Source of the DNA: Candidatus Polarisedimenticolaceae bacterium
GTDB lineage: Bacteria; Acidobacteriota; Polarisedimenticolia; Polarisedimenticolales; DASRJG01
NCBI GenBank assembly: GCA_036275915.1
Contig: DASUCV010000011.1
Location: forward strand, 248,001 to 312,000
DNA length: 64,000 bases
Direction: 5' to 3'
The notes under the pieces were generated by a model. That model ran no database searches. It was not told the origin of the DNA and worked only from the letters and a program-made list of their open reading frames with translations. Positions 1 through 64,000 of this stretch are shown piece by piece (the first letter of the stretch is position 1; each line of letters opens with the position of its first letter). Position numbers and translations under genes: made by a program.

Positions 1-1
1 C

Positions 2-1108
2 CTGCTCTTCATGCTCGTCATCCCGCTCCTCGTTTCGGCGCTGGCCATGGGCGTGGCGGGTCTGGGTGACGTCCGCGAGCTCGGCCGCATCGGCCTCAAG
101 ACGCTCGTCTACACGGTCTCCGTCTCGGTGATCGCGGCGGTGCTCGGCGTCGCGCTCGTCAATCTGCTCCAACCCGGAACCGGCATCGCGGAGGACAAGC
201 GGCAGATCCTGCTCGCGCGCGCACAGCAGGCGTCCGGAACGATCGCGGCCACGTCGGCCGCGCCCAAGGCCGGCTTCGACCTTCTCATCCAGATGGTTCC
301 CAGCAATCCCGTCAAGGCCGCCGCGGACGGCGACATGCTCGGGGTCATGGTCTTCGCGCTCTTTCTCGGGATCGGCCTCTCGCTGACGCCGACGGAGGCG
401 TCGCGCAAGCTCCAAGGGGCGCTCGAAGGGCTCTACGAAGTCTCGATGACGCTCATCGGCATCGTGATCCGCTTCGCGCCCTACGCCGTCGCCGCGCTCC
501 TGTTCAACCTGACGGCGCAGATCGGCTTCGATGCGCTGACGCTCCTCGCGCGCTACGTCGGCGTCGTCGTGCTCGCGCTCGCGATCCACCAGTTCATCGT
601 CTACGGCGCGCTCGTCAAGGTGTTCGGCGGCATGAGCCCGCGCGTGTTCTTCTCCGGGATCGAGGAGGCGATGCTCACGGCGTTCTCGACGTCCTCGTCG
701 AACGCCACGTTGCCGACGGCGCTCCGGGTCGCCGAGGAGAAGCTCAAGCTGCCGCCGCACGTCAGCCGCTTCGTCCTCACGATCGGCTCGACGGCGAACC
801 AGAACGGCACCGCCCTCTTCGAGGGGGTGACCGTTCTCTTCCTGGCGCAGTTCTACGGCGTCGAGCTGGGGCTCGCGCGTCAGATGATGGTCGTCGGAAT
901 CTGCGTGCTCGGCGGCATCGGCACCGCCGGCGTGCCCGCGGGCTCGCTCCCCGTCGTCGCGCTCATCCTCGGCATGGTCGGCGTTCCACCCGAAGGCATC
1001 GGCATGATCTTGGGCGTCGACCGGTTTCTCGACATGTGCCGGACCACGCTCAACGTGAGCGGCGACTTGGCCGCGGCCGTCGTGATCTCGCGCGGCGAGC
1101 GCGCCTGA
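2..1108 (+). CDS. Dicarboxylate/amino acid:cation symporter (DAACS family), 5'-truncated
   Basis: Inner-membrane secondary transporter that imports dicarboxylates or acidic amino acids with Na+ or H+. The frame is open to the left edge, so the first part of the protein is missing and 368 residues remain. Visible family signatures are the serine-rich hairpin STSSSNATLP, the NQNGTALFEG motif (NMDGT in DctA/GltP relatives) and the C-terminal VDRFLDMCRTTLNVSGD segment that lines the substrate and cation site. Many hydrophobic helices lie between them. The last 229 nt overlap the antisense 3' end of the sigma-factor gene. The substrate (dicarboxylate, glutamate or aspartate) cannot be told from this part. 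Confidence 0.9.
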   Translation: MLFMLVIPLLVSALAMGVAGLGDVRELGRIGLKTLVYTVSVSVIAAVLGVALVNLLQPGTGIAEDKRQILLARAQQASGTIAATSAAPKAGFDLLIQMVPSNPVKAAADGDMLGVMVFALFLGIGLSLTPTEASRKLQGALEGLYEVSMTLIGIVIRFAPYAVAALLFNLTAQIGFDALTLLARYVGVVVLALAIHQFIVYGALVKVFGGMSPRVFFSGIEEAMLTAFSTSSSNATLPTALRVAEEKLKLPPHVSRFVLTIGSTANQNGTALFEGVTVLFLAQFYGVELGLARQMMVVGICVLGGIGTAGVPAGSLPVVALILGMVGVPPEGIGMILGVDRFLDMCRTTLNVSGDLAAAVVISRGERA

Positions 1109-1740
1109 CGTCCCGCCCGCGCCTCGAGCCGCCTACGGAGCCGTCTCAGGCATTTCGCCTCGATCTGCCGCACGCGCTCGCGCGACAACCCCTGAAGGAC
1201 GCCGATCGCCGCGAGGGTCATCGGCGGCTCGCCGTCGAGCCCGAAGCGGCGGACGAGCACGGAGCGCCAGAGCGGGGGAAGCTCGCGCGCCAACTCGGTC
1301 ACGACGCTCGCCGCCTCGTCGAGGAGCAGGCTCTGGAGCGGCGGCACGGCGGCTTCGTCGGAGAGCACGTCGCTCCAACGGTGCGCGGCGCCCGGAGAGA
1401 CGATGTCGTCGAGCGACACGTCCCCGCGCGAGCGCCGGTTGAACGGCCGCGACCCCGGGCGGCGCACGACGCAGGCGTGACGCGCGATGAACGTCTGCAT
1501 GCGTCGGCGCGCCCACCACGCCGCGTAGGTCAGGAACTGGACGCCGCGCGTCGGGTCGAAGCGCAGCGCCGCGTCGAAGAGACCGATGCGCCCTTCCGCC
1601 TCGAGGTCCTCGCGCGCGACGCCGGAGCTGTGGAACTCCCTTGCGATCCAGGAAACGAAGTTGACGCCGGACAGCGCGGCGACCCATGCCTCTCGGGTCG
1701 CTGCGGGAGCCGTCCGACGTTCGTCGATCGACTCGCTCAT
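880..1740 (-). CDS. RNA polymerase sigma-70 family factor (group 2/3-like)
   Basis: Promoter-recognition subunit of RNA polymerase, 286 residues. Region 2 is clear (EGRIGLFDAALRFDPTRG, then FLTYAAWWARRRMQTFI for -10 recognition and melting), and region 4 ends in SRERVRQIEAKCLRRLRRR, the -35-binding helix-turn-helix. There is no region 1.1, so this is an alternative factor rather than the housekeeping RpoD. The ATG at 1740 follows a GGGGGG Shine-Dalgarno. The last ~75 residues, after RRLEARAGRQ, have no sigma character and run antisense through the symporter gene to the stop at 880. The functional protein probably ends near residue 210, and the tail may be an accident of a lost stop codon. Confidence 0.88.
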   Translation of the reverse strand: MSESIDERRTAPAATREAWVAALSGVNFVSWIAREFHSSGVAREDLEAEGRIGLFDAALRFDPTRGVQFLTYAAWWARRRMQTFIARHACVVRRPGSRPFNRRSRGDVSLDDIVSPGAAHRWSDVLSDEAAVPPLQSLLLDEAASVVTELARELPPLWRSVLVRRFGLDGEPPMTLAAIGVLQGLSRERVRQIEAKCLRRLRRRLEARAGRQARSPREITTAAAKSPLTLSVVRHMSRNRSTPKIMPMPSGGTPTMPRMSATTGSEPAGTPAVPMPPSTQIPTTII

Positions 1741-1817
1741 GACATCCCCCCTTGCCTCGACTATCTAACCCGTCACGCTGCCGGCGCGAAAGCAAGAAGA
1801 CGTGGGCGAGGAGGAAT

Positions 1818-1838
1818 GTGCGGATATCAGATCCGCAC
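1818..1838. repeat. Short hairpin beside REP-like copy 1
   Basis: Perfect 8-bp inverted repeat gtgcggat / atccgcac with a 5-nt loop, a few bases from the REP-like palindrome and in the leader region of the sigma-factor gene. It could be a second part of the same element or a transcript hairpin. No function is assigned. Confidence 0.35.
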
Positions 1839-1847
1839 GTGAGAAGA

Positions 1848-1900
1848 GGAGGACAGCTTCCAAGACCTGGAATGCGGAGTATTGGAAGCTGTCCCCTCTC
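1848..1900. repeat. REP-like GGGGAC palindrome, copy 1 (imperfect)
   Basis: Imperfect inverted repeat. The left arm is around aggaggacagcttccaaga (1848-1866), and the right arm around tattggaagctgtcccctc (1880-1898), with a short spacer. The right end abuts the TAG stop (complement of 1901-1903) of the upstream minus-strand gene, reading TAGGAGAGGGGACAGC on that strand. The core GGAAGCTGTCCCC is shared with the copies at 41.3 and 61.3 kb. It can form a hairpin in the transcript and may terminate it. Confidence 0.6.
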
Positions 1901-2809
1901 CTACCGATGTTTTCCAGCGGGGTCGAAGCGCTTCATTCCGGAGGCAAGGCGTACCGCGAGGACGCCCTTCGGTTCGAGCGCCCACGACGAAGGCTCGTCG
2001 TCGGTCCCGTATTTCCAGCCGTAGGTCCACGCCGACTCGCCGGGACCGAAGACGGTGATGCCGCGCTCCCACCGGGGGTCGTCCGCGAACGCCAGTTCCG
2101 CCGCGACGAATGTGCCGTCGGGGGAGGCCTCGATGCGGAGCGTCTCCCCGACCGACTCGGGCACGCGCACGCGCTCGCGCCCCGTGGGATCGAGAAGGCG
2201 GAGGTCGCAAGGGCCTTTGCGCGGGAGGAAGGTGCTGACGGCGAGACCGCCGTCGCGCGGGATCGCGACGAGGTCCTTGACCCACCGGCTCGACTCCAGC
2301 GTGATTTGCCAGCGGCCGTCGGGGTGCGCGGGGTCGATCATCGTGAGCGTCGTCGCGCCGCGAATCGTGTCGCCGGCCGTCGACGTCGTGCCCGGGGTCA
2401 TGTCGACGCGGCTCACGTAGCGCGTCGAGGCGACGACCGCGGTGCGATCGTCCGACGCCACGACGGCCCGCTCCGTGACGCCGGTCTCCTCCGTGACGAG
2501 GCCGCGCGGGTCGCCGGCGTTCGAGGTCGAGTGCGCCGAGACGAGCCCGCGGTCGCGCACGCACAGTCCGTCCTTGAACACGAGGAGGCGGGTGGCCGCC
2601 GCGACGTCGCTCTTGTAGCTCTTCGGGATCGCGAGCGCGCGGTACTCCGGCGCATCCTTCGAGACGACGTCGACGCGCGACGCCGTCGAGGTGACGGTGC
2701 CCGTCGCCTCCTCGCCGCCGCGAGGCACGGTATGCGGCGACCGGATCCAGGGGAGTCCGGCCCAGAGTCCCGCCGCGAGCAGCAAGGTGCGACCGATCGA
2801 CGGCATCAT
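1901..2809 (-). CDS. Hypothetical secreted protein
   Basis: Protein of 302 residues from the ATG at 2809 ([19 protein letters not shown]...). It has an N-terminal hydrophobic segment that fits a signal peptide or anchor. The rest is predicted soluble and rich in short beta-strand-like stretches ([33 protein letters not shown]), reminiscent of beta-propeller blades. No family was recognised. I chose the fourth possible start codon because TAGAAT (complement of 2817-2822) lies 7 nt ahead of it with no Shine-Dalgarno, as at other probable leaderless genes here; a start at 2818 adds three residues. The gene is divergent from the superoxide dismutase gene, and the stop touches REP-like copy 1. Confidence 0.7.
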
Positions 2810-2816
2810 CCCCACC

Positions 2817-2840
2817 ATTCTACGGACGCCGCGCTACAAT
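2817..2840. promoter_or_regulatory. Compact divergent promoter pair
   Basis: Two -10-like hexamers face away from each other: TAGAAT on the minus strand (2822-2817) and TACAAT on the plus strand (2835-2840), 12 bp apart. The first would give a leaderless transcript of the hypothetical gene. The second gives the dismutase gene a ~25-nt leader containing AGGAGG. No convincing -35 elements are visible, as expected if they lie inside the opposing unit. Confidence 0.45.
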
Positions 2841-2869
2841 GCCCGTCACACCTCAGGAGGTCACCCGCA

Positions 2870-3481
2870 ATGGCATTCGAACTCCCCCCGCTCCCGTACG
2901 CCTTCGACGCCCTCGAGCCTCACATCGATGCGCGGACGATGGAGATCCATCACGACAAGCATCACGCCGCTTACGTGACGAACTTGAACAAGGCGCTCGA
3001 AGCACATCCGACGTTCCAGACGCAGTCGCTCCATCAGATCCTGAGCGGCCTCGCGAAGGTGCCCGAGGCGGTCCGGACCGCGGTGCGCAACAACGGCGGC
3101 GGCCACTACAACCACACCCTCTTCTGGACGCTCATGAAGAAGGGCGCGGGAGGCGAGCCGAAGGGCGGCCTCAAGACGGCGATCGACGGAGCGTTCGGCT
3201 CGTTCGCGGAGTTCAAGGCGAAGTTCGCGGCCGCGGGGCTCGGCCGGTTCGGCTCGGGCTGGGCGTGGCTCGCGGTCCGGGACGGCAAGCTCGGGATCGA
3301 GTCGACGCCGAACCAGGACTCGCCGGTCATGGACGGCGGCGTGCCGGTTCTCGGCTGCGACGTCTGGGAGCACGCGTACTACCTGAAGTACCAGAACAGG
3401 CGCGCCGACTACATCGAGGCGTGGTGGAGCGTCGTCGATTGGTCGAAGGCGGACGAGCTCTACACCGCGGCGAAGGCCTGA
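2870..3481 (+). CDS. sodA: Superoxide dismutase, Mn/Fe family (Mn-type features)
   Basis: Converts superoxide to hydrogen peroxide and oxygen. At 203 residues it has standard length and no signal peptide, so it should be cytoplasmic. The four metal ligands are visible: His27 (EIHHDKHH), His82 ([11 protein letters not shown]), Asp164 and His168 ([12 protein letters not shown]). The GGG before the second histidine and the Gln in [10 protein letters not shown] are typical of manganese enzymes, although cambialistic activity cannot be excluded. The ATG at 2870 follows a strong AGGAGG. A M48 protease gene begins 16 nt downstream and is likely co-transcribed. Confidence 0.96.
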
Positions 3482-3497
3482 CGAGCGGCGCGGCGCG

Positions 3498-4358
3498 ATG
3501 GGCGAGGCGTTCGAGGCCCCTCAGCGCCGCGGATTCGGCTGCGGCCTCCGGTTCCTGATCGCCGGCGCGATCGTCGCGTTCGCGCTCTTCCGCTACTTCA
3601 CGCAGACCGAGGTGAACCCGGTCACCGGCGAGAAGCAGCACATCGCGATGTCCGTCGATCAGGAGTCCGCGCTCGGCCTCGAGTCGGCGCCGGTGATGGC
3701 GCGCGAGATGGGCGGGGAAGTTCCCTCGTCGGAGCCCGCGGCGAAGCTCGTCACGTCGATCGGCAACAACGTCGTCGCGAAGAGCGACGCGAGCCGCTCT
3801 CCTTATACCTACGACTTCCATCTCCTGCGCGACCCTCAGACGGTCAACGCGTTCGCGCTCCCGGGCGGTCAGGTGTTCATCACGTACGGCCTCCTCGGCA
3901 AGCTCGAGAACGAGGCGCAGCTCGCCGGCGTCCTGGGCCACGAGGTCGGCCACGTCGTCAACCGCCACGGGGCCGAGCACATGGCGAAAGGCGAGCTGGG
4001 CCAGCTCCTCACCGTCGCGACCGGCGTCGCGGGAAGCGACGACCGCGGCGGCGGCCAGCGCGCCGCGATGATCGCCGCGATGGTCAACCAGCTCGTGCAG
4101 CTCAAGTACAGCCGGAACGACGAGCTCGAAGCGGATCAGTTCGGCCTCAAGGCGATGACGGAGGCCGGTTACGACCCGCAGGCGATGCTCGGCGTCATGC
4201 AGATCCTCGAGGACTCGTCGCACGGCGGGGCGCCGCCGGAGATGCTCTCGACGCACCCGTACCCCGAGCAGCGGATCCAAGCGATCAAGAGCTGGCTCGC
4301 AGAGAAGTATCCGAGCGGCGTGCCGCACGAGCTATCGACCGGCGGTGCCCTGAAATAA
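3498..4358 (+). CDS. M48 family zinc metalloprotease, membrane-anchored
   Basis: Zinc endopeptidase of 286 residues. An N-terminal transmembrane segment (about 17-33) probably anchors the catalytic domain in the periplasm. The active site is HEVGH (His148, Glu149, His152), with the third zinc ligand Glu211 in ELEADQFGL; the THPYPEQRI motif follows near 255. This pattern matches BepA/YfgC- and LoiP-like envelope quality-control proteases, but the TPR domain of BepA is absent. It lies directly downstream of the superoxide dismutase gene. The final codons GCC CTG AAA TAA form the left arm of a palindrome whose other arm encodes the identical end of KdpC. Confidence 0.92.
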   Translation: MGEAFEAPQRRGFGCGLRFLIAGAIVAFALFRYFTQTEVNPVTGEKQHIAMSVDQESALGLESAPVMAREMGGEVPSSEPAAKLVTSIGNNVVAKSDASRSPYTYDFHLLRDPQTVNAFALPGGQVFITYGLLGKLENEAQLAGVLGHEVGHVVNRHGAEHMAKGELGQLLTVATGVAGSDDRGGGQRAAMIAAMVNQLVQLKYSRNDELEADQFGLKAMTEAGYDPQAMLGVMQILEDSSHGGAPPEMLSTHPYPEQRIQAIKSWLAEKYPSGVPHELSTGGALK

Positions 4359-4428
4359 GGGGACAGCTCCCGAATTTCGACCTATCGCTCTCCGTCGGAA
4401 TTCGGTAGCCGTCCCCTTATTTCAGGGC
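4347..4428. repeat. REP-like GGGGAC palindrome, copy 2, spanning two stop codons
   Basis: Inverted repeat with arms at 4347-4380 and 4395-4428, three mismatches in 34 bp and a 14-nt loop. The arms include GCCCTGAAATAAGGGGAC, so the convergent M48 and kdpC genes end in the same codons (Ala-Leu-Lys-stop) encoded by opposite arms. This makes a symmetrical hairpin at both 3' ends and a likely bidirectional terminator. Confidence 0.75.
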
Positions 4429-4989
4429 ATCGAGTGCGAGGTTCAAGCGGAGGACGTTCACGCGGGGCTCGCCCAGGAGGCCGAGCGTGCGGCCCTCGGT
4501 GGTGTCGTCGATCAGCGCGCGGATGCGCTCGGGGTCGAGGGCGCGCGCCTTCGCGATGCGCGGCACTTGCCATAGGGCGGCTTCCGGCGACACGTGTGGG
4601 TCGAGCCCGCTGCCGGAAGTGGTCACGAGCTCGATCGGCACGGGGCCGGACGCATCGGGATTCTCGGTCTCGAGGCGTGTGACGTCGGCCGCGATGCGGT
4701 CGATGAGCGCCTTCGACGTCGGGCCGAGGTTCGAGCCGGACGACGCGCTCGCGTCGTAGCCGTCCTTGCCGGCGGCGGACGGTCTCGGCTGAAAGTACTT
4801 CGGGTCGCGGAAGCCCTGGCCGATCAGCTCCGATCCGACGACGACCCCGTCGCGCGTCACCAAGCTCCCGGCGGCCTGGCGGGGAAAGACCGCGCGCGCG
4901 ATCGCGGTCACCGCGAGCGGGTACGCGATGCCGGTCAAGACCAGCGTGACGACGGTCATCCGGAGCGCGACGGCGAGGTCACGGCGCAC
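4417..4989 (-). CDS. kdpC: Potassium-transporting ATPase subunit C
   Basis: KdpC of the KdpFABC K+ pump, 190 residues. One N-terminal membrane helix ([19 protein letters not shown]) precedes a periplasmic domain with the family motifs [16 protein letters not shown] and [17 protein letters not shown]. It stabilises the complex and raises the potassium affinity of KdpA. The start is GTG at 4989, 9 nt after the kdpB stop, with AGGAG in front. It is the last gene of the operon and ends inside the REP-like palindrome. Confidence 0.97.
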
Positions 4990-4998
4990 GCACGACTC

Positions 4999-7050
4999 CT
5001 ACGTGAGACCGATCGCGCCGAGGATCATGTCGATCAGCTTGATCCCGACGAACGGTGCGACGAGCCCGCCGACGCCGTAGATCAGGATCGATCGGCGGAG
5101 GAGCGCCGCGGCGCCGAGCGGGCGGTAGCGCACCCCTCGGAGCGCGAGCGGAATCAGGGCGACGATGATGAGCGCGTTGAAGATGACCGCGGAGAGGATC
5201 GCGCTCCGCGGCGAGGCGAGGTGCATCACGTTGAGCGGCGCGATCTCGGGGAAGACGGGGATGAAGAGCGCCGGGAGGATCGCGAAGTATTTCGCGACGT
5301 CGTTCGAGATCGAAAACGTCGTCAGACACCCGCGCGTCATGAGGAGCTGCTTGCCGACCTCGACCACCTCGAGGAGCTTCGTCGGGTTGCTGTCGAGGTC
5401 GACCATGTTGCCGGCCTCGCGCGCCGCTTGCGTTCCGGTGTTCATCGCGATCGCGACGTCGGCCTGAGCGAGCGCGGGCGCATCGTTCGTGCCGTCGCCG
5501 GTCATTGCGACGAGCTTGCCCTTCGCCTGCTCCTCGCGGATGAGCTTCAGCTTCATCTCGGGCGTCGCCTCGGCCAGGAAGGTGTCGACGCCGGCCTCGG
5601 CGGCGATCGCGGCGGCGGTGAGGGGGTTGTCGCCGGTGATCATGACGGTCCGGAGGCCCATCGACCGGAACTTCGCAAATCGCTCCTTCAGCCCGCCCTT
5701 CACGATGTCCTTGAGATGGATGACGCCGAGCACCCGGGGACCGTCGGCCACCGCGAGCGGAGTGCCTCCGGACCTCGCGATCGTCGCGACGATCGTCTCG
5801 ATTCCCACCGGGAGGCGGCCGCCGAGCGCTTCGACGTGGCGCGCGATCGCGTCGACCGCCCCTTTCCGGATGACGCGGCCGTCGAGGTCGCATCCGCTCA
5901 TCCGCGTTTGCGCGGAGAACGCGACGAAGCGGGCGCCCTGATCGCCGATCTCGCGTCCTCGCAGGCCGTAGCGCTCCTTGGCGAGCACGACGATCGAGCG
6001 GCCCTCCGGCGTCTCGTCGGCGAGCGAGGCGAGCTGCGCGGCGTCGGCCAGCTCGTCCCTCGTCGCGCCGTCGGCGGTCAGGAACTCGGTCGCCATGCGG
6101 TTGCCGAGCGTGATCGTGCCGGTCTTGTCGAGGAGGATCGTGTCGACGTCGCCCGCGGCCTCGACGGCGCGTCCGCTCAGCGGGATGACGTTGTGGCGGA
6201 TCAGCCGGTCCATCCCCGCGATTCCGATGGCGGAGAGCAGGCCCCCGATCGTCGTCGGGATCAGGCAGACGAGGAGCGCGACGATGACGGGGGTCGTGAG
6301 CTGAAGCCCCGAATAAACCCCGATCGGCACCAGGGTCACGCAGGCGATGAGGAAGATGATCGTCATTCCCGAGAGCATCACGTGAAGGGCAATCTCGTTC
6401 GGCGTCTTCCGGCGCGTTGCGCCCTCGACGAGACCGATCATGCGGTCGAGGAACGACTCGCCGGGATCGACGCCGATCCGGACGACGATCCGGTCGGAGA
6501 GGACGCGCGTGCCACCGGTCACCGCAGAGCGATCGCCGCCGCTCTCGCGGATGACCGGCGCCGACTCGCCCGTGATCGCCGACTCGTCGACCGATGCGAT
6601 CCCCTCGATGACCTCGCCGTCGCCCGGAATCGTCTCGCCCGTCTCGACGACGACCTCGTCGCCGCGCCGCAGCGCCGACGCGGGCACGCTCTCCTCGCGC
6701 GCGCCCGCGCGCCGGCGTGCGACCGTCTCTTTCCGGAGGCCGCGCAGCGCGTCGGCCTGCGCTTTCCCGCGTCCCTCCGCGAGCGCTTCGGAGAAATTCG
6801 CGAAGACGATCGTGAACCAGAGCCACAGCGCCACCTGGAGCGTGAACCACGCCGGTGCGGCGGGAGGGGCGGAGGAGAGCGCGTCGCGGATCCCGATGAG
6901 CGTCGTGACGGCGCTTCCCACTTCCACCACGAACATGACCGGGTTCCTCGCGGCGACGCGCGGGTCGAGCTTCCGCAGGCTGTCGGCGAGCGCCGCACGC
7001 ACGATCGGGCCGCTCCACGCGGACGCGCGACGGGGCCGAGCGGCGGGCAT
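4999..7050 (-). CDS. kdpB: Potassium-transporting P-type ATPase subunit B
   Basis: Catalytic P-type ATPase of KdpFABC, 683 residues, which powers high-affinity K+ uptake. DKTGT carries the phosphorylated Asp308, and the actuator loop is TGES (160-163), whose serine is the inhibitory phosphorylation site in the E. coli enzyme. The phosphatase motif [21 protein letters not shown] and the family segment [21 protein letters not shown] are also present. The start at 7050 ([10 protein letters not shown]) shares one nucleotide with the kdpA stop (TGATG), which indicates translational coupling. Confidence 0.98.
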
Positions 7051-8744
7051 CAGAAGACCTTGCCGGTGTTCGCGAGCACGTGCTCGACGGCCGGGCCGAG
7101 GGCGAGGGCGGGGAAGAAGGTGAGCGCGCCGACGACGAGGATCACGCCGACGACGAGCCCCGCGAAGAGCGGCCCCGCCGTCGGCAACGTTCCCGGCCCG
7201 GGCGCGACCACCTTCTTCGCGGCGAGGCTGCCGGCGATCGCCAGCGCCGGCACGATCATGAGGAACCGCCCCGCGAGCATCGCGATCGCGAGGGTCACGT
7301 TGTACCAGGGTGTGTTCGCGTTCAGTCCCGCGAACGCAGAGCCGTTGTTGCCGGCGGCGCTCGTGAAGGCGTACAGGATCTCGGAGAATCCGTGGGGACC
7401 CGCGTTCGCCAGGGACGAGGTTCCGTACGGGGCCACCGCGGACCACCCCGCGAAGGCGAGGATGACGAGAGGGAAGATGAGGACGTAGAGCATCGCGAGC
7501 TGCACCTCGCGCGTCTCGATCTTCTTCCCGAGGTACTCGGGAGTCCGGCCGACCATGAGCCCCGCGATGAAGACCGACAGGATCGCCATCACGAGGATTC
7601 CGTAGAGCCCCGCGCCGACGCCGCCGAACACCACCTCGCCCATCTGGATGTCGAAGAGCGGCACGAGACCCCCGAGCGGGGTGAAGCTGTCGTGCATGCC
7701 GTTGACCGCGCCGCACGAGGCGTCGGTCGTCACGACGGCGTAGAGAGCGGTGTTCGCGATGCCGAAGCGGACCTCCTTACCCTCCCAGTTGCCTTCGCCG
7801 CGCGTGACCGCGAGACGATCGACGATCGGGTTGCCGCGGGCCTCGGCCCAGTAGGCGACCCCGACGCCGCCCGCGAAGAGGAACGCCATCGCGCCGAAAA
7901 GGGCCCAGCCCTGCTTCTGATCCTTCGCCATCCTGCCGAACGCGTACGTGAGCCCGGCGGGAATCACGAAGATGAGGAACATCGAAAGGTAGTTCGTGAG
8001 CGGCGTGGGATTCTCGAACGGGTGCGCGGCGTTCGCGTTGAAGAAGCCGCCGCCGTTCGTGCCGAGCTGCTTGATCGCCTCCTGCGAGGCGACGGGGCCC
8101 ATGGCGATCGTCTGCGTCCGTCCCTCGAGCGTCGTCGCTTCCCTGGAGGGCGCCAAGTTCTGGATCACTCCCTGGGACACGAAGAGCAGCGCGAAGACGA
8201 TCGACGCCGGCAGAAGCACATGAACGGTCGCACGCGTCAGATCGACCCAGAAGTTGCCGATCGTCGGCGACTCGCGACGCGTCAGCCCGCGCGCGAGCGC
8301 GAAGGCGACCGCGATCCCCGCGGCGGCCGAGATGAAGTTGTGCCACGCGAGCCCGGCCATTTGGCTCAGGTAGCTCATCGTCGTCTCGCCGGCGTAGCCC
8401 TGCCAGTTCGTGTTCGTCGTGAAGCTCGCCGCGGTGTTGAACGCGGAGCCGGCCGCGACCGGCCCCAGATGCTGCGGGTTCCACGGCAGCAGGAGCTGGA
8501 GGCGCTGGATCGCGTACGTGACGAGCATCGTCGCCGCGCTGAAGACGAGCAGGCTCGCGGCGTACCGCGCCCAGCTCTGCTCCTCACCGTCGGCGCGGGA
8601 CAAGCGAAGGACGAGGCGCTCGAGACCGCCGAGCGGACGGAGCTCGCCTTCCATCACGCGGTGAAGGAAGATCCCGACCGGGCGCGTGACGAGGAGCACC
8701 GTCGCGAAGAAGAAGACGATCTGGGCCCATCCATTGAACGTCAT
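7050..8744 (-). CDS. kdpA: Potassium-transporting ATPase subunit A (K+ channel subunit)
   Basis: Channel-like subunit that binds and translocates K+, 564 residues with about ten membrane helices. The four degenerate selectivity-filter loops are recognisable: [39 protein letters not shown] and [11 protein letters not shown]. The start at MTFNGWAQ is chosen because it overlaps the kdpF stop by one nucleotide (TGATG) and matches the family N-terminus. Confidence 0.98.
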
Positions 8745-8833
8745 CAGAAGCGCTCCGGCTTCAAGAGCGCGTAGACGAGATAGCCGAGGAGCAAGAGCGC
8801 CAGGAGAAGGCCGGCGGCGTACTCGACGCTCAT
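8744..8833 (-). CDS. kdpF: Potassium-transporting ATPase subunit F (29 residues)
   Basis: Single-helix lipid-like stabiliser of the KdpFABC complex. The 29-residue peptide begins MSVEYAAGLLLALLLLGYL and ends LLKPERF, matching the KdpF pattern in which the helix is followed by a short LLxPERF tail. It overlaps the kdpA start by 1 nt, and its ATG overlaps the stop of the preceding small gene (ATGA). Confidence 0.9.
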   Translation of the reverse strand: MSVEYAAGLLLALLLLGYLVYALLKPERF

Positions 8834-8928
8834 CGCGAGCCCCGAACGATGCGGTCGCACCAGCGGACGTACGCAAGGCAGACCCCGAAGAAGAGCGCCG
8901 TGGCGGCGACGAACGCGACGTCGAGCAT
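8830..8928 (-). CDS. 32-residue single-helix membrane peptide upstream of kdpF
   Basis: Small frame of 32 codons starting with ATG at 8928. It encodes a hydrophobic stretch (MLDVAFVAATALFFGVCLAY) followed by a basic cytoplasmic-type tail (VRWCDRIVRGSR). It begins directly after the porin stop with no gap, and its TGA overlaps the kdpF ATG as ATGA. It is therefore locked into the operon by exact junctions on both sides. I recall similar unannotated peptides ending in AYVxxCDR beside kdpF in other bacteria, but could not check this. A plausible role is an extra single-span accessory of the K+ pump. Coding status is inferred from the junctions and helix. Confidence 0.65.
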   Translation of the reverse strand: MLDVAFVAATALFFGVCLAYVRWCDRIVRGSR

Positions 8929-10227
8929 TCAGATCTTGACCAGGATGGCGAGGGTGAACCGGTTCTCGGTTTTCACGAGATCGGGAGACCAACCGGGAAC
9001 CGGCGTCGCCGGCGTCCCGGTGTTCCCTCCGGGCGGTGTGATCCCGCCGGGCCCGGAGAAGTAGGGGACGCTCGCGAACCTATGGTTGAATTCGGCGCGA
9101 AACGTGACGAACGGCGACGGCATCCAATCGAACGTCGCCGAGGCGTCCCAGGCCCGGTAAGGGTCGCCGGGCGCCGCGGTGAAGTACGGCGAGCCGGTCG
9201 TGGCGGTCGCGCCGTTGATCGGAGGGATGAGCACGAGGTAGCGGCCGGGGTTGTCGATCGCGCCGCCGCCCAGCGTCACGGCGTAGCGATCGCGAGCGAA
9301 CCAGAGGCGGCCGTACGTCATGAAACCCAGGAAGTACTGAGAGCCGCAGCCGACACCTCCGCCCGATTCGCAGCCGGCGTCGAGTGTGAGCGTCATCGCT
9401 CCCTTGGAAAGCGCCGCCGCGGGCCGGTCGTAGAACTTCCACTGAACGCTGTCGTCGGTGTGAAGGCGCTTCCGGTCGGCGATCCCGAGCGTGTCGGTGC
9501 CGTAGTACTGGTTGCCGAGAATCGAGAGCGATCCGTTCGGCCTAAAGAGAACCTGGACGCCGAATCCGGGCGCGTCGTTGAATTTGCCGTACGACTGCCA
9601 TCCGTTCACGATCCAAGGCTCGATCTTGAGCTTGTCGCTCGGGAAGATCTGGACGCGCACGCCGTTGAAGAACCACGGCGTGTTCGACGACACGAACGAC
9701 GGCTGGTAAGCCCAGTTGTCGAACTGGTAGTAGCTGAACAGACCGACGTACGACATGAAGATCCCGGCGTCGACGTTGATGCCGTTCATGACGTCGAAGT
9801 GGTAACCGCCGTACGCCTCCGACAGATACCGGTAGGCGCCATCGAGGTTCCACTGCCCGCGAGAAGTGCTCGCGTCGTTCCTCGGGGTCGTCTGCGAGTA
9901 CATGCCGAGCTGCGTCATGAGACGGCCGCGCACGTTCTTCCAATGGAGGTCGCCGCCGGCGCCGAGCTGCGTGAGCTGGAACTCGCCCGACCGGAAGATC
10001 TCGCTCGACCCGCCGATCGTGTCGTCCTGGGGATGATCGAGGCTCTCCGTGTAGTTCACGTCGATGCGGAACTCCGCGGTGAACACGTCGTTGCCGAGCG
10101 GTGACTCGTTCGTGCGGGGGTTGCCCGTCAGCCAGGTGAAATCCGCGAAGGTGAACGGCTCCGGCGGCGCGGCGCAGGCGCTTCTTGCCGCGAAAAGAAC
10201 GGCGGCGGCAAGCGTCACGCATCGCAT
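8929..10227 (-). CDS. Outer-membrane beta-barrel porin linked to kdp
   Basis: Protein of 432 residues with a signal peptide (MRCVTLAAAVLFAARSACA). The mature part is rich in aromatic, alternating strands (YGGYHFDVMNGINVDAG, WFFNGVRVQIFPSDKLKIE), and the terminal strand ENRFTLAILVKI ends the protein, typical of outer-membrane barrels. It resembles the BBP2-type putative porins. As first gene of the kdp operon it may let K+ or another solute cross the outer membrane when potassium is scarce. It faces kdpD across a 121-nt regulatory gap. Confidence 0.8.
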   Translation of the reverse strand: MRCVTLAAAVLFAARSACAAPPEPFTFADFTWLTGNPRTNESPLGNDVFTAEFRIDVNYTESLDHPQDDTIGGSSEIFRSGEFQLTQLGAGGDLHWKNVRGRLMTQLGMYSQTTPRNDASTSRGQWNLDGAYRYLSEAYGGYHFDVMNGINVDAGIFMSYVGLFSYYQFDNWAYQPSFVSSNTPWFFNGVRVQIFPSDKLKIEPWIVNGWQSYGKFNDAPGFGVQVLFRPNGSLSILGNQYYGTDTLGIADRKRLHTDDSVQWKFYDRPAAALSKGAMTLTLDAGCESGGGVGCGSQYFLGFMTYGRLWFARDRYAVTLGGGAIDNPGRYLVLIPPINGATATTGSPYFTAAPGDPYRAWDASATFDWMPSPFVTFRAEFNHRFASVPYFSGPGGITPPGGNTGTPATPVPGWSPDLVKTENRFTLAILVKI

Positions 10228-10348
10228 GAGGAAACGCTATCCACCCTCCCGTCAGGGCGGTCTCAAAGCTCGGCCGGACCGCGTCAAGTCCGCATCAAGA
10301 AAGGTCTCCCGTGCGGCACCCGGCCCCGGCGTGATACACACTGCCCGC
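10228..10348. promoter_or_regulatory. Divergent kdp regulatory region with direct repeats (candidate KdpE site)
   Basis: The 121-nt gap between the porin and kdpD starts contains two 11-bp direct repeats, GCGTCAAGTCC (10282) and GCATCAAGAAA (10293), with a further TCAAAG at 10263. Tandem repeats spaced 11 bp on one DNA face are the usual binding pattern of OmpR/PhoB-type regulators such as KdpE. TACACA at 10335-10340 lies 8 nt before the kdpD GTG. The assignment to KdpE is inference from position. Confidence 0.4.
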
Positions 10349-13012
10349 GTGGGTGAATTCGCCACACGCGCCGACCCCGACGCGCTGCTCCGGCGCGTCC
10401 AAGCGGACGAGGCTCGAAGCGGCCGCGCCAAGCTCAAGATCTACTTCGGGTTCGCCCCGGGCGTCGGCAAGACGTTCGCGATGCTCGAGACCGCGCGCTC
10501 GCTCGCGGCCGCCGGCGCCGACGTCCTCGTCGGCTGCGTCGAGACACACGGCCGGAGCGAGACGCAGGCGCTGCTCGATGGGCTCGCCGTCCTGCCGCGG
10601 CGCGCGGTGGAGTACCGCGGCGTCACGCTGCAAGAGTTCGACCTCGAGGCGGCGCTCGAGCGGAAGCCGGCGATCCTCCTCCTCGACGAGCTGGCGCACA
10701 CGAACGCGCCGGGCGTGATCCATGCGAAGCGCTGGCAGGACGCGCTCGATCTCCTGGACGCCGGCATCGAGGTCCACACGACCCTGAACGTGCAACATGT
10801 CGAGAGCCTGAACGACGTCGTCACGCGCATCACGACGGTGCGGGTACGCGAGACCGTGCCCGACGCGCTTCTCGAGCGGGCCGATCAGATCGAGCTCATC
10901 GACCTCCCGGCCGATGCGCTGCTGGCACGCCTGCGTGAGGGGAAGGTCTACGTCCCCGACCTCGCGGCGCGCGCGCTCGAGAGCTTCTTCCGCGAGGGGA
11001 ATCTCCTTGCCCTTCGCGAGATCGCCCTGCGGCGGACCGCGGACATCATCGACGCCGACGTCCGCGCGTACCGCGAGGCGCACGCGATCGCCACGCCGTG
11101 GCCCACCGCGGAGCGGATCGTCGTCGGCGTCGGTCCAAGCCCCTCCTCGGCCGGCCTCCTCCGCTCGGCGCGCCGGATGGCCGACGGTCTTCGCGGGTCG
11201 TGGACGGCGGTGTGGGTCGAAGGATCACGACCCCTCGGCGACGACGACCGGCACCGTCTCGAGGCGAACCTCAGGCTCGCGGAGTCGCTCGGCGGCACCG
11301 TCGTGCGCCTCTCCGGCACGAGCCGCGCCGACGCGATTCTCCGCTATGCACGGCGCCACAACGCGACGCGCCTCATCATCGGCCGTCCGACGCGCTCGCG
11401 GTTGCGCGATCTCCTGCGCGGCTCCCTCCTCGAGGAGCTGGTGCGCGGGAGCGGGGGCATCGACGTCCATGTGATCTCGGGCGCCGCATCCGAGGAGGCG
11501 CTTCCTCTCTCCGAGACCTCCGAGCGCCCGAGCGAGTGGCCCGCGTACCTCCTCGCCGCCCAGCTCGTCGCCGTCGCCACGATCGTCTCGTTCGTCGTCG
11601 ATGCCTACCTGGCGCCCGCCGACACCGTCATGACGTTCCTGGTCGCGATCATCGTGTCGGCGCTGCGCGTCGGGCGCGGGCCGTCCGTCTTCGCCGCGGC
11701 GCTGTCGGTCGCGGCGTACGACTTCTTCTTCGTCGGGCCGCGCTTCACCTTCGCGGTCTCGGACACGCGGCACGTCCTCACCTTCGCGATGATGTTCGGG
11801 GTCGGGATCCTCCTGAGCGAGCTGACGCGCCGGCTTCGAACGCAAGAGCGCGAGGCGCGCCGTCGCGAGGCGTACACGGCCGCTCTGTTCGCCTTGGCGC
11901 GCGATCTCGGCGCCGCGGCCGACAAGCCCTCGGTCGCGGGGGCGATCGCCGCGCGCGCTTCGGACGCGTTCAACGGGACCGTCGCGGTGCTCCTGGCGGA
12001 AGGGGAAGGTGAGCTCCGGGAAGTGGCGCGCTCCGGCGATGCCGTCCTCGATGCGCGCGACCGCGGCGTCGCCCGATGGGCGCACGAGCACGGGCGTCCA
12101 GCGGGCCTCGGCACCGACACGCTCCCCGGCGCGGCGGCGGCGTGCGTTCCCCTTCGCACCGATGCCCGAGGTCTGGGCGTGATCGCCTTCGTGCCGCGCG
12201 TGCCCGGACGGGTCCTGGACGGCGAGCAGCGGCATCTCCTGGAGGCGCTCGCGCGCCAGGCGGCGCTCGCGATCGAGCGCGTCGTCCTCGCGGCGGAGGC
12301 GAAGGCGTCGGAGCTGCGCGCGCGCACCGAGAACATGCGCAGCTCGCTCCTGTCGGCGGTGTCGCACGACCTCCGGACGCCGCTCGCCGCCATCACCGGC
12401 GCCGCGACCTCGCTTCGCGGCGACGAGGCGGCGGTGCACCCGGAGCAGCGGCGCGAGCTGATCGAGACCATCTGCGAGGAGTCGACGCGCCTCGAGCGGC
12501 TCGTCGCGAATCTCCTCGAGATGACGAGGGTCGAGGCCGGCGCGATCGAGGTCCACCGCGAATGGGTTCCGGCCGAGGAGATCGTCGGCGCCGTCCTCAC
12601 GCGGCTCGAGGGCGCGCTCGCCGGCCGGCCGGTCCACACGAGCCTCGATCCCGCGCTGCCACTTCTGCCGGTCGACCCCGTGCTCGTCGAGCAGGTGCTG
12701 ATGAACCTCATCGACAACGCGATCAAGCACACTCCGGCGGGATCTCCGATCGATGTGTTCGTCACCGGCGACGCCGATCGGATCATGATCGAGGTCGCCG
12801 ATCGCGGACCGGGGCTGGCTCCCGGCTCCGAGGAGCAGGTCTTCCAGAAGTTCCATCGTGGCGCCGCACCGGGAATTCCGGGCGTCGGCCTCGGTCTCGC
12901 GATCTGCCGCGGCATCGTCGAGGCGCACGGCGGCACGATCAAGGCCGCGAGCCGCACCGGCGGCGGCGCGAACTTCACCGTGACGCTGCCGGTCGTCGGG
13001 TCGGCGCCTTGA
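10349..13012 (+). CDS. kdpD: Osmosensitive K+ channel sensor histidine kinase KdpD
   Basis: Inner-membrane sensor kinase controlling kdp expression, 887 residues. Domains in order: KdpD N-terminal ATP-binding domain with Walker A GFAPGVGKT (34-42) and LLLDELAHTN; a Usp-like domain; four membrane helices of the DUF4118 type (about 395-500); a GAF-like region; HisKA with SAVSHDLRTPLAAI, where His673 has the same number as the E. coli phosphorylation site; and an HATPase with NLIDNAIKH and GVGLGLAICRG. I chose the GTG at 10349: it has no Shine-Dalgarno, but TACACA lies 8 nt before it. An in-frame GTG at 10331 is the alternative. The last bases overlap kdpE. Confidence 0.96.
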   Translation: MGEFATRADPDALLRRVQADEARSGRAKLKIYFGFAPGVGKTFAMLETARSLAAAGADVLVGCVETHGRSETQALLDGLAVLPRRAVEYRGVTLQEFDLEAALERKPAILLLDELAHTNAPGVIHAKRWQDALDLLDAGIEVHTTLNVQHVESLNDVVTRITTVRVRETVPDALLERADQIELIDLPADALLARLREGKVYVPDLAARALESFFREGNLLALREIALRRTADIIDADVRAYREAHAIATPWPTAERIVVGVGPSPSSAGLLRSARRMADGLRGSWTAVWVEGSRPLGDDDRHRLEANLRLAESLGGTVVRLSGTSRADAILRYARRHNATRLIIGRPTRSRLRDLLRGSLLEELVRGSGGIDVHVISGAASEEALPLSETSERPSEWPAYLLAAQLVAVATIVSFVVDAYLAPADTVMTFLVAIIVSALRVGRGPSVFAAALSVAAYDFFFVGPRFTFAVSDTRHVLTFAMMFGVGILLSELTRRLRTQEREARRREAYTAALFALARDLGAAADKPSVAGAIAARASDAFNGTVAVLLAEGEGELREVARSGDAVLDARDRGVARWAHEHGRPAGLGTDTLPGAAAACVPLRTDARGLGVIAFVPRVPGRVLDGEQRHLLEALARQAALAIERVVLAAEAKASELRARTENMRSSLLSAVSHDLRTPLAAITGAATSLRGDEAAVHPEQRRELIETICEESTRLERLVANLLEMTRVEAGAIEVHREWVPAEEIVGAVLTRLEGALAGRPVHTSLDPALPLLPVDPVLVEQVLMNLIDNAIKHTPAGSPIDVFVTGDADRIMIEVADRGPGLAPGSEEQVFQKFHRGAAPGIPGVGLGLAICRGIVEAHGGTIKAASRTGGGANFTVTLPVVGSAP

Positions 13013-13701
13013 GCGCGCACGATCCGCTCGTCCTCATCGTCGAGGACGAGCCGCAGATGCGGCGGTTCCTGCGCGCCGCGCTCACCTCGCGGCCGTTCAG
13101 GATCGTCGAGGCGTCGACCGCCGCCGAGGCCGTGGTCGCCGCGACCTCGCACAATCCGGAGCTGGTGCTCCTCGACCTCGGCCTTCCCGACGGCGATGGA
13201 ATCGAGCTGACGCGCCGCCTGCGCGGCTGGAGCGCCGTCCCGATCATCGTCATCTCGGCGCGCGGTCGCGAGACGGACAAGGTCGAGGCGCTCGACGCGG
13301 GCGCCGACGATTACTTGACGAAGCCGTTCGGCCTCGACGAGCTGCTCGCCCGCATGCGAGTCGCGCTGCGTCACGCGCGCGATGCGTCGGGGGGCGGCGA
13401 GCCTGTCGTCGAAGTCGGCGGCCTGCGCATCGACCTCGACCGAAGGGAAGTCGCGAAAACGGGGGAGCCGATCAAGCTCACGCCGATCGAGTTCCGCTTG
13501 CTCGCCTACCTCGCGCGCCATGCCGGCCGCGTCGTAACCCACGCACAGATCCTGCGCGAGGTGTGGGGCGGCGCTTCGACGGCGCTTCCGCACCACGTGC
13601 GTGTCCACATGGCCGATCTGCGCTCGAAGATCGAAGACGACCCAGCGCGCCCCAAGCTCTTGATCACGGAGCTGGGAGTCGGATACCGCCTGCGAGAGTA
13701 A
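13009..13701 (+). CDS. kdpE: KdpE response regulator (OmpR family)
   Basis: Cytoplasmic two-component regulator, 230 residues. The receiver domain has the acidic pair VEDE near 12-14, phosphoacceptor Asp56 (LVLLDLGLPDGDG) and Lys in LTKPF. The C-terminal winged helix includes LTPIEFRLLAYLARHAGRVV and VRVHMADLRSKIE. The start is taken as TTG at 13009, overlapping the kdpD stop (TTGA); the next in-frame ATG would remove the acidic pair. It probably activates the divergent porin-kdpFABC operon. Its TAA stop is part of a perfect 36-bp palindrome. Confidence 0.95.
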   Translation: MSAHDPLVLIVEDEPQMRRFLRAALTSRPFRIVEASTAAEAVVAATSHNPELVLLDLGLPDGDGIELTRRLRGWSAVPIIVISARGRETDKVEALDAGADDYLTKPFGLDELLARMRVALRHARDASGGGEPVVEVGGLRIDLDRREVAKTGEPIKLTPIEFRLLAYLARHAGRVVTHAQILREVWGGASTALPHHVRVHMADLRSKIEDDPARPKLLITELGVGYRLRE

Positions 13702-13777
13702 TGGGGACATTCTGCTTTTTCTTTCAGAGCTTCTGCCCTTCGAAGCTCTGAAAGAAAAAGCAGAATGTCCCCATTAC
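13698..13777. repeat. REP-like palindrome, copy 3: perfect 36-bp inverted repeat, likely bidirectional terminator
   Basis: Arms at 13698-13733 and 13742-13777 are perfect complements separated by the 8-nt loop tgcccttc. Each arm starts GTAATGGGGACATTCTGC and contains the TAA stop of one convergent gene (kdpE and the sigma-54 activator). The middle is a run of pyrimidines, CTTTTTCTTTC. It belongs to the same GGGGAC class as the other copies but has a different core, GGGGACATTCTG instead of GGGGACAGC. Confidence 0.85.
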
Positions 13778-15162
13778 TGTCCCCGCTTCCCGAGCTTCGC
13801 GTAGAGCGTGCTGCGGTGGATGCCGAGCTTGGACGCGGCGAGCTTCTTGTTGCCGCCGCACGCGGCGAGGATCTCGAGGATGTGCGTCGTCTCGACGTCG
13901 GCGAGGCGCACGTCGGGGACGGCGGGAAGCGGTGCACGGATCGACGACGGCAGATCGCTCGCCTCGATGCGCCCGCGACGCTCGAGCACCACGAGGCGCT
14001 CCATGAGGTTCTCGAGCTCGCGTACGTTGCCGGGCCACGTGTGCGCCGTCAGTGCGTCGAGGGCGCCGGGCGCCAGCTCGGGAACGTCGCGGCCGAGGCG
14101 CGAGGAGGCGCGTGCGAGGAAGTGCGCCGCGAGCACGGCGACGTCGTCGGGCCTCTCGCGGAGCGCCGGCACGCGGAGCGGGATCACGTTCAGCCGGTAG
14201 AAGAGGTCCTCCCGGAACGCGCCGCCGCGCACCGCGGCGTCGAGATCGCGGTTCGTCGCCGCGACGAGGCGCACGTCGGCCTCGAGCGTCTCTTCGCCGC
14301 CGACGCGCTCGAAGACGCGCTCCTGGAGCACGCGCAACAGGAGGAGCTGCGTCGCCGGAGCGATCTCGCCGATCTCGTCGAGGAAGAGCGTCCCACCGCG
14401 CGCCAGCTCGAAGCGCCCGCGCTTCAGCCGCGCCGCCCCCGTGAACGCGCCCCGCTCGTGGCCGAACAGCTCGCTGTTGAGCATCCCCTCGGAGTACACG
14501 ACGCAGCTCGCCTCGACGAACGGGCCGGTCTTGCGGAACGAGCCGCCGTGGATCGCGCGCGCGAGCAGGCCCTTGCCGGTCCCGCTCTCGCCGGTCAGGA
14601 GCACGGTGGCGTCGGACCGGGCGACCTCGCGCAGGTCGGCCACGAGGCGCCGCATCGCCGCCGAAGCCGTCACGAGCGTAGCGAACGGGTCGTCCTGGGC
14701 GAGGCGCTCCTCGAGATCGCGGGCGCGGCGCCGCTCGGTCTCCAGTTCTTCTCCCATCCGCCGTCGTGCGGCGCCGATCGTCCGGAGGTGCGACGCCTTG
14801 CAGGCGACGTCGAGCAGCTCGCGCGGCGGCACCGGCTCGAGGAGCACGTCGTGCGCGCCGCGGCGGAACGCCTCGCGCACCGTCGCCGCGGTCACGCCCG
14901 TTCCCGCCATCACGAAGAGGGTCGCCGGACGCTGCGCCTTCAGCGCCTCGAGGAGCGCGAGGCTCGCATCGGGGCCCAGGGCGAAGTCGAGGAGGACCAA
15001 GTCCCAATCGACCGAACGCACGCGGGAGAGCGCGTGCTCCTGATCTCCCGCGACCTCCACCTCGTGATGCGCTTCGTCACGGAGGACGTCGAAGCACGCC
15101 TGGAGCAGGTGCCCCGGCGGGAGCGCCGCAAGGATACGGATCGGTGTCGCGTTCTCCGACAT
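13774..15162 (-). CDS. Sigma-54-dependent transcriptional activator with degenerate receiver domain
   Basis: NtrC/AtoC-type activator, 462 residues. The central AAA+ domain has Walker A GESGTGKG (191-198), the sigma-54 contact loop GAFTGA (238-243), [11 protein letters not shown] and the arginine-rich sensor region. A Fis-type helix-turn-helix is at the C-terminus ([24 protein letters not shown]). The N-terminal receiver keeps an aspartate (Asp59, [11 protein letters not shown]), but the usual acidic pair is replaced by LAALPPG and the conserved Lys-Pro by EPVPP. Phosphorylation control is therefore doubtful. No cognate kinase is adjacent. It is convergent with kdpE through a perfect palindrome. 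Confidence 0.92.
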
Positions 15163-15211
15163 GCCCCGAACGTCGGTTCGACCGGCGTCCGGGGCAAGGC
15201 GACGAGCAAAA

Positions 15212-17056
15212 TCAGCGGCGGCTAAGCGTCGTCGGGCCGGCTTTCAGCGTGGTGGGCGGAGGCGCCGTGGTCGCCTGCACGGTCCGGCCGACCTTGGTCA
15301 GGTGCGTCCGGAACGGGAGCTCTCCGCGCACGAGGACCGAGTCGCCCCAAACGGCGGTATCGCCCCAGACCGCGGTGTCCCCCCACACGGCGGTGTCGCC
15401 CCAGACGGCGGTGTCACCCCACACGGCCGTGTCGCCCCACACCGCCGTGTCGCCCCACACCGCCGTGTCGCTCCACACAGCGGTGTCGCCCCAGAGCTGG
15501 CCGATGTCCTCGATCCAGACGACCCCGACGAGGCTGGGGTCCTCGTAGACGTGGGGTGACGGCGCGCGCTCCGCGACCTGGGTCGCCGCGAGCGCGCCGG
15601 GGAGGTTCACGAGGCCGGCGCCGAAGGTGAACGGCGATTTGCCCATCCGCTGCGCCGACGCCATGAGCCGCGCCTTCACCGTCGCCGGAGTGAGCGACGG
15701 GTCCTTCTCGAGCATCTGGGCGACGACGCCGGTCACGATGGGCGCCGACATGCTCGTCCCCGACAGCTCGAAATAGTTCGTCTGTGCGAAGAGGAGGAGC
15801 GGGTCCTTGGTGTACGAGCGCAACGGGACCCTGAGCACCGGGAAGAGCGTGTCGAGCGTGCTCCCCGCGGCGCGCAGCGAGTCGATCCGGTTCCCCGGCG
15901 CGACGACGTCAGGCTTCAGGATGTGGTCGGGCCACGTCGGGCCGCGCGACGAATAGCTGGCGATGTCGTCGTCGCCGGTCGAACAGGTGCCGAGGTCCTT
16001 CGACGCGCCGACGGTGATCGCGTCCGGGGCGACGCCGGGGGAGGTGATCGATCCGAAGCCGAGCGAGCCGAAGTTCCCGGCCGAGACGACCACGACGATG
16101 CCGGCGGCGTTGAGCGCCTCGGCCGCCTGACACAGCGCATCCTTCGAGCACGTCTCGACGACCGGCGAGCCGAGCGACATGTTGACGACGCGGATTCCGT
16201 AGTCGACGTGATGATCGAGGACCCAGTCCACCGCCTTCAGCACGTCGACGACCTGGCCGGAGCCGTCGGCGCCGAGGACGCGCAAGGACACGAGCTTCAC
16301 GTCGGGCGCGACGCCCCGGAAGGTATGGATCGCATACGGCCCCGACGACGCGCTGCCGTTGCCGCCGATGATCCCCGCGACGTGCGTCCCGTGGCCGAAT
16401 TCATCGGACGCCGAGCCGCCCTGCGACGACCAGCGCAGCACGACACGGTCGACACCTGCCGCGTCGCGGAGATCCTGATTCGTCCCGATCCCCGAGTCGA
16501 TGACGGCGACGGTGACGCCGCGGCCGGTGTAGTCGGTGACCGGCACCGGCGTCGGCTGGGGGAGGATCGAGCTGACGGCCTGCACGAGGTTCGACGTCGT
16601 GTTGACGCCGCTCGAGGCGCCGATCGTGCAGAGCGCGGCATCGAACGACGACGGCGCAACGCGTCGGTTCGGCGCGATGTGCGTGCTCGCGGTGTCCGCC
16701 GCCAGATCGGCGAGCTTGTCCGCCGGCACCGTCGCGACGTAGCCGTTGAACGACTCGAACGCGCTCTTGTCGACCGTCCCGCCGAGCGACTGGATCAGGG
16801 CCGCGATGCGCGCCTGCTCGTCCGCGGTCATCGGGCGGTCGCTGCCGACGACGACCTGCATCATCGTCGCCGGCGTGACCGTCTCGACGATCTCCGCGAG
16901 GTCGTCGGCGACGTTCGCGAGATCGGTGAGGTCGATGACGGACGTCCCGCCGCCGCTGCCGCCGCTATCGATCGTCCCGGAAGCGGCGAATGCCGGAACG
17001 AAGCCGGCGATCGCGGCGATCAAGAGCGCGGACACGAATCGGGACCGGTTCGTCAT
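15212..17056 (-). CDS. Secreted S8 (subtilisin-like) serine protease with WGDTAV repeat tail
   Basis: Exported subtilase of 614 residues. A signal peptide (MTNRSRFVSALLIAAIAGFV...) is followed by an I9-type propeptide (about 70-135) and the peptidase domain with the catalytic triad Asp187 (VAVIDSGIG), His225 (GHGTHVAGIIGG) and Ser435 (SGTSMSAPIVTG). The C-terminal region holds nine hexapeptides of the WGDTAV type and then a basic end. The start is supported by GGAGA upstream. It probably degrades extracellular protein or matures surface proteins. It is divergent from selD. Confidence 0.95.
   Translation of the reverse strand: MTNRSRFVSALLIAAIAGFVPAFAASGTIDSGGSGGGTSVIDLTDLANVADDLAEIVETVTPATMMQVVVGSDRPMTADEQARIAALIQSLGGTVDKSAFESFNGYVATVPADKLADLAADTASTHIAPNRRVAPSSFDAALCTIGASSGVNTTSNLVQAVSSILPQPTPVPVTDYTGRGVTVAVIDSGIGTNQDLRDAAGVDRVVLRWSSQGGSASDEFGHGTHVAGIIGGNGSASSGPYAIHTFRGVAPDVKLVSLRVLGADGSGQVVDVLKAVDWVLDHHVDYGIRVVNMSLGSPVVETCSKDALCQAAEALNAAGIVVVVSAGNFGSLGFGSITSPGVAPDAITVGASKDLGTCSTGDDDIASYSSRGPTWPDHILKPDVVAPGNRIDSLRAAGSTLDTLFPVLRVPLRSYTKDPLLLFAQTNYFELSGTSMSAPIVTGVVAQMLEKDPSLTPATVKARLMASAQRMGKSPFTFGAGLVNLPGALAATQVAERAPSPHVYEDPSLVGVVWIEDIGQLWGDTAVWSDTAVWGDTAVWGDTAVWGDTAVWGDTAVWGDTAVWGDTAVWGDSVLVRGELPFRTHLTKVGRTVQATTAPPPTTLKAGPTTLSRR
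15332..15493 (-). repeat. 18-bp tandem repeat encoding WGDTAV hexapeptides (9 units)
   Basis: Nine consecutive 18-bp units, read on the minus strand as WGDTAV with one WSDTAV and a terminal WGDSVL. The units differ mainly at third positions, so the repeat is maintained at protein level, while neighbouring units are similar enough for slippage or recombination to alter the copy number. Confidence 0.9.
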
Positions 17057-17213
17057 CGGGGTCTCCTCGCGGGATCCCGTATCGCAAGCCGAAGGCCAGA
17101 GACGAAAGGTCGGAACGGCGCGGCTGGACGCAACCGCAGTTCATGAGGCTGTCGGAATCCAGGACACGTCCGACACGACACGGCACGACACGAGACCTGC
17201 TACGCTCTTCGCG

Positions 17214-18281
17214 ATGGGCGAGCGCACGAACAAGACGATCCGCCTGACGAGCTACGCCGCCTGCGCCGGTTGAGCGAGCAAGATGGGCCCGGCGGCCCTG
17301 GCGCAGGTGCTGCGTCCCATTCGCTCGATGTTCGATCCGGCCGACTACCCGGATCTCCTGCGGGGGCTCGATTCCCCGGACGACGCGCTCGTGTGGAAGC
17401 TCGACGCCGAGCGCGCGCTCGTCCACACGGCCGATTTCTTCCCGCCGGTCGTCGACGACCCGTACGCCTTCGGTGCGATCGCCGCGGCGAATGCGCTCTC
17501 CGACGTGTACGCGATGGGGGGGAAGCCGATCTTCGCGATCAACCTCGTCGGCTTCCCCGACGACATGGACCCGGCGATCCTCACCGCGATCCTGAAAGGC
17601 GGCGCCGATAAAGTTAAGGAAGCGGGCGCCGTCGTCGCGGGCGGCCACACGACGTCGGACAAGGAGCCGAAGTACGGCCTCGCCGTGACGGGGATCGTCC
17701 ACCCGGACCGCGTCCTCGCGAAGGGCGGCGCGAATCCCGGTGACATGCTCGTGCTGACGAAGCCGCTCGGCACCGGCATCGTCACGACCGCAGGTAAGAG
17801 GGAGAAGGTCGACCCGGTGCACATGGACGCCGCGATCGCGAGCATGATGCGGCTCTCGGCGACCGCGGCACGCGTGCTCGGCGAGGCGCACCCACACGTG
17901 CATGCGCTCACCGACATCACCGGCTTCGCGCTCGTCGGCCACGCTCACGAGATGGCGCACCTCTCGGATCTGACGTTCCGCTTCCGCTGGGACGCCTTGC
18001 CGCTCCTCCCCGGCGTGAAGGAGTACGCGCTCGCCGGCCTGCTCCCCGGAGGCGGCCGGCGCAACGCCGGCTACTACGCGCCGTTCGTCACGCTGCCCTC
18101 GACGCTCGAGCCGTGGCAGAGCGACGTGCTCCACGACCCGCAGACCTCGGGCCCTCTGCTCGCCGCGGTCGCACCCGAAGCCGCCGATCGCATCGTCCGC
18201 GCCCTTCGCGAGGCGGGTGAGCACGCGTGGATCGTCGGCGAGGCGATTGCGGGTCGCGCGGGCGGCATCGAGATCGTCTGA
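17214..18281 (+). CDS. selD: Selenide, water dikinase, selenocysteine-containing (in-frame UGA)
   Basis: SelD makes selenophosphate from selenide and ATP for selenocysteine and selenouridine synthesis. The 355-residue frame begins at ATG 17214 and passes one in-frame TGA at 17271-17273 (residue 20). Residues around it, IRLTSYAACAG-U-ASKMGP, align with E. coli IRLTQYS...GAGCGCK, so the TGA falls exactly on catalytic Cys17 and is followed by the essential Lys (here 23). Downstream motifs are HTADFFPPVVDDPYAFG, NALSDVYAMGGKP, VVAGGHTTSD and HDPQTSGPLL. A start at 17283 would lose the ATP-binding lysine and active site. No Shine-Dalgarno is seen; TACGCT sits 7 nt before the ATG. No other sel gene is in the window. 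Confidence 0.93.
17271..17315 (+). promoter_or_regulatory. Candidate bacterial SECIS region after the selD UGA
   Basis: Directly after the UGA lie two possible small hairpins: GGGCC-CGGC-GGCCC (about 17285-17298) and CGCA-GGTGC-TGCG (17302-17314). The second loop contains the GU typical of SelB-recognised loops. Bacterial SECIS elements lie within ~40 nt of the UGA, so position fits, but the exact fold is uncertain. Confidence 0.35.
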
Positions 18282-18363
18282 TTCCTTCAATTCCCTAACA
18301 AGATAGATAGCGGCCCACACGCGCGGACGGTTGTACTTTCAGTGCGACTCAAGGGGCAGGTCC

Positions 18364-20793
18364 ATGCGTCTCGCTCATCGCCTCGTGTTCGTGTTTGCGT
18401 CTCTCGCGGCGCTCCTCGTTCCCATCCGTGCGCGCGCCGACTTCATGAAGACCCTCGACCGGCGCTTCCCCACCGAGTACTGCCCGATCGACAACGACGA
18501 CAACGATCTGACGTTCACCGCGGCGAGCGACCGCGTCACGATCCGAGTGCAGGCGAACAACTTCAGCGGATCGAGCTGGAACGCAAACCGCCTCGACAAC
18601 TTCACGATCGTGCCGAAGGCGACGTTCGACGCCCATCGAATCGTCACGCCCAATTACGGCATCTGCTTCGTCGATCCGCCCGGACCGGCCAACTACCCCG
18701 GCTACGACTTCTCCGCAGCCGGAACGACCGAGACCTTCTTCGACCAGTTCGACACGAACGCCGCCGCATGGGACCTGACGAACCACGCCTGGTGGGACAA
18801 CGTCGACTTCCACGCCTCCGCGCCGCACAGCTCATCCGCCAACCCCAACGACTTCAGCGGCGGCGCACTCGCCCTCGGCCGTCAAGAAGACGGCGCTATC
18901 CAGGCCCAATCGGACGTCACCGTGACCGGCCTCACGCCGGGGACGCTCTACGTCATCACCGGCTGGTGGTCGACGCAGAACCTCAACACGCTCACCTTCA
19001 CCATCATCACGAATCCTTGCCACGACAACGACGGCGACGGCGTGACCGACTGCGCCGGCGACTGCAACGACGCCGATCCCAAGATCCACCCCGGCGCCGC
19101 CGAGGTCTGCGACGGACGCGACAACGACTGCAACGGCCTCATCGACGACAACGCCGCGTGCGTCAAGGTCTGCTCGACGCCTTCCAAGATCGGGAGCGAC
19201 CTCCGCGTCACCAACGCGCAGTTCGACTCGTCGCACGCCTCGATCGCGTGGAACGGCGTCGACTACGGCATGGTCTGGCACGACAGCCGGAATGGCGACC
19301 AGGAGATCTGGTTCACGCACATCACGCCGGCGGGGGTCAAGGTCGCGCCCGAGGTCTCCGTCACCGGCTCGTGCTCCGACTGCACGAATCCGCGCGTCGT
19401 CTGGAACGGCAGCGAGTACGGCGCCGTCTGGAGCCACAACGGCGCGATCTCGTTCCGCCGCTTCGACCGCAACGGCACGCCAATCGGCACCGAGGTCCCG
19501 CTCCTCGACCCCGCGAACGGTGGCACCAGCCCCGATGAGCCCGACCTCGTCTGGACCGGCTCCGAGTACGGCGTCGTGTGGGACCAGTTCGTCAACCAGC
19601 AGCAGATCCGCTTCGTCCGCATCGACAGGACCGGCAATACCCTGAGCCAGTACATCCACGTGACCGACGACACGAGCTTCAACGGCAACTCGCTCCCGCG
19701 GATCGCGTGGAGCGGCTCGAAGTACGGGATCGCGTGGCGTGGCAACGGCAGCGGCCAGAGCCAGATCTTCTTCGAGCTGGTTGATCCGCGTCAGGGCCCG
19801 ACCCTGCCCGCGACGCAGGTCACGACGCACACCTCCGGCGTCAACGTCCCGACCGTCGCCTCGAACGGCAGCGAGTTCGGCGTCGCCTGGGAAGACTTCC
19901 AGACGTTCGCCGAGATCTACTACCAACGGATCAGCGCCGCCGGCGCCAGAGTCGGGAACCCCGTCCGCATCACGAACGCCGCCGGCATCTCGAGCGACCC
20001 GTCGATCGCCTGGACCGGCTCCGAGTACGGCGTCGTATGGGATGACGACCGCACGAGCTCGGGCAACCCGGAGATCTGGTTCACGCGCATCTCGAGCGCC
20101 GGCGCCAAGATCGGCTCGGACATCCAGCTCACGACGCTCGGCGATCAGTCGGTCAGCCCCAGCCTCGGCTGGGGCGGCGGCAAGTACGGTGTCGCGTGGA
20201 GCGACACCAGCAACCTCACCGGCGACGTCGAGATCTACTTCCTCCGCGAAGGCTGCAACTGTGTCGATGCGGACGGCGACGGCCAATCGAGCTGCGTCGA
20301 CTGCGACGACACGCGCGCCACGGTCTTCGGCGGCGCCACGCAGCTCTGCGGCGACGGCCTCAACAACGACTGCAACAGCGCGAGCTGGCCTCTCCTCGCC
20401 GGCACGAACGAAGCCGACAACGACGGCGACGGCTTCAGCGTCTGCATGAACGACTGCAACGACGCCAACGCCACGATCTGGGCCACGCCCGGCGAGGTCC
20501 GCCTGCTGATGGCGACGAGCAAGACGACGTTCATCTGGTCGGCGCCGTCGGCACCCGGCGCGGCGTCGCTCCTCTACGACACGCTGCGATCGCCCACGCC
20601 GACGAACTTCACGACGTCTGCGACGTGCGTCGAGACGAACGACGGCCCCAATACGACCTTCACCGATGCGACGAATCCCGCGGTCGGTGCCGGCCTTTAC
20701 TACCTCGTGCGCGCGGAGGACGCGTGCCCGTCGGGGCAGGGGCCGCTCGGGTTCAGCACGGCGGGCGTGATTGCGGGGAGGACGTGTCCGTAG
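18364..20793 (+). CDS. Secreted seven-repeat beta-propeller protein with MopE-like metal-binding motifs
   Basis: Exported protein of 809 residues with signal peptide MRLAHRLVFVFASLAALLVP. An N-terminal domain (to ~215) is followed by a metal-binding motif (about 220-266: DNDGDGVTDCAGDCNDADP, then DGRDNDCNG). Seven repeats of ~50 residues (275-629), each with G[SV]xYGxxW and a strand such as EIWFTHITPAG, suggest a seven-bladed propeller. Two more acidic motifs (634-674 and 684-712) and a C-terminal beta domain follow. Cysteine pairs in the acidic motifs resemble the PF11617 putative metal-binding motif. The role is unknown; surface adhesion or metal or polymer binding is plausible. The ATG has AAGGGGCAGG in front, and TACTTT lies upstream. 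Confidence 0.8.
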   Translation: MRLAHRLVFVFASLAALLVPIRARADFMKTLDRRFPTEYCPIDNDDNDLTFTAASDRVTIRVQANNFSGSSWNANRLDNFTIVPKATFDAHRIVTPNYGICFVDPPGPANYPGYDFSAAGTTETFFDQFDTNAAAWDLTNHAWWDNVDFHASAPHSSSANPNDFSGGALALGRQEDGAIQAQSDVTVTGLTPGTLYVITGWWSTQNLNTLTFTIITNPCHDNDGDGVTDCAGDCNDADPKIHPGAAEVCDGRDNDCNGLIDDNAACVKVCSTPSKIGSDLRVTNAQFDSSHASIAWNGVDYGMVWHDSRNGDQEIWFTHITPAGVKVAPEVSVTGSCSDCTNPRVVWNGSEYGAVWSHNGAISFRRFDRNGTPIGTEVPLLDPANGGTSPDEPDLVWTGSEYGVVWDQFVNQQQIRFVRIDRTGNTLSQYIHVTDDTSFNGNSLPRIAWSGSKYGIAWRGNGSGQSQIFFELVDPRQGPTLPATQVTTHTSGVNVPTVASNGSEFGVAWEDFQTFAEIYYQRISAAGARVGNPVRITNAAGISSDPSIAWTGSEYGVVWDDDRTSSGNPEIWFTRISSAGAKIGSDIQLTTLGDQSVSPSLGWGGGKYGVAWSDTSNLTGDVEIYFLREGCNCVDADGDGQSSCVDCDDTRATVFGGATQLCGDGLNNDCNSASWPLLAGTNEADNDGDGFSVCMNDCNDANATIWATPGEVRLLMATSKTTFIWSAPSAPGAASLLYDTLRSPTPTNFTTSATCVETNDGPNTTFTDATNPAVGAGLYYLVRAEDACPSGQGPLGFSTAGVIAGRTCP

Positions 20794-20808
20794 AGCGCCC
20801 GTCGAAGA

Positions 20809-21567
20809 TCACCGGCCTAGAGACAACGGCATCAGAGCGCCACTTGCGGCGAGGTCGTGCGAAACGAATCCCACGTTCGCGACGGTGTGCAGCAGTACTG
20901 CGGGAAGCAAGTTGTTCTTCTCTTGAGTCACCCAAGTCATGACCGCTCCGAGGATCAGCGCGCGAACAATGACAAACCAGTCTCCACCGAAGTGCGCGAT
21001 CACAAAAAGCAGGAGCGACGCCGCACCGGCCAGAAACTTCGTGGTCGACGCGTTCCAGTGAACGAGCAGCCAGCCGCGATAGAACGTCTCCTCACCTACT
21101 GAGACCGAGAAAGAAACCAGTACGATCAACAGGACCGAAGATGCTCGAACCGGGCTGACGTTGAGAAGCAGTCCTCGGGCACTTGTCCAGCCGACGAGTC
21201 CAAGTGCCACGGCGTACGCCGTCGCCACGTCTGGTGTCGTCTCGCCTGTCAGAACGACTGGGCGGCACATCTGACGCACGCGCGGGTCGGAGCAGGACAG
21301 CACTACTGCGACAGCGGACCAGAGGACGCCCCCAGCGAGCGGAGCCCACGTTTGCGTAAGCATGAACGCTCGGTGGGCCACCACCAAGCCCAGGCCGACA
21401 ATCCCCGGAACAATCGACAGAAGCACGGCGCGCCTGCGCCGAAAAGAGTCTTCGGGCCGTGGGGCGCTTCCGCTCGCATTCGTCCGTCTGCGTTCCAACT
21501 CTGCGAAGAGAACGGCAAGGACAAACGTCAAGAAGATCGTCATGACCAAACGAACGAAGCGCAGCAT
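20809..21567 (-). CDS. CPBP-family intramembrane glutamic protease
   Basis: Polytopic membrane protein of 252 residues with Abi/CPBP (Rce1-like) motifs: SVGEETFYRGWLL (catalytic Glu pair and Arg), IAHFGGDW and LLHTVANVGF. These enzymes cleave within membranes or process peptides and prenyl proteins. The start at 21567 shares one nucleotide with the stop of the upstream CHAT gene (TGATG), so the two proteins are made together. Codon use is less GC-biased than the neighbours in several stretches, a weak hint of different ancestry. The substrate is unknown. Confidence 0.85.
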   Translation of the reverse strand: MLRFVRLVMTIFLTFVLAVLFAELERRRTNASGSAPRPEDSFRRRRAVLLSIVPGIVGLGLVVAHRAFMLTQTWAPLAGGVLWSAVAVVLSCSDPRVRQMCRPVVLTGETTPDVATAYAVALGLVGWTSARGLLLNVSPVRASSVLLIVLVSFSVSVGEETFYRGWLLVHWNASTTKFLAGAASLLLFVIAHFGGDWFVIVRALILGAVMTWVTQEKNNLLPAVLLHTVANVGFVSHDLAASGALMPLSLGR

Positions 21568-24500
21568 CACCTGAGCCCCGTCATCACGAACGCCGCCCAG
21601 TAGAACGGCGCCGAAGTCGCAACCTCGCCGCGCACCTTTTTCTTCGCCGCTGCGAGGCCTGCCGCGTAGTCCGGCGACTTTGCCGCGCCGATCGTCTTGA
21701 AGAACTCCGCGACGAGCTTCGCTGTCGAGGCGTCGTCGACCTCCCACTGGCTCGCCACGACGCGGCGCGCGCCGCGGGCGAGGAAGCCGCGGCTGAGCGC
21801 GAAGACGCCTTCACCGGCGACGGTGGTGCCGGCGTGCGTCGCGCAGGCGGAGAGGACGGCGAGATCGGCGTCGAGCTTGAGGTCGTAGATCTCGAAGAGC
21901 TGAAGCAGGCCGTCGTCTTCGGGGGAGGGCGCGCCTGCCGGCGGGGTGAGCGCCAGCGCGGCGAGCAGATCGCCGCGGCCTTCGTCGACGACGCCGTGGA
22001 CCGCGAAGTGGAGGAAACGCTTCGCCGGCATGACGGCACGAACAGCTCGCTCGCTCGCCTTGTCGTCACGAAGGACCACCGCGGGGATCCCGACCGCTTG
22101 AATGACGGCGTCGCTCTCCGCGGCGGTGCCCGGAAGCCGCGGCCAGCGCGCTCCGGTGTAGGCAGGGTCGGCGACACTGAGCAGCCCGTCGGTCGCAGGC
22201 GCTGGACGCTGCGCCAGAGCGCGAAGCAGGGTCGCGGAGACCGCGTAACGCACGGCGGGACCGTCGTCGAGCCAGTAGCGCTCGCCGATCCGGAGCGCGT
22301 CGAAGGGAAGACGGATCAGCGCCGCATCCGGGACGATCACGAGTTCATGCGCCGTCTTCCATCCGGCGCGAGTCGCTTGCGGAACGAGGATCCCGTAGAG
22401 CGCAGCGAGCGTCTCGCCGCTCTCGTCGGGGAAGCCTTCGGCGGGGCGGCGCGAGAGAGCGGCCAGGAGACCGGTGGGAGCGTCGAGAACCGAAGTGAGC
22501 GAGGAAGCCGTCAGCGGGCCGGCCTTGACGCCGAGCGTCTTCGCCGCGAGCGCATCGACGGTCAGCTTCTGAGCGGTGGCGGGCGCGGGAGCCGCGGGCA
22601 CGTCGATGAGCCAGCTCGCTTTCTCGCCGACGACATAGACGTAGAAGCGCTCGTCCTTGCCCAGGAGGGCCTGCGCGTCCTTGAGCGTCGCGGGGTCGCC
22701 GCCGGACGACGCGCGCCAGAGCGTGCTCGCGTTCTTCGTTTCCTCGTCGACGCGACGAAGGCTGGAAGTCGCAGTCGCGAGCTGCTTCCTTGCGTCGGTG
22801 AGCCGTGTCTCGCGCTCCGCCGGAGCGAGGTCGTCGCGGGCGAGGAGGGCGTCGGTGCGCGCCTGCCATTCGGCGACCGACGATCGCGCCGCGGTCTCTC
22901 GCGTCTTCAGCTCGGTGCGTGCCGGTTCGGGAATTCCTTGGCGAAGGTCCACGCCGGCGGAGGCGAGCTGTTCGAGGAGGGCGCGGCCGCGCTTGCGCTC
23001 CGACCAGGTGAAGGCGTCGCCGATGCGGCTCCGCGTCAGGAGCAGATCGACGAGCCCGTCATAGACCCCGGCGTACTTCGCCAGGAACTGCGCACGCGTC
23101 GCTTCGCCACCTCCCGCTCGTGGCCTGAGTGATTCGATCGTGCCCGCCGCCGTCGTGAGATCCTTCTCGGCGCCGGCGAAGTCGCCGTTCGCTCGCGCGA
23201 GTCCCGCCCGGATCGTCCGGGCGTCGATCGCAACGTCGGGATAGGTCTGAGACGCGTCGAGAATGGTGATCGCGCGGTCGACGCGCGTCTTGGCTTGCAC
23301 GGGTTGTGAGGAAGACTCGGCGCGCGCGACCTCGACCAACGTCGCCGCGACGTCCGGGTGAGTGGCGCCGAGCGCCTTCTCGCGGATCGCGAGGGCGCGC
23401 TTGAGCGGCGGCAGTGCCGCCTGCGGTTTTCCGGCGCCGGCTTCGAGCACGCCGCGATCGTGCAGGGCCTGCGCGAGCAACGGATGGTCGGGTCCCAGTG
23501 ATTTCTCGAGCAGCGCGATCGACCGGTCCGACAGCTTGCGGGCTTCGTCGACGCGTCCGGTGTCGCGATAGAGAACGCCGAGCTGGCCGTAATGGGTCGC
23601 GAGATCGGGATGATCCTCGCCGAGCCCTTTCTTCGCCAGCTCGATCGATTTCAGATAGAGCGGCTCGGCTTCGGCAGCGTTCCCCTCGAGCCTGTAGATC
23701 TCGGCGAGGTTCAGGTAGCCGACCGAGAGATCCGCTGGGTCCGGCTGCGGCGCCGCTTCGCGGAGCGTCAGCGATCGCCGTGTCAGCGACTCGGCGTCCG
23801 CGAGGTTGCCTTTGTCCTTGAGGAGGCCGCCGAGGTTGTTCGTCAATCGTGCGACGAGAGGGGAGCCGTCGGGACCGAGCTTCTCGGCGCCGTCGATCGC
23901 GTCGCGGAACGTCTTCTCCGCTTCGTCGAGGCGGTCCTGCTGCCGGTACAGCTCGCCGAGCGAGTTCATCGCGTCGTAGCGCTTGTCGGCCGGCGCCGAC
24001 ATCGCGAGGGTGTACGTGCGGACCGATTCGACGAGCAGCGGTTCGGCCTCGGCGAGGCGGCCCTCGCGCACGAGCACGACGCCGATGCCGTCGAGGCTCT
24101 CCGCGATGGCGGGGTCGCCCTTGGGGAGCGCTTCACGGCGGATGTCGAGCGCCTGGCGCTCCGACTTCTCGGCCTCGTCCCACTTCCCGCGCAGGAAGGC
24201 GAAGGTCGACATCGTGCTGTAGCTCTTGGCCGTCTCCGCGCCGCGCGGGCCGAACGCCTTCGTGCGCACGTCGAGAGCGCGCCGGAAGGCGTCGGATGCC
24301 GCTGCGATCGAGGCGTCCGATCCGGCGGCGCCTTGGAAGACGGCCGCGCCGAGGTCGTCGAGCGCGGTGGCGGCCGCCACGGCGTCCGTCGTCGCCTGGG
24401 CCTCGCGCGCTGCGATCGCGTCCTTCATCGCGGCGATCGCCTCGTCGGCCTTCCCGGCCCCGAGAGCGTCCATGACCTTCTGCTCGGCCGGCGGCACGGG

Positions 24501-24578
24501 CAGCTTCGCCGGCTCCGCGGCGGTCGCGATCGTGAGCGCGAGGATCGTGGCTCCCACCGCTCGCCCGAGAACTATCAT
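21567..24578 (-). CDS. Secreted TPR-CHAT domain protein (caspase-like)
   Basis: Protein of 1003 residues. It starts with a signal-peptide-like segment (MIVLGRAVGATILALTIATA), then a long array of TPR repeats (roughly 60-400, with units such as AEPLYLKSIELAKKGLGEDHPDLATHYGQLG), a helical spacer, and a C-terminal CHAT domain of the clan CD caspase/separase fold. The catalytic dyad appears intact: His861 in LHFAVHG and Cys912 in VLSACATHAG, followed by GEGVFALSRGFLARGARRVVASQW. AGGTG precedes the ATG. The gene is divergent from a Ser/Thr kinase only 12 nt away and co-translated with a CPBP protease. A protease activated through TPR-mediated partner binding is the likely role; the target is unknown. 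Confidence 0.9.
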   Translation of the reverse strand: MIVLGRAVGATILALTIATAAEPAKLPVPPAEQKVMDALGAGKADEAIAAMKDAIAAREAQATTDAVAAATALDDLGAAVFQGAAGSDASIAAASDAFRRALDVRTKAFGPRGAETAKSYSTMSTFAFLRGKWDEAEKSERQALDIRREALPKGDPAIAESLDGIGVVLVREGRLAEAEPLLVESVRTYTLAMSAPADKRYDAMNSLGELYRQQDRLDEAEKTFRDAIDGAEKLGPDGSPLVARLTNNLGGLLKDKGNLADAESLTRRSLTLREAAPQPDPADLSVGYLNLAEIYRLEGNAAEAEPLYLKSIELAKKGLGEDHPDLATHYGQLGVLYRDTGRVDEARKLSDRSIALLEKSLGPDHPLLAQALHDRGVLEAGAGKPQAALPPLKRALAIREKALGATHPDVAATLVEVARAESSSQPVQAKTRVDRAITILDASQTYPDVAIDARTIRAGLARANGDFAGAEKDLTTAAGTIESLRPRAGGGEATRAQFLAKYAGVYDGLVDLLLTRSRIGDAFTWSERKRGRALLEQLASAGVDLRQGIPEPARTELKTRETAARSSVAEWQARTDALLARDDLAPAERETRLTDARKQLATATSSLRRVDEETKNASTLWRASSGGDPATLKDAQALLGKDERFYVYVVGEKASWLIDVPAAPAPATAQKLTVDALAAKTLGVKAGPLTASSLTSVLDAPTGLLAALSRRPAEGFPDESGETLAALYGILVPQATRAGWKTAHELVIVPDAALIRLPFDALRIGERYWLDDGPAVRYAVSATLLRALAQRPAPATDGLLSVADPAYTGARWPRLPGTAAESDAVIQAVGIPAVVLRDDKASERAVRAVMPAKRFLHFAVHGVVDEGRGDLLAALALTPPAGAPSPEDDGLLQLFEIYDLKLDADLAVLSACATHAGTTVAGEGVFALSRGFLARGARRVVASQWEVDDASTAKLVAEFFKTIGAAKSPDYAAGLAAAKKKVRGEVATSAPFYWAAFVMTGLR

Positions 24579-24590
24579 GCGGGGCACCTC
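24579..24590. promoter_or_regulatory. 12-nt divergent gap between CHAT and kinase genes
   Basis: The two ATG codons face away from each other with only 12 nt between them. Any promoter for either gene must therefore lie inside the first codons of the other. The Shine-Dalgarno of the CHAT gene (GAGGTG) includes bases of the kinase start region. Transcription of the two genes is probably linked or mutually exclusive. Confidence 0.5.
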
Positions 24591-26198
24591 ATGCAGACGA
24601 TCGGACACTTTCGGATCGTTCAGGAGATCGGGCGCGGCGGCGCCGGCGTAGTCTACCTCGCCGAGGACCTCGAGATTCCCGGGCGCCGCGTCGCGGTCAA
24701 GCGCCTCAAGCCCGAGGTCGCGGCGGCCGACGCCGGCGTGCTGCGCCGCGAAGCCGCGACGCTTGCCGCGATCGAGCATCCGCACATCCTCACGGTGCAC
24801 GAGGTCGGCACGGCGGACGACGGGCTCTACCTCGTCACCGAGTACATGGCCGAGGGGTCGCTCGCCGACCGGATCGAGCGCGGCCGCCTCCCCGTGAAGG
24901 AAGCGCTGGCCGCGGCGCGGCAGGCGGCCTCGGCGCTCGCGGCGGCGCACGACCGCGGGATCCTCCATCGGGACGTGAAGCCGGGGAACATGCTCGTCGC
25001 CTCCGACGGCCGCGTGAAGGTATCGGACTTCGGGCTCGCCGTGAACGCCGTGCCGAAGGCGAAGGACGACGGGGAGACGACGGCGACGGTCACGCTCGAT
25101 CACGGCTCGGGAAGCTTGTACGGGACGCCGCTCTACATCCCGCCCGAGGCGCTCGCCGGGCTGCCGGCGACGCCCGCTGCCGATCAGTTCGCGTTCGGCG
25201 TCGCCTTCCACGAGATGCTGTCGGGGCACCGGCCGTTCTCGCGGAAGCGCGGGCTCCACGCCGTCCTCGACCGGCCGTCCCTCGATCCGAAGATTCCCAA
25301 CGATCTCTTGCGCATCGTCGCGAAGTGCATCGCGAAGGATCCGCGCGATCGTTTCGCCGGCATGAACGAGGTCGTGGCGGCGCTCGACCGCGCCGTCGCG
25401 CGGCGCGGCCGCGACCGGAAGGTCCTGATCGCGGTCGTGGGGGTCGTCGCTCTCGTCGCGATCGCGTCGGTCATCACATGGCGCATGCGCGTCTGGCAAT
25501 CGAAGCGCGAAGCCCTGCGTCTGAACGAACGGGGGCGATCGGCGCTCGAGGCCGGTCAGTTCGCGGAGGCGCGGCGCCTGTTCCTGGCGGCGCGCGGCGC
25601 CGACCCGAGCTACCTCGCGGCGTGCACGAACCTCGGCACCCTCGCCCTCCTCGACAAGGATCCGTCGTGGGCGGTCGCAATCCTCGGCGACTGCGCCCAG
25701 ACGTTCGGCGACGAGGACGTCGTCGTCTACAACCACGCGTCGGCGCTCAGGCGCGCGGGGAATCTGCCCGGTGCCGAAGAGTCGCTCAGCCGCGCGCTCG
25801 AGCTGGCGCGCGGCCGTGCGCTCGAGGCGCCCGCCGCGAGCGAGCTGATCCTCGTCCTCCTCGCCGAGGGACGTGCGGGGGACGCCGTTGCGCTCGGCGC
25901 CGGCTATCGGCCGCCCGCCGCCGACACCGCGGAGCACGCGATCCTCATGAAGAGCATCGGCCTCGCCGAGCTGGCCGACGGCTCGCCCGACGCCGCGGCG
26001 AAAACCTTGAGGAGCGCGCTCTCCGGACCGCTCCCCAAGGGGCCTCGCATCGATGCGCTCGTCGGGCTCGGGCAGGCGGAGGAGGGGTCGGAAAACAAGG
26101 ATGCGGCCGTGGCCGCGTTCGCCGAGGCGATCGCGGCGGGCGCGGAGGGGAAGGCCCGCGACGACGCGACCGAGGGGCTGGCCCGCCTCGCGAGGTAG
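24591..26198 (+). CDS. Transmembrane serine/threonine protein kinase with C-terminal TPRs
   Basis: Hanks-type (PknB-like) kinase, 535 residues. The cytoplasmic N-terminal kinase domain has the glycine loop IGRGGAGVVYLAED, Lys37 (VAVKRL), catalytic Asp128 (LHRDVKPGNML), Asp146 (DFGLAV) and YGTPLYIPPEAL. One membrane helix follows at about 278-299 (LIAVVGVVALVAIASVITW), then a TPR-like region (about 305-535) expected on the periplasmic side. The start at MQTIGHFRIVQEIG fits the family. With the secreted CHAT-TPR protein on the other strand and a FecR-like secreted protein downstream, it looks like part of a trans-envelope signalling module. Confidence 0.93.
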   Translation: MQTIGHFRIVQEIGRGGAGVVYLAEDLEIPGRRVAVKRLKPEVAAADAGVLRREAATLAAIEHPHILTVHEVGTADDGLYLVTEYMAEGSLADRIERGRLPVKEALAAARQAASALAAAHDRGILHRDVKPGNMLVASDGRVKVSDFGLAVNAVPKAKDDGETTATVTLDHGSGSLYGTPLYIPPEALAGLPATPAADQFAFGVAFHEMLSGHRPFSRKRGLHAVLDRPSLDPKIPNDLLRIVAKCIAKDPRDRFAGMNEVVAALDRAVARRGRDRKVLIAVVGVVALVAIASVITWRMRVWQSKREALRLNERGRSALEAGQFAEARRLFLAARGADPSYLAACTNLGTLALLDKDPSWAVAILGDCAQTFGDEDVVVYNHASALRRAGNLPGAEESLSRALELARGRALEAPAASELILVLLAEGRAGDAVALGAGYRPPAADTAEHAILMKSIGLAELADGSPDAAAKTLRSALSGPLPKGPRIDALVGLGQAEEGSENKDAAVAAFAEAIAAGAEGKARDDATEGLARLAR

Positions 26199-26207
26199 AC
26201 TGCCCGG

Positions 26208-27116
26208 ATGATGCTCATTCTCGCGGCGCTCGTTGCTCTGGCCTCGGTGGCGTCGGATCCCGCTGCCGGCGTCATCGTCGGTGTCTCCGGTCACGTCGTC
26301 GTCCAGGGGGCGTCATCGTCGTCGCAACCGGCGACTCTCGGGATGCGTCTCGCTCCGACCGACGTCGTCGTGGTCGATCGTGGTGCCACCGCGTCGGTGT
26401 ACCTCAAGGGCGGCGGGGTCGTGCGGCTCACCGACGCGACGCGCTTCGCGATTCCCAAGAGCGTCGAGCCGCACGAGGGTGCCGCGAAGCTCAAGAGTGG
26501 GACGATCGCGCAGCTCGAGAGCGGACTCTGGGTCTTGAACGATCCCTCGGGCAGCTTGCTCGTCAGCCCCATGCGCGGCGACGCGGGCTGGGAGGCGGGC
26601 GACGCGCCTCTGCCGCTGACACCGCGTTACGAGGCGCTGACCGAGACGAAGGCGACGTTCGCGTGGACCGGCGGCCCGCCGAAGGCGCGAGTCGTCGTCG
26701 CGAAGAAGCGGGACGTCGTGTGGCGGAGCGAGCCGGCGGCACCCGGCAAACCGCTCGCCGCAGGGAGCGCGCTGGCGCTGGCGCCCGGCGAGGTCTACAC
26801 GTGGTGGCTCGAGCCCGAAGCGGGCGGGGCGCCGCTGTCGGCGGGGGTTCCGTTCCGGGTCGCGGCGGCCGACGTCCTCGACCGCACGCGCGCGCTCGAA
26901 GGCGAGGTGGGGCCGCTCCCGGCCGAAACGGCGAACTATCTCGAGCTGGCCCACTACGTCGGCGCTTCGAGCTGGACCCACGTCATGGCACTCGCGAGCG
27001 TCATGCCCGAGGGCGAAGCGCGGAAGCGCGCGCTCGCCGCGGCCGCCGAGGGACTTCGCCTCGACGAGCGCGGGGCGAAGGCGCTCGCGGCGCAGCTCGT
27101 GGCGACGAAACCCTAG
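26208..27116 (+). CDS. Secreted FecR-like domain protein
   Basis: Protein of 302 residues with an N-terminal signal segment (MMLILAALVALASVASDPAAG). Residues 25-115 resemble a FecR-type beta domain (GHVVVQGASSSSQPATLGMRL, ATASVYLKGGGVVRLTDATRF). A second beta-rich part (about 145-230, TKATFAWTGGPPKARVVVAKK) and a C-terminal helical TPR-like tail follow. The kinase stop TAG is 9 nt upstream, and TAGACT at 26196-26201 could drive a separate leaderless transcript. It probably senses or binds in the periplasm together with the kinase. It is not the anti-sigma FecR type, since no cytoplasmic helix domain or membrane span separates the parts. Confidence 0.65.
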   Translation: MMLILAALVALASVASDPAAGVIVGVSGHVVVQGASSSSQPATLGMRLAPTDVVVVDRGATASVYLKGGGVVRLTDATRFAIPKSVEPHEGAAKLKSGTIAQLESGLWVLNDPSGSLLVSPMRGDAGWEAGDAPLPLTPRYEALTETKATFAWTGGPPKARVVVAKKRDVVWRSEPAAPGKPLAAGSALALAPGEVYTWWLEPEAGGAPLSAGVPFRVAAADVLDRTRALEGEVGPLPAETANYLELAHYVGASSWTHVMALASVMPEGEARKRALAAAAEGLRLDERGAKALAAQLVATKP

Positions 27117-27151
27117 CCGCCCTCGTTCCCCTCCGGTACATTGCACGGCCT

Positions 27152-28567
27152 ATGGACAAGCTCCTCGCCTCGCTCACCGATGCCCTCGCAGGGACGATCC
27201 GCACCCCCGACCAGTTCACCGCCGATCAGGTCCAGAACTACGGGCGGATCTTCCAGTGGACGCCGCGCTTCGTCGTCTACCCGGACTCCGCCCGGGACGT
27301 GACGGCGCTCGTCGAGTTCTGCCGCAAGAACAAGCTGTCGCTGACGAACCGCGGCTCGGCCCACTCGCAGTCGCAGCTCGCGATCAACCAGGGCGGAGTC
27401 CTCGTCGAGATGAAGGCGATGGATAAGATCGGCGCGATCGACCATGACGCTCTCACGGTCGACGTCGAGGCGGGAGTCGTCTGGCGCGATCTCGTCCACC
27501 ACCTCGCAAGGCACGGCCTCGTCCCGCGGGTGCTCACGAACAACCTCGGCGTCACCGTCGGCGGCACGCTGTCGATGGCCGGCATCGGCGTCGCGTCGTT
27601 CAAGTTCGGCTCGCAGGGGGACAACGTCGTCGACATGGACGTCGTCACCGGCGAAGGGAAGCTCGTCACCTGCTCGCCGGAGAAGCATGAGGATCTCTTC
27701 TGGGGCGCGATCGCGGGGCTCGGATCGTTCGGCGTCATCACGCGCGCGAAGCTCCAGCTCCGCAAGATGAAGCCGATGACGCGGACCTACTATCTGCTCT
27801 ACGACGACCTCCGCGTCTTCCTGGACGATGCGCGGATGTCGATGGACAGCGGGACGTGGGATCACCTCGAGTCGTGGGGCGCGCCGTGCGCGCAGGGGAC
27901 CCGGCCGGTGTCGGGGCGGCGCCAGGTCTTCGCGAAGTGGTTCTACCCGTTCCATCTCACGATCGAGTACGACGAGGGGCATCCGCCCGATGACGCGGCG
28001 CTGCTCGCCGGCCTCCGCCCTTACGACAACGTCTACACCGACGACTGCCCGACGATCGATTTCCTCGAGCGGATGGTGCCGGTCTTCGAGCTGTGGAAGA
28101 AGGCCGGGACGTGGGAGTTCATGCACCCGTGGATCGAGTGCATCCTCCCCTGGGAGACGGCGGCCGATTGCATGGAGCAGGTGCTCGCCGACACGCCGCC
28201 CGGGATCCAGGTCGGGGGGCACGTCCTCATCTGGCCCGCGAAGGGGACGACGTCGCGCTCGAAGAACTTCATGGTGCCGGAAGGGGAGAACCTCGTCGGC
28301 TTCGGCCTGCTCCCCGCGGTTCCGCAGAAATTCTGGGGCGAGATGAGCGAGCGCTTCGAGAACGTGAGCCGCATGATGGTCATGTTCGGCGCGAAACGCT
28401 ATCTCTCCGGCTGGGTCAACTTCACGCCGGACGAGTGGAAGGAGCACTTCGGCGCGCGCTGGGACGAGATGGTCGCGCTCAAGCGGCGCTACGATCCCGA
28501 TCACATTCTGAACCCCGGATTTCTTCCGTTCGATGCGCCGAAGCAGGCGGGCGCGGGGAGACGCTGA
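27152..28567 (+). CDS. FAD-dependent oxidoreductase, cytokinin-dehydrogenase-like
   Basis: PCMH-type flavoprotein, 471 residues. The FAD-binding half has RGSAHSQSQLAINQGG, where the histidine is placed like the covalent FAD-linked His of the family, then VTVGGTLSMAGIGVASFKFG, DMDVVTGEGKLVTCSPEKHE and DLFWGAIAGLGSFGVITRAKL. These segments follow the plant and bacterial cytokinin dehydrogenase pattern closely. The C-terminal half contains substrate-cap elements and ends RRYDPDHILNPGFLPF. No signal peptide is seen. Oxidation of an amine or alcohol is expected, but the actual substrate cannot be read from sequence. TACATT at 27137-27142 lies 9 nt before the ATG. An SCP2-like gene starts 2 nt downstream. 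Confidence 0.85.
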   Translation: MDKLLASLTDALAGTIRTPDQFTADQVQNYGRIFQWTPRFVVYPDSARDVTALVEFCRKNKLSLTNRGSAHSQSQLAINQGGVLVEMKAMDKIGAIDHDALTVDVEAGVVWRDLVHHLARHGLVPRVLTNNLGVTVGGTLSMAGIGVASFKFGSQGDNVVDMDVVTGEGKLVTCSPEKHEDLFWGAIAGLGSFGVITRAKLQLRKMKPMTRTYYLLYDDLRVFLDDARMSMDSGTWDHLESWGAPCAQGTRPVSGRRQVFAKWFYPFHLTIEYDEGHPPDDAALLAGLRPYDNVYTDDCPTIDFLERMVPVFELWKKAGTWEFMHPWIECILPWETAADCMEQVLADTPPGIQVGGHVLIWPAKGTTSRSKNFMVPEGENLVGFGLLPAVPQKFWGEMSERFENVSRMMVMFGAKRYLSGWVNFTPDEWKEHFGARWDEMVALKRRYDPDHILNPGFLPFDAPKQAGAGRR

Positions 28568-28569
28568 GC

Positions 28570-28992
28570 ATGGCCGTGACCTTCGGAACGGAGGCGTGGG
28601 CCGAGGCCCTTGCCGCCGAGATCAACCGCTCGAGCGAGTACCGGAACGCGGCCGTGAAATGGGGCGACGGGTTCAACGGCAACGTGCTCCTCGTCTTCGA
28701 CGCCGACACGAAGCTCCCCGAGACGCGGTCGCTGCTCGTGAAGCTCGCCAAGGGCGCGTGCGGCGGTGCGTCGTTCATCGAGGGCGGCAGCCACCCCGAC
28801 GCGGGCTTCGGACTGCGCGCGCCGTTCTCCCTGTGGAAGGACGTGCTCGAGCGCAAGACGATGGCGGCGACCGCGATCCTCTCTGGCAGGATGAAGGTGG
28901 AGGGGGACAAGATGACCCTCCTCAAGCACACGTCCGCGCATCGTGCCCTCGTCGCGTGCGCCTCCGCGATCGACACGGAGTACCCGGCCTGA
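28570..28992 (+). CDS. SCP2-type sterol/lipid-binding-domain protein
   Basis: Small protein of 140 residues with the SCP2 fold pattern: amphipathic start, VKWGDGFNGNVLLVF strands, ADAGFGLRAPFSLWKDVLE-like ligand pocket segment and ILSGRMKVEGDKMTLLKH, which corresponds to the family GKLKIxGDxxLAxK motif. It probably binds a hydrophobic ligand in the cytoplasm. It begins 2 nt after the flavoenzyme stop and overlaps the acetyltransferase start, so all three are probably one operon acting on one compound class. Confidence 0.8.
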   Translation: MAVTFGTEAWAEALAAEINRSSEYRNAAVKWGDGFNGNVLLVFDADTKLPETRSLLVKLAKGACGGASFIEGGSHPDAGFGLRAPFSLWKDVLERKTMAATAILSGRMKVEGDKMTLLKHTSAHRALVACASAIDTEYPA

Positions 28993-29426
28993 TCGTCCGG
29001 GAAGCGGCCGCGGCGGATGCGGCATCGATCGCCGAGCTGTCGGGCCAGCTCGGGTACCCGGCGACCGCTGCGGAGATCGCTTCGCGCATGGAGTGCATGA
29101 CCGCGGACGGCCGCGCCGCGATCTTCGTCGCGGCGGAAGGCGATACCGTCGTCGGCTGGATCTCCGTGCGCGCGGACCTGACGCTCGAAGGCGGCTCGCT
29201 CGCCGAGATCGCGGGTCTCGTCGTCGACGAGGGGCGGCGGAGCGGAGGCATCGGACGCGCGCTCGCCCTCGCCGCCGAGGGCTGGGCGAAGACCCACGGC
29301 CTGCCGAGGATCCGGGTGCGGAGCAACGTCGTCCGCGAGCGCGCCCACGTCTTCTACCGGCGCCTCGGGTACGGCCCCACGAAACATCAGGCCGTTTTCG
29401 ACAAAAAGCTGACCGGATTGCCCTGA
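28989..29426 (+). CDS. GNAT-family N-acetyltransferase, probable CTG start
   Basis: Acetyl-CoA-dependent transferase, 145 residues. Typical GNAT elements are IVREAAAADAASIAEL at the start, ISVRADLTLEGG, AEIAGLVVDEGRRSGGIGRAL (the acetyl-CoA loop R/Q-x-x-G-x-G/A) and VFYRRLGYGPT at the end. No ATG, GTG or TTG precedes IVREA in frame without entering the SCP2 gene deeply. CTG at 28989 gives the usual MIVREA beginning and overlaps the SCP2 stop as CTGA. The start is therefore tentative; the product is not. Confidence 0.85.
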   Translation: MIVREAAAADAASIAELSGQLGYPATAAEIASRMECMTADGRAAIFVAAEGDTVVGWISVRADLTLEGGSLAEIAGLVVDEGRRSGGIGRALALAAEGWAKTHGLPRIRVRSNVVRERAHVFYRRLGYGPTKHQAVFDKKLTGLP

Positions 29427-29431
29427 CCCGC

Positions 29432-29470
29432 CGCGGAAACCAGATTTCCGCGCGAGGCCCTTCGGGCCTC
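29432..29470. terminator. Two tandem hairpins between the GNAT and TonB-receptor genes
   Basis: Two perfect inverted repeats lie side by side: cgcggaaa/tttccgcg (29432-29452, 5-nt loop) and gaggccc/gggcctc (29454-29470, 3-nt loop). The first follows the acetyltransferase stop and probably helps end that transcript. The second sits just before the GGAGGGGGG of the receptor gene and could shield its ribosome-binding site. No T-run follows, so intrinsic termination is uncertain. Confidence 0.5.
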
Positions 29471-29483
29471 GGAGGGGGGCACC

Positions 29484-31472
29484 GTGTCCTTCAAGAGACT
29501 TCTCGCCGTCCTGGCGTTGGGGGCGCTTCATCCGGCGCAGGCGGCCGACCCCGTCGCCGATCGCGAGACCGCGGCCCTCGGCTGGCAAGGGCCCGAGCTG
29601 ATCGCGATCCCGTGGAGCGAGGCGCCCGGCGCCACGACCGTCATCACGGCAGAAGAGATCGAGCGCTCCGGCGTCTCGAACATCTTCGATCTCCTGCGCC
29701 GCGTGCCCGGCGTCGACATCCGCTACACGCCGATGGGCGGGCACATCTCGATCCGCTCGAGCGGGTCGTCTCCCTTCTCCGAAGAAGTGCTCATGCTCAT
29801 CGACGGCTCGCCCTACAACAGCCCCGACAAGGGCGGCTTCCCCGGGCACCCGAACTACACCGGCTTCTTCCCACTGTCGCGGATCGAGCGGATCGAAGTC
29901 GTGCGCGGGCCGGTGTCGGTCGTCTACGGCGCGAACGCGTTCGGGGGCGTCATCAACATCGTGAGCAAGAAGCCGGCCGAGGTTGTCGGCGACAACGGCT
30001 CGAGCCTGAGCGCGCGTCTCGCCGCCGGCAATGAGCGCACGGTGCGAGGCAACGTCGGCGTCGACATCGCCGACAAGAGCGCCTCGGGAGCCGTCGAGGT
30101 CGGCGCCTTCTCCGGAAACACGCCGATCGAGCTGAACGGCGACGCCGATCACCGCCAGAGCTATCTCTACGGTGCCGGCCGCGTCGGGAACTTCTCGGGC
30201 TCGCTCCTCCACCAGCAGAGCGATTACGGCTCGTTCTCGTTCTCGGGGTTCCCGACGATCCCCGCGCACAACGACGTCGATATCATCGACACGCACTACG
30301 ATGCGAGGACGGACCGCACCACGTTCCATTCGTCCCTCACGCTCAACCGCTACCGCGGGACGACCTGCGCCAACTGCCACAACAACCAGAGCGGGCCGCC
30401 GGACAACGCGGTGACCCCGTACGTCGGCGACGAGCGCGAGACCGACTCGCGCGTGCGCGTCGCGCTTCGCACCGACACGACCCTCACCGACCACCAGGAC
30501 CTGACCGCCGGCTTCGAGGCCGAGCGGGACGAGGTGTCGCGCGACATCGTCAAGCAGGACGACGTGCCGAGCGTGCGGTCGGGTGGCGGCCTCTATGCGC
30601 AGCACCAGTGGCACGCGGCGGACGGCGTCTTCCACTTGCTGACCGGCCTCCGGGCCGACATGGCCGAAGGGTTCGCTCCCGCGTATTCCCCTCGCATCGC
30701 GGCGGTCATCGAGCCCGACTCCGACTGGAGCATCCACGTTTCGTGGAGCCGCGCTTACCGGCTTCCGTCGTGGAACGAGCGCTACATCGAGCAGCGCTTC
30801 CTTCCTTACGACATCGCGCCGAATCTCATCGTCGTCATCTACGGCAACCCCGATCTCCAGCGCGAGCGGATCGACTCGGCGCAGGGCGGGTTCGCGTGGC
30901 GCTTCGCCAAGTGGGCGGTTCTGAGGGCCGACCTCTACAACAACGACGTCGACAACTTCATCTATCGCGGCCCCACGTTCTTCGTGCCGGGAACGCCGAA
31001 CGAGATCCAGCAGCCTTACTTGAATCGCACTGATCCGTTCCGCGTCGCGGGAGGCGAGGCGACCCTGCTCACGACCCCGGTCAAGTCGCTCCACGTCAAC
31101 CTCGCCTACGCGTACCGTGCGACGTCGCTCCCCTACGGCGACGCCGCGAACGCCTATGCGCCCCGCAGCCGGGCGTACTTCCTCGCCGACTGGGCTCCCG
31201 GCAAGCACTGGACCGTCAACGTCGCGGCACAGTACTCGAGCGGGTACACGGTATCGTCGCCCGCGATCTTCGGGCTCCGGCCGCAAGGCTCGTACACGCT
31301 CTACGACGCCGCGATCCACTACCGGATTCCCGTCTCACGCGGCGAGATCGCGCTCGAGCTCGACGGTCACAACCTCTCCGACGCGCACCCCTACGAGACG
31401 CTCGTCGCGCCCGACATCAACACGGCGCTCCGCGGCCGCTTCGTCACGTTCGGCGTCAGGCTCACCTTCTGA
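29484..31472 (+). CDS. TonB-dependent outer-membrane receptor with a CxxCH motif
   Basis: Outer-membrane gated barrel, 662 residues. A signal peptide (MSFKRLLAVLALGALHPAQA) is followed by a plug domain (about 45-170) with VITAEEIERSGVSNIFDLLRR, IERIEVVRGPVSVVYGANAFGG and VINIVSK, then a ~22-strand barrel ending in RGRFVTFGVRLTF with terminal aromatic. A possible extracellular loop holds CANCHNNQ (Cys295, Cys298, His299), a c-type heme attachment pattern rare in this family. The start is GTG at 29484 with strong GGAGGGGGG. Downstream lie a periplasmic binding protein gene (1 nt gap) and a hybrid sensor kinase, suggesting uptake and sensing of the same ligand. Confidence 0.93.
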   Translation: MSFKRLLAVLALGALHPAQAADPVADRETAALGWQGPELIAIPWSEAPGATTVITAEEIERSGVSNIFDLLRRVPGVDIRYTPMGGHISIRSSGSSPFSEEVLMLIDGSPYNSPDKGGFPGHPNYTGFFPLSRIERIEVVRGPVSVVYGANAFGGVINIVSKKPAEVVGDNGSSLSARLAAGNERTVRGNVGVDIADKSASGAVEVGAFSGNTPIELNGDADHRQSYLYGAGRVGNFSGSLLHQQSDYGSFSFSGFPTIPAHNDVDIIDTHYDARTDRTTFHSSLTLNRYRGTTCANCHNNQSGPPDNAVTPYVGDERETDSRVRVALRTDTTLTDHQDLTAGFEAERDEVSRDIVKQDDVPSVRSGGGLYAQHQWHAADGVFHLLTGLRADMAEGFAPAYSPRIAAVIEPDSDWSIHVSWSRAYRLPSWNERYIEQRFLPYDIAPNLIVVIYGNPDLQRERIDSAQGGFAWRFAKWAVLRADLYNNDVDNFIYRGPTFFVPGTPNEIQQPYLNRTDPFRVAGGEATLLTTPVKSLHVNLAYAYRATSLPYGDAANAYAPRSRAYFLADWAPGKHWTVNVAAQYSSGYTVSSPAIFGLRPQGSYTLYDAAIHYRIPVSRGEIALELDGHNLSDAHPYETLVAPDINTALRGRFVTFGVRLTF

Positions 31473-31473
31473 G

Positions 31474-32418
31474 ATGAAGCTCGCACGCGCCGCCGCGCTC
31501 GCTCTCGCGCTCCTCCTGGAGCCGGCGGGCCGTGCTCTGTCGTCTTCGCCCGGGGCGCTCGTCGTCGTGTCGCCTGGGCCCGAGGCGTATCGCACGGCGG
31601 GCGACGCGGCACGGCGCTCGATCGACGAAGGCGGCGTTCCCGCGGAGGTCGTCGTGCTCGAGGACGCCGCGGCGGAGAAGCGGGTGGCCGAGCGTCTCGC
31701 GGCGTCGGGCAACGTCGCGCTCGCGGTCGGTGCGAGAGCCGCGCGATTCGTCCGTGCGCAGGCGCCGGACGCACGCCTCGTCTACGCGATGCTCCTCGAC
31801 CCGGAGGCGCTCGGCCTTCCCGGCCCCGGCGACGCGCCCAAGAAGAACATGACCGGCGTCACGATGGACGTCGATCCCGCGGCGCAGCTCGAGGTGCTCA
31901 AGACGCTCGCGCCCGAGGTGAAGAGAATCGGTGTCCTCTACGATCCCGCGATCTCGGGAGCCGCCGTTCGCAAGGCGCAGGCGATCGCGCGCTCGAAGGG
32001 GTTCGAGGTCGTCGCGCAGGCGGTCCGCGGCGAGGGCGAGGTCCTCTCGGCCGCCACCCTGCTCGTTTCCTCGGTCGATGCGCTCTGGGGGATCGCCGAC
32101 TCGACCGTTCTGACCGCCGCGAACGCGCGGGCCCTCATCCTCCTCGCCCTGCGAAGCCACAAGCCCCTCCTCGCGCTGTCCGAGAGTTTCGTCAGAACCG
32201 GCGCGCTTGCGGCGCTCGCCGCCGATCCGGCCGAGGTCGGGCGCGCGGCGGGGACGATGGCGGCGAGCCTCGCGAAGAACGAGCAGCAGCAGGCACCGTC
32301 GCCGATCGGGCCTCCGCGCCTCGATCTGTTCCTCAACAAGGCGACCGCCGAGCACATCGGCGTCGCCGTTCCGCCGCAGCTCGCCGCCAAGGCGAGCGCG
32401 GTCTACCCCACACCATGA
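31474..32418 (+). CDS. Periplasmic ABC-type substrate-binding-like protein (PF04392-like)
   Basis: Exported protein of 314 residues with a signal peptide (MKLARAAALALALLLEPAGRA). The fold follows the ABC_sub_bind pattern: VGARAARFVRAQAPDARLVY, MLLDPEALGL, MTGVTMDVDPAAQLEVLKTL, PEVKRIGVLYDP, DALWGIADSTVL and ALIGVAVPPQL-like end. No permease or ATPase gene accompanies it. With the downstream overlapping sensor kinase (ATGA) it may act as a ligand-binding input to signalling, as seen for other PF04392 proteins next to kinases. Confidence 0.82.
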   Translation: MKLARAAALALALLLEPAGRALSSSPGALVVVSPGPEAYRTAGDAARRSIDEGGVPAEVVVLEDAAAEKRVAERLAASGNVALAVGARAARFVRAQAPDARLVYAMLLDPEALGLPGPGDAPKKNMTGVTMDVDPAAQLEVLKTLAPEVKRIGVLYDPAISGAAVRKAQAIARSKGFEVVAQAVRGEGEVLSAATLLVSSVDALWGIADSTVLTAANARALILLALRSHKPLLALSESFVRTGALAALAADPAEVGRAAGTMAASLAKNEQQQAPSPIGPPRLDLFLNKATAEHIGVAVPPQLAAKASAVYPTP

Positions 32419-34331
32419 GCCATCGCACACCGTTCGCCCGCTCCCTCGCCGTGCGCCTCGTCTCGCCACTCGCCGTCGCGCTCGCGCTTCTCTGCGCCGT
32501 CGGGGTCGTCGTCCTCGGCAACACCGTGCGCTCCGAGGGGAAGCGCGATCTCTCCGAGCGCGCGGAGATCATCGCCGGAACGCTCGCCTACAACGCCGAG
32601 CTGCCGCTCCTCGCGCGGGACGTCGGCGGACTGAAGGCCCTCTTGGACGGCGCCGCGCGGACGAGGGACGTCTCGAGCGCGGCGGTCCTCGACGCGTCGG
32701 GCCGCGTCGTCGCGTCCGTCGTCGCCGACAAGCACGCCGCCGGCGAGCGGGCGATGCTCGTCGTCGAGAAGCCGGTCGAGACCGCTTCTTCCGGCACGGG
32801 CCGCGATGAGGGCGCCTTCGCGCTCGACACCCCGGGAAACGAGACGAAACACGCGATCGGCTCGGTGCGCCTCGTCATGTCGACCGAGTCGACGGACGAG
32901 AGGACGCGGGGGCTCCAGGCGCAGATCGCCGCGGGCGCCGCGATCCTGCTCGCGCTCACGATCGGTCTCGGCGTCTTCATCGCGCGCATCGTCTCCGGCC
33001 CTCTCGGACGGCTCGTCGCCGCGACCGCGCGCGTCGCCCGCGGCGAGGCGTCGGTACGCGTGCCCGTCTCCTCCAGGGACGAGGTCGGCGAGCTGGCGGA
33101 AGCCTTCAACGTGATGGCGCAGGACCTGGAGAAGACCCGCGCCGATCTCGATGCCGAGCGCCGGGCGCTCGAGGACCGCGTCGCCGCGCGCACCGCCGAG
33201 CTGTCGCGTGCGCAGGAAACGTTGATCCACTCGGAGAAGCTCACGGCGGTCGGCCAGCTCGTCGCCGGAGTGGCCCACGAGCTGAACAACCCGCTCACCG
33301 TCGTCCTCGGAAATGCCGCGCTCCTCATGGAGCGCATCAAGGACGAAGACCTGAGGCGCCGCCTCCAGACCGTCGTCTCCGCCGCCGACAGCTCGCGCAA
33401 GATCGTGCAGAACCTGCTCGCCTTCGCGCGCAAGCGCTCCCCCGAGCGCTCCGCGATGAGCCTGAACGAGGTCGTGCAGCAGACGATCGGCCTGCGCGCC
33501 TACCACCTCAGGAGCGAGAAGATCCGCGTCGAGACCGAGCTCGACCCGTCGCTCCCGAAGGTCTCCGCCGACGTTCAGCAGGTCCAGCAGGTCATCTTGA
33601 ACCTGCTCGTCAACGCCGAGCAGGCGATCGAGGACGCGGGCCGCGGCGACCGCATCAAGTTCAGCACGAAGAGAGACGACGAGCGCGTGGTCCTCACGAT
33701 CGAGGACAACGGCCCCGGCATGCCGCCGGACGTCCGCAACCGCATCTTCGAGCCGTTCTTCACGACCAAGGAAGTCGGCCGCGGCACCGGCCTCGGCCTC
33801 TCCATCTGCTACGGCATCATCAGCGAGCACGACGGCGACATCCGCGTCGAGAGCGAGCCCGGGCAGTTCACGCGGTTCACGATCGCGCTGCCGCTCGTTG
33901 CCCACGTCGAGGCGAAACCGGCCGAGCCGAGCGCCGCACAGGTCGCCGAGATCGCGGAAGCGCTCCGCATCCTCGTCATCGACGACGACCCGACCATCCT
34001 CGACCTCGTCACCGCCGCTCTCGACGGTAGCGGCGCCACCGTCTCCGCCGCCCGCGGCGGCCGCGAGGCGATGGGCGTCCTCGCCAAGGGTGAGCGGTTC
34101 GACATGATCCTCTCGGACATGCGCATGCCCGACGTCGACGGCAGCGGCGTCTACCGCTACCTCAAGGAGCACCGCCCCGAGCTGGTCGACAAGCTCGTCT
34201 TCGCGACCGGCGACATCGCCAACGCGAAGTCGGTCGCGTTCCTCGAGTCGGCGGGACGTCCCATCCTGACGAAGCCGTTCTCGATCGCAGCGCTCAGGGA
34301 GACCGTGGCGAGGGTCGCGAAGACGCGATGA
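32415..34331 (+). CDS. Hybrid sensor histidine kinase with C-terminal receiver
   Basis: Inner-membrane kinase, 638 residues. Membrane helix 1 is at about 15-37, a periplasmic CHASE8-like sensor follows ([28 protein letters not shown]), membrane helix 2 at about 175-197, then HAMP ([28 protein letters not shown]), a coiled linker, HisKA with His288 ([13 protein letters not shown]), HATPase ([30 protein letters not shown]) and a receiver with Asp568 ([13 protein letters not shown]). It has no output domain, so a phosphotransfer partner or regulator elsewhere is required. It overlaps the binding-protein gene by 4 nt. Confidence 0.94.
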
Positions 34332-34332
34332 C

Positions 34333-34357
34333 TCCGGTCAAAGTCGCCTGAACCGGA
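34333..34357. terminator. Weak hairpin between convergent genes
   Basis: tccggt (34333-34338) and accgga (34352-34357) can pair around a 13-nt loop in the 26-nt gap between the kinase and the glycosyltransferase genes. It is the only structure in the gap, and short for a terminator. Confidence 0.3.
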
Positions 34358-35938
34358 TCACTTCACCTCGATCATCGAGTAACGCTCCGGTGCCATCGCA
34401 CCGAGGCGATAGGGCAACGGACCGAACACCGACGCATAGAAGCCGGCTCCGGCATAGGAGCGCATCGTTGACGCCGGCAGCGTCGATCCGACCTCGAACC
34501 GATCGGTCGGACCGGTTTTCGACTTGGGCAAGCCGACGATCTGCGTATTGCTGTAACCGAACGCGACGACGTCGCCGGGGTTCAGCTCGGCCGTGACCAT
34601 GTCCAGCGGCTTCGCGCCCCAGGACTCCATGTAGTACTGGAAGCCCCAGTGGCCCTCGAATCGAGCGGTGCGCCCCGCCGCCTTGGCTCGAACGATGCCC
34701 GAGGCCTCTCGGCCGGCGTCGGCGAGCTGAACGTCTCCGACCGTGACGACCAACGTGACGATCGCCGAAACGGCGATGGCCGCCGCCGACATCCATCGCG
34801 GGCGCTCCGGCAGTCGGCGCACGATCAAGATCGCCGCCGCCGGGACCAGGGGAAGGATCGAACGTCCGTTGATCGTCCAGTTCACGAACGACGCGAAGAC
34901 GAACGTTCCCACCACCCAGGCGGCGAGGAGCGCGGCGTCGGGGCTCTTCTCCCGCCGCCAATCATCGATGGCGAGCGCGAGAAGCGAGAGGCCGCCCGCG
35001 ACGAAGAAGGCGGCGTGGACGCCGACCGCCAGACGCTCGGTGTCGGCAATCATCGTGGCGCGTGTCGCAATCAGGTACGCCGCGATCACGGCGACGCCGG
35101 CGGCCGCGATCCAACCGCGCACCTTCCAGAGCCACGGCGCGAAGGCGAGGGCGGCGAGCATGCAACCGCCGGTGAACGAGAGTCCCATGAGCGCACGGTC
35201 GAGGAGCGGGATGTTCTCGCCGGCCCGCCAGTCGGTAGCGTACGCCGCGGCGTCGAGAAGGAGGCCACGACCGTAGAGGTGGCTCGTCCAAGCTTGGTAG
35301 GCCGCGAGCATCGCGACGGGAACGACGAGTGGCGGCGCCCAGCGCCTGAGCGGCGTTCGTCGCAGGAGCGCGTCGAGAACGAAGAGGAGAAGAAACGCCG
35401 CGCCGAAGTACTTCGTCCATGCGGCGACGCCGGCGAGGGTCATCGCGGTCCACAGCCGTCCGTCGCGCCAGAGGACGAGCGCCCACACGCACAGCGCGAG
35501 CATGAGGACGTCGCAGGTCACGCCCGACGCCGTGAGCACGGTCACAGGTGTGAGCCACGAGACGAGGAACGCGAGGAACGGTCTCGCGCAAAGCCTCCGC
35601 GCCAGCTCGAGCGTGCCGAGACCGAGAGCGACGGCAGGTAGGAGGAACGCGACGTGGAGCGTGATCTCCGACCAGCCTGCGACGGAGCCGACCGCGGCGA
35701 TCAAGTACGAGGTCAGTGGAGGATTCTTCGTGATCTCGGCAACGGAACGCGGTGTGAGCGCCCAGTTGACCTGGAAGCCGTACGGGTCGAGAGGGTGATC
35801 GACGATGTGCTTCCCGATCCAGACGAAGAGAGGATCGTCGATGTGAAATGCTTTGCCGACGAAGGGGAGAAGCGTCGCGACGACGATCGCCGCCACGAGT
35901 CGGCGCTGCGCCTTCGGGCTATCGAGCGAAAGGGGCAT
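34358..35938 (-). CDS. Membrane glycosyltransferase, family 39 / PMT_2-like
   Basis: Polytopic inner-membrane protein of 526 residues with about eleven hydrophobic helices. After the first helix comes HIDDPLF, a DD-type motif like the catalytic acidic pair in the first periplasmic loop of ArnT/PMT enzymes; KNPPLTSYL fits the PP loop that follows. These enzymes use polyprenyl-phosphate sugars to glycosylate lipids or proteins. Acceptor and sugar are unknown. The start lies inside the M20 gene and overlaps it by 20 nt, so they are co-transcribed. Confidence 0.8.
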   Translation of the reverse strand: MPLSLDSPKAQRRLVAAIVVATLLPFVGKAFHIDDPLFVWIGKHIVDHPLDPYGFQVNWALTPRSVAEITKNPPLTSYLIAAVGSVAGWSEITLHVAFLLPAVALGLGTLELARRLCARPFLAFLVSWLTPVTVLTASGVTCDVLMLALCVWALVLWRDGRLWTAMTLAGVAAWTKYFGAAFLLLFVLDALLRRTPLRRWAPPLVVPVAMLAAYQAWTSHLYGRGLLLDAAAYATDWRAGENIPLLDRALMGLSFTGGCMLAALAFAPWLWKVRGWIAAAGVAVIAAYLIATRATMIADTERLAVGVHAAFFVAGGLSLLALAIDDWRREKSPDAALLAAWVVGTFVFASFVNWTINGRSILPLVPAAAILIVRRLPERPRWMSAAAIAVSAIVTLVVTVGDVQLADAGREASGIVRAKAAGRTARFEGHWGFQYYMESWGAKPLDMVTAELNPGDVVAFGYSNTQIVGLPKSKTGPTDRFEVGSTLPASTMRSYAGAGFYASVFGPLPYRLGAMAPERYSMIEVK

Positions 35939-37442
35939 CGATCTTCGGCCCGCACGCGATGTCGGCGAGCGCGGCGATCAGGACATGCGTGCCGCGGTGG
36001 AGGTCGTCGATCGAGATCTTCTCGTCGACGTCGTGGCCGGGGTAGGGCTTGCCGGGGAACCACATCCCGAAGGCGATGCTGCTCGGAAGCCGCTTCGCGT
36101 ATGAGCCGCCTCCGCCGACGAACGGGGGCGCGGGCGTGCCGGTCGCCCTCGCATACACCGCCAGGAGGCGCTTCACCAGCTTGCACTCGGGATCGAACGA
36201 GAGCGGCTCGTCGTCCCAGTAGCCGTCCATCGCGAGCTTCGCACCGGTGCGAGCGTTGAAGCGACGGACGACGTCGGTCAGGTAGGCCTTGATCTGCTGG
36301 CCGGTGCGCGGCGGCGGGCGGCGGATCGAGACCTCGAGGCGCAGCGAGCCGTCGTCACGCGGCTTGATCGTGCCGACGTTGACGATGTGCCGGCCCCACA
36401 GCGGGTCGCTCTCGGTGAGGCCGAGCCCCGTGCCGTAGATGTCCCGCCCGGCCATGCGCGCGAAGGCGAGCAGGTCGTTTTCACCGGAAGCGGGCAGCAG
36501 GTTCTCGGTGACGCGCGCCAGGGCGACGAGGGCGTTCCGGCCGCCTTCCGGATTCGTGCCGCCGTGGGCCGACTTTCCATGCGCGATGACGGTGAGCGTC
36601 CCGCCGGGATCGTCGATGAATTCGAGGCGCGTACCTTCGGGAAGAGGACGCTCCTGAAGGCGTGCGACGAGCGAGCCCCACTGGGGCACGCCGCGAATCC
36701 ACTGGAGAACCAGCTCGGCGCGGTCGGGGACGATGCTCGCCGAGAGGCCGGCGCTCAAGCTCTTGATGCGGAACGGAAGCTCGGCGTTCGATCGCGCTCC
36801 CGGTTTCGCGTCGAGGTAGAGGCCGGTCCACGCCTTCTCGCCGACGACGACGGGGAAGTCGTAGTCGAGGACGAGCGAGTAGTCCGGCGGCGCATGGCCG
36901 GCGAGATACTCCTTCATGTCGAGGTTGTCGCTCTCCTCGTCGCTGCCGACGAGGAGGCGGATCGTGTGCGAGCGCGCCGGCCCCGCCGCATCGAGCGCCT
37001 TCATCGCGAGGAGGGCCTGCACGATCGGGCCCTTGTCGTCGGCGGCGCCGCGCCCGAGCACGTAGCCGTCCTTGTCGGCTCCGGCGAACGGCGGGATCGA
37101 CCAGGCCTTCTCGTCCACCGGCTGCACGTCGCCGTGGGCGACGAGACCCAGCACCGGCGCTCCGGTGGGTCCCGCCAGCTCGACCTCGACGACCTTGCCC
37201 GCATTCCGTGTCGTGAATCCCATCGCCGTCCCGGTCTTGATCAACCACGCCTGCTGCGCGTCGCGGGCGGCGATGTTGCCCTTGACGGTCGGGAAGCGGA
37301 TCGCTTCCTCGAGAAGCGGCACGAGACGCGGCTTCAGATCGGCGTCGTAGAACGCCGCCGGGTCCTTCGGCCTCGAAGGTCCGGCGCAGCTCGCGAGCGC
37401 TACGAGCACCAGCGCGGCGAAAGTGCGCAGGCGGTCGATCAT
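35919..37442 (-). CDS. M20-family dipeptidase, lipoprotein
   Basis: Zinc dipeptidase of the PepV/Sapep type, 507 residues. The N-terminus has a lipobox (LVALASC, lipidated Cys19), so it is membrane-tethered on the outer face of the inner membrane or in the outer membrane. Metal ligands are apparent in LVAHGDVQPV (His), GRGAADDKGP (bridging Asp), GSDEESDN (catalytic and metal Glu) and LVLDYDFPV; GHDVDEKIS supplies the final His. The HGKSAHGGTNPEGGRNAL segment marks the lid/dimerisation domain. TATTCT (complement of 37483-37488) and GGAGG before the ATG support the start. Confidence 0.92.
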   Translation of the reverse strand: MIDRLRTFAALVLVALASCAGPSRPKDPAAFYDADLKPRLVPLLEEAIRFPTVKGNIAARDAQQAWLIKTGTAMGFTTRNAGKVVEVELAGPTGAPVLGLVAHGDVQPVDEKAWSIPPFAGADKDGYVLGRGAADDKGPIVQALLAMKALDAAGPARSHTIRLLVGSDEESDNLDMKEYLAGHAPPDYSLVLDYDFPVVVGEKAWTGLYLDAKPGARSNAELPFRIKSLSAGLSASIVPDRAELVLQWIRGVPQWGSLVARLQERPLPEGTRLEFIDDPGGTLTVIAHGKSAHGGTNPEGGRNALVALARVTENLLPASGENDLLAFARMAGRDIYGTGLGLTESDPLWGRHIVNVGTIKPRDDGSLRLEVSIRRPPPRTGQQIKAYLTDVVRRFNARTGAKLAMDGYWDDEPLSFDPECKLVKRLLAVYARATGTPAPPFVGGGGSYAKRLPSSIAFGMWFPGKPYPGHDVDEKISIDDLHRGTHVLIAALADIACGPKIDAPFAR

Positions 37443-37569
37443 CTGGCCTCCGGCGAGGACGGGACGTCATCGCGAGCGCACAGAATAGCGCGCAAGAAGC
37501 GCGGGAACGCCGGGCATCGGGGTTGCGTTAGACGCTTCCGAGCCCGAAGTTGTCGGGTGGGAGATCACC

Positions 37570-39666
37570 ATGAGAACGACCAGCGTCCTGACGCTCGCCG
37601 CCCTCACCGGCCTGGCCGCCATTGGCGTGGTGCACGCCGACGATCTCGCGCCGCGAAAGGCGGTGCCCAAGGTCGCGCTCGAGTACAAGCGCGATCCGGC
37701 GGCCCGGCGCGATCCCGACGACGCTCCCGCGAAATCCGCGCCCGATCTTCCCGACGACCTCAAGGTCGTCGTCACGGTCTCACCGCAGGTCGCCGCCGCG
37801 CGTCGCGGCGCGCCGCGTCCCGCCGCCGATCCCGAGACGCTGGGGGACAAGGCCGGCGAGACGATGGCGCTCGAGGCGACGCGCGAATGGGGCTGGCGCC
37901 AGTACTGGCGCGCCGGCTTCCAGCGCGGTGCCCGCGAAGCCTTGAACGACCCGCGCCCCGCGACTTGGGAGCGCCGCGAAGGGTTCCGCTACGGCCGGCT
38001 CGACCCGCGCGCGATGACGGTCGGCGGGTCGATCGCGCAAGACGCCGCCGTCGACGCCGCCGCCGGCATCGCGGCCGACCGCGTGCGCGCGCAGTTCGCC
38101 GATCTCTCACGCGATCCGCGGAACGACCCCGCGTCGCCCGGCGCCGCCGCCGCGTCCTCCCGGTTCATGCCTTCGGGACCGTGGGCCGACCAGCCGGTCT
38201 TCGACGACGTCTTCGCCGCGATGCCGTTCGGTTCCGCGCCGGGCCTGAGCCGCGACGCGCGCGCCGCCCTCGACGGCTGGGACGCGCAGCCCGCCGGGCT
38301 GACGCGCGACGCGAGCGCCTCGCGCGCCTACGACGGCGCCTGGAAGGATTCCGCCTACGCGTTCGCCGTCTGGCGCGACCGCCAGCGCCCCGGTTCGTAC
38401 TGGACGAAGTTCGGTCCCGGCGAGCGCGATCGCTTCCGCGCGGCGTTCTTCGAGAGCTTCGACGACACCTTCGCGGCCGTCGATCTCCGCCAGGTGTACG
38501 CCGGCTGGCGCGTCGGCTACGCCGACGGCTGGCGCTACGGCCGGGCCGTCAACGCCGAGTGGGCATACCGGCAGGGTTACGCCGACGGCTTCAACGACGG
38601 CGTCAGGGCCGCCGCCGCGATGTCGTTCGGCTTCCTGTTCGACAAGGCGTACGCCGCCGCGTACGAGCGTGAGTACCAGAACTGGTCGCGGAACCCGCGG
38701 CCGGCGCTCGAGGACGTGCACGTCGTCGACGCCGGCGGCGACGGCGTCGTCGAGCCGGGCGAGCGCGTGATGCTCGCCGGCAACATCGTGAACTACGGCG
38801 GCGCCGACGGCACCGCCGACGTGAGTGTCCACGGCACGATCCTGACGGCCGGCGACGACGCCAGCGTCCGCGTGGCGGCGCGCAGCCGCGTCCCGATGCC
38901 CCGCCTCGTCCTCGCGGTCGCCGGCAACGTCCCGCCGCGCACGCAGGCCGACCTCGTCGTCGGCCTCGACGACGACCGGCAGAAGGTCCCCGTCTACGTG
39001 TCGTGGCCGCTCGAGCTGGCGAACGAGCCTTCGATCGAATCGGACCCGCTCCGCGGCACCGTGCGCGTCGCGCTCGCGGTCGCGAACCGCAGCCGCAACC
39101 CGATGCGCGCCGAGACCTCGATCGCAGGCAGCGGCGAGCCGCGCCGCGATCGTCTCGACGTCCCCGCCGGCGGCACCGCCACGACCGAAGCGGTCTACGA
39201 CGGTCTCCGCCCGCTCGACCTCCTCGCCGGCACCCCGCGCTTCGACGTCAGCGTCGCGCGCGACGGCACGCTCCAGGACACGCGCACCGTGACGCTCGCG
39301 CCCGCCTCGACCGATCTCTCGAGCCCCGATCTCGTGAGCTACATGATCGAGCTCGCCCACACCCAGCGCGTTCCGATGCGCGACATCACCCAGGCGCGCG
39401 CGCTCCTCATGGACCGCATGCGCGCCGACTGGCAGCGTGCGATCGCGGCGGACGGCAACCCCTACAAGGTCGACTTCGAGGAGGGCAGCGCCTCAACCGC
39501 CCTCGGCGAGCTCGTGCGCGCCGTGGGCGGGACCAAGGGCCGCTTCGCGAACCCCGATGTCTTCGACGGCGCCGGCTCCGACATCTCGGCGCTCGCCGAG
39601 GATCTGCCCGGCGCGCACCCGATGCTGCGCAAGTGGATGAAGAAGCTGGCGAAACGGGTCGGTTAG
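37570..39666 (+). CDS. Hypothetical secreted protein with GYADG repeats
   Basis: Exported protein of 698 residues with a signal peptide (MRTTSVLTLAALTGLAAIGVVHA). The N-terminal third is low in complexity and Asp/Arg/Ala-rich. A middle part repeats aromatic YxxGW/GYxDG units (WRAGFQRGAREAL, YAGWRVGYADGWRYGRAV, YRQGYADGFNDGVR). After residue 385 (VHVVDAGGDGVVEPGERVML) comes an immunoglobulin-like beta region resembling CARDB-type domains, then a helical C-terminus. No family could be named. The last four bases overlap the convergent HEAT gene, leaving no room for a terminator. Confidence 0.7.
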   Translation: MRTTSVLTLAALTGLAAIGVVHADDLAPRKAVPKVALEYKRDPAARRDPDDAPAKSAPDLPDDLKVVVTVSPQVAAARRGAPRPAADPETLGDKAGETMALEATREWGWRQYWRAGFQRGAREALNDPRPATWERREGFRYGRLDPRAMTVGGSIAQDAAVDAAAGIAADRVRAQFADLSRDPRNDPASPGAAAASSRFMPSGPWADQPVFDDVFAAMPFGSAPGLSRDARAALDGWDAQPAGLTRDASASRAYDGAWKDSAYAFAVWRDRQRPGSYWTKFGPGERDRFRAAFFESFDDTFAAVDLRQVYAGWRVGYADGWRYGRAVNAEWAYRQGYADGFNDGVRAAAAMSFGFLFDKAYAAAYEREYQNWSRNPRPALEDVHVVDAGGDGVVEPGERVMLAGNIVNYGGADGTADVSVHGTILTAGDDASVRVAARSRVPMPRLVLAVAGNVPPRTQADLVVGLDDDRQKVPVYVSWPLELANEPSIESDPLRGTVRVALAVANRSRNPMRAETSIAGSGEPRRDRLDVPAGGTATTEAVYDGLRPLDLLAGTPRFDVSVARDGTLQDTRTVTLAPASTDLSSPDLVSYMIELAHTQRVPMRDITQARALLMDRMRADWQRAIAADGNPYKVDFEEGSASTALGELVRAVGGTKGRFANPDVFDGAGSDISALAEDLPGAHPMLRKWMKKLAKRVG

Positions 39667-41087
39667 TCGTCGGAGTGAGTGAGCGCGGCAACGCGCGCCA
39701 TGATCTCCTCGTCGCCGCTCCACCACGCGACGTTCTCGCGGAGCCAGATCAAGAGACCGAGCTGGAGCTGTCCCTCGGTGCCTTCGATGAGATCGACCAC
39801 CCAGGAAATCTGATCGCGATCGCCCGTGGCGGCGGACAAGCGCACGCCGACGACCTGATCGCTTTCGTCGAACGTCACGGCAAACCCGGATCGCTCGGCT
39901 AGGCGCCAACCCGGGGACGCAAGCTCGGTCATCGGTATGTCGAACTCCACGGGAGGACGGGACGTCGCGTCTGCCGTGCCCTCCTGCACCAGCACGCTTT
40001 CCGGGACCCAGCACGCGAACGTGCCGGACATCACGAGGTACCAGATTTCGCCTTTCCATTCGAAGACGTCGTGCGCGGTGACCGACCTGCCGTCGACGAG
40101 CCTCGGGCGAATCGCATCCGGGTTTTCGTATCCCGGCACCTCCCAGCAACGCACCGAACGCGAGCGATCGCTCGCCCGGAGCGCAAACGATCCGAAAGAC
40201 AGCTCGCGGTTTTCGGCGGAAAACTGAAGAAGCACCGGCAGGAGGCGCGCCGACGTTCTACCAGTCACGACGGGCTCCTTGACACTCGCCTGCGATCCTC
40301 CCTCGTCGTCCTTGGGGGGCGGATCGGGCGCCCGAGGTGCAAGCCACGCGACCGCCGCGTGGGCGACTGTGGGATTGTCGGAGAGCGTCAGGCGGCGGAG
40401 TGCCTTGAGCGCATCTGGACGATCAATCCACCTTCCGAGATACGACAGCGCGAGAGCGGCACGCGGCCCGTCGCTGTCGGCGACCCGCTCGATCACCTGC
40501 ACGCTCCGCGGCATCGCCAGATCGCCGACCGCTTCGAGCGCCGCGTCTCCGAGCACGCCCGGATCGTCGTGCGCAAGCTCCTCGAATTGGCCGATGTTTG
40601 TCGTGTCCTGTTCGCTCGCGAGCGCAAGAGCGACCTCGGACAATACCCAGGACCGCGGTTCGCTCTCCCACATCCGTAGGAGCCGTGGCACGACCGGGCG
40701 TTCGCACGTGTCCTCGGTGACGATGGCGGCGGCGCGGCGGCGGACGTTCGGCGACGGGTGCGATAGCGCTGCGACGGCGAATCCGTCGAGCGCGTCGCAG
40801 TCGAGCTCGATCGCGTCCATCAGGCGGGCGACGATGCGATCGTCCGACTCGTTGCGAAGGATTTGTCCGAGGGTGCGCAGCGCCTGCACGCTGCAGCCGT
40901 CGAGGTCTTCGTCCTCATCCAGAAGATCCTGGATGTGGGGAACGCCGTCGCTCACGAGCTGCCACCGCTCGGTGAACGATCCCCAGCGAAGTATCGACAA
41001 CGTCGCCATCAGCTCATCGCAAGCCGTCGAATCGTTCGGGGCCGATGTGAGCGACATCATGAATGCGAGCGGTAGGAAAGCGTTCAT
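39663..41087 (-). CDS. HEAT-repeat protein, probably exported
   Basis: Protein of 474 residues. A short hydrophobic start (MNAFLPLAFMMSLTSAP) may be a signal peptide. Residues ~50-260 are HEAT/PBS-lyase-like helical repeats (SHPSPNVRRRAAAIVTED, LGDAALEAVGDLAMPRSVQV, LSDNPTVAHAAVAWLAP). The C-terminal 200 residues are a beta-rich domain with many tryptophans (VFEWKGEIWYLVMSG, WVVDLIEGTEGQLQLGL), not recognised. GGGAGGGCC precedes the start. GC content is lower than that of neighbouring genes. Role unknown; HEAT repeats suggest protein binding. Confidence 0.7.
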   Translation of the reverse strand: MNAFLPLAFMMSLTSAPNDSTACDELMATLSILRWGSFTERWQLVSDGVPHIQDLLDEDEDLDGCSVQALRTLGQILRNESDDRIVARLMDAIELDCDALDGFAVAALSHPSPNVRRRAAAIVTEDTCERPVVPRLLRMWESEPRSWVLSEVALALASEQDTTNIGQFEELAHDDPGVLGDAALEAVGDLAMPRSVQVIERVADSDGPRAALALSYLGRWIDRPDALKALRRLTLSDNPTVAHAAVAWLAPRAPDPPPKDDEGGSQASVKEPVVTGRTSARLLPVLLQFSAENRELSFGSFALRASDRSRSVRCWEVPGYENPDAIRPRLVDGRSVTAHDVFEWKGEIWYLVMSGTFACWVPESVLVQEGTADATSRPPVEFDIPMTELASPGWRLAERSGFAVTFDESDQVVGVRLSAATGDRDQISWVVDLIEGTEGQLQLGLLIWLRENVAWWSGDEEIMARVAALTHSDD

Positions 41088-41234
41088 CGTCCGGCCCTCC
41101 CGTGATGTGCATCGACACTAGGCCCGACGCGCGCTGACGAGAGGCTCGTCGATCGATCCGCGTTGCAAGCGTCCCGCGCGAATCGCGGTGGAGAATCCGC
41201 GAGCCACGACTGGGTATTCGGAGATGGCGGTCTC

Positions 41235-41277
41235 GCGTACCACCGGTGGTACATCGTTGTACCGTCCGTGGTACGCG
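41235..41277. repeat. Nested palindrome with GTACCACCGGTGGTAC core
   Basis: A perfect 16-bp palindrome gtaccaccggtggtac (41237-41252) lies inside a larger inverted repeat with outer arms cgcgtaccac (41235-41244) and gtggtacgcg (41268-41277). It sits in the 268-nt gap between the HEAT and BNR genes, upstream of REP-like copy 4. It could be an operator for a dimeric repressor or part of the mobile repeat. The rest of the gap (41088-41234) shows nothing recognisable beyond the HEAT gene leader. Confidence 0.5.
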
Positions 41278-41280
41278 GCA

Positions 41281-41358
41281 CTCCGTTCTCCGAAAACATG
41301 ACTCCGCTTTCGCTCCGGGAATTCGGAGAAGCGGAGTTTCGGAAGCTGTCCCCTCTTA
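41281..41358. repeat. REP-like GGGGAC palindrome, copy 4
   Basis: Imperfect hairpin with inner arms actccgctt/aagcggagt and outer ttctccgaaaa/tttcggaa, ending ggaagctgtcccctctta. On the minus strand the end reads TAAGAGGGGACAGCTTCC, so it includes the stop codon of the BNR-type gene. The GAGTTTCGGAAGCTGTCCCC end is identical to that of copy 5. Here only the right end borders a gene terminus. Confidence 0.65.
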
Positions 41359-42561
41359 CGGCAGGGTGACGAGCGCGGCGCGGAGCTTGGCGGGGGAGCC
41401 GGTCTCGGTCCAGGCGGCGAGCACCTCGCGCGCGCCGGTGGCGGCGATGCGCGGGTAGCCGGAGGAGCGCGCCGCGGAGGTGGTGCCGACGACGACGGGC
41501 GCCGCGAGCGTGCCGTCGGCGCCGATGCGGCGGACGGTGACCTCGCCGCGGTCGCCCTTCTTCTCGAGCCACGCGACGACGGGGGAGCCGTCGGGAAGCA
41601 GGGCGGCGTCGACGCGGCCGCCGGGAGTGCCGGCGTCGAGACGAACGGGCGGCGAGAACGTCCCGGCGCCGTCGGTCGATCGCACCGCCCACACGGATGG
41701 GCCGGCGCCCGCGCCGGTGAACCACGCGACCACGGTACGATCGCCCTGCGCCGCCACGGCGGGGCCGTTCGTCGGGCATGCCGTCAGGCGCCAGCCGTCG
41801 GCGTGCACGGTATCCGGGGGCTGCCAGCGGCCCTCTCGCTGGCGCACCACCGACGTGTCGCGGCGCTCGTCGGCGTCGCGGTCGCGGTAGGCGACGACGG
41901 GGCCGGAGGCGGTGGCGGCGCCGGCGGTCTTGCAGCAGTCGCAGACGCGGGGGTCGAGGACCGTCTCGGGGCCGAACGCCTGGCCGTCCCACTGCGCCCA
42001 GTAGAGGGCGGTGCCCCCCTCGCCGTAGCTGGCCAGCTCGCCGGCGCGACCGTCGAGCCAGGCCATGCCGAACCGTCCGGCCTGGGCCAGCGGGATCAGG
42101 CTGGCCAGCCCGTGCTCGGTCGCGGTGTCGTCGCGGTGAGGGCGCGTGGGAGCGCTCCAGGTGCCGCCTCCGTCGCGCGAGACGGCGGTGAGAAGGTCCG
42201 TGGCGTGGGTCGAGCCGTCGCGCTTGACGCACCAGTGCGCGGCGAGGCCGCCGCCGGCCAGAGGGACGACACCGGGGACGTCGGCGCCATTCGCGGCGAG
42301 GTGGGGGTCCTGCTCCGCAGTCCGCGCGGCGCTCCAGCCGCTCGCGTCACGCACGGCATAGCGAAGCGTGCCGCCGTCTCCCTGCGGCTCGACCCAGCTC
42401 AGGACGACGCGTCCGTCGAACGAGGTGAGACGCGGCGCGATCGCGCCGGGGGCGGCCGGAGGATCGAGGGGACGAACGGCGGTCGCGGACGGCGTGCCCT
42501 TGGAGCAGGCCGCCGCGCCGACGAGCAGCGCGGCCAGGAGTGCGGTGCGGGGGACGCCCAT
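41356..42561 (-). CDS. BNR/sialidase-like beta-propeller lipoprotein with CDCC motif
   Basis: Exported lipoprotein of 401 residues; lipobox LLVGAAAC near residue 20. Repeats such as VSRDGGGTWSAPT and VRSTDGAGTFSPP are bacterial-neuraminidase (Asp-box) repeats of a six-bladed propeller. The catalytic Arg triad of true sialidases is not evident, and the central DPRVCDCCKTAG suggests a metal- or disulfide-holding site, so enzyme function is unproven. I start at MGVPRTALL (42561): TATAAC (complement of 42571-42576) lies 9 nt upstream with no Shine-Dalgarno. An in-frame start at 42582 is possible but lies across that box. Confidence 0.75.
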   Translation of the reverse strand: MGVPRTALLAALLVGAAACSKGTPSATAVRPLDPPAAPGAIAPRLTSFDGRVVLSWVEPQGDGGTLRYAVRDASGWSAARTAEQDPHLAANGADVPGVVPLAGGGLAAHWCVKRDGSTHATDLLTAVSRDGGGTWSAPTRPHRDDTATEHGLASLIPLAQAGRFGMAWLDGRAGELASYGEGGTALYWAQWDGQAFGPETVLDPRVCDCCKTAGAATASGPVVAYRDRDADERRDTSVVRQREGRWQPPDTVHADGWRLTACPTNGPAVAAQGDRTVVAWFTGAGAGPSVWAVRSTDGAGTFSPPVRLDAGTPGGRVDAALLPDGSPVVAWLEKKGDRGEVTVRRIGADGTLAAPVVVGTTSAARSSGYPRIAATGAREVLAAWTETGSPAKLRAALVTLP

Positions 42562-42610
42562 GGAGGGTCTGTTATACGACACGACCCTCCGGCGGCGCCC
42601 GCGGCGCCGG

Positions 42611-43120
42611 CTAGGTGCCGTAAGGCTCGATGACGAAGGTCGTGTGGTCCGGAATCGTGTCGATGATCCGGCCCTTGTAGAGCTTCTTGAGCCAGTCCGC
42701 GAGGTGCGCGTCCTGCGTCGAGATGCTGAAGCCGACGAGGACGCCGGTCGAGGGCTGCGTCGGGTTCCCGCTGCCGTCCATCCAGAGCTCCCAGTCGTAC
42801 TGGTAGTCCTCGTGTGTCCAGAGGATGCGGTTCTGGAGGTACGGGGTCAGCTCGGGCGGCTCGACGCCGGCGCTGACCTCGAGCGGGTAGTAGCTATGAT
42901 CGGCGTACTGCTGGTGCACGGCGAGGCGCACGGTGTTGAAGTCCTCGATGATGCGGCTCGCCTTCGCGCGGTAGAGCGATTCGTACAGCTCGGGGATCGC
43001 GATGTTCGCGATGATCCCGATGACGCAGCAAGTGATCATCAGCTCGAGCAGCGTGTAGCCCGCTTCGCGCGACCGCTTTACCGGGGCGCGCTCGGCGGTC
43101 CGTTCCGCGGCGGTCGTCAT
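42611..43120 (-). CDS. Type IV prepilin-like protein
   Basis: Pseudopilin or minor pilin, 169 residues. A 21-residue basic leader is followed by the prepilin peptidase site G|YTLLELM (Gly21) and a hydrophobic N-methylated helix (ITCCVIGIIANIAIP). Glu at +5 is present. The globular part is short and acidic. The gene overlaps the stop of the upstream membrane protein as ATGA, so the pair is co-translated. No pilus assembly genes are in the window, so it may belong to a type II secretion-like or pilus system encoded elsewhere. Confidence 0.88.
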   Translation of the reverse strand: MTTAAERTAERAPVKRSREAGYTLLELMITCCVIGIIANIAIPELYESLYRAKASRIIEDFNTVRLAVHQQYADHSYYPLEVSAGVEPPELTPYLQNRILWTHEDYQYDWELWMDGSGNPTQPSTGVLVGFSISTQDAHLADWLKKLYKGRIIDTIPDHTTFVIEPYGT

Positions 43121-43767
43121 TGGTGGTTCTCCGTGGTCAGCATCTCTTTGGGCGTGCCGAAGTACTTGTCCAGCGCGACCGTGCTGTCGTACTCGAGCTT
43201 GGATCCGTGAAGATCGACGGCGACGACGTAGACGTTCGGATCGACGCGGGTATAGCTGTACGGCGGGCTCGCCAGGCCGGTGTCGGCGAGCGAGGCCGGT
43301 GTGACGCCGTGCTCGCGCCGGTACGCTTCGACCTTGATCGCCGCCATGTACAGCGCCTGTTTCAGGTGGAACGGGCTGGGCGGCGGCGGCACCGGCGGTC
43401 CCTGCATGAGCTTCGACAGGTTCCAGACGGTGAGCCCCACGAAGAGGGCGGCGGAGAGGATGGCGACGGGCTTGACCCAGGTTCTGGGCCGGTCCTCGTT
43501 CATCTTCGCGTCGCTCTTGAGCGTCAGGATCATTTTCCCGGGCGCCCCGATGACGTACGCGTCTTCGGGAGCGTCGGGGTCGGCCTCCGCCTCCTGGACG
43601 GGTGCGTCCGCGGCGGGCACGTCGGGATCGAGCTCATCGATCAGCGTTTGATACTTGATCCCCCGAGTCTCGGGCGCGCGAGGAGCGGCAGGTTGGGCCG
43701 GCTGGGCCGGCGTCTCGGCCACCGGAACATCCGGATCGATCAGATCGTTCAGCGGTTGATACTTCAT
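43117..43767 (-). CDS. Membrane-anchored partner of the prepilin, with duplicated N-terminal motif
   Basis: Protein of 216 residues. A Pro/Ala/Asp-rich cytoplasmic N-terminus carries the same motif twice: KYQPLNDLIDPDVPVAE (2-18) and KYQTLIDELDPDVPAAD (38-54). One membrane helix at about 100-118 (PVAILSAALFVGLTVW) is followed by a small extracytoplasmic domain with a helix and SYTRVDPNVYVVAVDL. That domain resembles a pilin-like head without a prepilin leader. The repeated peptide suggests docking to two copies of a cytoplasmic partner. No family was recognised. The gene is translationally coupled to the prepilin gene. Confidence 0.65.
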   Translation of the reverse strand: MKYQPLNDLIDPDVPVAETPAQPAQPAAPRAPETRGIKYQTLIDELDPDVPAADAPVQEAEADPDAPEDAYVIGAPGKMILTLKSDAKMNEDRPRTWVKPVAILSAALFVGLTVWNLSKLMQGPPVPPPPSPFHLKQALYMAAIKVEAYRREHGVTPASLADTGLASPPYSYTRVDPNVYVVAVDLHGSKLEYDSTVALDKYFGTPKEMLTTENHQ

Positions 43768-43963
43768 TCCCCCACTCTCCGGGTTAACGAAGAGAACCCA
43801 ACCGCAATATTGTTGCCAAGGGGGGACGGGTCAACCGAAGGGGCGGGAATCCAAGGAATGACGAGTTCGTAGTCGGTAGAAGGCCGGGAAGCGTCGACAC
43901 TGAGCGGCGACGGACGGTGGTCCGCCGCCACTCGTTGACAATCCGTAATAGCTATCGACTCGA
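43768..43963. other. 196-nt intergenic region
   Basis: Between the prepilin-partner start and the glnN stop, both on the minus strand. It holds an AT-richer patch with caatattgttg near 43800, which may be promoter sequence for the prepilin pair. No gene, REP-like copy or clear terminator for glnN was seen. Confidence 0.4.
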
Positions 43964-46144
<2,181 letters not shown>

Positions 46145-46286
46145 GGCTCTGTCCCTTCCTTTCCCGATCATCGAGGCACCTCGGAAAGTGCGAATGATGC
46201 CACTGCGAGCGATGGTGGACAAGGGCGCTTGCGTCGTCATCGAACCGGGCATAACGTCCTTGAAATAGCTGGGGGCGGAGGCCGTG

Positions 46287-47810
46287 ATGCCGCGACGTGT
46301 AGCGTACTTTCTTCTCGCCTCGATTCTCTGCGTCGCCCGCGCCCAAGCCGCTTCCGGCGCCGCCGACGAGCGGGTGCGCCAGGCGGCGCTCCAGGTGTAC
46401 ATCCACGGGATGACCGACGAGATCGCGCGCAACGAGGTTGGTGTCGAGGGCGTGCCAGCGCTCCTTCGCCTGCTCGACGATCCGTCGTTCCCGCGCCGCG
46501 ACAACGTCGTGGCCTTCCTCGCGTACCTCGGCTCCGCCGAGTCGACGCCCCGGCTCCTCGACCTCCTCGGTCGTCCCGCGGCATCCGCCACTCCGGAAGA
46601 GGTGCGGTCGCGATTGCTGGTCCCGCATGCGCTGGGACACATCGCCGGCCGCGGCGATGCGGCGGCGCTCCGGGCGCTCCTTCGCATGACCGCGGATCGC
46701 GCCGAGGGCGGACCGCTCGCGGGACTGGCCATGAAGGATGAGCTCCTCGACACCGCGGTCGCATCCCTCGCGCTCGCCGGGCCGGGTCCGGCACGGGAGC
46801 GCCTCGAAGCGATCGCGCAAGGGCGCGTCGTGCCCGACCCCGAGCAGCGGCGTCTGGAGTCGAAGGCGCGGGAAGCCATGGCATCGTCCGCCGACTCCCT
46901 GCGGAGGCTGTCGTCGGCGTCGGCAGCGGCCGCGATGGACTACATCGTCGATCCCGCGACGCACACGACGGCGCACGGTCTCACCTTCGCCAATCACGTG
47001 AGCGTCACGAACCCGATGACGGAGACGCGCCTCGATGCCGTCCTCGCCGACGCGACGTTCCGCGCGGCGAAGGGGGACTTCTCGACCGACGTCGCCTGCT
47101 GCACGATCGTGTCCCGCGTCGCGGCGGCGCAAACGTTCGGCACCGCGACCGACGGGCTCGCCTCGATCGACACCGCTCAAGAGGTCAACACGGTGCTCGC
47201 GGTATCGGTCGCGCGGGTGAAGGTCGTGAACGTGATCAACTATTGCGGCGGTGCCGGTACCAACATCATCGGCTGCAGCTATCAACCGGGCTGGGGGATG
47301 GCCCTCGTCCGGCTGTCCGATGTCGGCTACGAGGCGGTGCTGTGGATCCACGAGTACGGCCACAACCTCGGCCTTCCGCACGTCACCCCGCCGGCCTCGA
47401 TCATGGCGCCGAACGACAACGGACAGAACGACGGCCTTTCGCCGACCGAGTGCGCGACCTTCCACAGTCCCGCGAGCGACGCCGTGGCGTTGCTCGGCGA
47501 CGGAGGCACGTGCACGAACGACGGCGATTCGTACGCCGACCCGATCGACAACTGCCCCTTCGTGGCGAACGAGAGCCAGGCCGACTCGAACCACAATGGG
47601 ATCGGTGACGCCTGCGAAGCCGGCACCACCGCCGACATCGACGGGAACGGCCGGGTGGATGGGCTCGACCTCGCGCGATTGGGACGTGCTTTCGGCTCGA
47701 GCACGGGAGAGGCCAAGTACGACGCCGCCGCCGACCTCGACCACAACGGGCAGGTCGACGGCGCCGATCTCGCGATCCTGACCTCTCAGTTCGGGAACGC
47801 CAGCTCGTGA
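46287..47810 (+). CDS. Secreted zinc metalloprotease (metzincin-like) with dockerin-type repeats
   Basis: Exported protein of 507 residues with signal peptide [25 protein letters not shown]-like helices occupy ~25-200. The protease core has [11 protein letters not shown] (His355, Glu356, His359, His365) and a Met-turn (PASIMAPN), the metzincin arrangement. A thrombospondin-3-like calcium loop follows ([19 protein letters not shown]), then a dockerin type I pair ([20 protein letters not shown] and [20 protein letters not shown]). The dockerin may attach the enzyme to a cohesin-bearing surface protein or simply bind calcium. GGAG lies before the ATG at 46287; GTG 46284 is an alternative. It overlaps the convergent lipoprotein gene by 25 nt. 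Confidence 0.88.
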
Positions 47811-48304
47811 CGCGCCGCTCGGGGACCGTCGTTCTTCGCGGCGTCCATCGTCTTCTTGATCAGCGCATCCAGGTGCCCGGTGAGACGCGCGACGACGATC
47901 TCGTCGTTGTCGACGGACACCATCATCATCTCGTGAATCGATCCGTTCCTCGTCTTCGCGAGCACCACGACCTGATCGTCGCCGTCGTGCGCGTCGACCA
48001 TCCGGCTCCATTCGGGTCCGGCGAACCGGCTCGTGTCGAGCGGCCGGAACGGCTTCGTGCCGCTCCCCTCCCGCTCATAGACCGCGAAGCCGAGTGTCGT
48101 CACGCCGTGAAGATCGATGTCGTCGCCGGCGAACGAGCCGACGAGCTTCAGCGAGATCGGCCCGAGCTTCATGCCGACCTCGCGGTGAAGATCCGACCCG
48201 AACGAGTCGTGAAGGGCGGCCTCGACCCCCTTCGGCCCCCGGTAGGTCCAGCACCCGCTCGCCGCCACCAGGATCGCCACCGCGCAGGCCAACCGTTTCG
48301 ACAT
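47786..48304 (-). CDS. Hypothetical lipoprotein
   Basis: Protein of 172 residues with a lipoprotein signal (MSKRLACAVAILVAASGC, lipidated Cys18). The rest has alternating strands (MKLGPISLKLVGSFAGDDID, GSIHEMMMVSVDNDEIVVARL) and no recognised family. The 3' end overlaps the metalloprotease gene by 25 nt on the other strand. It lies 43 nt downstream of the glycosyltransferase gene and may share its transcript. Confidence 0.65.
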   Translation of the reverse strand: MSKRLACAVAILVAASGCWTYRGPKGVEAALHDSFGSDLHREVGMKLGPISLKLVGSFAGDDIDLHGVTTLGFAVYEREGSGTKPFRPLDTSRFAGPEWSRMVDAHDGDDQVVVLAKTRNGSIHEMMMVSVDNDEIVVARLTGHLDALIKKTMDAAKNDGPRAARHELAFPN

Positions 48305-48347
48305 CGGCCGTCCCTCCCGCACCTAGAACGGACGACCGGCCGGGAAG

Positions 48348-49778
48348 TTACTTCTTCCTGAAGATCTCGATCCGATCCACCTCGCCGTCGGGCGGGATCG
48401 GAACATCCTGGACCTTGTCGTAACGGTCGGAAAGGAAGTCTTGAGCCCACGCGAAGATGAAGGTGGGCGAGCTCCGTTCCCGCAGCCACGACGAGCGGAC
48501 GTTGCTCCAGACGATGAAACGCGGCGCGGCCGCCTCGACCTCGGCTGCGACCTCGTGCTGCATCTCGAGTGCGTGGGGCTGCGGCTCCATGAGCCCGTAC
48601 ATGTAAACGTAGGCCGTGACGCCGCGCCGCCCTGAGAGGAAGTAGATCTGCGGCTCGGAGCCGAGCACCGCGATGCGCTCGCCGGGCTCCGTGTGCGAGG
48701 CCAAGTAGTTCGCGATCGCCGCCGATTCGACGAACGGGCCGCCGGGGTAGAAGTGGTGGGAGACCTCGTCTGGGCTCGCCCGGAAGAGATACGGCGCCTC
48801 GACGCCGACGAAGAGAGCGACGGGCAACGCGAGCGCGACCGTCGCCGCCGCCTTTCCGAGCCGGATCTCGATCGCGGCGGCGCCGGCTCCGGCCAGGAGC
48901 GCGACGGCGGGGAGCATCTGCACGAAATAGTGACTTCGGAAGTAGAGGCCTGGAACGACCGCGACGAACGACGCGGCGAGCAGCCCGGCGAGGAATCGGT
49001 GCTTGACGCCGAAGCAGGCGAGAACGGCGAACCCCGCGAGCGTCCACATCGCGGCGAGGTGGGCGCCGAGACTTCCGAGCCCTTCCGCGAGCGGCACGCT
49101 AGTCGCATAGCGAAAGGCGTAGGTCACGTTCCAGAACCAGTAACGGGGGAAAACGCCGCAGACGGCGAGGGCGAGCCAGACGATGACGATCGGCGAGGCG
49201 AAGCCGGAGAGGAACCGAATCAGTCCCAGGCGTCGCCATCGATCCACGGCGAGCCAGACGATTGCGAACACGACGAACGTGGCCGCGTGCTGCTTCATCA
49301 GGCACGCGAGCGCGAAGCAGACTCCGGCGAGCACGAAGCGGCTGCCGGTGAGGAAGAGCAAGCCGAGGACGACGAACGGCACCACGAACTGCGTGGCGTG
49401 CGCCGCGAAGCCGAGAACCGACGCACTGAGCGCCATGAGACCGTACGCCGCTCCGGCGACGGCCCCGGCCAGCGGCCCCGCGATGCGGCGGCCCAGAATG
49501 AAGAGGCCGAACATCGAGACGAGATTCGCCGCGAGCAGTCCCAGGTGAACGCCGCGCGGCGTCTCGCCGGCCACCGCCATGGCCGCCGCGTAAGCGCCGT
49601 AGATCCCCGGTGCCTTCATGCTGTAGACCGCCGCGTAAGGCGGCACGCCCTGAAGAAGGAGCTGGCCCGCGTAGGCATACTCGCCTTCGTCGCGCTCGAG
49701 CGGAATGTCGAGGAGGCGGACGCGCACCGCGATCACGAGGATCGCGGCGGCGAGGAAGATCGACCAAGCTCGGATCAG
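48348..49778 (-). CDS. Membrane glycosyltransferase family 39-like, probable CTG start
   Basis: Polytopic membrane protein of 476 residues with ~10 helices. After the first helix it has LERDEGEYAYAGQLLLQG, the acidic pair and glutamate of PMT_2/GT39 enzymes, followed by SMKAPGIYG, which corresponds to the KxP loop. It probably transfers a polyprenyl-phosphate-linked sugar on the periplasmic side. No ATG or GTG begins before the first helix in frame. CTG at 49778 overlaps the aconitase stop as CTGA and gives MIRAWSIFLAAA. GTG at the end of helix 1 would destroy that helix. The start is therefore an inference. Confidence 0.8.
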   Translation of the reverse strand: MIRAWSIFLAAAILVIAVRVRLLDIPLERDEGEYAYAGQLLLQGVPPYAAVYSMKAPGIYGAYAAAMAVAGETPRGVHLGLLAANLVSMFGLFILGRRIAGPLAGAVAGAAYGLMALSASVLGFAAHATQFVVPFVVLGLLFLTGSRFVLAGVCFALACLMKQHAATFVVFAIVWLAVDRWRRLGLIRFLSGFASPIVIVWLALAVCGVFPRYWFWNVTYAFRYATSVPLAEGLGSLGAHLAAMWTLAGFAVLACFGVKHRFLAGLLAASFVAVVPGLYFRSHYFVQMLPAVALLAGAGAAAIEIRLGKAAATVALALPVALFVGVEAPYLFRASPDEVSHHFYPGGPFVESAAIANYLASHTEPGERIAVLGSEPQIYFLSGRRGVTAYVYMYGLMEPQPHALEMQHEVAAEVEAAAPRFIVWSNVRSSWLRERSSPTFIFAWAQDFLSDRYDKVQDVPIPPDGEVDRIEIFRKK

Positions 49779-51829
49779 ATGCCGAAGTCCTCGGCCTTCC
49801 AGGAGAGACCCAGCTCGGAAGGCGGCGCCATGTAGCCGGCGAGCGCCGACGCCGCGACCACCGCGGGCGACGCGAGGAACCCTTCGCCGCCGACCCCCAT
49901 GCGGTTCTGCCAGTTCCGGTTGAAGGTCGTGATCGCGCGCTGGCCCGGAGCGAGCGCGTCCTTCCCTTGGCCGAAGCACGGCCCGCACCACGAGTCGCGG
50001 ATCTGGCCGCCGGCCTCGCGTAGAACGGTGGCGATCGACTCGCCTCCGAGGCGAGGCTCCGGGCGCTCGATCATCCCTTTGACGCCGCCGGAGCCGGGGA
50101 ACACGATGAAGTCCTTCGCCGCCTTCCTCAGTCCCTTCTGTCGCGCCGCGCGGAGCACGAGCGCCGCCTGGAGAAGGTCGTCGTAGCTGCCGTTCGTGCA
50201 CGAGCCGATGTACGCCTTGTCGAACGTCAGGTGCTCGCGCGCGACCTCGACCGCAGGAAACGCATTTCCGGGCGAGAACGGCTTGGCGATCATCGGGACG
50301 ATCTCGTCCAGGACGAGCGTCTCGTCGATCTCGTAGCGCGCCGCGTCGCCCGGGGCGAAGCGCGGGTAGGGGAGATCGGTCATCCCCTTCGACGCGAACC
50401 ATGCGTAGGTCAGCTCGTCAGGCGCGAAGATGCCGTTGTAGGCCTCGGCCTCGGCCATCATGTTCGCGATCGTGTTCCGGTAGGCGATCGGAAGCTGCTT
50501 CCCCGCATCGACGAACTCGACCGACATCCCCTGCGACTGCCGCGTGCCCCAGCGCTCGAGGAGCTTGAGCACGATATCCTTCCCGGAGACCCACGCCTGG
50601 AGCTTCCCCTTGAAGACGACGCGGCGCGCCTTCGGCACCGTCGTGTAGACGTAGCCGGTCGACCAGCCGAAGCCGAGCGTCGTCGAGCCGACGCCGATGC
50701 CGATCGCGCCGTACGCCCCGTAGGCGCGGCTGTGCGAGTCGGCGCCCGGGATGAACTGGCCCGGGTAGACGAGGCCTTGCTCGGGAAAGTAGAAGTGGAA
50801 GATGCCGTCGCCGGGGGTCGCGTAGTACGGCTTCACCATGTCCTGCATCGCGGCGAAAGCGCGCCCGATCGACGTCTGCTTGTCGTCGGAATCCTTCCCG
50901 GTGAAGACGAAGTGATCGTTCGCGACCGCCGCCTGGCGCGGGAAGATCGTGTTGCCGCCGGTGATCTGGTTGAAGGTGTGGATCGAGAACGGCGCCGTGC
51001 CGTCGGAGGCGGGCAGGAGATCGGCGTAGGCGCGCAGCGTGGCGCCCGGCTTGACCTCGGCATCCTTGTCCACACGGTGAGCCCAGAGGATCTGCTCGGT
51101 CGTCGTGAGGCCGCGCGCCGTGGCGGCGTCGGGCCAGACGATCGCGGGCGCGGTCTTGACCGACTCCCGGAACTCGCGCCGGCCGATCGCGAAGATCCCG
51201 CCCGAGCGGCGGATCTCGTCTTCCTTGGGCGTCAGCGGCGTCGGCGTGTACGTCTTTCCTTGCGTCTCGTTGACGAGCTTGCGCGACACCGGATCGAACG
51301 CGAAGGCGTCGCCGTCCTTGGCGTCGTCGACCGCTTCAGGGCACTGCACGACCTGAAGGCCGAGGTTGAACGAGTTCCTCCGGAAGATGTCGCCCATGTT
51401 GTGCGAGCAGACGACGACCATCTCGAGGCCGACCTCTTCCGCGACGCCTTTCAGCCCCGCCGGGCTCATCTCGCGCGAGGAGCCGATCGCGAACCGCTCG
51501 CCTGCGATAAGGAAGTTTTCTCCGGCGTGGACGCGCGCGCGGAACTCCGGCATGAGGAACCGGAACGATCCCGCCTTCCACCGCTCGTCGAGCGTCTCGA
51601 GGCTCTCGGAGACGCAATCGGCCGCCGGCGTGATCTGATCGGTATCGATCGCGTCGCGCTTCATCCCCGGCCGCTTCGGGTCCCAGAGGATGAGCGCCTT
51701 GCCGCGGATCACGGCGGTGTCGCCGCCTGTTCCTGCGACGTCGGCGGGACGCGGACCAGGCAGGTTTTCTTTTGTGACGCCGGGCTTGAGGCGCGCCGGC
51801 TCGATGCGGTGCGATGGGCGTAAGGTCAT
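49775..51829 (-). CDS. Aconitase-family hydratase with inverted domain order (swivel domain first)
   Basis: [4Fe-4S] hydro-lyase, 684 residues, probably aconitate hydratase. The N-terminal part (about 35-215) is the LeuD-like swivel domain (AIDTDQITPAADC, FAIGSSREMSP). The catalytic LeuC-like part follows (DHFVFTG, GADSHSRAYGAYGAIGIGVG, IGSCTNGSYDD, DSWCGPCFGQGKD). The three cluster ligands are Cys544, Cys615 and Cys618. AcnA and mitochondrial aconitase carry the swivel domain at the C-terminus. AcnB has it early, but with an extra HEAT domain that is missing here. Substrate could be citrate/isocitrate or a homologue. Two glycosyltransferase bases overlap its stop (CTGA). Confidence 0.88.
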   Translation of the reverse strand: MTLRPSHRIEPARLKPGVTKENLPGPRPADVAGTGGDTAVIRGKALILWDPKRPGMKRDAIDTDQITPAADCVSESLETLDERWKAGSFRFLMPEFRARVHAGENFLIAGERFAIGSSREMSPAGLKGVAEEVGLEMVVVCSHNMGDIFRRNSFNLGLQVVQCPEAVDDAKDGDAFAFDPVSRKLVNETQGKTYTPTPLTPKEDEIRRSGGIFAIGRREFRESVKTAPAIVWPDAATARGLTTTEQILWAHRVDKDAEVKPGATLRAYADLLPASDGTAPFSIHTFNQITGGNTIFPRQAAVANDHFVFTGKDSDDKQTSIGRAFAAMQDMVKPYYATPGDGIFHFYFPEQGLVYPGQFIPGADSHSRAYGAYGAIGIGVGSTTLGFGWSTGYVYTTVPKARRVVFKGKLQAWVSGKDIVLKLLERWGTRQSQGMSVEFVDAGKQLPIAYRNTIANMMAEAEAYNGIFAPDELTYAWFASKGMTDLPYPRFAPGDAARYEIDETLVLDEIVPMIAKPFSPGNAFPAVEVAREHLTFDKAYIGSCTNGSYDDLLQAALVLRAARQKGLRKAAKDFIVFPGSGGVKGMIERPEPRLGGESIATVLREAGGQIRDSWCGPCFGQGKDALAPGQRAITTFNRNWQNRMGVGGEGFLASPAVVAASALAGYMAPPSELGLSWKAEDFGI

Positions 51830-51851
51830 CGGAAGGAGTATAGCCGGATGA

Positions 51852-52133
51852 TCAGCGGGGCCACGCTCCCAGCCAGGTGACCAACTTCGCCGTCGTGACC
51901 GCGGCGCCCACGAAGGATCCGCCGAATTTCACGATGACGGATTGGCGCCGGAGGGCGATCCCGAGGCCCAGCCACTGAAGCGCGAAGGCCGATAGGTACA
52001 ACCATGGGGCGCCATGTAATCGCGCGCCCAGCAAGACGACGCCTAACCCCAAGAGGAAGACGCCGAACCCAATTGCCGTCGCGATGACGATCGAGCAGGC
52101 CAGCCTCCCGTCTTCGGGGTCTCGCTCAATCAT
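51852..52133 (-). CDS. Small membrane protein
   Basis: Protein of 93 residues with two or three hydrophobic helices (ACSIVIATAIGFGVFLLGLGVVLLG and PWLYLSAFALQWLGLGIAL), then a short region VIVKFGGSFVGAAVTTAKLV. No family was recognised. Its ATG overlaps the stop of the upstream FAD/Fe-S oxidoreductase as ATGA, so it is co-translated and may anchor or assist that enzyme at the membrane. Confidence 0.7.
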   Translation of the reverse strand: MIERDPEDGRLACSIVIATAIGFGVFLLGLGVVLLGARLHGAPWLYLSAFALQWLGLGIALRRQSVIVKFGGSFVGAAVTTAKLVTWLGAWPR

Positions 52134-54769
52134 GACGTGACCCGATCGAGCAGATGCCACACGGAAACGAACGGCAAGTGTGTGGCGCGCTCCATCCCGA
52201 TCTCGCAAGTGCGGCTGGACGAAACCGCCATGTCGAAGGGACCGGCGGCGCGGAGCTCCGCGGCCTCGCGCGCGGTGGCGGCTTCGGTCAGCTCGGGGTG
52301 CGTGAAGCCGCGATCGCCGGCGAAGCCGCAGCAACCGGCGGCGATCGGGACGATCGCTTCCTCGGCGCAGGCACGCACCACGCTCGCCAGCGTGCCGGCG
52401 AGGCCGAGCTTGACGATCGAGCAGACGGGGTGGACGGCGACGCGTCCCAACTTCTTCTTGATGGTGAGGCGTGGGCACACGACCTCGTGCGCGTACGCCA
52501 CTGAATCGATGACGCGGACTCCGTCGTTCTTCAAGGAATAGGCGCAGGGACTCGTATCGATGACGACCGGGAGCGTTCCGCCGTTCGTCCAACGCTCGAG
52601 CTTGGCGTGCATGTCGCCGACACGGTTCTCACGGGCCGCGTCGTACCCCTTGGACGAGAACGCCATCCCACAACACCTGCCGTGAACGTCGGGCGGTATC
52701 CACAGCGAGAGTCCCGCGCGCTTCGCGACGCGGAGAACCGTCGCGGGTAGATCGCCGCCGAGAACGCGCGTGACGCAGCTCGGGAGGTAAACCGCGGCCG
52801 CTCCCTCGCGCGACGTCCGCGGGAGTTGAGGCGCACGACCGGCAATCCGTGCGATCGATTCGGTCGCGCCGAAGTTCTTGGCGAGCGTGGTCGCGAGAGC
52901 GGACGCCAGCGCGCCATGCCGTTCCGCGCGCCGGTGCTTCACGAACGCGCCGGTGTCGATCCCGACGGGGCATGCCGTCGCGCACATTCCGTCCGCGGCG
53001 CAGGTGTCGAGGACGGCGTAGTCGAGCCCTTCTTCGAGCGCACGCGCACCTTTGCTGTCGCCGGCGGCCAGCAAACGCGCCCGCTCGCGCCGGAGCACGA
53101 TGCGCTGGCGCGGGGTCACGGTGAGATCGCGGCTGGGGCAGAGCGGCTCGCAGAAACCGCACTCGATGCAGCGGTCGATCTCGTCCTCGACCTTGGGGAG
53201 CGCCTTCAGGTTCTCGAGGTGGATGCGCGGATTGTCGTTCATGAGGACGCCGGGGTTGAGAATGCCGTCGGGATCGAAGAGGTGCTTGATCTCGCGCATG
53301 ATCGCGTAGAGGTCGCTGCCCCATTCGCGCTCGACGAACGGCGCCATGTTGCGGCCGGTGCCGTGTTCGGCCTTGAGCGCGCCGTCGTAGCGGCCGACGA
53401 CCATGTCGACGAGATCGTCGGTGAAGCGCGCGTATTGGTCGATCGAGCGCTGATCGTTGAAAGACTGGCTCAGCAGGAAGTGGATGTTGCCGTCCTTCGC
53501 GTGACCGAAGACGATCGCATCCGGATAGTCGTGCTTCACGAAGAGCGCTTGGAGGTCGATGACTCCCGCCGCGAGATGCTCGTGCGGGAACGCGACGTCC
53601 TCGAAGATCATGCTCGTGCCCGAAGGCCGCATCGCGCCGATCGACGCCGTCAGGCCCTTGCGCGCCGCCCAGAGGTCGGCTTGGCCCTTCGCGTCGCGCG
53701 TCAACCGAGCGGGCGACAGCAACGGAAGCGTGACCGAGGTGAATGCCGTTTCGAAGTCGGCGAGTCCCTTTTCATCCGCCGCCTGATACTCGACGAGGAT
53801 CGCCGCCGCGCTCGCCGGAAGCGGGGCCACGAGATCGACGACGGAGGGGATCCCGACGACCGAGCGCAGCGAAGCGCGATCCATGATTTCGAGGGCCACG
53901 GCGCCCGAAGTCTTGAGTGGCTCGATCGCCTCGCAGGCGCGCGGCACGTTCTCGAAGAACATGAGTCCCGCCGACTTCCGCGGGAGATCGGGAACGGTCT
54001 CGAACGTCGCCTCCTCGATGAACGCGAGCGTCCCCTCCGACCCGACGAGGAGGTGCCACAGGATCGGGAGCGGGTTGTCGAAGTCGAGGAACGCGTTGAG
54101 CGAGTAGCCCATCGTGTTCTTCATCCGGTACTTCGCACGGATGCGGTCGCCGAGGCGCGCATCGCCCTCGATGCGGGTCTTGATGCGCATCAGGCCGGAG
54201 GCGAGGGCGGGCTCCTTCTTCCGGAGGGTCGCTTCGGCGTCCGGCGCCCCCGAGTCGATCAGCGTGCCGCTCGTCAGCATGAAGCGGAGCGAGCGCAGCG
54301 TGCGGTAAGCGTTGCGCTCGGTCCCGCAGCACATTCCCGACGAATTGTTCGAGACGATCCCGCCGATCATGCAGGCGTTGATCGAGGCCGGGTCGGGACC
54401 GAGCTTGGCGCCGAAGCGCGCCAGGTGCGCGTTGACGAAGCCGCCCACCACACCCGGGCCGACGCGCACCGCCTTCCCGCCTTCGAGCACCTGGAGCGCC
54501 CGCCAATGTCGCGACACGTCGACGAGCACACCGTCGGTCACCGCCTGGCCCGAAAGCGACGTACCCGCCGCGCGGAAGGTGAGCGGAACCTTCGAGCGCC
54601 GGCTCCACGCGAGCAGGCGCCGCACCTCGTCCGTGTCGCGCGGCCGGACGACGGCGCGCGGCGTCAGCGTGTAGAAGCTCGCATCGCAGGAATAGGCGGC
54701 GCGCTCGAACAGCCGCGTCAGCACGCGGTCCTGGGCCAGGAACGGAACGAGCTGGTCGCGGAGGCTCAC
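52130..54769 (-). CDS. FAD-linked oxidase / Fe-S oxidoreductase fusion (D-lactate dehydrogenase-like)
   Basis: Single-chain protein of 879 residues combining a GlcD/Dld-type flavodehydrogenase and a GlpC-like iron-sulfur half. FAD binding: RAAGTSLSGQAVTDGV, GPDPASINACMIGGIVSNNSSG; substrate half: HAKDGNIHF and HGTGRNMAPFVEREWG. Two 4Fe-4S motifs follow (CIECGFCEPLCPSRDL at about 533 and CAADGMCATACPVGI at about 590), then two CCG heterodisulfide-type domains (CCGMAFSSKG, CCGFAGDRG). This matches quinone-linked D-lactate or 2-hydroxyacid dehydrogenases. The start is taken as GTG at 54769 (VSLRDQLVPFLAQD). The downstream small membrane protein may connect it to the membrane. Confidence 0.92.
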   Translation of the reverse strand: MSLRDQLVPFLAQDRVLTRLFERAAYSCDASFYTLTPRAVVRPRDTDEVRRLLAWSRRSKVPLTFRAAGTSLSGQAVTDGVLVDVSRHWRALQVLEGGKAVRVGPGVVGGFVNAHLARFGAKLGPDPASINACMIGGIVSNNSSGMCCGTERNAYRTLRSLRFMLTSGTLIDSGAPDAEATLRKKEPALASGLMRIKTRIEGDARLGDRIRAKYRMKNTMGYSLNAFLDFDNPLPILWHLLVGSEGTLAFIEEATFETVPDLPRKSAGLMFFENVPRACEAIEPLKTSGAVALEIMDRASLRSVVGIPSVVDLVAPLPASAAAILVEYQAADEKGLADFETAFTSVTLPLLSPARLTRDAKGQADLWAARKGLTASIGAMRPSGTSMIFEDVAFPHEHLAAGVIDLQALFVKHDYPDAIVFGHAKDGNIHFLLSQSFNDQRSIDQYARFTDDLVDMVVGRYDGALKAEHGTGRNMAPFVEREWGSDLYAIMREIKHLFDPDGILNPGVLMNDNPRIHLENLKALPKVEDEIDRCIECGFCEPLCPSRDLTVTPRQRIVLRRERARLLAAGDSKGARALEEGLDYAVLDTCAADGMCATACPVGIDTGAFVKHRRAERHGALASALATTLAKNFGATESIARIAGRAPQLPRTSREGAAAVYLPSCVTRVLGGDLPATVLRVAKRAGLSLWIPPDVHGRCCGMAFSSKGYDAARENRVGDMHAKLERWTNGGTLPVVIDTSPCAYSLKNDGVRVIDSVAYAHEVVCPRLTIKKKLGRVAVHPVCSIVKLGLAGTLASVVRACAEEAIVPIAAGCCGFAGDRGFTHPELTEAATAREAAELRAAGPFDMAVSSSRTCEIGMERATHLPFVSVWHLLDRVTS

Positions 54770-54823
54770 CGCGGAGAGCCTACGCCGTTTCCCCGGGCGC
54801 CGAGTCGCGCTACATTGCTCCTC

Positions 54824-55396
54824 GTGGAAACACTGCTTTCCGTCGTTCTGGGAATCGGCCTCTCGGCGGCCTGCGGCTTCCGGATCTTCGTTCCCTTCCT
54901 CGTCGCAGGAGTTGCGGCTCGTACCGGGCATCTCACCTTGGGGCCGTCGTTCGCGTGGATGGCGACGACGCCTGCGCTGGTCGCCTTCTCGGTCGCGACC
55001 GTGCTCGAGGTCGCGGCGTACTACATCCCTTGGCTCGACCACGTGCTCGATCTCATCGCGAGCCCGGCGGCGATCGTCGCCGGCGTGATCATGACCGCCT
55101 CGGTCGTCACCGGGCTCGACCCGATGCTCCGGTGGTCGCTGGCGCTCATCGCCGGCGGCGGGATTGCGGCGACGGTGCAGGCGCTCACCGTGGGCACGCG
55201 CAAGGCGTCGCTTCTCACGACCGGCGGCCTCGCGAACCCGGTCGTCTCCACGGCGGAGCTCGGCGGCTCCGTGGGGCTCGCGGTTCTCGCGATCGCCGTG
55301 CCGCTCCTCGCGTTCGCGCTCATCGTCTGGGCGCTCTTCTTCGGCGTCCGTTTCGTCGTCCGCCGTCTGCGCGGGCCGAGAGGTGCAGCGGTATGA
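54824..55396 (+). CDS. DUF4126 membrane protein
   Basis: Membrane protein of 190 residues with about five helices and the DUF4126 pattern: start LLSVVLGIGLSAACGFRIFVPFL, EVAAYYIPWLDHVLDLIASPAAIVAG, and GLANPVVSTAELGGS. Function is unknown in the family. The start is GTG at 54824, without Shine-Dalgarno, with TACATT 7 nt before it. Its stop overlaps the aminotransferase start as ATGA. Confidence 0.85.
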   Translation: METLLSVVLGIGLSAACGFRIFVPFLVAGVAARTGHLTLGPSFAWMATTPALVAFSVATVLEVAAYYIPWLDHVLDLIASPAAIVAGVIMTASVVTGLDPMLRWSLALIAGGGIAATVQALTVGTRKASLLTTGGLANPVVSTAELGGSVGLAVLAIAVPLLAFALIVWALFFGVRFVVRRLRGPRGAAV

Positions 55397-56589
55397 CCTC
55401 CCAGAGACGCCTCGTCATGATTCCGGGGCCGATCGAGATCTCTCCCGGCGTGCGCGAGGCGTTCTCCGTGCCGCCGCCCGGTCACACCTCGCCCGAAGTC
55501 ATCGAGACGTTCGGCGCGTCGCTCGAGATGATGCGGCGCGTCTGGATCGCGGCCCCCGGAGCGCAGCCGTTCGTCATTCCCGGATCCGGCACGACGACGA
55601 TGGAGATGGCGGTCGCGAACCTCGTCGAGCCCGGCGATGCCGTCGTCGTCGTGAACACCGGGTTCTTCTCCGACCGGATGGTCGACATGCTGCGCCGCGC
55701 CGGCGCCGAAGTCGTCGATCTCACCGCCGTCCCCGGCGACGTCCCTCACGCCAGCCGCGCCGAGGGCGCCTGCGAAGATCTCGTGCGCTCCGGCCGCAGG
55801 CCCAAGGCGATCTTCGCCACCCACGTCGACACCTCGACCGGCGTCCGCTGCGACCCCAAGCCCCTCGCCGCGATCGCGCGCGAGCACGGCGCGCTCTCGA
55901 TCTTCGACGGCGTCTGCGCCACCGCCGCCGAGCGCTTCGAGATGGAGACGTGGGGCGCCGACGTCTACCTCACTGCTTCCCAGAAGGCGATCGGCCTCCC
56001 GCCCGGACTCGCGCTCCTCGTCGTCACGGAGCGTGCGCTCGAGGCTCGCGAGGCGCGCAGGGCGCCGGTTCCGCTCTCGCTCGATTGGCACTCGTGGCGA
56101 CCGGTCATGCAGGCGTACGAGGCGCGGAAGCCTTCGTACTTCGCGACACCGCCGACCAACCTCATCCTGGCGCTCGAGGTGGGACTGCGCGAGATCCTGG
56201 CCGAAGGGATGAACGCGCGGTTCGCGCTCCACGAGCGCGGGGCCGGTGCGATGCGCGCGGCCTTCGCGGCGCTCGGCCTTCGCGGTGTGCCCGCGAAGGC
56301 GAGCTACGCCGCGCACACACTCTCGGCGCTCCGCTTCCCCTCAGGTGTCGATGCCGGGCTCGTCGGCAAGATCGCGGAGCGCGGCGTGGTCGTCGCGGGC
56401 GGACTTCACCCCGCGATCAAGGCGGAGTACTTCCGCATCGGACACATGGGCTACGCGCTGACGCGCCCCGACATGCTCATGCGGACGATTGAAGCCGTGG
56501 GAAGCGCGCTTGAGGCCTGCAACCACCCCGCCGACACCGCGGGCGCGGTGAAGGCGATGCTGATGGAGCTGCAGGCCCCCGTGTCTTAG
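55393..56589 (+). CDS. Class V aminotransferase, alanine/serine-glyoxylate type
   Basis: PLP enzyme of 398 residues. Family motifs are MIPGPIEISPGVREAF, PGHTSPEVIE, VIPGSGTTTMEMAVANLV, THVDTSTGVRCD, SIFDGVCATAAERFEM and the PLP-binding lysine in TASQKAIGLPPGLAL. The pattern fits AGXT/serine-pyruvate transaminases that convert glyoxylate to glycine, although phosphonate or purine-related members look similar. It is co-translated with the DUF4126 gene (ATGA), and its TAG overlaps the stop of the small peptide gene on the other strand by 3 nt. Confidence 0.92.
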   Translation: MTSQRRLVMIPGPIEISPGVREAFSVPPPGHTSPEVIETFGASLEMMRRVWIAAPGAQPFVIPGSGTTTMEMAVANLVEPGDAVVVVNTGFFSDRMVDMLRRAGAEVVDLTAVPGDVPHASRAEGACEDLVRSGRRPKAIFATHVDTSTGVRCDPKPLAAIAREHGALSIFDGVCATAAERFEMETWGADVYLTASQKAIGLPPGLALLVVTERALEAREARRAPVPLSLDWHSWRPVMQAYEARKPSYFATPPTNLILALEVGLREILAEGMNARFALHERGAGAMRAAFAALGLRGVPAKASYAAHTLSALRFPSGVDAGLVGKIAERGVVVAGGLHPAIKAEYFRIGHMGYALTRPDMLMRTIEAVGSALEACNHPADTAGAVKAMLMELQAPVS

Positions 56590-56720
56590 TCGTTGATCGG
56601 CGTCACGAGCACCGGGCAGGTGCAAAGGCGCGACGTCGACGACGAATTGCAGCTCGGCTTCGTGCGGTTTTCGATCTCCTCGACTTCGAGACGCAGACCG
56701 GCGGGCAACTTGACGCTCAT
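56586..56720 (-). CDS. 44-residue Cys/Ser/Thr-rich small peptide with strong Shine-Dalgarno
   Basis: A 44-codon frame starts with ATG at 56720, preceded by GGAGGACTCACC, a near-perfect ribosome-binding site at normal spacing. The first half is charged and helical (MSVKLPAGLRLEVEEIENRT). The second half is a Cys/Ser/Thr-rich stretch (SCNSSSTSRLCTCPVLV, Cys24, Cys33, Cys35) ending in ND. A leader-like half followed by a Cys/Ser/Thr core is the layout of ribosomally made modified peptides, but no modifying enzyme is nearby. It may instead bind a metal with its CxC pair. It is convergent with the aminotransferase gene. Function is unknown, and coding is inferred from the ribosome-binding site. 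Confidence 0.55.
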   Translation of the reverse strand: MSVKLPAGLRLEVEEIENRTKPSCNSSSTSRLCTCPVLVTPIND

Positions 56721-56820
56721 GGTGAGTCCTCCAGCCGTACTTGCTACTGCGGACCGAAAGAAGCGTCAAGAGGATTCCGAGAGAGGCATAGAATCCGACA
56801 AGTTCTGGTGAAGAGATGTC

Positions 56821-57010
56821 ATGTCGAGTCTCGCTCTGGCGGCACTGCTCTCGCTCTGCCTCGGAGGTGTGGCAGGAACGGATGCGACGACATGGGCGAC
56901 GATCCAGGCGTCGATCGCGGCGACCGAAGCCCGAGATGCGTGACGCCGTCTTCAAGACGGCGGAAATCGTCGTGGATGACGTCGGGGTCGTGGTCATTGA
57001 CTGCGAGTAG
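56821..57010 (+). pseudogene. Short secreted-protein gene interrupted by a probable frameshift
   Basis: The frame from ATG 56821 encodes a clean signal peptide (MSSLALAALLSLCLGGVAG) and then TDATTWATIQASIAATEARDA, ending at TGA 56941-56943. A second frame that overlaps it at the same place continues MRDAVFKTAEIVVDDVGVV and ends at 57010. Joining the two by a one-base shift near 56938 gives one exported protein of ~62 residues. Either the gene is broken, a sequencing indel is present, or the two are separate tiny genes. Confidence 0.35.
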
Positions 57011-57503
57011 GTGGATCTCGGCCGTCGGGATCGCGCTGTTGGCATTCGATGCCGACGCAGCCGCGAGACGGTTCGTGAGAACTCCCGACGTCTCTTTCAC
57101 GGAGCTCCTGCCTTACATCCGCGCTCGTGTCGTGCCCGCATTGAGTGGGGCGGAGTTTTCCCTCTTCGTCTGCACCGACGCGATCGACCGAAGCGTCGTC
57201 GCCGTGTACGACGACACTCTGGGCGAGTTCGCGTACGTCCTCGTCTACGAAACGCTGCGCGATCACCGCGGGGTTCGAAGCGCCGCAGAGAAGGAGGCGG
57301 ATTCCTTTCGATCGCGTTTGCCAGCGCTGACGGCTGAGGATCGAGCGCGTTACAAGGAAATCGTCCGCAAAGAGCTCGAGTCCGATCCGGCTTTCATGAA
57401 GCCCATCGAGTCGGCGTTCGCGAAGGCACGAGCCGAAGGAAAACTCCGATGTAGCGTGTGCGAGCACGATCCTCGGTTCCGACCCCCCGGGCTACTCCCC
57501 TAG
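56997..57503 (+). CDS. Hypothetical exported protein
   Basis: A 168-residue frame beginning with TTG at 56997, which yields a signal-peptide-like start (TASRWISAVGIALLAFDADA). The mature part is soluble and charged (FTELLPYIRARVVPAL, VVAVYDDTLGEFAYVLVYE, DRARYKEIVRKELESD) with a CSVCEHD motif near the end. The frame is open further upstream to 56808, but that section has no coding character. The TTG lies within the end of the preceding short frame. No family recognised. Confidence 0.5.
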   Translation: MTASRWISAVGIALLAFDADAAARRFVRTPDVSFTELLPYIRARVVPALSGAEFSLFVCTDAIDRSVVAVYDDTLGEFAYVLVYETLRDHRGVRSAAEKEADSFRSRLPALTAEDRARYKEIVRKELESDPAFMKPIESAFAKARAEGKLRCSVCEHDPRFRPPGLLP

Positions 57504-57561
57504 ATTTGGCACGGAGATCCGATGCGCGTGTTCTCAGAGAATCGCCGAGCGGCGACGTAAG

Positions 57562-57693
57562 ATGCTGCGAAGGATGCGAGTCAAGAACTTCGTCGGTCTC
57601 TGCCTCTTGACCGCTGCAGGCCAGGCGGCAGCAGCAGCCGGAAATGACGTGCATGTCGGCGAATGTTCGGTCGAAGTGCACGTCAACCCGTGA
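57562..57693 (+). CDS. 43-residue exported mini-peptide
   Basis: Small frame of 43 codons from ATG 57562. It has a textbook signal peptide: basic MLRRMRVKN, hydrophobic FVGLCLLTAAGQAAAAAG, then a mature part of ~16 residues with one cysteine (NDVHVGECSVEVHVNP). The stop lies 8 nt before the MBL-like gene, so it may be co-transcribed. Coding is inferred from the signal peptide only. The region 57504-57561 before it shows nothing recognisable. Confidence 0.4.
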   Translation: MLRRMRVKNFVGLCLLTAAGQAAAAAGNDVHVGECSVEVHVNP

Positions 57694-57701
57694 GGGCTCC
57701 G

Positions 57702-58394
57702 ATGCATGTTCAGAAGATCGCCGAAGGCTTTTGGCGTTGGACGGTCCCGCATCCGGACTGGAAGCCCGAGTTCGACAGGCCGGGTGGCGGCGGGTGGGCC
57801 GAGGTCGTCGGCTGCGTCTACGCGGAGATCGAAGGCCGCGTCGTGCTCATCGATCCGCTTCTTCCGCCCGAGGCCGATCGGTCCAAGTTCTGGGACGCGC
57901 TCGACCGTGACGTGGCGCGCGCCCGCGGCCGTGCCCTCATCCTGATCGGCTCCGTCGATCACGGGCGCAGCGCGGACGAGATCGCGACGCGCTACCGGGG
58001 TGAGGTGATCGGCGACCCCGCGATCCGCGACAACGTGTCGTGCGAGCTCCAGGCGACCTTCGACGAGATTCGGCTTCCGCGAGGCGTCGTCGCGCTCCCT
58101 GTCGTCGGCATGTCGCCAGGCGAGCGCGCGTTCTGGCTCGAGCCCTGGAAGGCCGCGGTCTTCGCCGACGCGGTGATCGGGACCGGCAACGGCCATGTGC
58201 GCGTCGCGCCGCCCTCGTGGGGGATCAAGACCGAAGCCGGCCGCGCGACCTACGAGAACGGCTTCCGCGCCTCGCTCCGGGCGATCGCGGACCTCCGCCC
58301 CGAGATCCTCCTTCCGTCCCACGGCGAGCCGGTGTTGACGGCGGGCGCCGCCTCTCTCGACGACGCATTGAACGGCCCGGCCTGGGGCGAATAG
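57702..58394 (+). CDS. Metallo-beta-lactamase-fold-like protein with degenerate metal site
   Basis: Protein of 230 residues with MBL-fold layout: N-terminal strands (QKIAEGFWRWTVPHP), CVYAEIEGRVVLIDPLLP, a strand ending in ALILIGSVDHGRSADEIA, and late LLPSHGEPV. In active members the loop after ALILI is THxHxDH. Here only the DH survives (SVDHG), so both first histidines are missing, and catalysis by the usual two-metal mechanism is doubtful. The start MHVQKIAEG is chosen over an ATG at 57663 that lies in the mini-peptide gene. Confidence 0.7.
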   Translation: MHVQKIAEGFWRWTVPHPDWKPEFDRPGGGGWAEVVGCVYAEIEGRVVLIDPLLPPEADRSKFWDALDRDVARARGRALILIGSVDHGRSADEIATRYRGEVIGDPAIRDNVSCELQATFDEIRLPRGVVALPVVGMSPGERAFWLEPWKAAVFADAVIGTGNGHVRVAPPSWGIKTEAGRATYENGFRASLRAIADLRPEILLPSHGEPVLTAGAASLDDALNGPAWGE

Positions 58395-58477
58395 AAAAAG
58401 ACGCCAAGCCCTCTGAATTTGCCCCCATTTGCTAGGATGCTGTGTTCTCTTGGGGATAGCTGCACTAGAGGGTTTTT

Positions 58478-60568
<2,091 letters not shown>

Positions 60569-60579
60569 GAGGAGACCCC

Positions 60580-61284
60580 ATGCTGCTGAAAGAGCTGACC
60601 GACCGGAGTCCGATGCGGGTCTTCGAGAACTCGATTCACGGGGGTCTCGGCGCCGGGAACCTCGGCGTCGTCGTCGCCCGCCACGGGATGGGCAAGACCG
60701 CATTCCTCGTCGACATCGCGCTCGACGACCTCATGCGCGGCCGGCGCGTGCTCCACGTCACGATCGGGCGCACGATCGAGCACGTGCGCGAGTACTACGA
60801 CGAGATCTTCCACGACCTCGCGGAGGCGAGCGCCCTCGAGGACGTCCACGAGGTCCGGCGCGAGATCGAGAGCCATCGCCACATCAAGGCCTATCTCAAG
60901 GACACCTTCTCGGTCGAACACCTGCGCGCGCACATCGCGATGCTGCGCGAGACCATGGGGTTCGTGCCGGTCGCCGTCGTCATGGACGGCTATGACTTCG
61001 CCGCGGCGACGGGCGATGAGCTCGCCGAGCTGCGCCGGATCGCCGAGACCTTGAAGGCGGAATTCTGGATGGCCGCCCACACGCACCACACCGACCCGCG
61101 CGACGCGCGCGGCATCCCCGAGCCTGTGGCGCACCTGGCGAACGAGCTCGCGGTGATCGTCTACTTCGCGCACGACGGCCGCGCGGTGCACCTGAACGTC
61201 CTCAAGGATCACGACAACCCGGACGTCTCGCAGCTCTCGCTCGTCATGGATCCGACGACGATGCTTCTGCGGCAGGAAGGCTGA
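60580..61284 (+). CDS. RecA/KaiC-like P-loop ATPase, EF-G partner gene
   Basis: Cytoplasmic protein of 234 residues. Walker A ARHGMGKT (33-40) follows GGLGAGNLGVV; Walker B is likely PVAVVMDGYDF, and AHTHHTDPRD resembles a sensor strand. The organisation is that of DnaB/RadA/KaiC single-domain ATPases, with no DNA-binding extension. A perfect AGGAGGAG precedes the ATG, 11 nt after the EF-G stop, so they form an operon. Its role is unknown; a link to translation or ribosome recycling is inferred from position only. Confidence 0.75.
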   Translation: MLLKELTDRSPMRVFENSIHGGLGAGNLGVVVARHGMGKTAFLVDIALDDLMRGRRVLHVTIGRTIEHVREYYDEIFHDLAEASALEDVHEVRREIESHRHIKAYLKDTFSVEHLRAHIAMLRETMGFVPVAVVMDGYDFAAATGDELAELRRIAETLKAEFWMAAHTHHTDPRDARGIPEPVAHLANELAVIVYFAHDGRAVHLNVLKDHDNPDVSQLSLVMDPTTMLLRQEG

Positions 61285-61373
61285 GGAAATCAGGGGACAG
61301 CTATCGAATTTCCAGAGGGGACAGCTTCCGAAACTCTGCACTTCGAGTTTCGGAAGCTGTCCCCTGATTTCCT
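61284..61373. repeat. REP-like GGGGAC palindrome, copy 5: nested inverted repeats between convergent genes
   Basis: Outer arms aggaaatcaggggacagct (61284-61302) and agctgtcccctgatttcct (61355-61373) are perfect complements. Inside, ggggacagcttccgaaactc (61317-61336) pairs perfectly with its complement at 61345-61364 around an 8-nt loop. The right GGGGACAGC arm can pair with either left arm, so two alternative hairpins exist. The outer arms contain bases of the TGA stop of the ATPase gene and the TAG stop of the FKBP gene. Likely a bidirectional terminator. Confidence 0.85.
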
Positions 61374-62109
61374 ACTTCACGATTTCGAGCAGCTCGAGGT
61401 CGAACACCAGCGCCGCACCCGGCGGGATGTCGGGACCGTGCCCGTCGTCGCCGTACGCGAGATCGGACGGGCAGTAAAGCTTCACCTTTCCGCCCGGCTT
61501 CATGTACTCGAGCGCGTCGCACCAGCACTTGACGAGGTTGCTCGGGTCAATCCGGAAGGTCGACGGGCCACCGTGCTTTTCGGAGGAGTCGAACTCTTTC
61601 CCGTCGATCGTCGTTCCCCTGTAGTTCACCTTGACGTTGTCGCCGGCAACGGGCCCGGTGCCCTTGCCTTCGGTGATCGTCTCGATGAGCTCGCCCGCGG
61701 GGAGCTTCTTCACGCTCTCTTTCGCGGCGATCTTGTCGAGGAACTCCTTCGACTTCTTCTTCTCGGCGGCGGCGGTCACGGACTTGTTCGCCGCGAAGCG
61801 CTCCGTCGCGATCGCTTGCACCTTGGGCAAATACGTCTGGAGATCCACCTTCGGTGCGGTTCCCAAGGCCCCGTCCGCAAGGCCGGCCTGGATCATCGCC
61901 ACCTCGGAGGGTTTGCACCCGAAGTTCTGGAGCTGCCCGCGCTGGGCCAGGAAGAGGCCGAGCGCGTAGAACGTCTTCTCCTCTTCGGACTTGGGATCGC
62001 CGGGGGCGCTGCTCGCGCCCGCAGGCTTCGGCGCGGGGGCGGGATCCGCGGCGGCGACCCATCCGGCGGCGAGCCCCGCGAGGACGAACGGCACGACGAG
62101 GCGTCTCAT
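61372..62109 (-). CDS. FKBP-type peptidyl-prolyl cis-trans isomerase, exported
   Basis: Periplasmic folding catalyst of 245 residues. Signal peptide MRRLVVPFVLAGLAAGWVAA, then a Pro/Ala linker, an N-terminal helical dimerisation domain (about 50-130, EEEKTFYALGLFLAQRGQL) as in FkpA/Mip, and the FKBP domain (VKVNYRGTTIDGKEFDSS, KCWCDALEYMKPGGKVKLYCPSDLAYGD, IPPGAALVFDLELLEI). A CWC replaces the usual GWxEA segment, which is unusual. AAGGAGAC precedes the ATG at 62109. The stop touches REP-like copy 5. Confidence 0.93.
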   Translation of the reverse strand: MRRLVVPFVLAGLAAGWVAAADPAPAPKPAGASSAPGDPKSEEEKTFYALGLFLAQRGQLQNFGCKPSEVAMIQAGLADGALGTAPKVDLQTYLPKVQAIATERFAANKSVTAAAEKKKSKEFLDKIAAKESVKKLPAGELIETITEGKGTGPVAGDNVKVNYRGTTIDGKEFDSSEKHGGPSTFRIDPSNLVKCWCDALEYMKPGGKVKLYCPSDLAYGDDGHGPDIPPGAALVFDLELLEIVK

Positions 62110-62136
62110 GCTGTCTCCTTGAAGTCGTGACACGAG

Positions 62137-62541
62137 CTAGTTGATGGCGTAGGGCTCGTGCAGGGAAAACGGTGCGATCGTGATGTCGAAGTGATCGCCT
62201 CCGGGTGTGACCATCTGGTAGCTGCCCTGCATGACCCCGAACGGCGTTTGCAGCGGACATGCGGAGGTGTACTCGAACGATTGCCCCGGGTTCAAGATCG
62301 GCTGCTGGCCGACGACGCCCGGACCGCGAACCTCTTCGACCTTCCCGTCGCCGTCGGTGATGATCCAGTGGCGGCTCAGGAGCTGGATCGTCTTGTCGCT
62401 CTCGTTCGCGATCTTGATCGTGTAGGCGAAGAACCACTCGCCGTCGCCCGGGTTCGAGCGCTCCGGGATGAAACGCGCGCGCACCGCGACACGGACGCCG
62501 CTCGTGATCGCCTCGGAAGTCGATTCGGACCCGTTGCTCAT
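62137..62541 (-). CDS. apaG: ApaG domain protein
   Basis: Small Ig-like protein of 134 residues: VAVRARFIPERSNPGDGEWFFAYTIKIANES, SRHWIITDGDGKVEEVRGPGVVG, PILNPGQSFEYTSACPL and GVMQGSYQMV are the ApaG signatures. ApaG is linked to Co2+/Mg2+ homeostasis and Ap4A metabolism; the biochemical role is unclear. No Shine-Dalgarno is present, and TACAAT (complement of 62550-62555) lies 8 nt before the ATG, pointing to a leaderless message. Confidence 0.95.
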   Translation of the reverse strand: MSNGSESTSEAITSGVRVAVRARFIPERSNPGDGEWFFAYTIKIANESDKTIQLLSRHWIITDGDGKVEEVRGPGVVGQQPILNPGQSFEYTSACPLQTPFGVMQGSYQMVTPGGDHFDITIAPFSLHEPYAIN

Positions 62542-62576
62542 GTAGGCCGATTGTAGCCGGATTCCCGTGGGAAGTC

Positions 62577-63428
62577 TCAGAAGTGGTAGGCGGGGTTCTT
62601 CGGATCGAAATCGGCCGGAGTGAGCCCGACGTTCACCGCGAGATCGCGATGCTCGTAGTGCTCGTAGAGTTGGCCCTCCTGGTCGTAGAGGTCGGCCTGG
62701 AGCGGCAGGTGGAGCGCGTCGTCGACCCACAGGACGAGCCGGCCCGCGTAGAACTCTGGGACGATGACGGCGTCTCCCGGGTTCGGATGATCGGCCTGGC
62801 GCCACTGGCGCGCGCGGTTCGCGTGGAGGATGACGTACATGTCCTGACCCGTCGCGCGCGCGACGTCCCAGAGCGTCTCACCCTTCTTGAGCGTCGGGCT
62901 CGTGCCGGTTGGCGGCGTCGTCAGCTCGAGCTTCGTAGCCGGGCGTCCCCATAGCGTTTCGTGCGCGACCACCGCCCCGGTGCCGACGTTCTTCGCTTGC
63001 GCGCGGTGCGCGTTGTCGAGGACGAGGTCGACGAAGCGGACGAGGCTGACCTCCGGCACCGCGTGGTGCGCGTGCGCCATCGCGAGGGTCCCGTACGGGT
63101 CGAGGTTGAGGTTGATCGCCGGGAACGATCCGCGGTGGACCTTGATCCGGTTCTTGTTCCAGCCGGTGGCGTAGAGGACCTCCTGGCCTTCGCGCGGCCC
63201 TTCGAGCTCGCGCAGGTAAATCCGCTGCGGCCGCTGCCACTTCACGAGGAGCGTCTCTTCGGGGTCCAGCTCGGTCCCGCGCAGCTCGCGCTTGACGAGC
63301 ATCATTGTGTAGTCGTTCACGTGCGCCGCGGCGGTGCCCATCGACGCGAGCACTTCGAGCGCTTCGGGCTGCCAGCGGATCTCGGGAGCTTGCGCGGCGA
63401 GCGCGGCGGCGAGGAGGAGCGCCGTCAT
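62577..63428 (-). CDS. DUF1571 protein with inserted LysM domain, exported
   Basis: Protein of 283 residues with a short signal segment (MTALLLAAALAAQA). The DUF1571 part (NDYTMMLVKRELRGTELDPEE, LVKWQRPQRIYLREL, EGQEVLYATGWNKNRIKVH) is lipoprotein-carrier-like. A LysM module (about 180-225: LKKGETLWDVARATGQDMYVILHAN, PNPGDAVIVP) interrupts it before the last strands (GRLVLWVDDALHLPLQADLYD, DLAVNVGLTPADFD). LysM binds peptidoglycan, so this is likely a periplasmic wall-associated protein. It overlaps the esterase gene by 4 nt (ATGA). Confidence 0.85.
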   Translation of the reverse strand: MTALLLAAALAAQAPEIRWQPEALEVLASMGTAAAHVNDYTMMLVKRELRGTELDPEETLLVKWQRPQRIYLRELEGPREGQEVLYATGWNKNRIKVHRGSFPAINLNLDPYGTLAMAHAHHAVPEVSLVRFVDLVLDNAHRAQAKNVGTGAVVAHETLWGRPATKLELTTPPTGTSPTLKKGETLWDVARATGQDMYVILHANRARQWRQADHPNPGDAVIVPEFYAGRLVLWVDDALHLPLQADLYDQEGQLYEHYEHRDLAVNVGLTPADFDPKNPAYHF

Positions 63429-64000
63429 CGAGCGGCTCCCAGGACGCGCTCGACGTAGGCGACGACGTGGTCGGCCACGATCTTCTCGCCGGCGTCGTTG
63501 GGGTGGATTCCGTCGCCTTGGTTGAGGTCGGCGTGCCCGCCGACCCCGTCGAGGAGGAACGGCATCAGCTCCACGTGCTGGTCCTTGGCGACGCGTACGT
63601 AGAGGGCGGCGAACGCATCGGCGTACTCCGGTCCGTAGTTCGTCGGAATCCTCATGCCGAGGAGGAGGACGCGCGCGCCGGCCGCCTTGCCCCGGCGGAC
63701 GATCTCACGGATGTTCGCTTCGATCCGCTCGACCGGCTGTCCGCGGAACGCGTCGTTCGCGCCGAGCTCGACGACCAGGACGTCGGGCCGCTGCTTGAGG
63801 AGCCAATCGAGGCGCTCGAGGGCGCCGGTCGTCGTGTCGCCGCTGACGCCCGCGTTGACGGCGCGAATCGGCTTGCCGCGCGCCCGGAGCGCCTCCGCGA
63901 CCAGGGTCGGGAAGGCGTGATCGCCGGGGAGCCCGTACCCCGCCGTCAGGCTGTCGCCGAGGAAGATCACGAGCGGGGCATCGGTCGCGGTGGTGGCGGC
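63425..64000 (-). CDS. GDSL/SGNH-hydrolase (TesA-like arylesterase), 5'-truncated
   Basis: Serine esterase whose N-terminus lies beyond the right edge; 191 residues are visible. The four SGNH blocks are IFLGDSLTAGYG (nucleophile Ser), AGVSGDTTTGALERL (Gly), VVELGANDAFRG (Asn) and GIHPNDAGEKIVAD (Asp-x-x-His). This is the TesA/TAP arrangement of periplasmic lysophospholipase/thioesterases, so a signal peptide upstream is expected. It is co-translated with the DUF1571/LysM gene. Confidence 0.92.
   Translation of the reverse strand, partial: AATTATDAPLVIFLGDSLTAGYGLPGDHAFPTLVAEALRARGKPIRAVNAGVSGDTTTGALERLDWLLKQRPDVLVVELGANDAFRGQPVERIEANIREIVRRGKAAGARVLLLGMRIPTNYGPEYADAFAALYVRVAKDQHVELMPFLLDGVGGHADLNQGDGIHPNDAGEKIVADHVVAYVERVLGAAR

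Follow-up and report, generated by a model that had tools for sequence, protein, structure and literature searches.

A widespread, apparently unnamed family of small genes accompanies the Kdp potassium pump in many phyla

The window, meaning the whole stretch of 64,000 nucleotides analysed here (contig DASUCV010000011.1 of a Candidatus Polarisedimenticolaceae bacterium), carries a kdp operon on its minus strand in the order porin, peptide, kdpF, kdpA, kdpB, kdpC (Table 1). The divergent kdpD has an open frame of 985 codons and belongs to the full-length class. The gene between porin and kdpF starts with ATG and encodes the 32 residues MLDVAFVAATALFFGVCLAYVRWCDRIVRGSR. Its start abuts the porin stop (TGA-ATG), its stop overlaps the kdpF start (ATGA), and kdpF in turn overlaps kdpA (TGATG), which sets the kdpA start at 8744. 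Position, frame, length, start codon and both junctions of the peptide gene are as the first-pass annotation had described them. AlphaFold, run on the single sequence, modelled one helix over residues 2-31 (mean pLDDT 94.7). No Pfam or NCBIfam family matched the window peptide up to E 10, and promoter and terminator scans around the operon junctions gave nothing above shuffled sequence. Elsewhere in the window (15212-17056, minus strand) is a 614-residue frame in which nearly identical WGDTAV repeats follow one another at the C terminus; from its motif we take it to resemble a subtilase.

Table 1. Features of the kdp locus in the window (positions are those of the window unless marked as contig)
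Feature	Position	Strand	Evidence
Peptide gene (32-aa, single-span; kdp-associated family)	8830..8928	-	reading frame, family searches, AlphaFold helix
Peptide stop/kdpF start overlap ATGA	8830..8833	-	sequence
kdpF, K+-transporting ATPase subunit F, 29 aa	8744..8833	-	PF09604 E 1.6e-9, TIGR02115 E 9.9e-10
kdpA	7050..8744	-	PF03814 E 4.4e-238, TIGR00680
kdpB	frame ending at 4999	-	reading frame
kdpC, matched stretch	4429..4971 (contig 252429-252971)	-	PF02669 E 7.5e-75
BBP2-type porin upstream of peptide	8929..10227	-	PF07642 E 8.4e-38
KdpD domain of divergent kdpD	10424..11044 (contig 258424-259044)	+	PF02702 E 2.3e-91

A first search with the plain 32-residue query against 100 relatives gave four top outside matches (E 3.8e-4 to 0.032), all just 5' of kdpA. 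A family profile was seeded with 54 clear relatives, then iterated, and applied to own-phylum kdpA loci, 80 named genomes, four other phylum samples and plasmid records. Upstream of kdpA, same-strand matches were found in 228/329 loci with the first profile and 240/329 with the iterated one, set against 1/329 and 0/329 on the opposite strand and 0-3/329 in each of five first-order resampled sequence sets per profile. E-values from these profiles are optimistic, since many of the same loci went into building them.

Over 325 readable kdp loci, the iterated profile detects the family upstream of kdpA in 238. This count leaves out L043 and L135, both truncated at contig ends, as well as two extra regions, L354 and L355, and it scores as misses L190, with a kdpA fragment only, and L309, a false match lying 536 bases upstream and devoid of the motif. 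Where tblastn found no kdpA start (26 loci), it was placed at a distance of 110 bases from the end of the region fetched. By sample, the family is present in 49/72 loci of the window's own phylum (Acidobacteriota), 48/64 of Pseudomonadota, 29/30 of Chloroflexota, 14/30 of Bacteroidota, 9/30 of Cyanobacteriota, 12/20 plasmid records and 77/79 named genomes, the last value being biased upwards because the 80 named loci are those closest to the window's KdpA. The four other phylum samples consist of the best KdpA scorers, plus later-fetched regions for one sample, and represent part of the kdpA found; the phylum name of each sample was inferred from the record title of a single member, in some cases a metagenome bin, and Cyanobacteriota is our reading of a Melainabacteria bin.

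By NCBI label, the named-genome matches belong to Acidobacteriota, Myxococcota, Pseudomonadota, Gemmatimonadota, Elusimicrobiota, Bacteroidota, Chloroflexota, Verrucomicrobiota and Melainabacteria, some being single metagenome bins. One further member comes from a Deinococcus plasmid record, and four actinobacterial records gave weaker matches in which the Cys is absent. On pSymA of Sinorhizobium meliloti (L183 1018-1098), the Cys-less relative MSDFLFLAAGIGGLAALALYARALSRL stands right before the annotated kdpF, where the gene table is blank.

The family follows the pattern M-x-D-x9-FF-x5-Y-V-x2-C-[DE]-[RK]-L with one helix, and its median length, counted from the aligned start, is 27 residues. 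Among 239 aligned members, D3 is found in 90%, F14 in 87%, F13 in 69% and Y20 in 62%, and towards the C terminus C24 in 79%, D/E25 in 78%, R/K26 in 75% and L27 in 69%. The first-pass annotation had tied its proposal to the conservation of a helix and a CDR tail upstream of kdpF in other genomes, and the helix, an acidic side chain at position 3, the FF pair and the C-[DE]-[RK]-L end indeed recur across phyla. The Cys of the tail is frequent and yet not universal, being absent from 25/48 members in the Pseudomonadota sample as well as from the four actinobacterial ones. Lys plus Arg average 0.03 in the N-terminal flank and 1.92 in the C-terminal flank of the 239 members, with more in the C flank in 228/239 and more in the N flank in none. 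This excess of positive residues on the C side predicts an orientation with the N terminus outside and the C terminus inside.

Selection was assessed in 65 independent pairs with 65-97% DNA identity. The Ka/Ks-type comparison that the first-pass annotation had suggested shows purifying selection on the peptide frame only, with pN/pS of 0.385 as compared to 1.163 and 1.365 in the other two frames. The test drew solely on profile-found loci, which may push pN down in the more distant pairs. For kdpF, 62 of the pairs gave 0.331, and omega of the 25 closest pairs (80-97% DNA identity) was 0.256. Start codons in the 239 members are ATG (n = 221), GTG (n = 15) and TTG (n = 2), with none in one member, and a purine-rich motif lies 5' of the start in 204/239. 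The window peptide has no such motif, and its translation would be coupled to that of the porin. Taken together, the 32-aa frame is a genuine gene of a widespread, apparently unnamed family that accompanies the Kdp pump in many phyla.

A comparison of 76 members with Pfam and NCBIfam gave no convincing family model. Weak matches to BcsF (PF11120; 7/76 members, best E 0.0024) and TIGR03493 (4/76, best E 0.0074), other single weak matches in these databases and the best PHROGs match of three members scanned (E 0.045) were not taken as kinship. A PDB profile search with the family returned two chance matches only (E 2.7). A keyword search of the open-access PMC literature found no description of the gene; according to an excerpt of PMC8552747, kdpF of Caulobacter is preceded by a structured 5' UTR some 100 nt long. 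In seven first-batch plasmid records with a relative, for which the PLSDB gene table is incomplete, the gene is entered as "hypothetical protein" (L181), as "potassium ABC transporter ATPase" (L185), which is a misleading name, or left blank (n = 5).

The gene also keeps company with kdpA on the scale of whole genomes. In 24 kdpA-bearing genomes searched entirely, 24 matches at E<1e-3 were obtained in 22 genomes, all 24 at kdp loci; match positions were set beside the kdp loci by hand, one of them (G274:C34) being judged by its kdpF and kdpD neighbours. Of 247 own-phylum genomes, 80 have a kdpA over the cut-off and 167 have none, and the peptide was found at E<=0.01 in 51, of which 49 have kdpA. 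Since the profile holds members from many own-phylum loci, positives come easily here, and it is the 167 genomes lacking kdpA that put the association to a fair test. The two exceptions are G246, whose assembly has no kdpA but where the match sits in a kdp-like locus truncated by the end of a contig, with KdpD-like and porin-like frames next to it, and G151, where it has an E of 0.0057, falls inside a 204-codon frame and is likely due to chance; otherwise the gene is, within the genomes searched, restricted to those with kdpA and inherited together with it. On a FastTree phylogeny of 241 KdpA sequences, presence changes 9 times over 239 tips, compared with a mean of 40.9 in 200 shuffles (minimum 36), L309 being scored as present in this count.

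The peptide keeps to the operon and not to one spot before kdpF, as seen from altered gene orders. These include B-peptide-F-A-C in Deinococcus (L186), F-peptide-A in L344 and L347, peptide-A in L288 and L289 of the Cyanobacteriota sample, where the region fetched showed no kdpF, and peptide-porin-kdpF-kdpA in G156 (L375, G156:C281, 1453-4830), where the window has porin-peptide-kdpF-kdpA.

Relatives of the BBP2-type porin (phmmer E<=1e-3; E 1e-213 to 3e-9) occur in the fetched flanks of 33 other kdp loci, often directly upstream (L131, L123, L114, L125, L140 and L105 among them), and 4 of the 33 loci have no peptide. The porin may offer K+ a way in across the outer membrane and be produced jointly with the pump.

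The peptide is missing in 87/325 readable loci. No family member was found upstream of kdpA in the one E. coli record examined (L184), in the Staphylococcus epidermidis, Halobacterium and Lactobacillales records examined, all of which have kdpF or kdpA, or in 21/30 loci of the Cyanobacteriota sample. Kdp loci without the peptide also make up a large own-phylum clade, and they occur among near relatives of the window, namely G001/L098 of the same family as well as L101 and L103 (KdpA 74% and 71% identical), whose genomes, searched whole, had no family match at E<1e-3. Other small frames were also seen at kdp loci. In L071, L077 and L084, from one own-phylum clade without the peptide, the kdpF region is preceded or overlapped by another hydrophobic frame. 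Two Lactobacillales plasmids (L187 1115-1378, L362 1114-1377) encode an 87-residue hypothetical protein upstream of kdpA that the profile does not match, and in Phyllobacterium L182 the annotation lists a hypothetical protein of 57 residues (3213-3386, WP_157929631.1) that separates kdpA from kdpB. KdpA chains in the PDB amount to three distinct 557-aa sequences in 25 entries, which according to the papers are of the E. coli pump; a pump that lacks the gene could not reveal the peptide in its structures.

The peptide might be related to KdpF or might serve its translation. As a single membrane helix encoded close upstream of kdpA, it resembles KdpF, and the two are alike in operon neighbourhood, length, translational coupling and pN/pS (0.33 for KdpF vs 0.39). 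Such similarity would fit an origin of the peptide by ancient tandem duplication of KdpF, with the copy now occupying another, pseudo-equivalent site on KdpA, as both have about 29 residues, a Tyr towards the C end and an acidic-basic-hydrophobic ending. The patterns differ, however: KdpF has a helix Y-L and a C-terminal P-E-[KR]-F, with Y18 and P26 invariant in 49 sequences, whereas the peptide has D3 and FF and ends in C-[DE]-[RK]-[LIV]. The curated KdpF models PF09604 and TIGR02115 matched none of the 76 members at E<=1 among the matches listed, although one member gave a weak match to the KdpF-named NF011326 (E 0.099). Profile comparison by hhalign left homology unsupported (probability 1.6%, one column aligned), profiles this short having little power, and we consider a tandem copy very unlikely. 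A KdpF profile match is present in 237/240 loci with a peptide match (L309 again scored as present), within 300 bases of kdpA in 230, which means that the peptide as a rule does not replace KdpF. A functionless leader frame that merely couples translation into kdpF would account for the tight spacing, since the peptide stop lies -11 to +20 bases from the kdpF start in 208/229 loci with an assigned kdpF start and the four-base ATGA overlap occurs in 51. Such a leader should always stand just 5' of kdpF and be free to vary in sequence, but the family has an amino-acid pattern and frame-specific purifying selection, and the peptide also occurs where no kdpF was found, after kdpF and before the porin. 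We consider a mere leader very unlikely.

Small membrane proteins that act on sensor kinases exist, MgrB being the model, and kdpD is the divergent neighbour in the window, so that the peptide could be the regulator of KdpD that the first-pass annotation had named as one option, acting on the membrane part of this sensor kinase. We classed KdpD by open frame as short (<500 codons), full-length (at least 850) or intermediate. In the own phylum, the peptide is present with 38/39 short, 1/2 intermediate and 10/31 full-length KdpD, and in 160 other genomes with 32/48 short (false match L309 excluded), 11/14 intermediate and 74/95 long KdpD as well as in 2/3 genomes with no detected KdpD. In both sets joined, 70/87 genomes with only short KdpD frames have the peptide, a count that covers KdpD frames alone, and frames below 500 codons are too short for the membrane and histidine-kinase part on which such a regulator depends. 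Together with the two genomes in which no KdpD was found, this disfavours regulation of KdpD as a general function, and we regard it as highly improbable. The peptide may instead switch the pump itself on or off without being a stable subunit, for example by aiding or blocking access of the KdpD serine-kinase domain to KdpB. Excerpts of PMC11018627 describe the KdpD N-terminal domain as a serine kinase that inhibits the pump by phosphorylating KdpB Ser162, and report a short KdpD without histidine kinase in some species and a histidine kinase on a separate chain in some phyla. The excess of the peptide with short KdpD in the own phylum agrees with a pump regulator, and a small protein in a pump operon can be a separate regulator. 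Against it, the association with short KdpD is gone in the wider set and is confounded by clade, and the peptide is there in two genomes without detected KdpD, so a pump regulator of this kind appears unlikely. Since it occurs alongside a kinase-less KdpD and in altered gene orders, the peptide follows the pump and not the KdpD sensor kinase, and is more than a leader for kdpF.

Beside regulation, the first-pass annotation had put forward an accessory subunit of the pump, and of its options this one fits best; judged from sequence and gene order, we hold an additional Kdp subunit with a single span to be reasonably likely. As such a subunit, the peptide would span the membrane once with its N terminus outside and a short cytoplasmic C-[DE]-[RK]-L end, and translational coupling would have it made in step with the pump. 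It would most plausibly bind KdpA/KdpF/KdpB within the membrane, next to KdpF or in its vicinity, and stabilise or tune the complex as is reported of KdpF, while the charged tail may meet the cytoplasmic face of the pump as a contact or a switch. The E. coli pump would then be a form without the peptide. Counting against a subunit, the peptide is dispensable, as its absence from 87 loci demonstrates. A coupling analysis of peptide, KdpF and KdpA speaks neither for nor against binding. Over 192 sequences (effective number 111), the top twelve peptide-KdpA pairs reached z 4.2-7.5, less than the strongest KdpF-KdpA pairs (up to 17.5), among which KdpF residue 3 and the KdpA C terminus predominate and alignment-end effects may be at work. 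More tentatively, and on balance doubtful, the Kdp machine of many bacteria could have five parts. The peptide would be its second small helix, an ancestral one, with a conserved cytoplasmic C-[DE]-[RK]-L end that helps to switch the pump, e.g., by positioning the actuator domain of KdpB or the serine kinase of KdpD, and the E. coli pump, from which the mechanism is known, would be reduced.

Most work on Kdp, a textbook system for K+ uptake, was done in E. coli, and if the peptide is a subunit, the parts list of the pump would change. The family would make differences between bacterial Kdp pumps testable and would correct annotation, as in the record with the ATPase name. Among known systems, Gassel is said to have reported in 1999 that KdpF stabilises the Kdp complex. 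An excerpt of PMC8385062 likewise credits KdpF, a subunit of one helix, with stabilising KdpFABC. Cyanobacterial KdpG is a parallel case of a gene added to a kdp operon, and the operon name kdpABGCD, given in PMC13099474, would put it between kdpB and kdpC, whereas the peptide lies upstream of kdpF.

Outside the Kdp system, small accessory proteins offer the closest analogies. MgtS is a small single-span accessory protein of MgtA. CydX of cytochrome bd (PMC4325964, excerpt) and AcrZ of AcrB (PMC7267776, excerpt) are, like the peptide, small, mostly of one helix and easily overlooked in annotation. The likeness to CydX, AcrZ and MgtS is one of working and is not drawn from sequence, and the partner of the peptide would be the Kdp pump by its gene neighbourhood. 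The peptide would thus represent a new family among the known small accessory helices and a new variant of the Kdp system.
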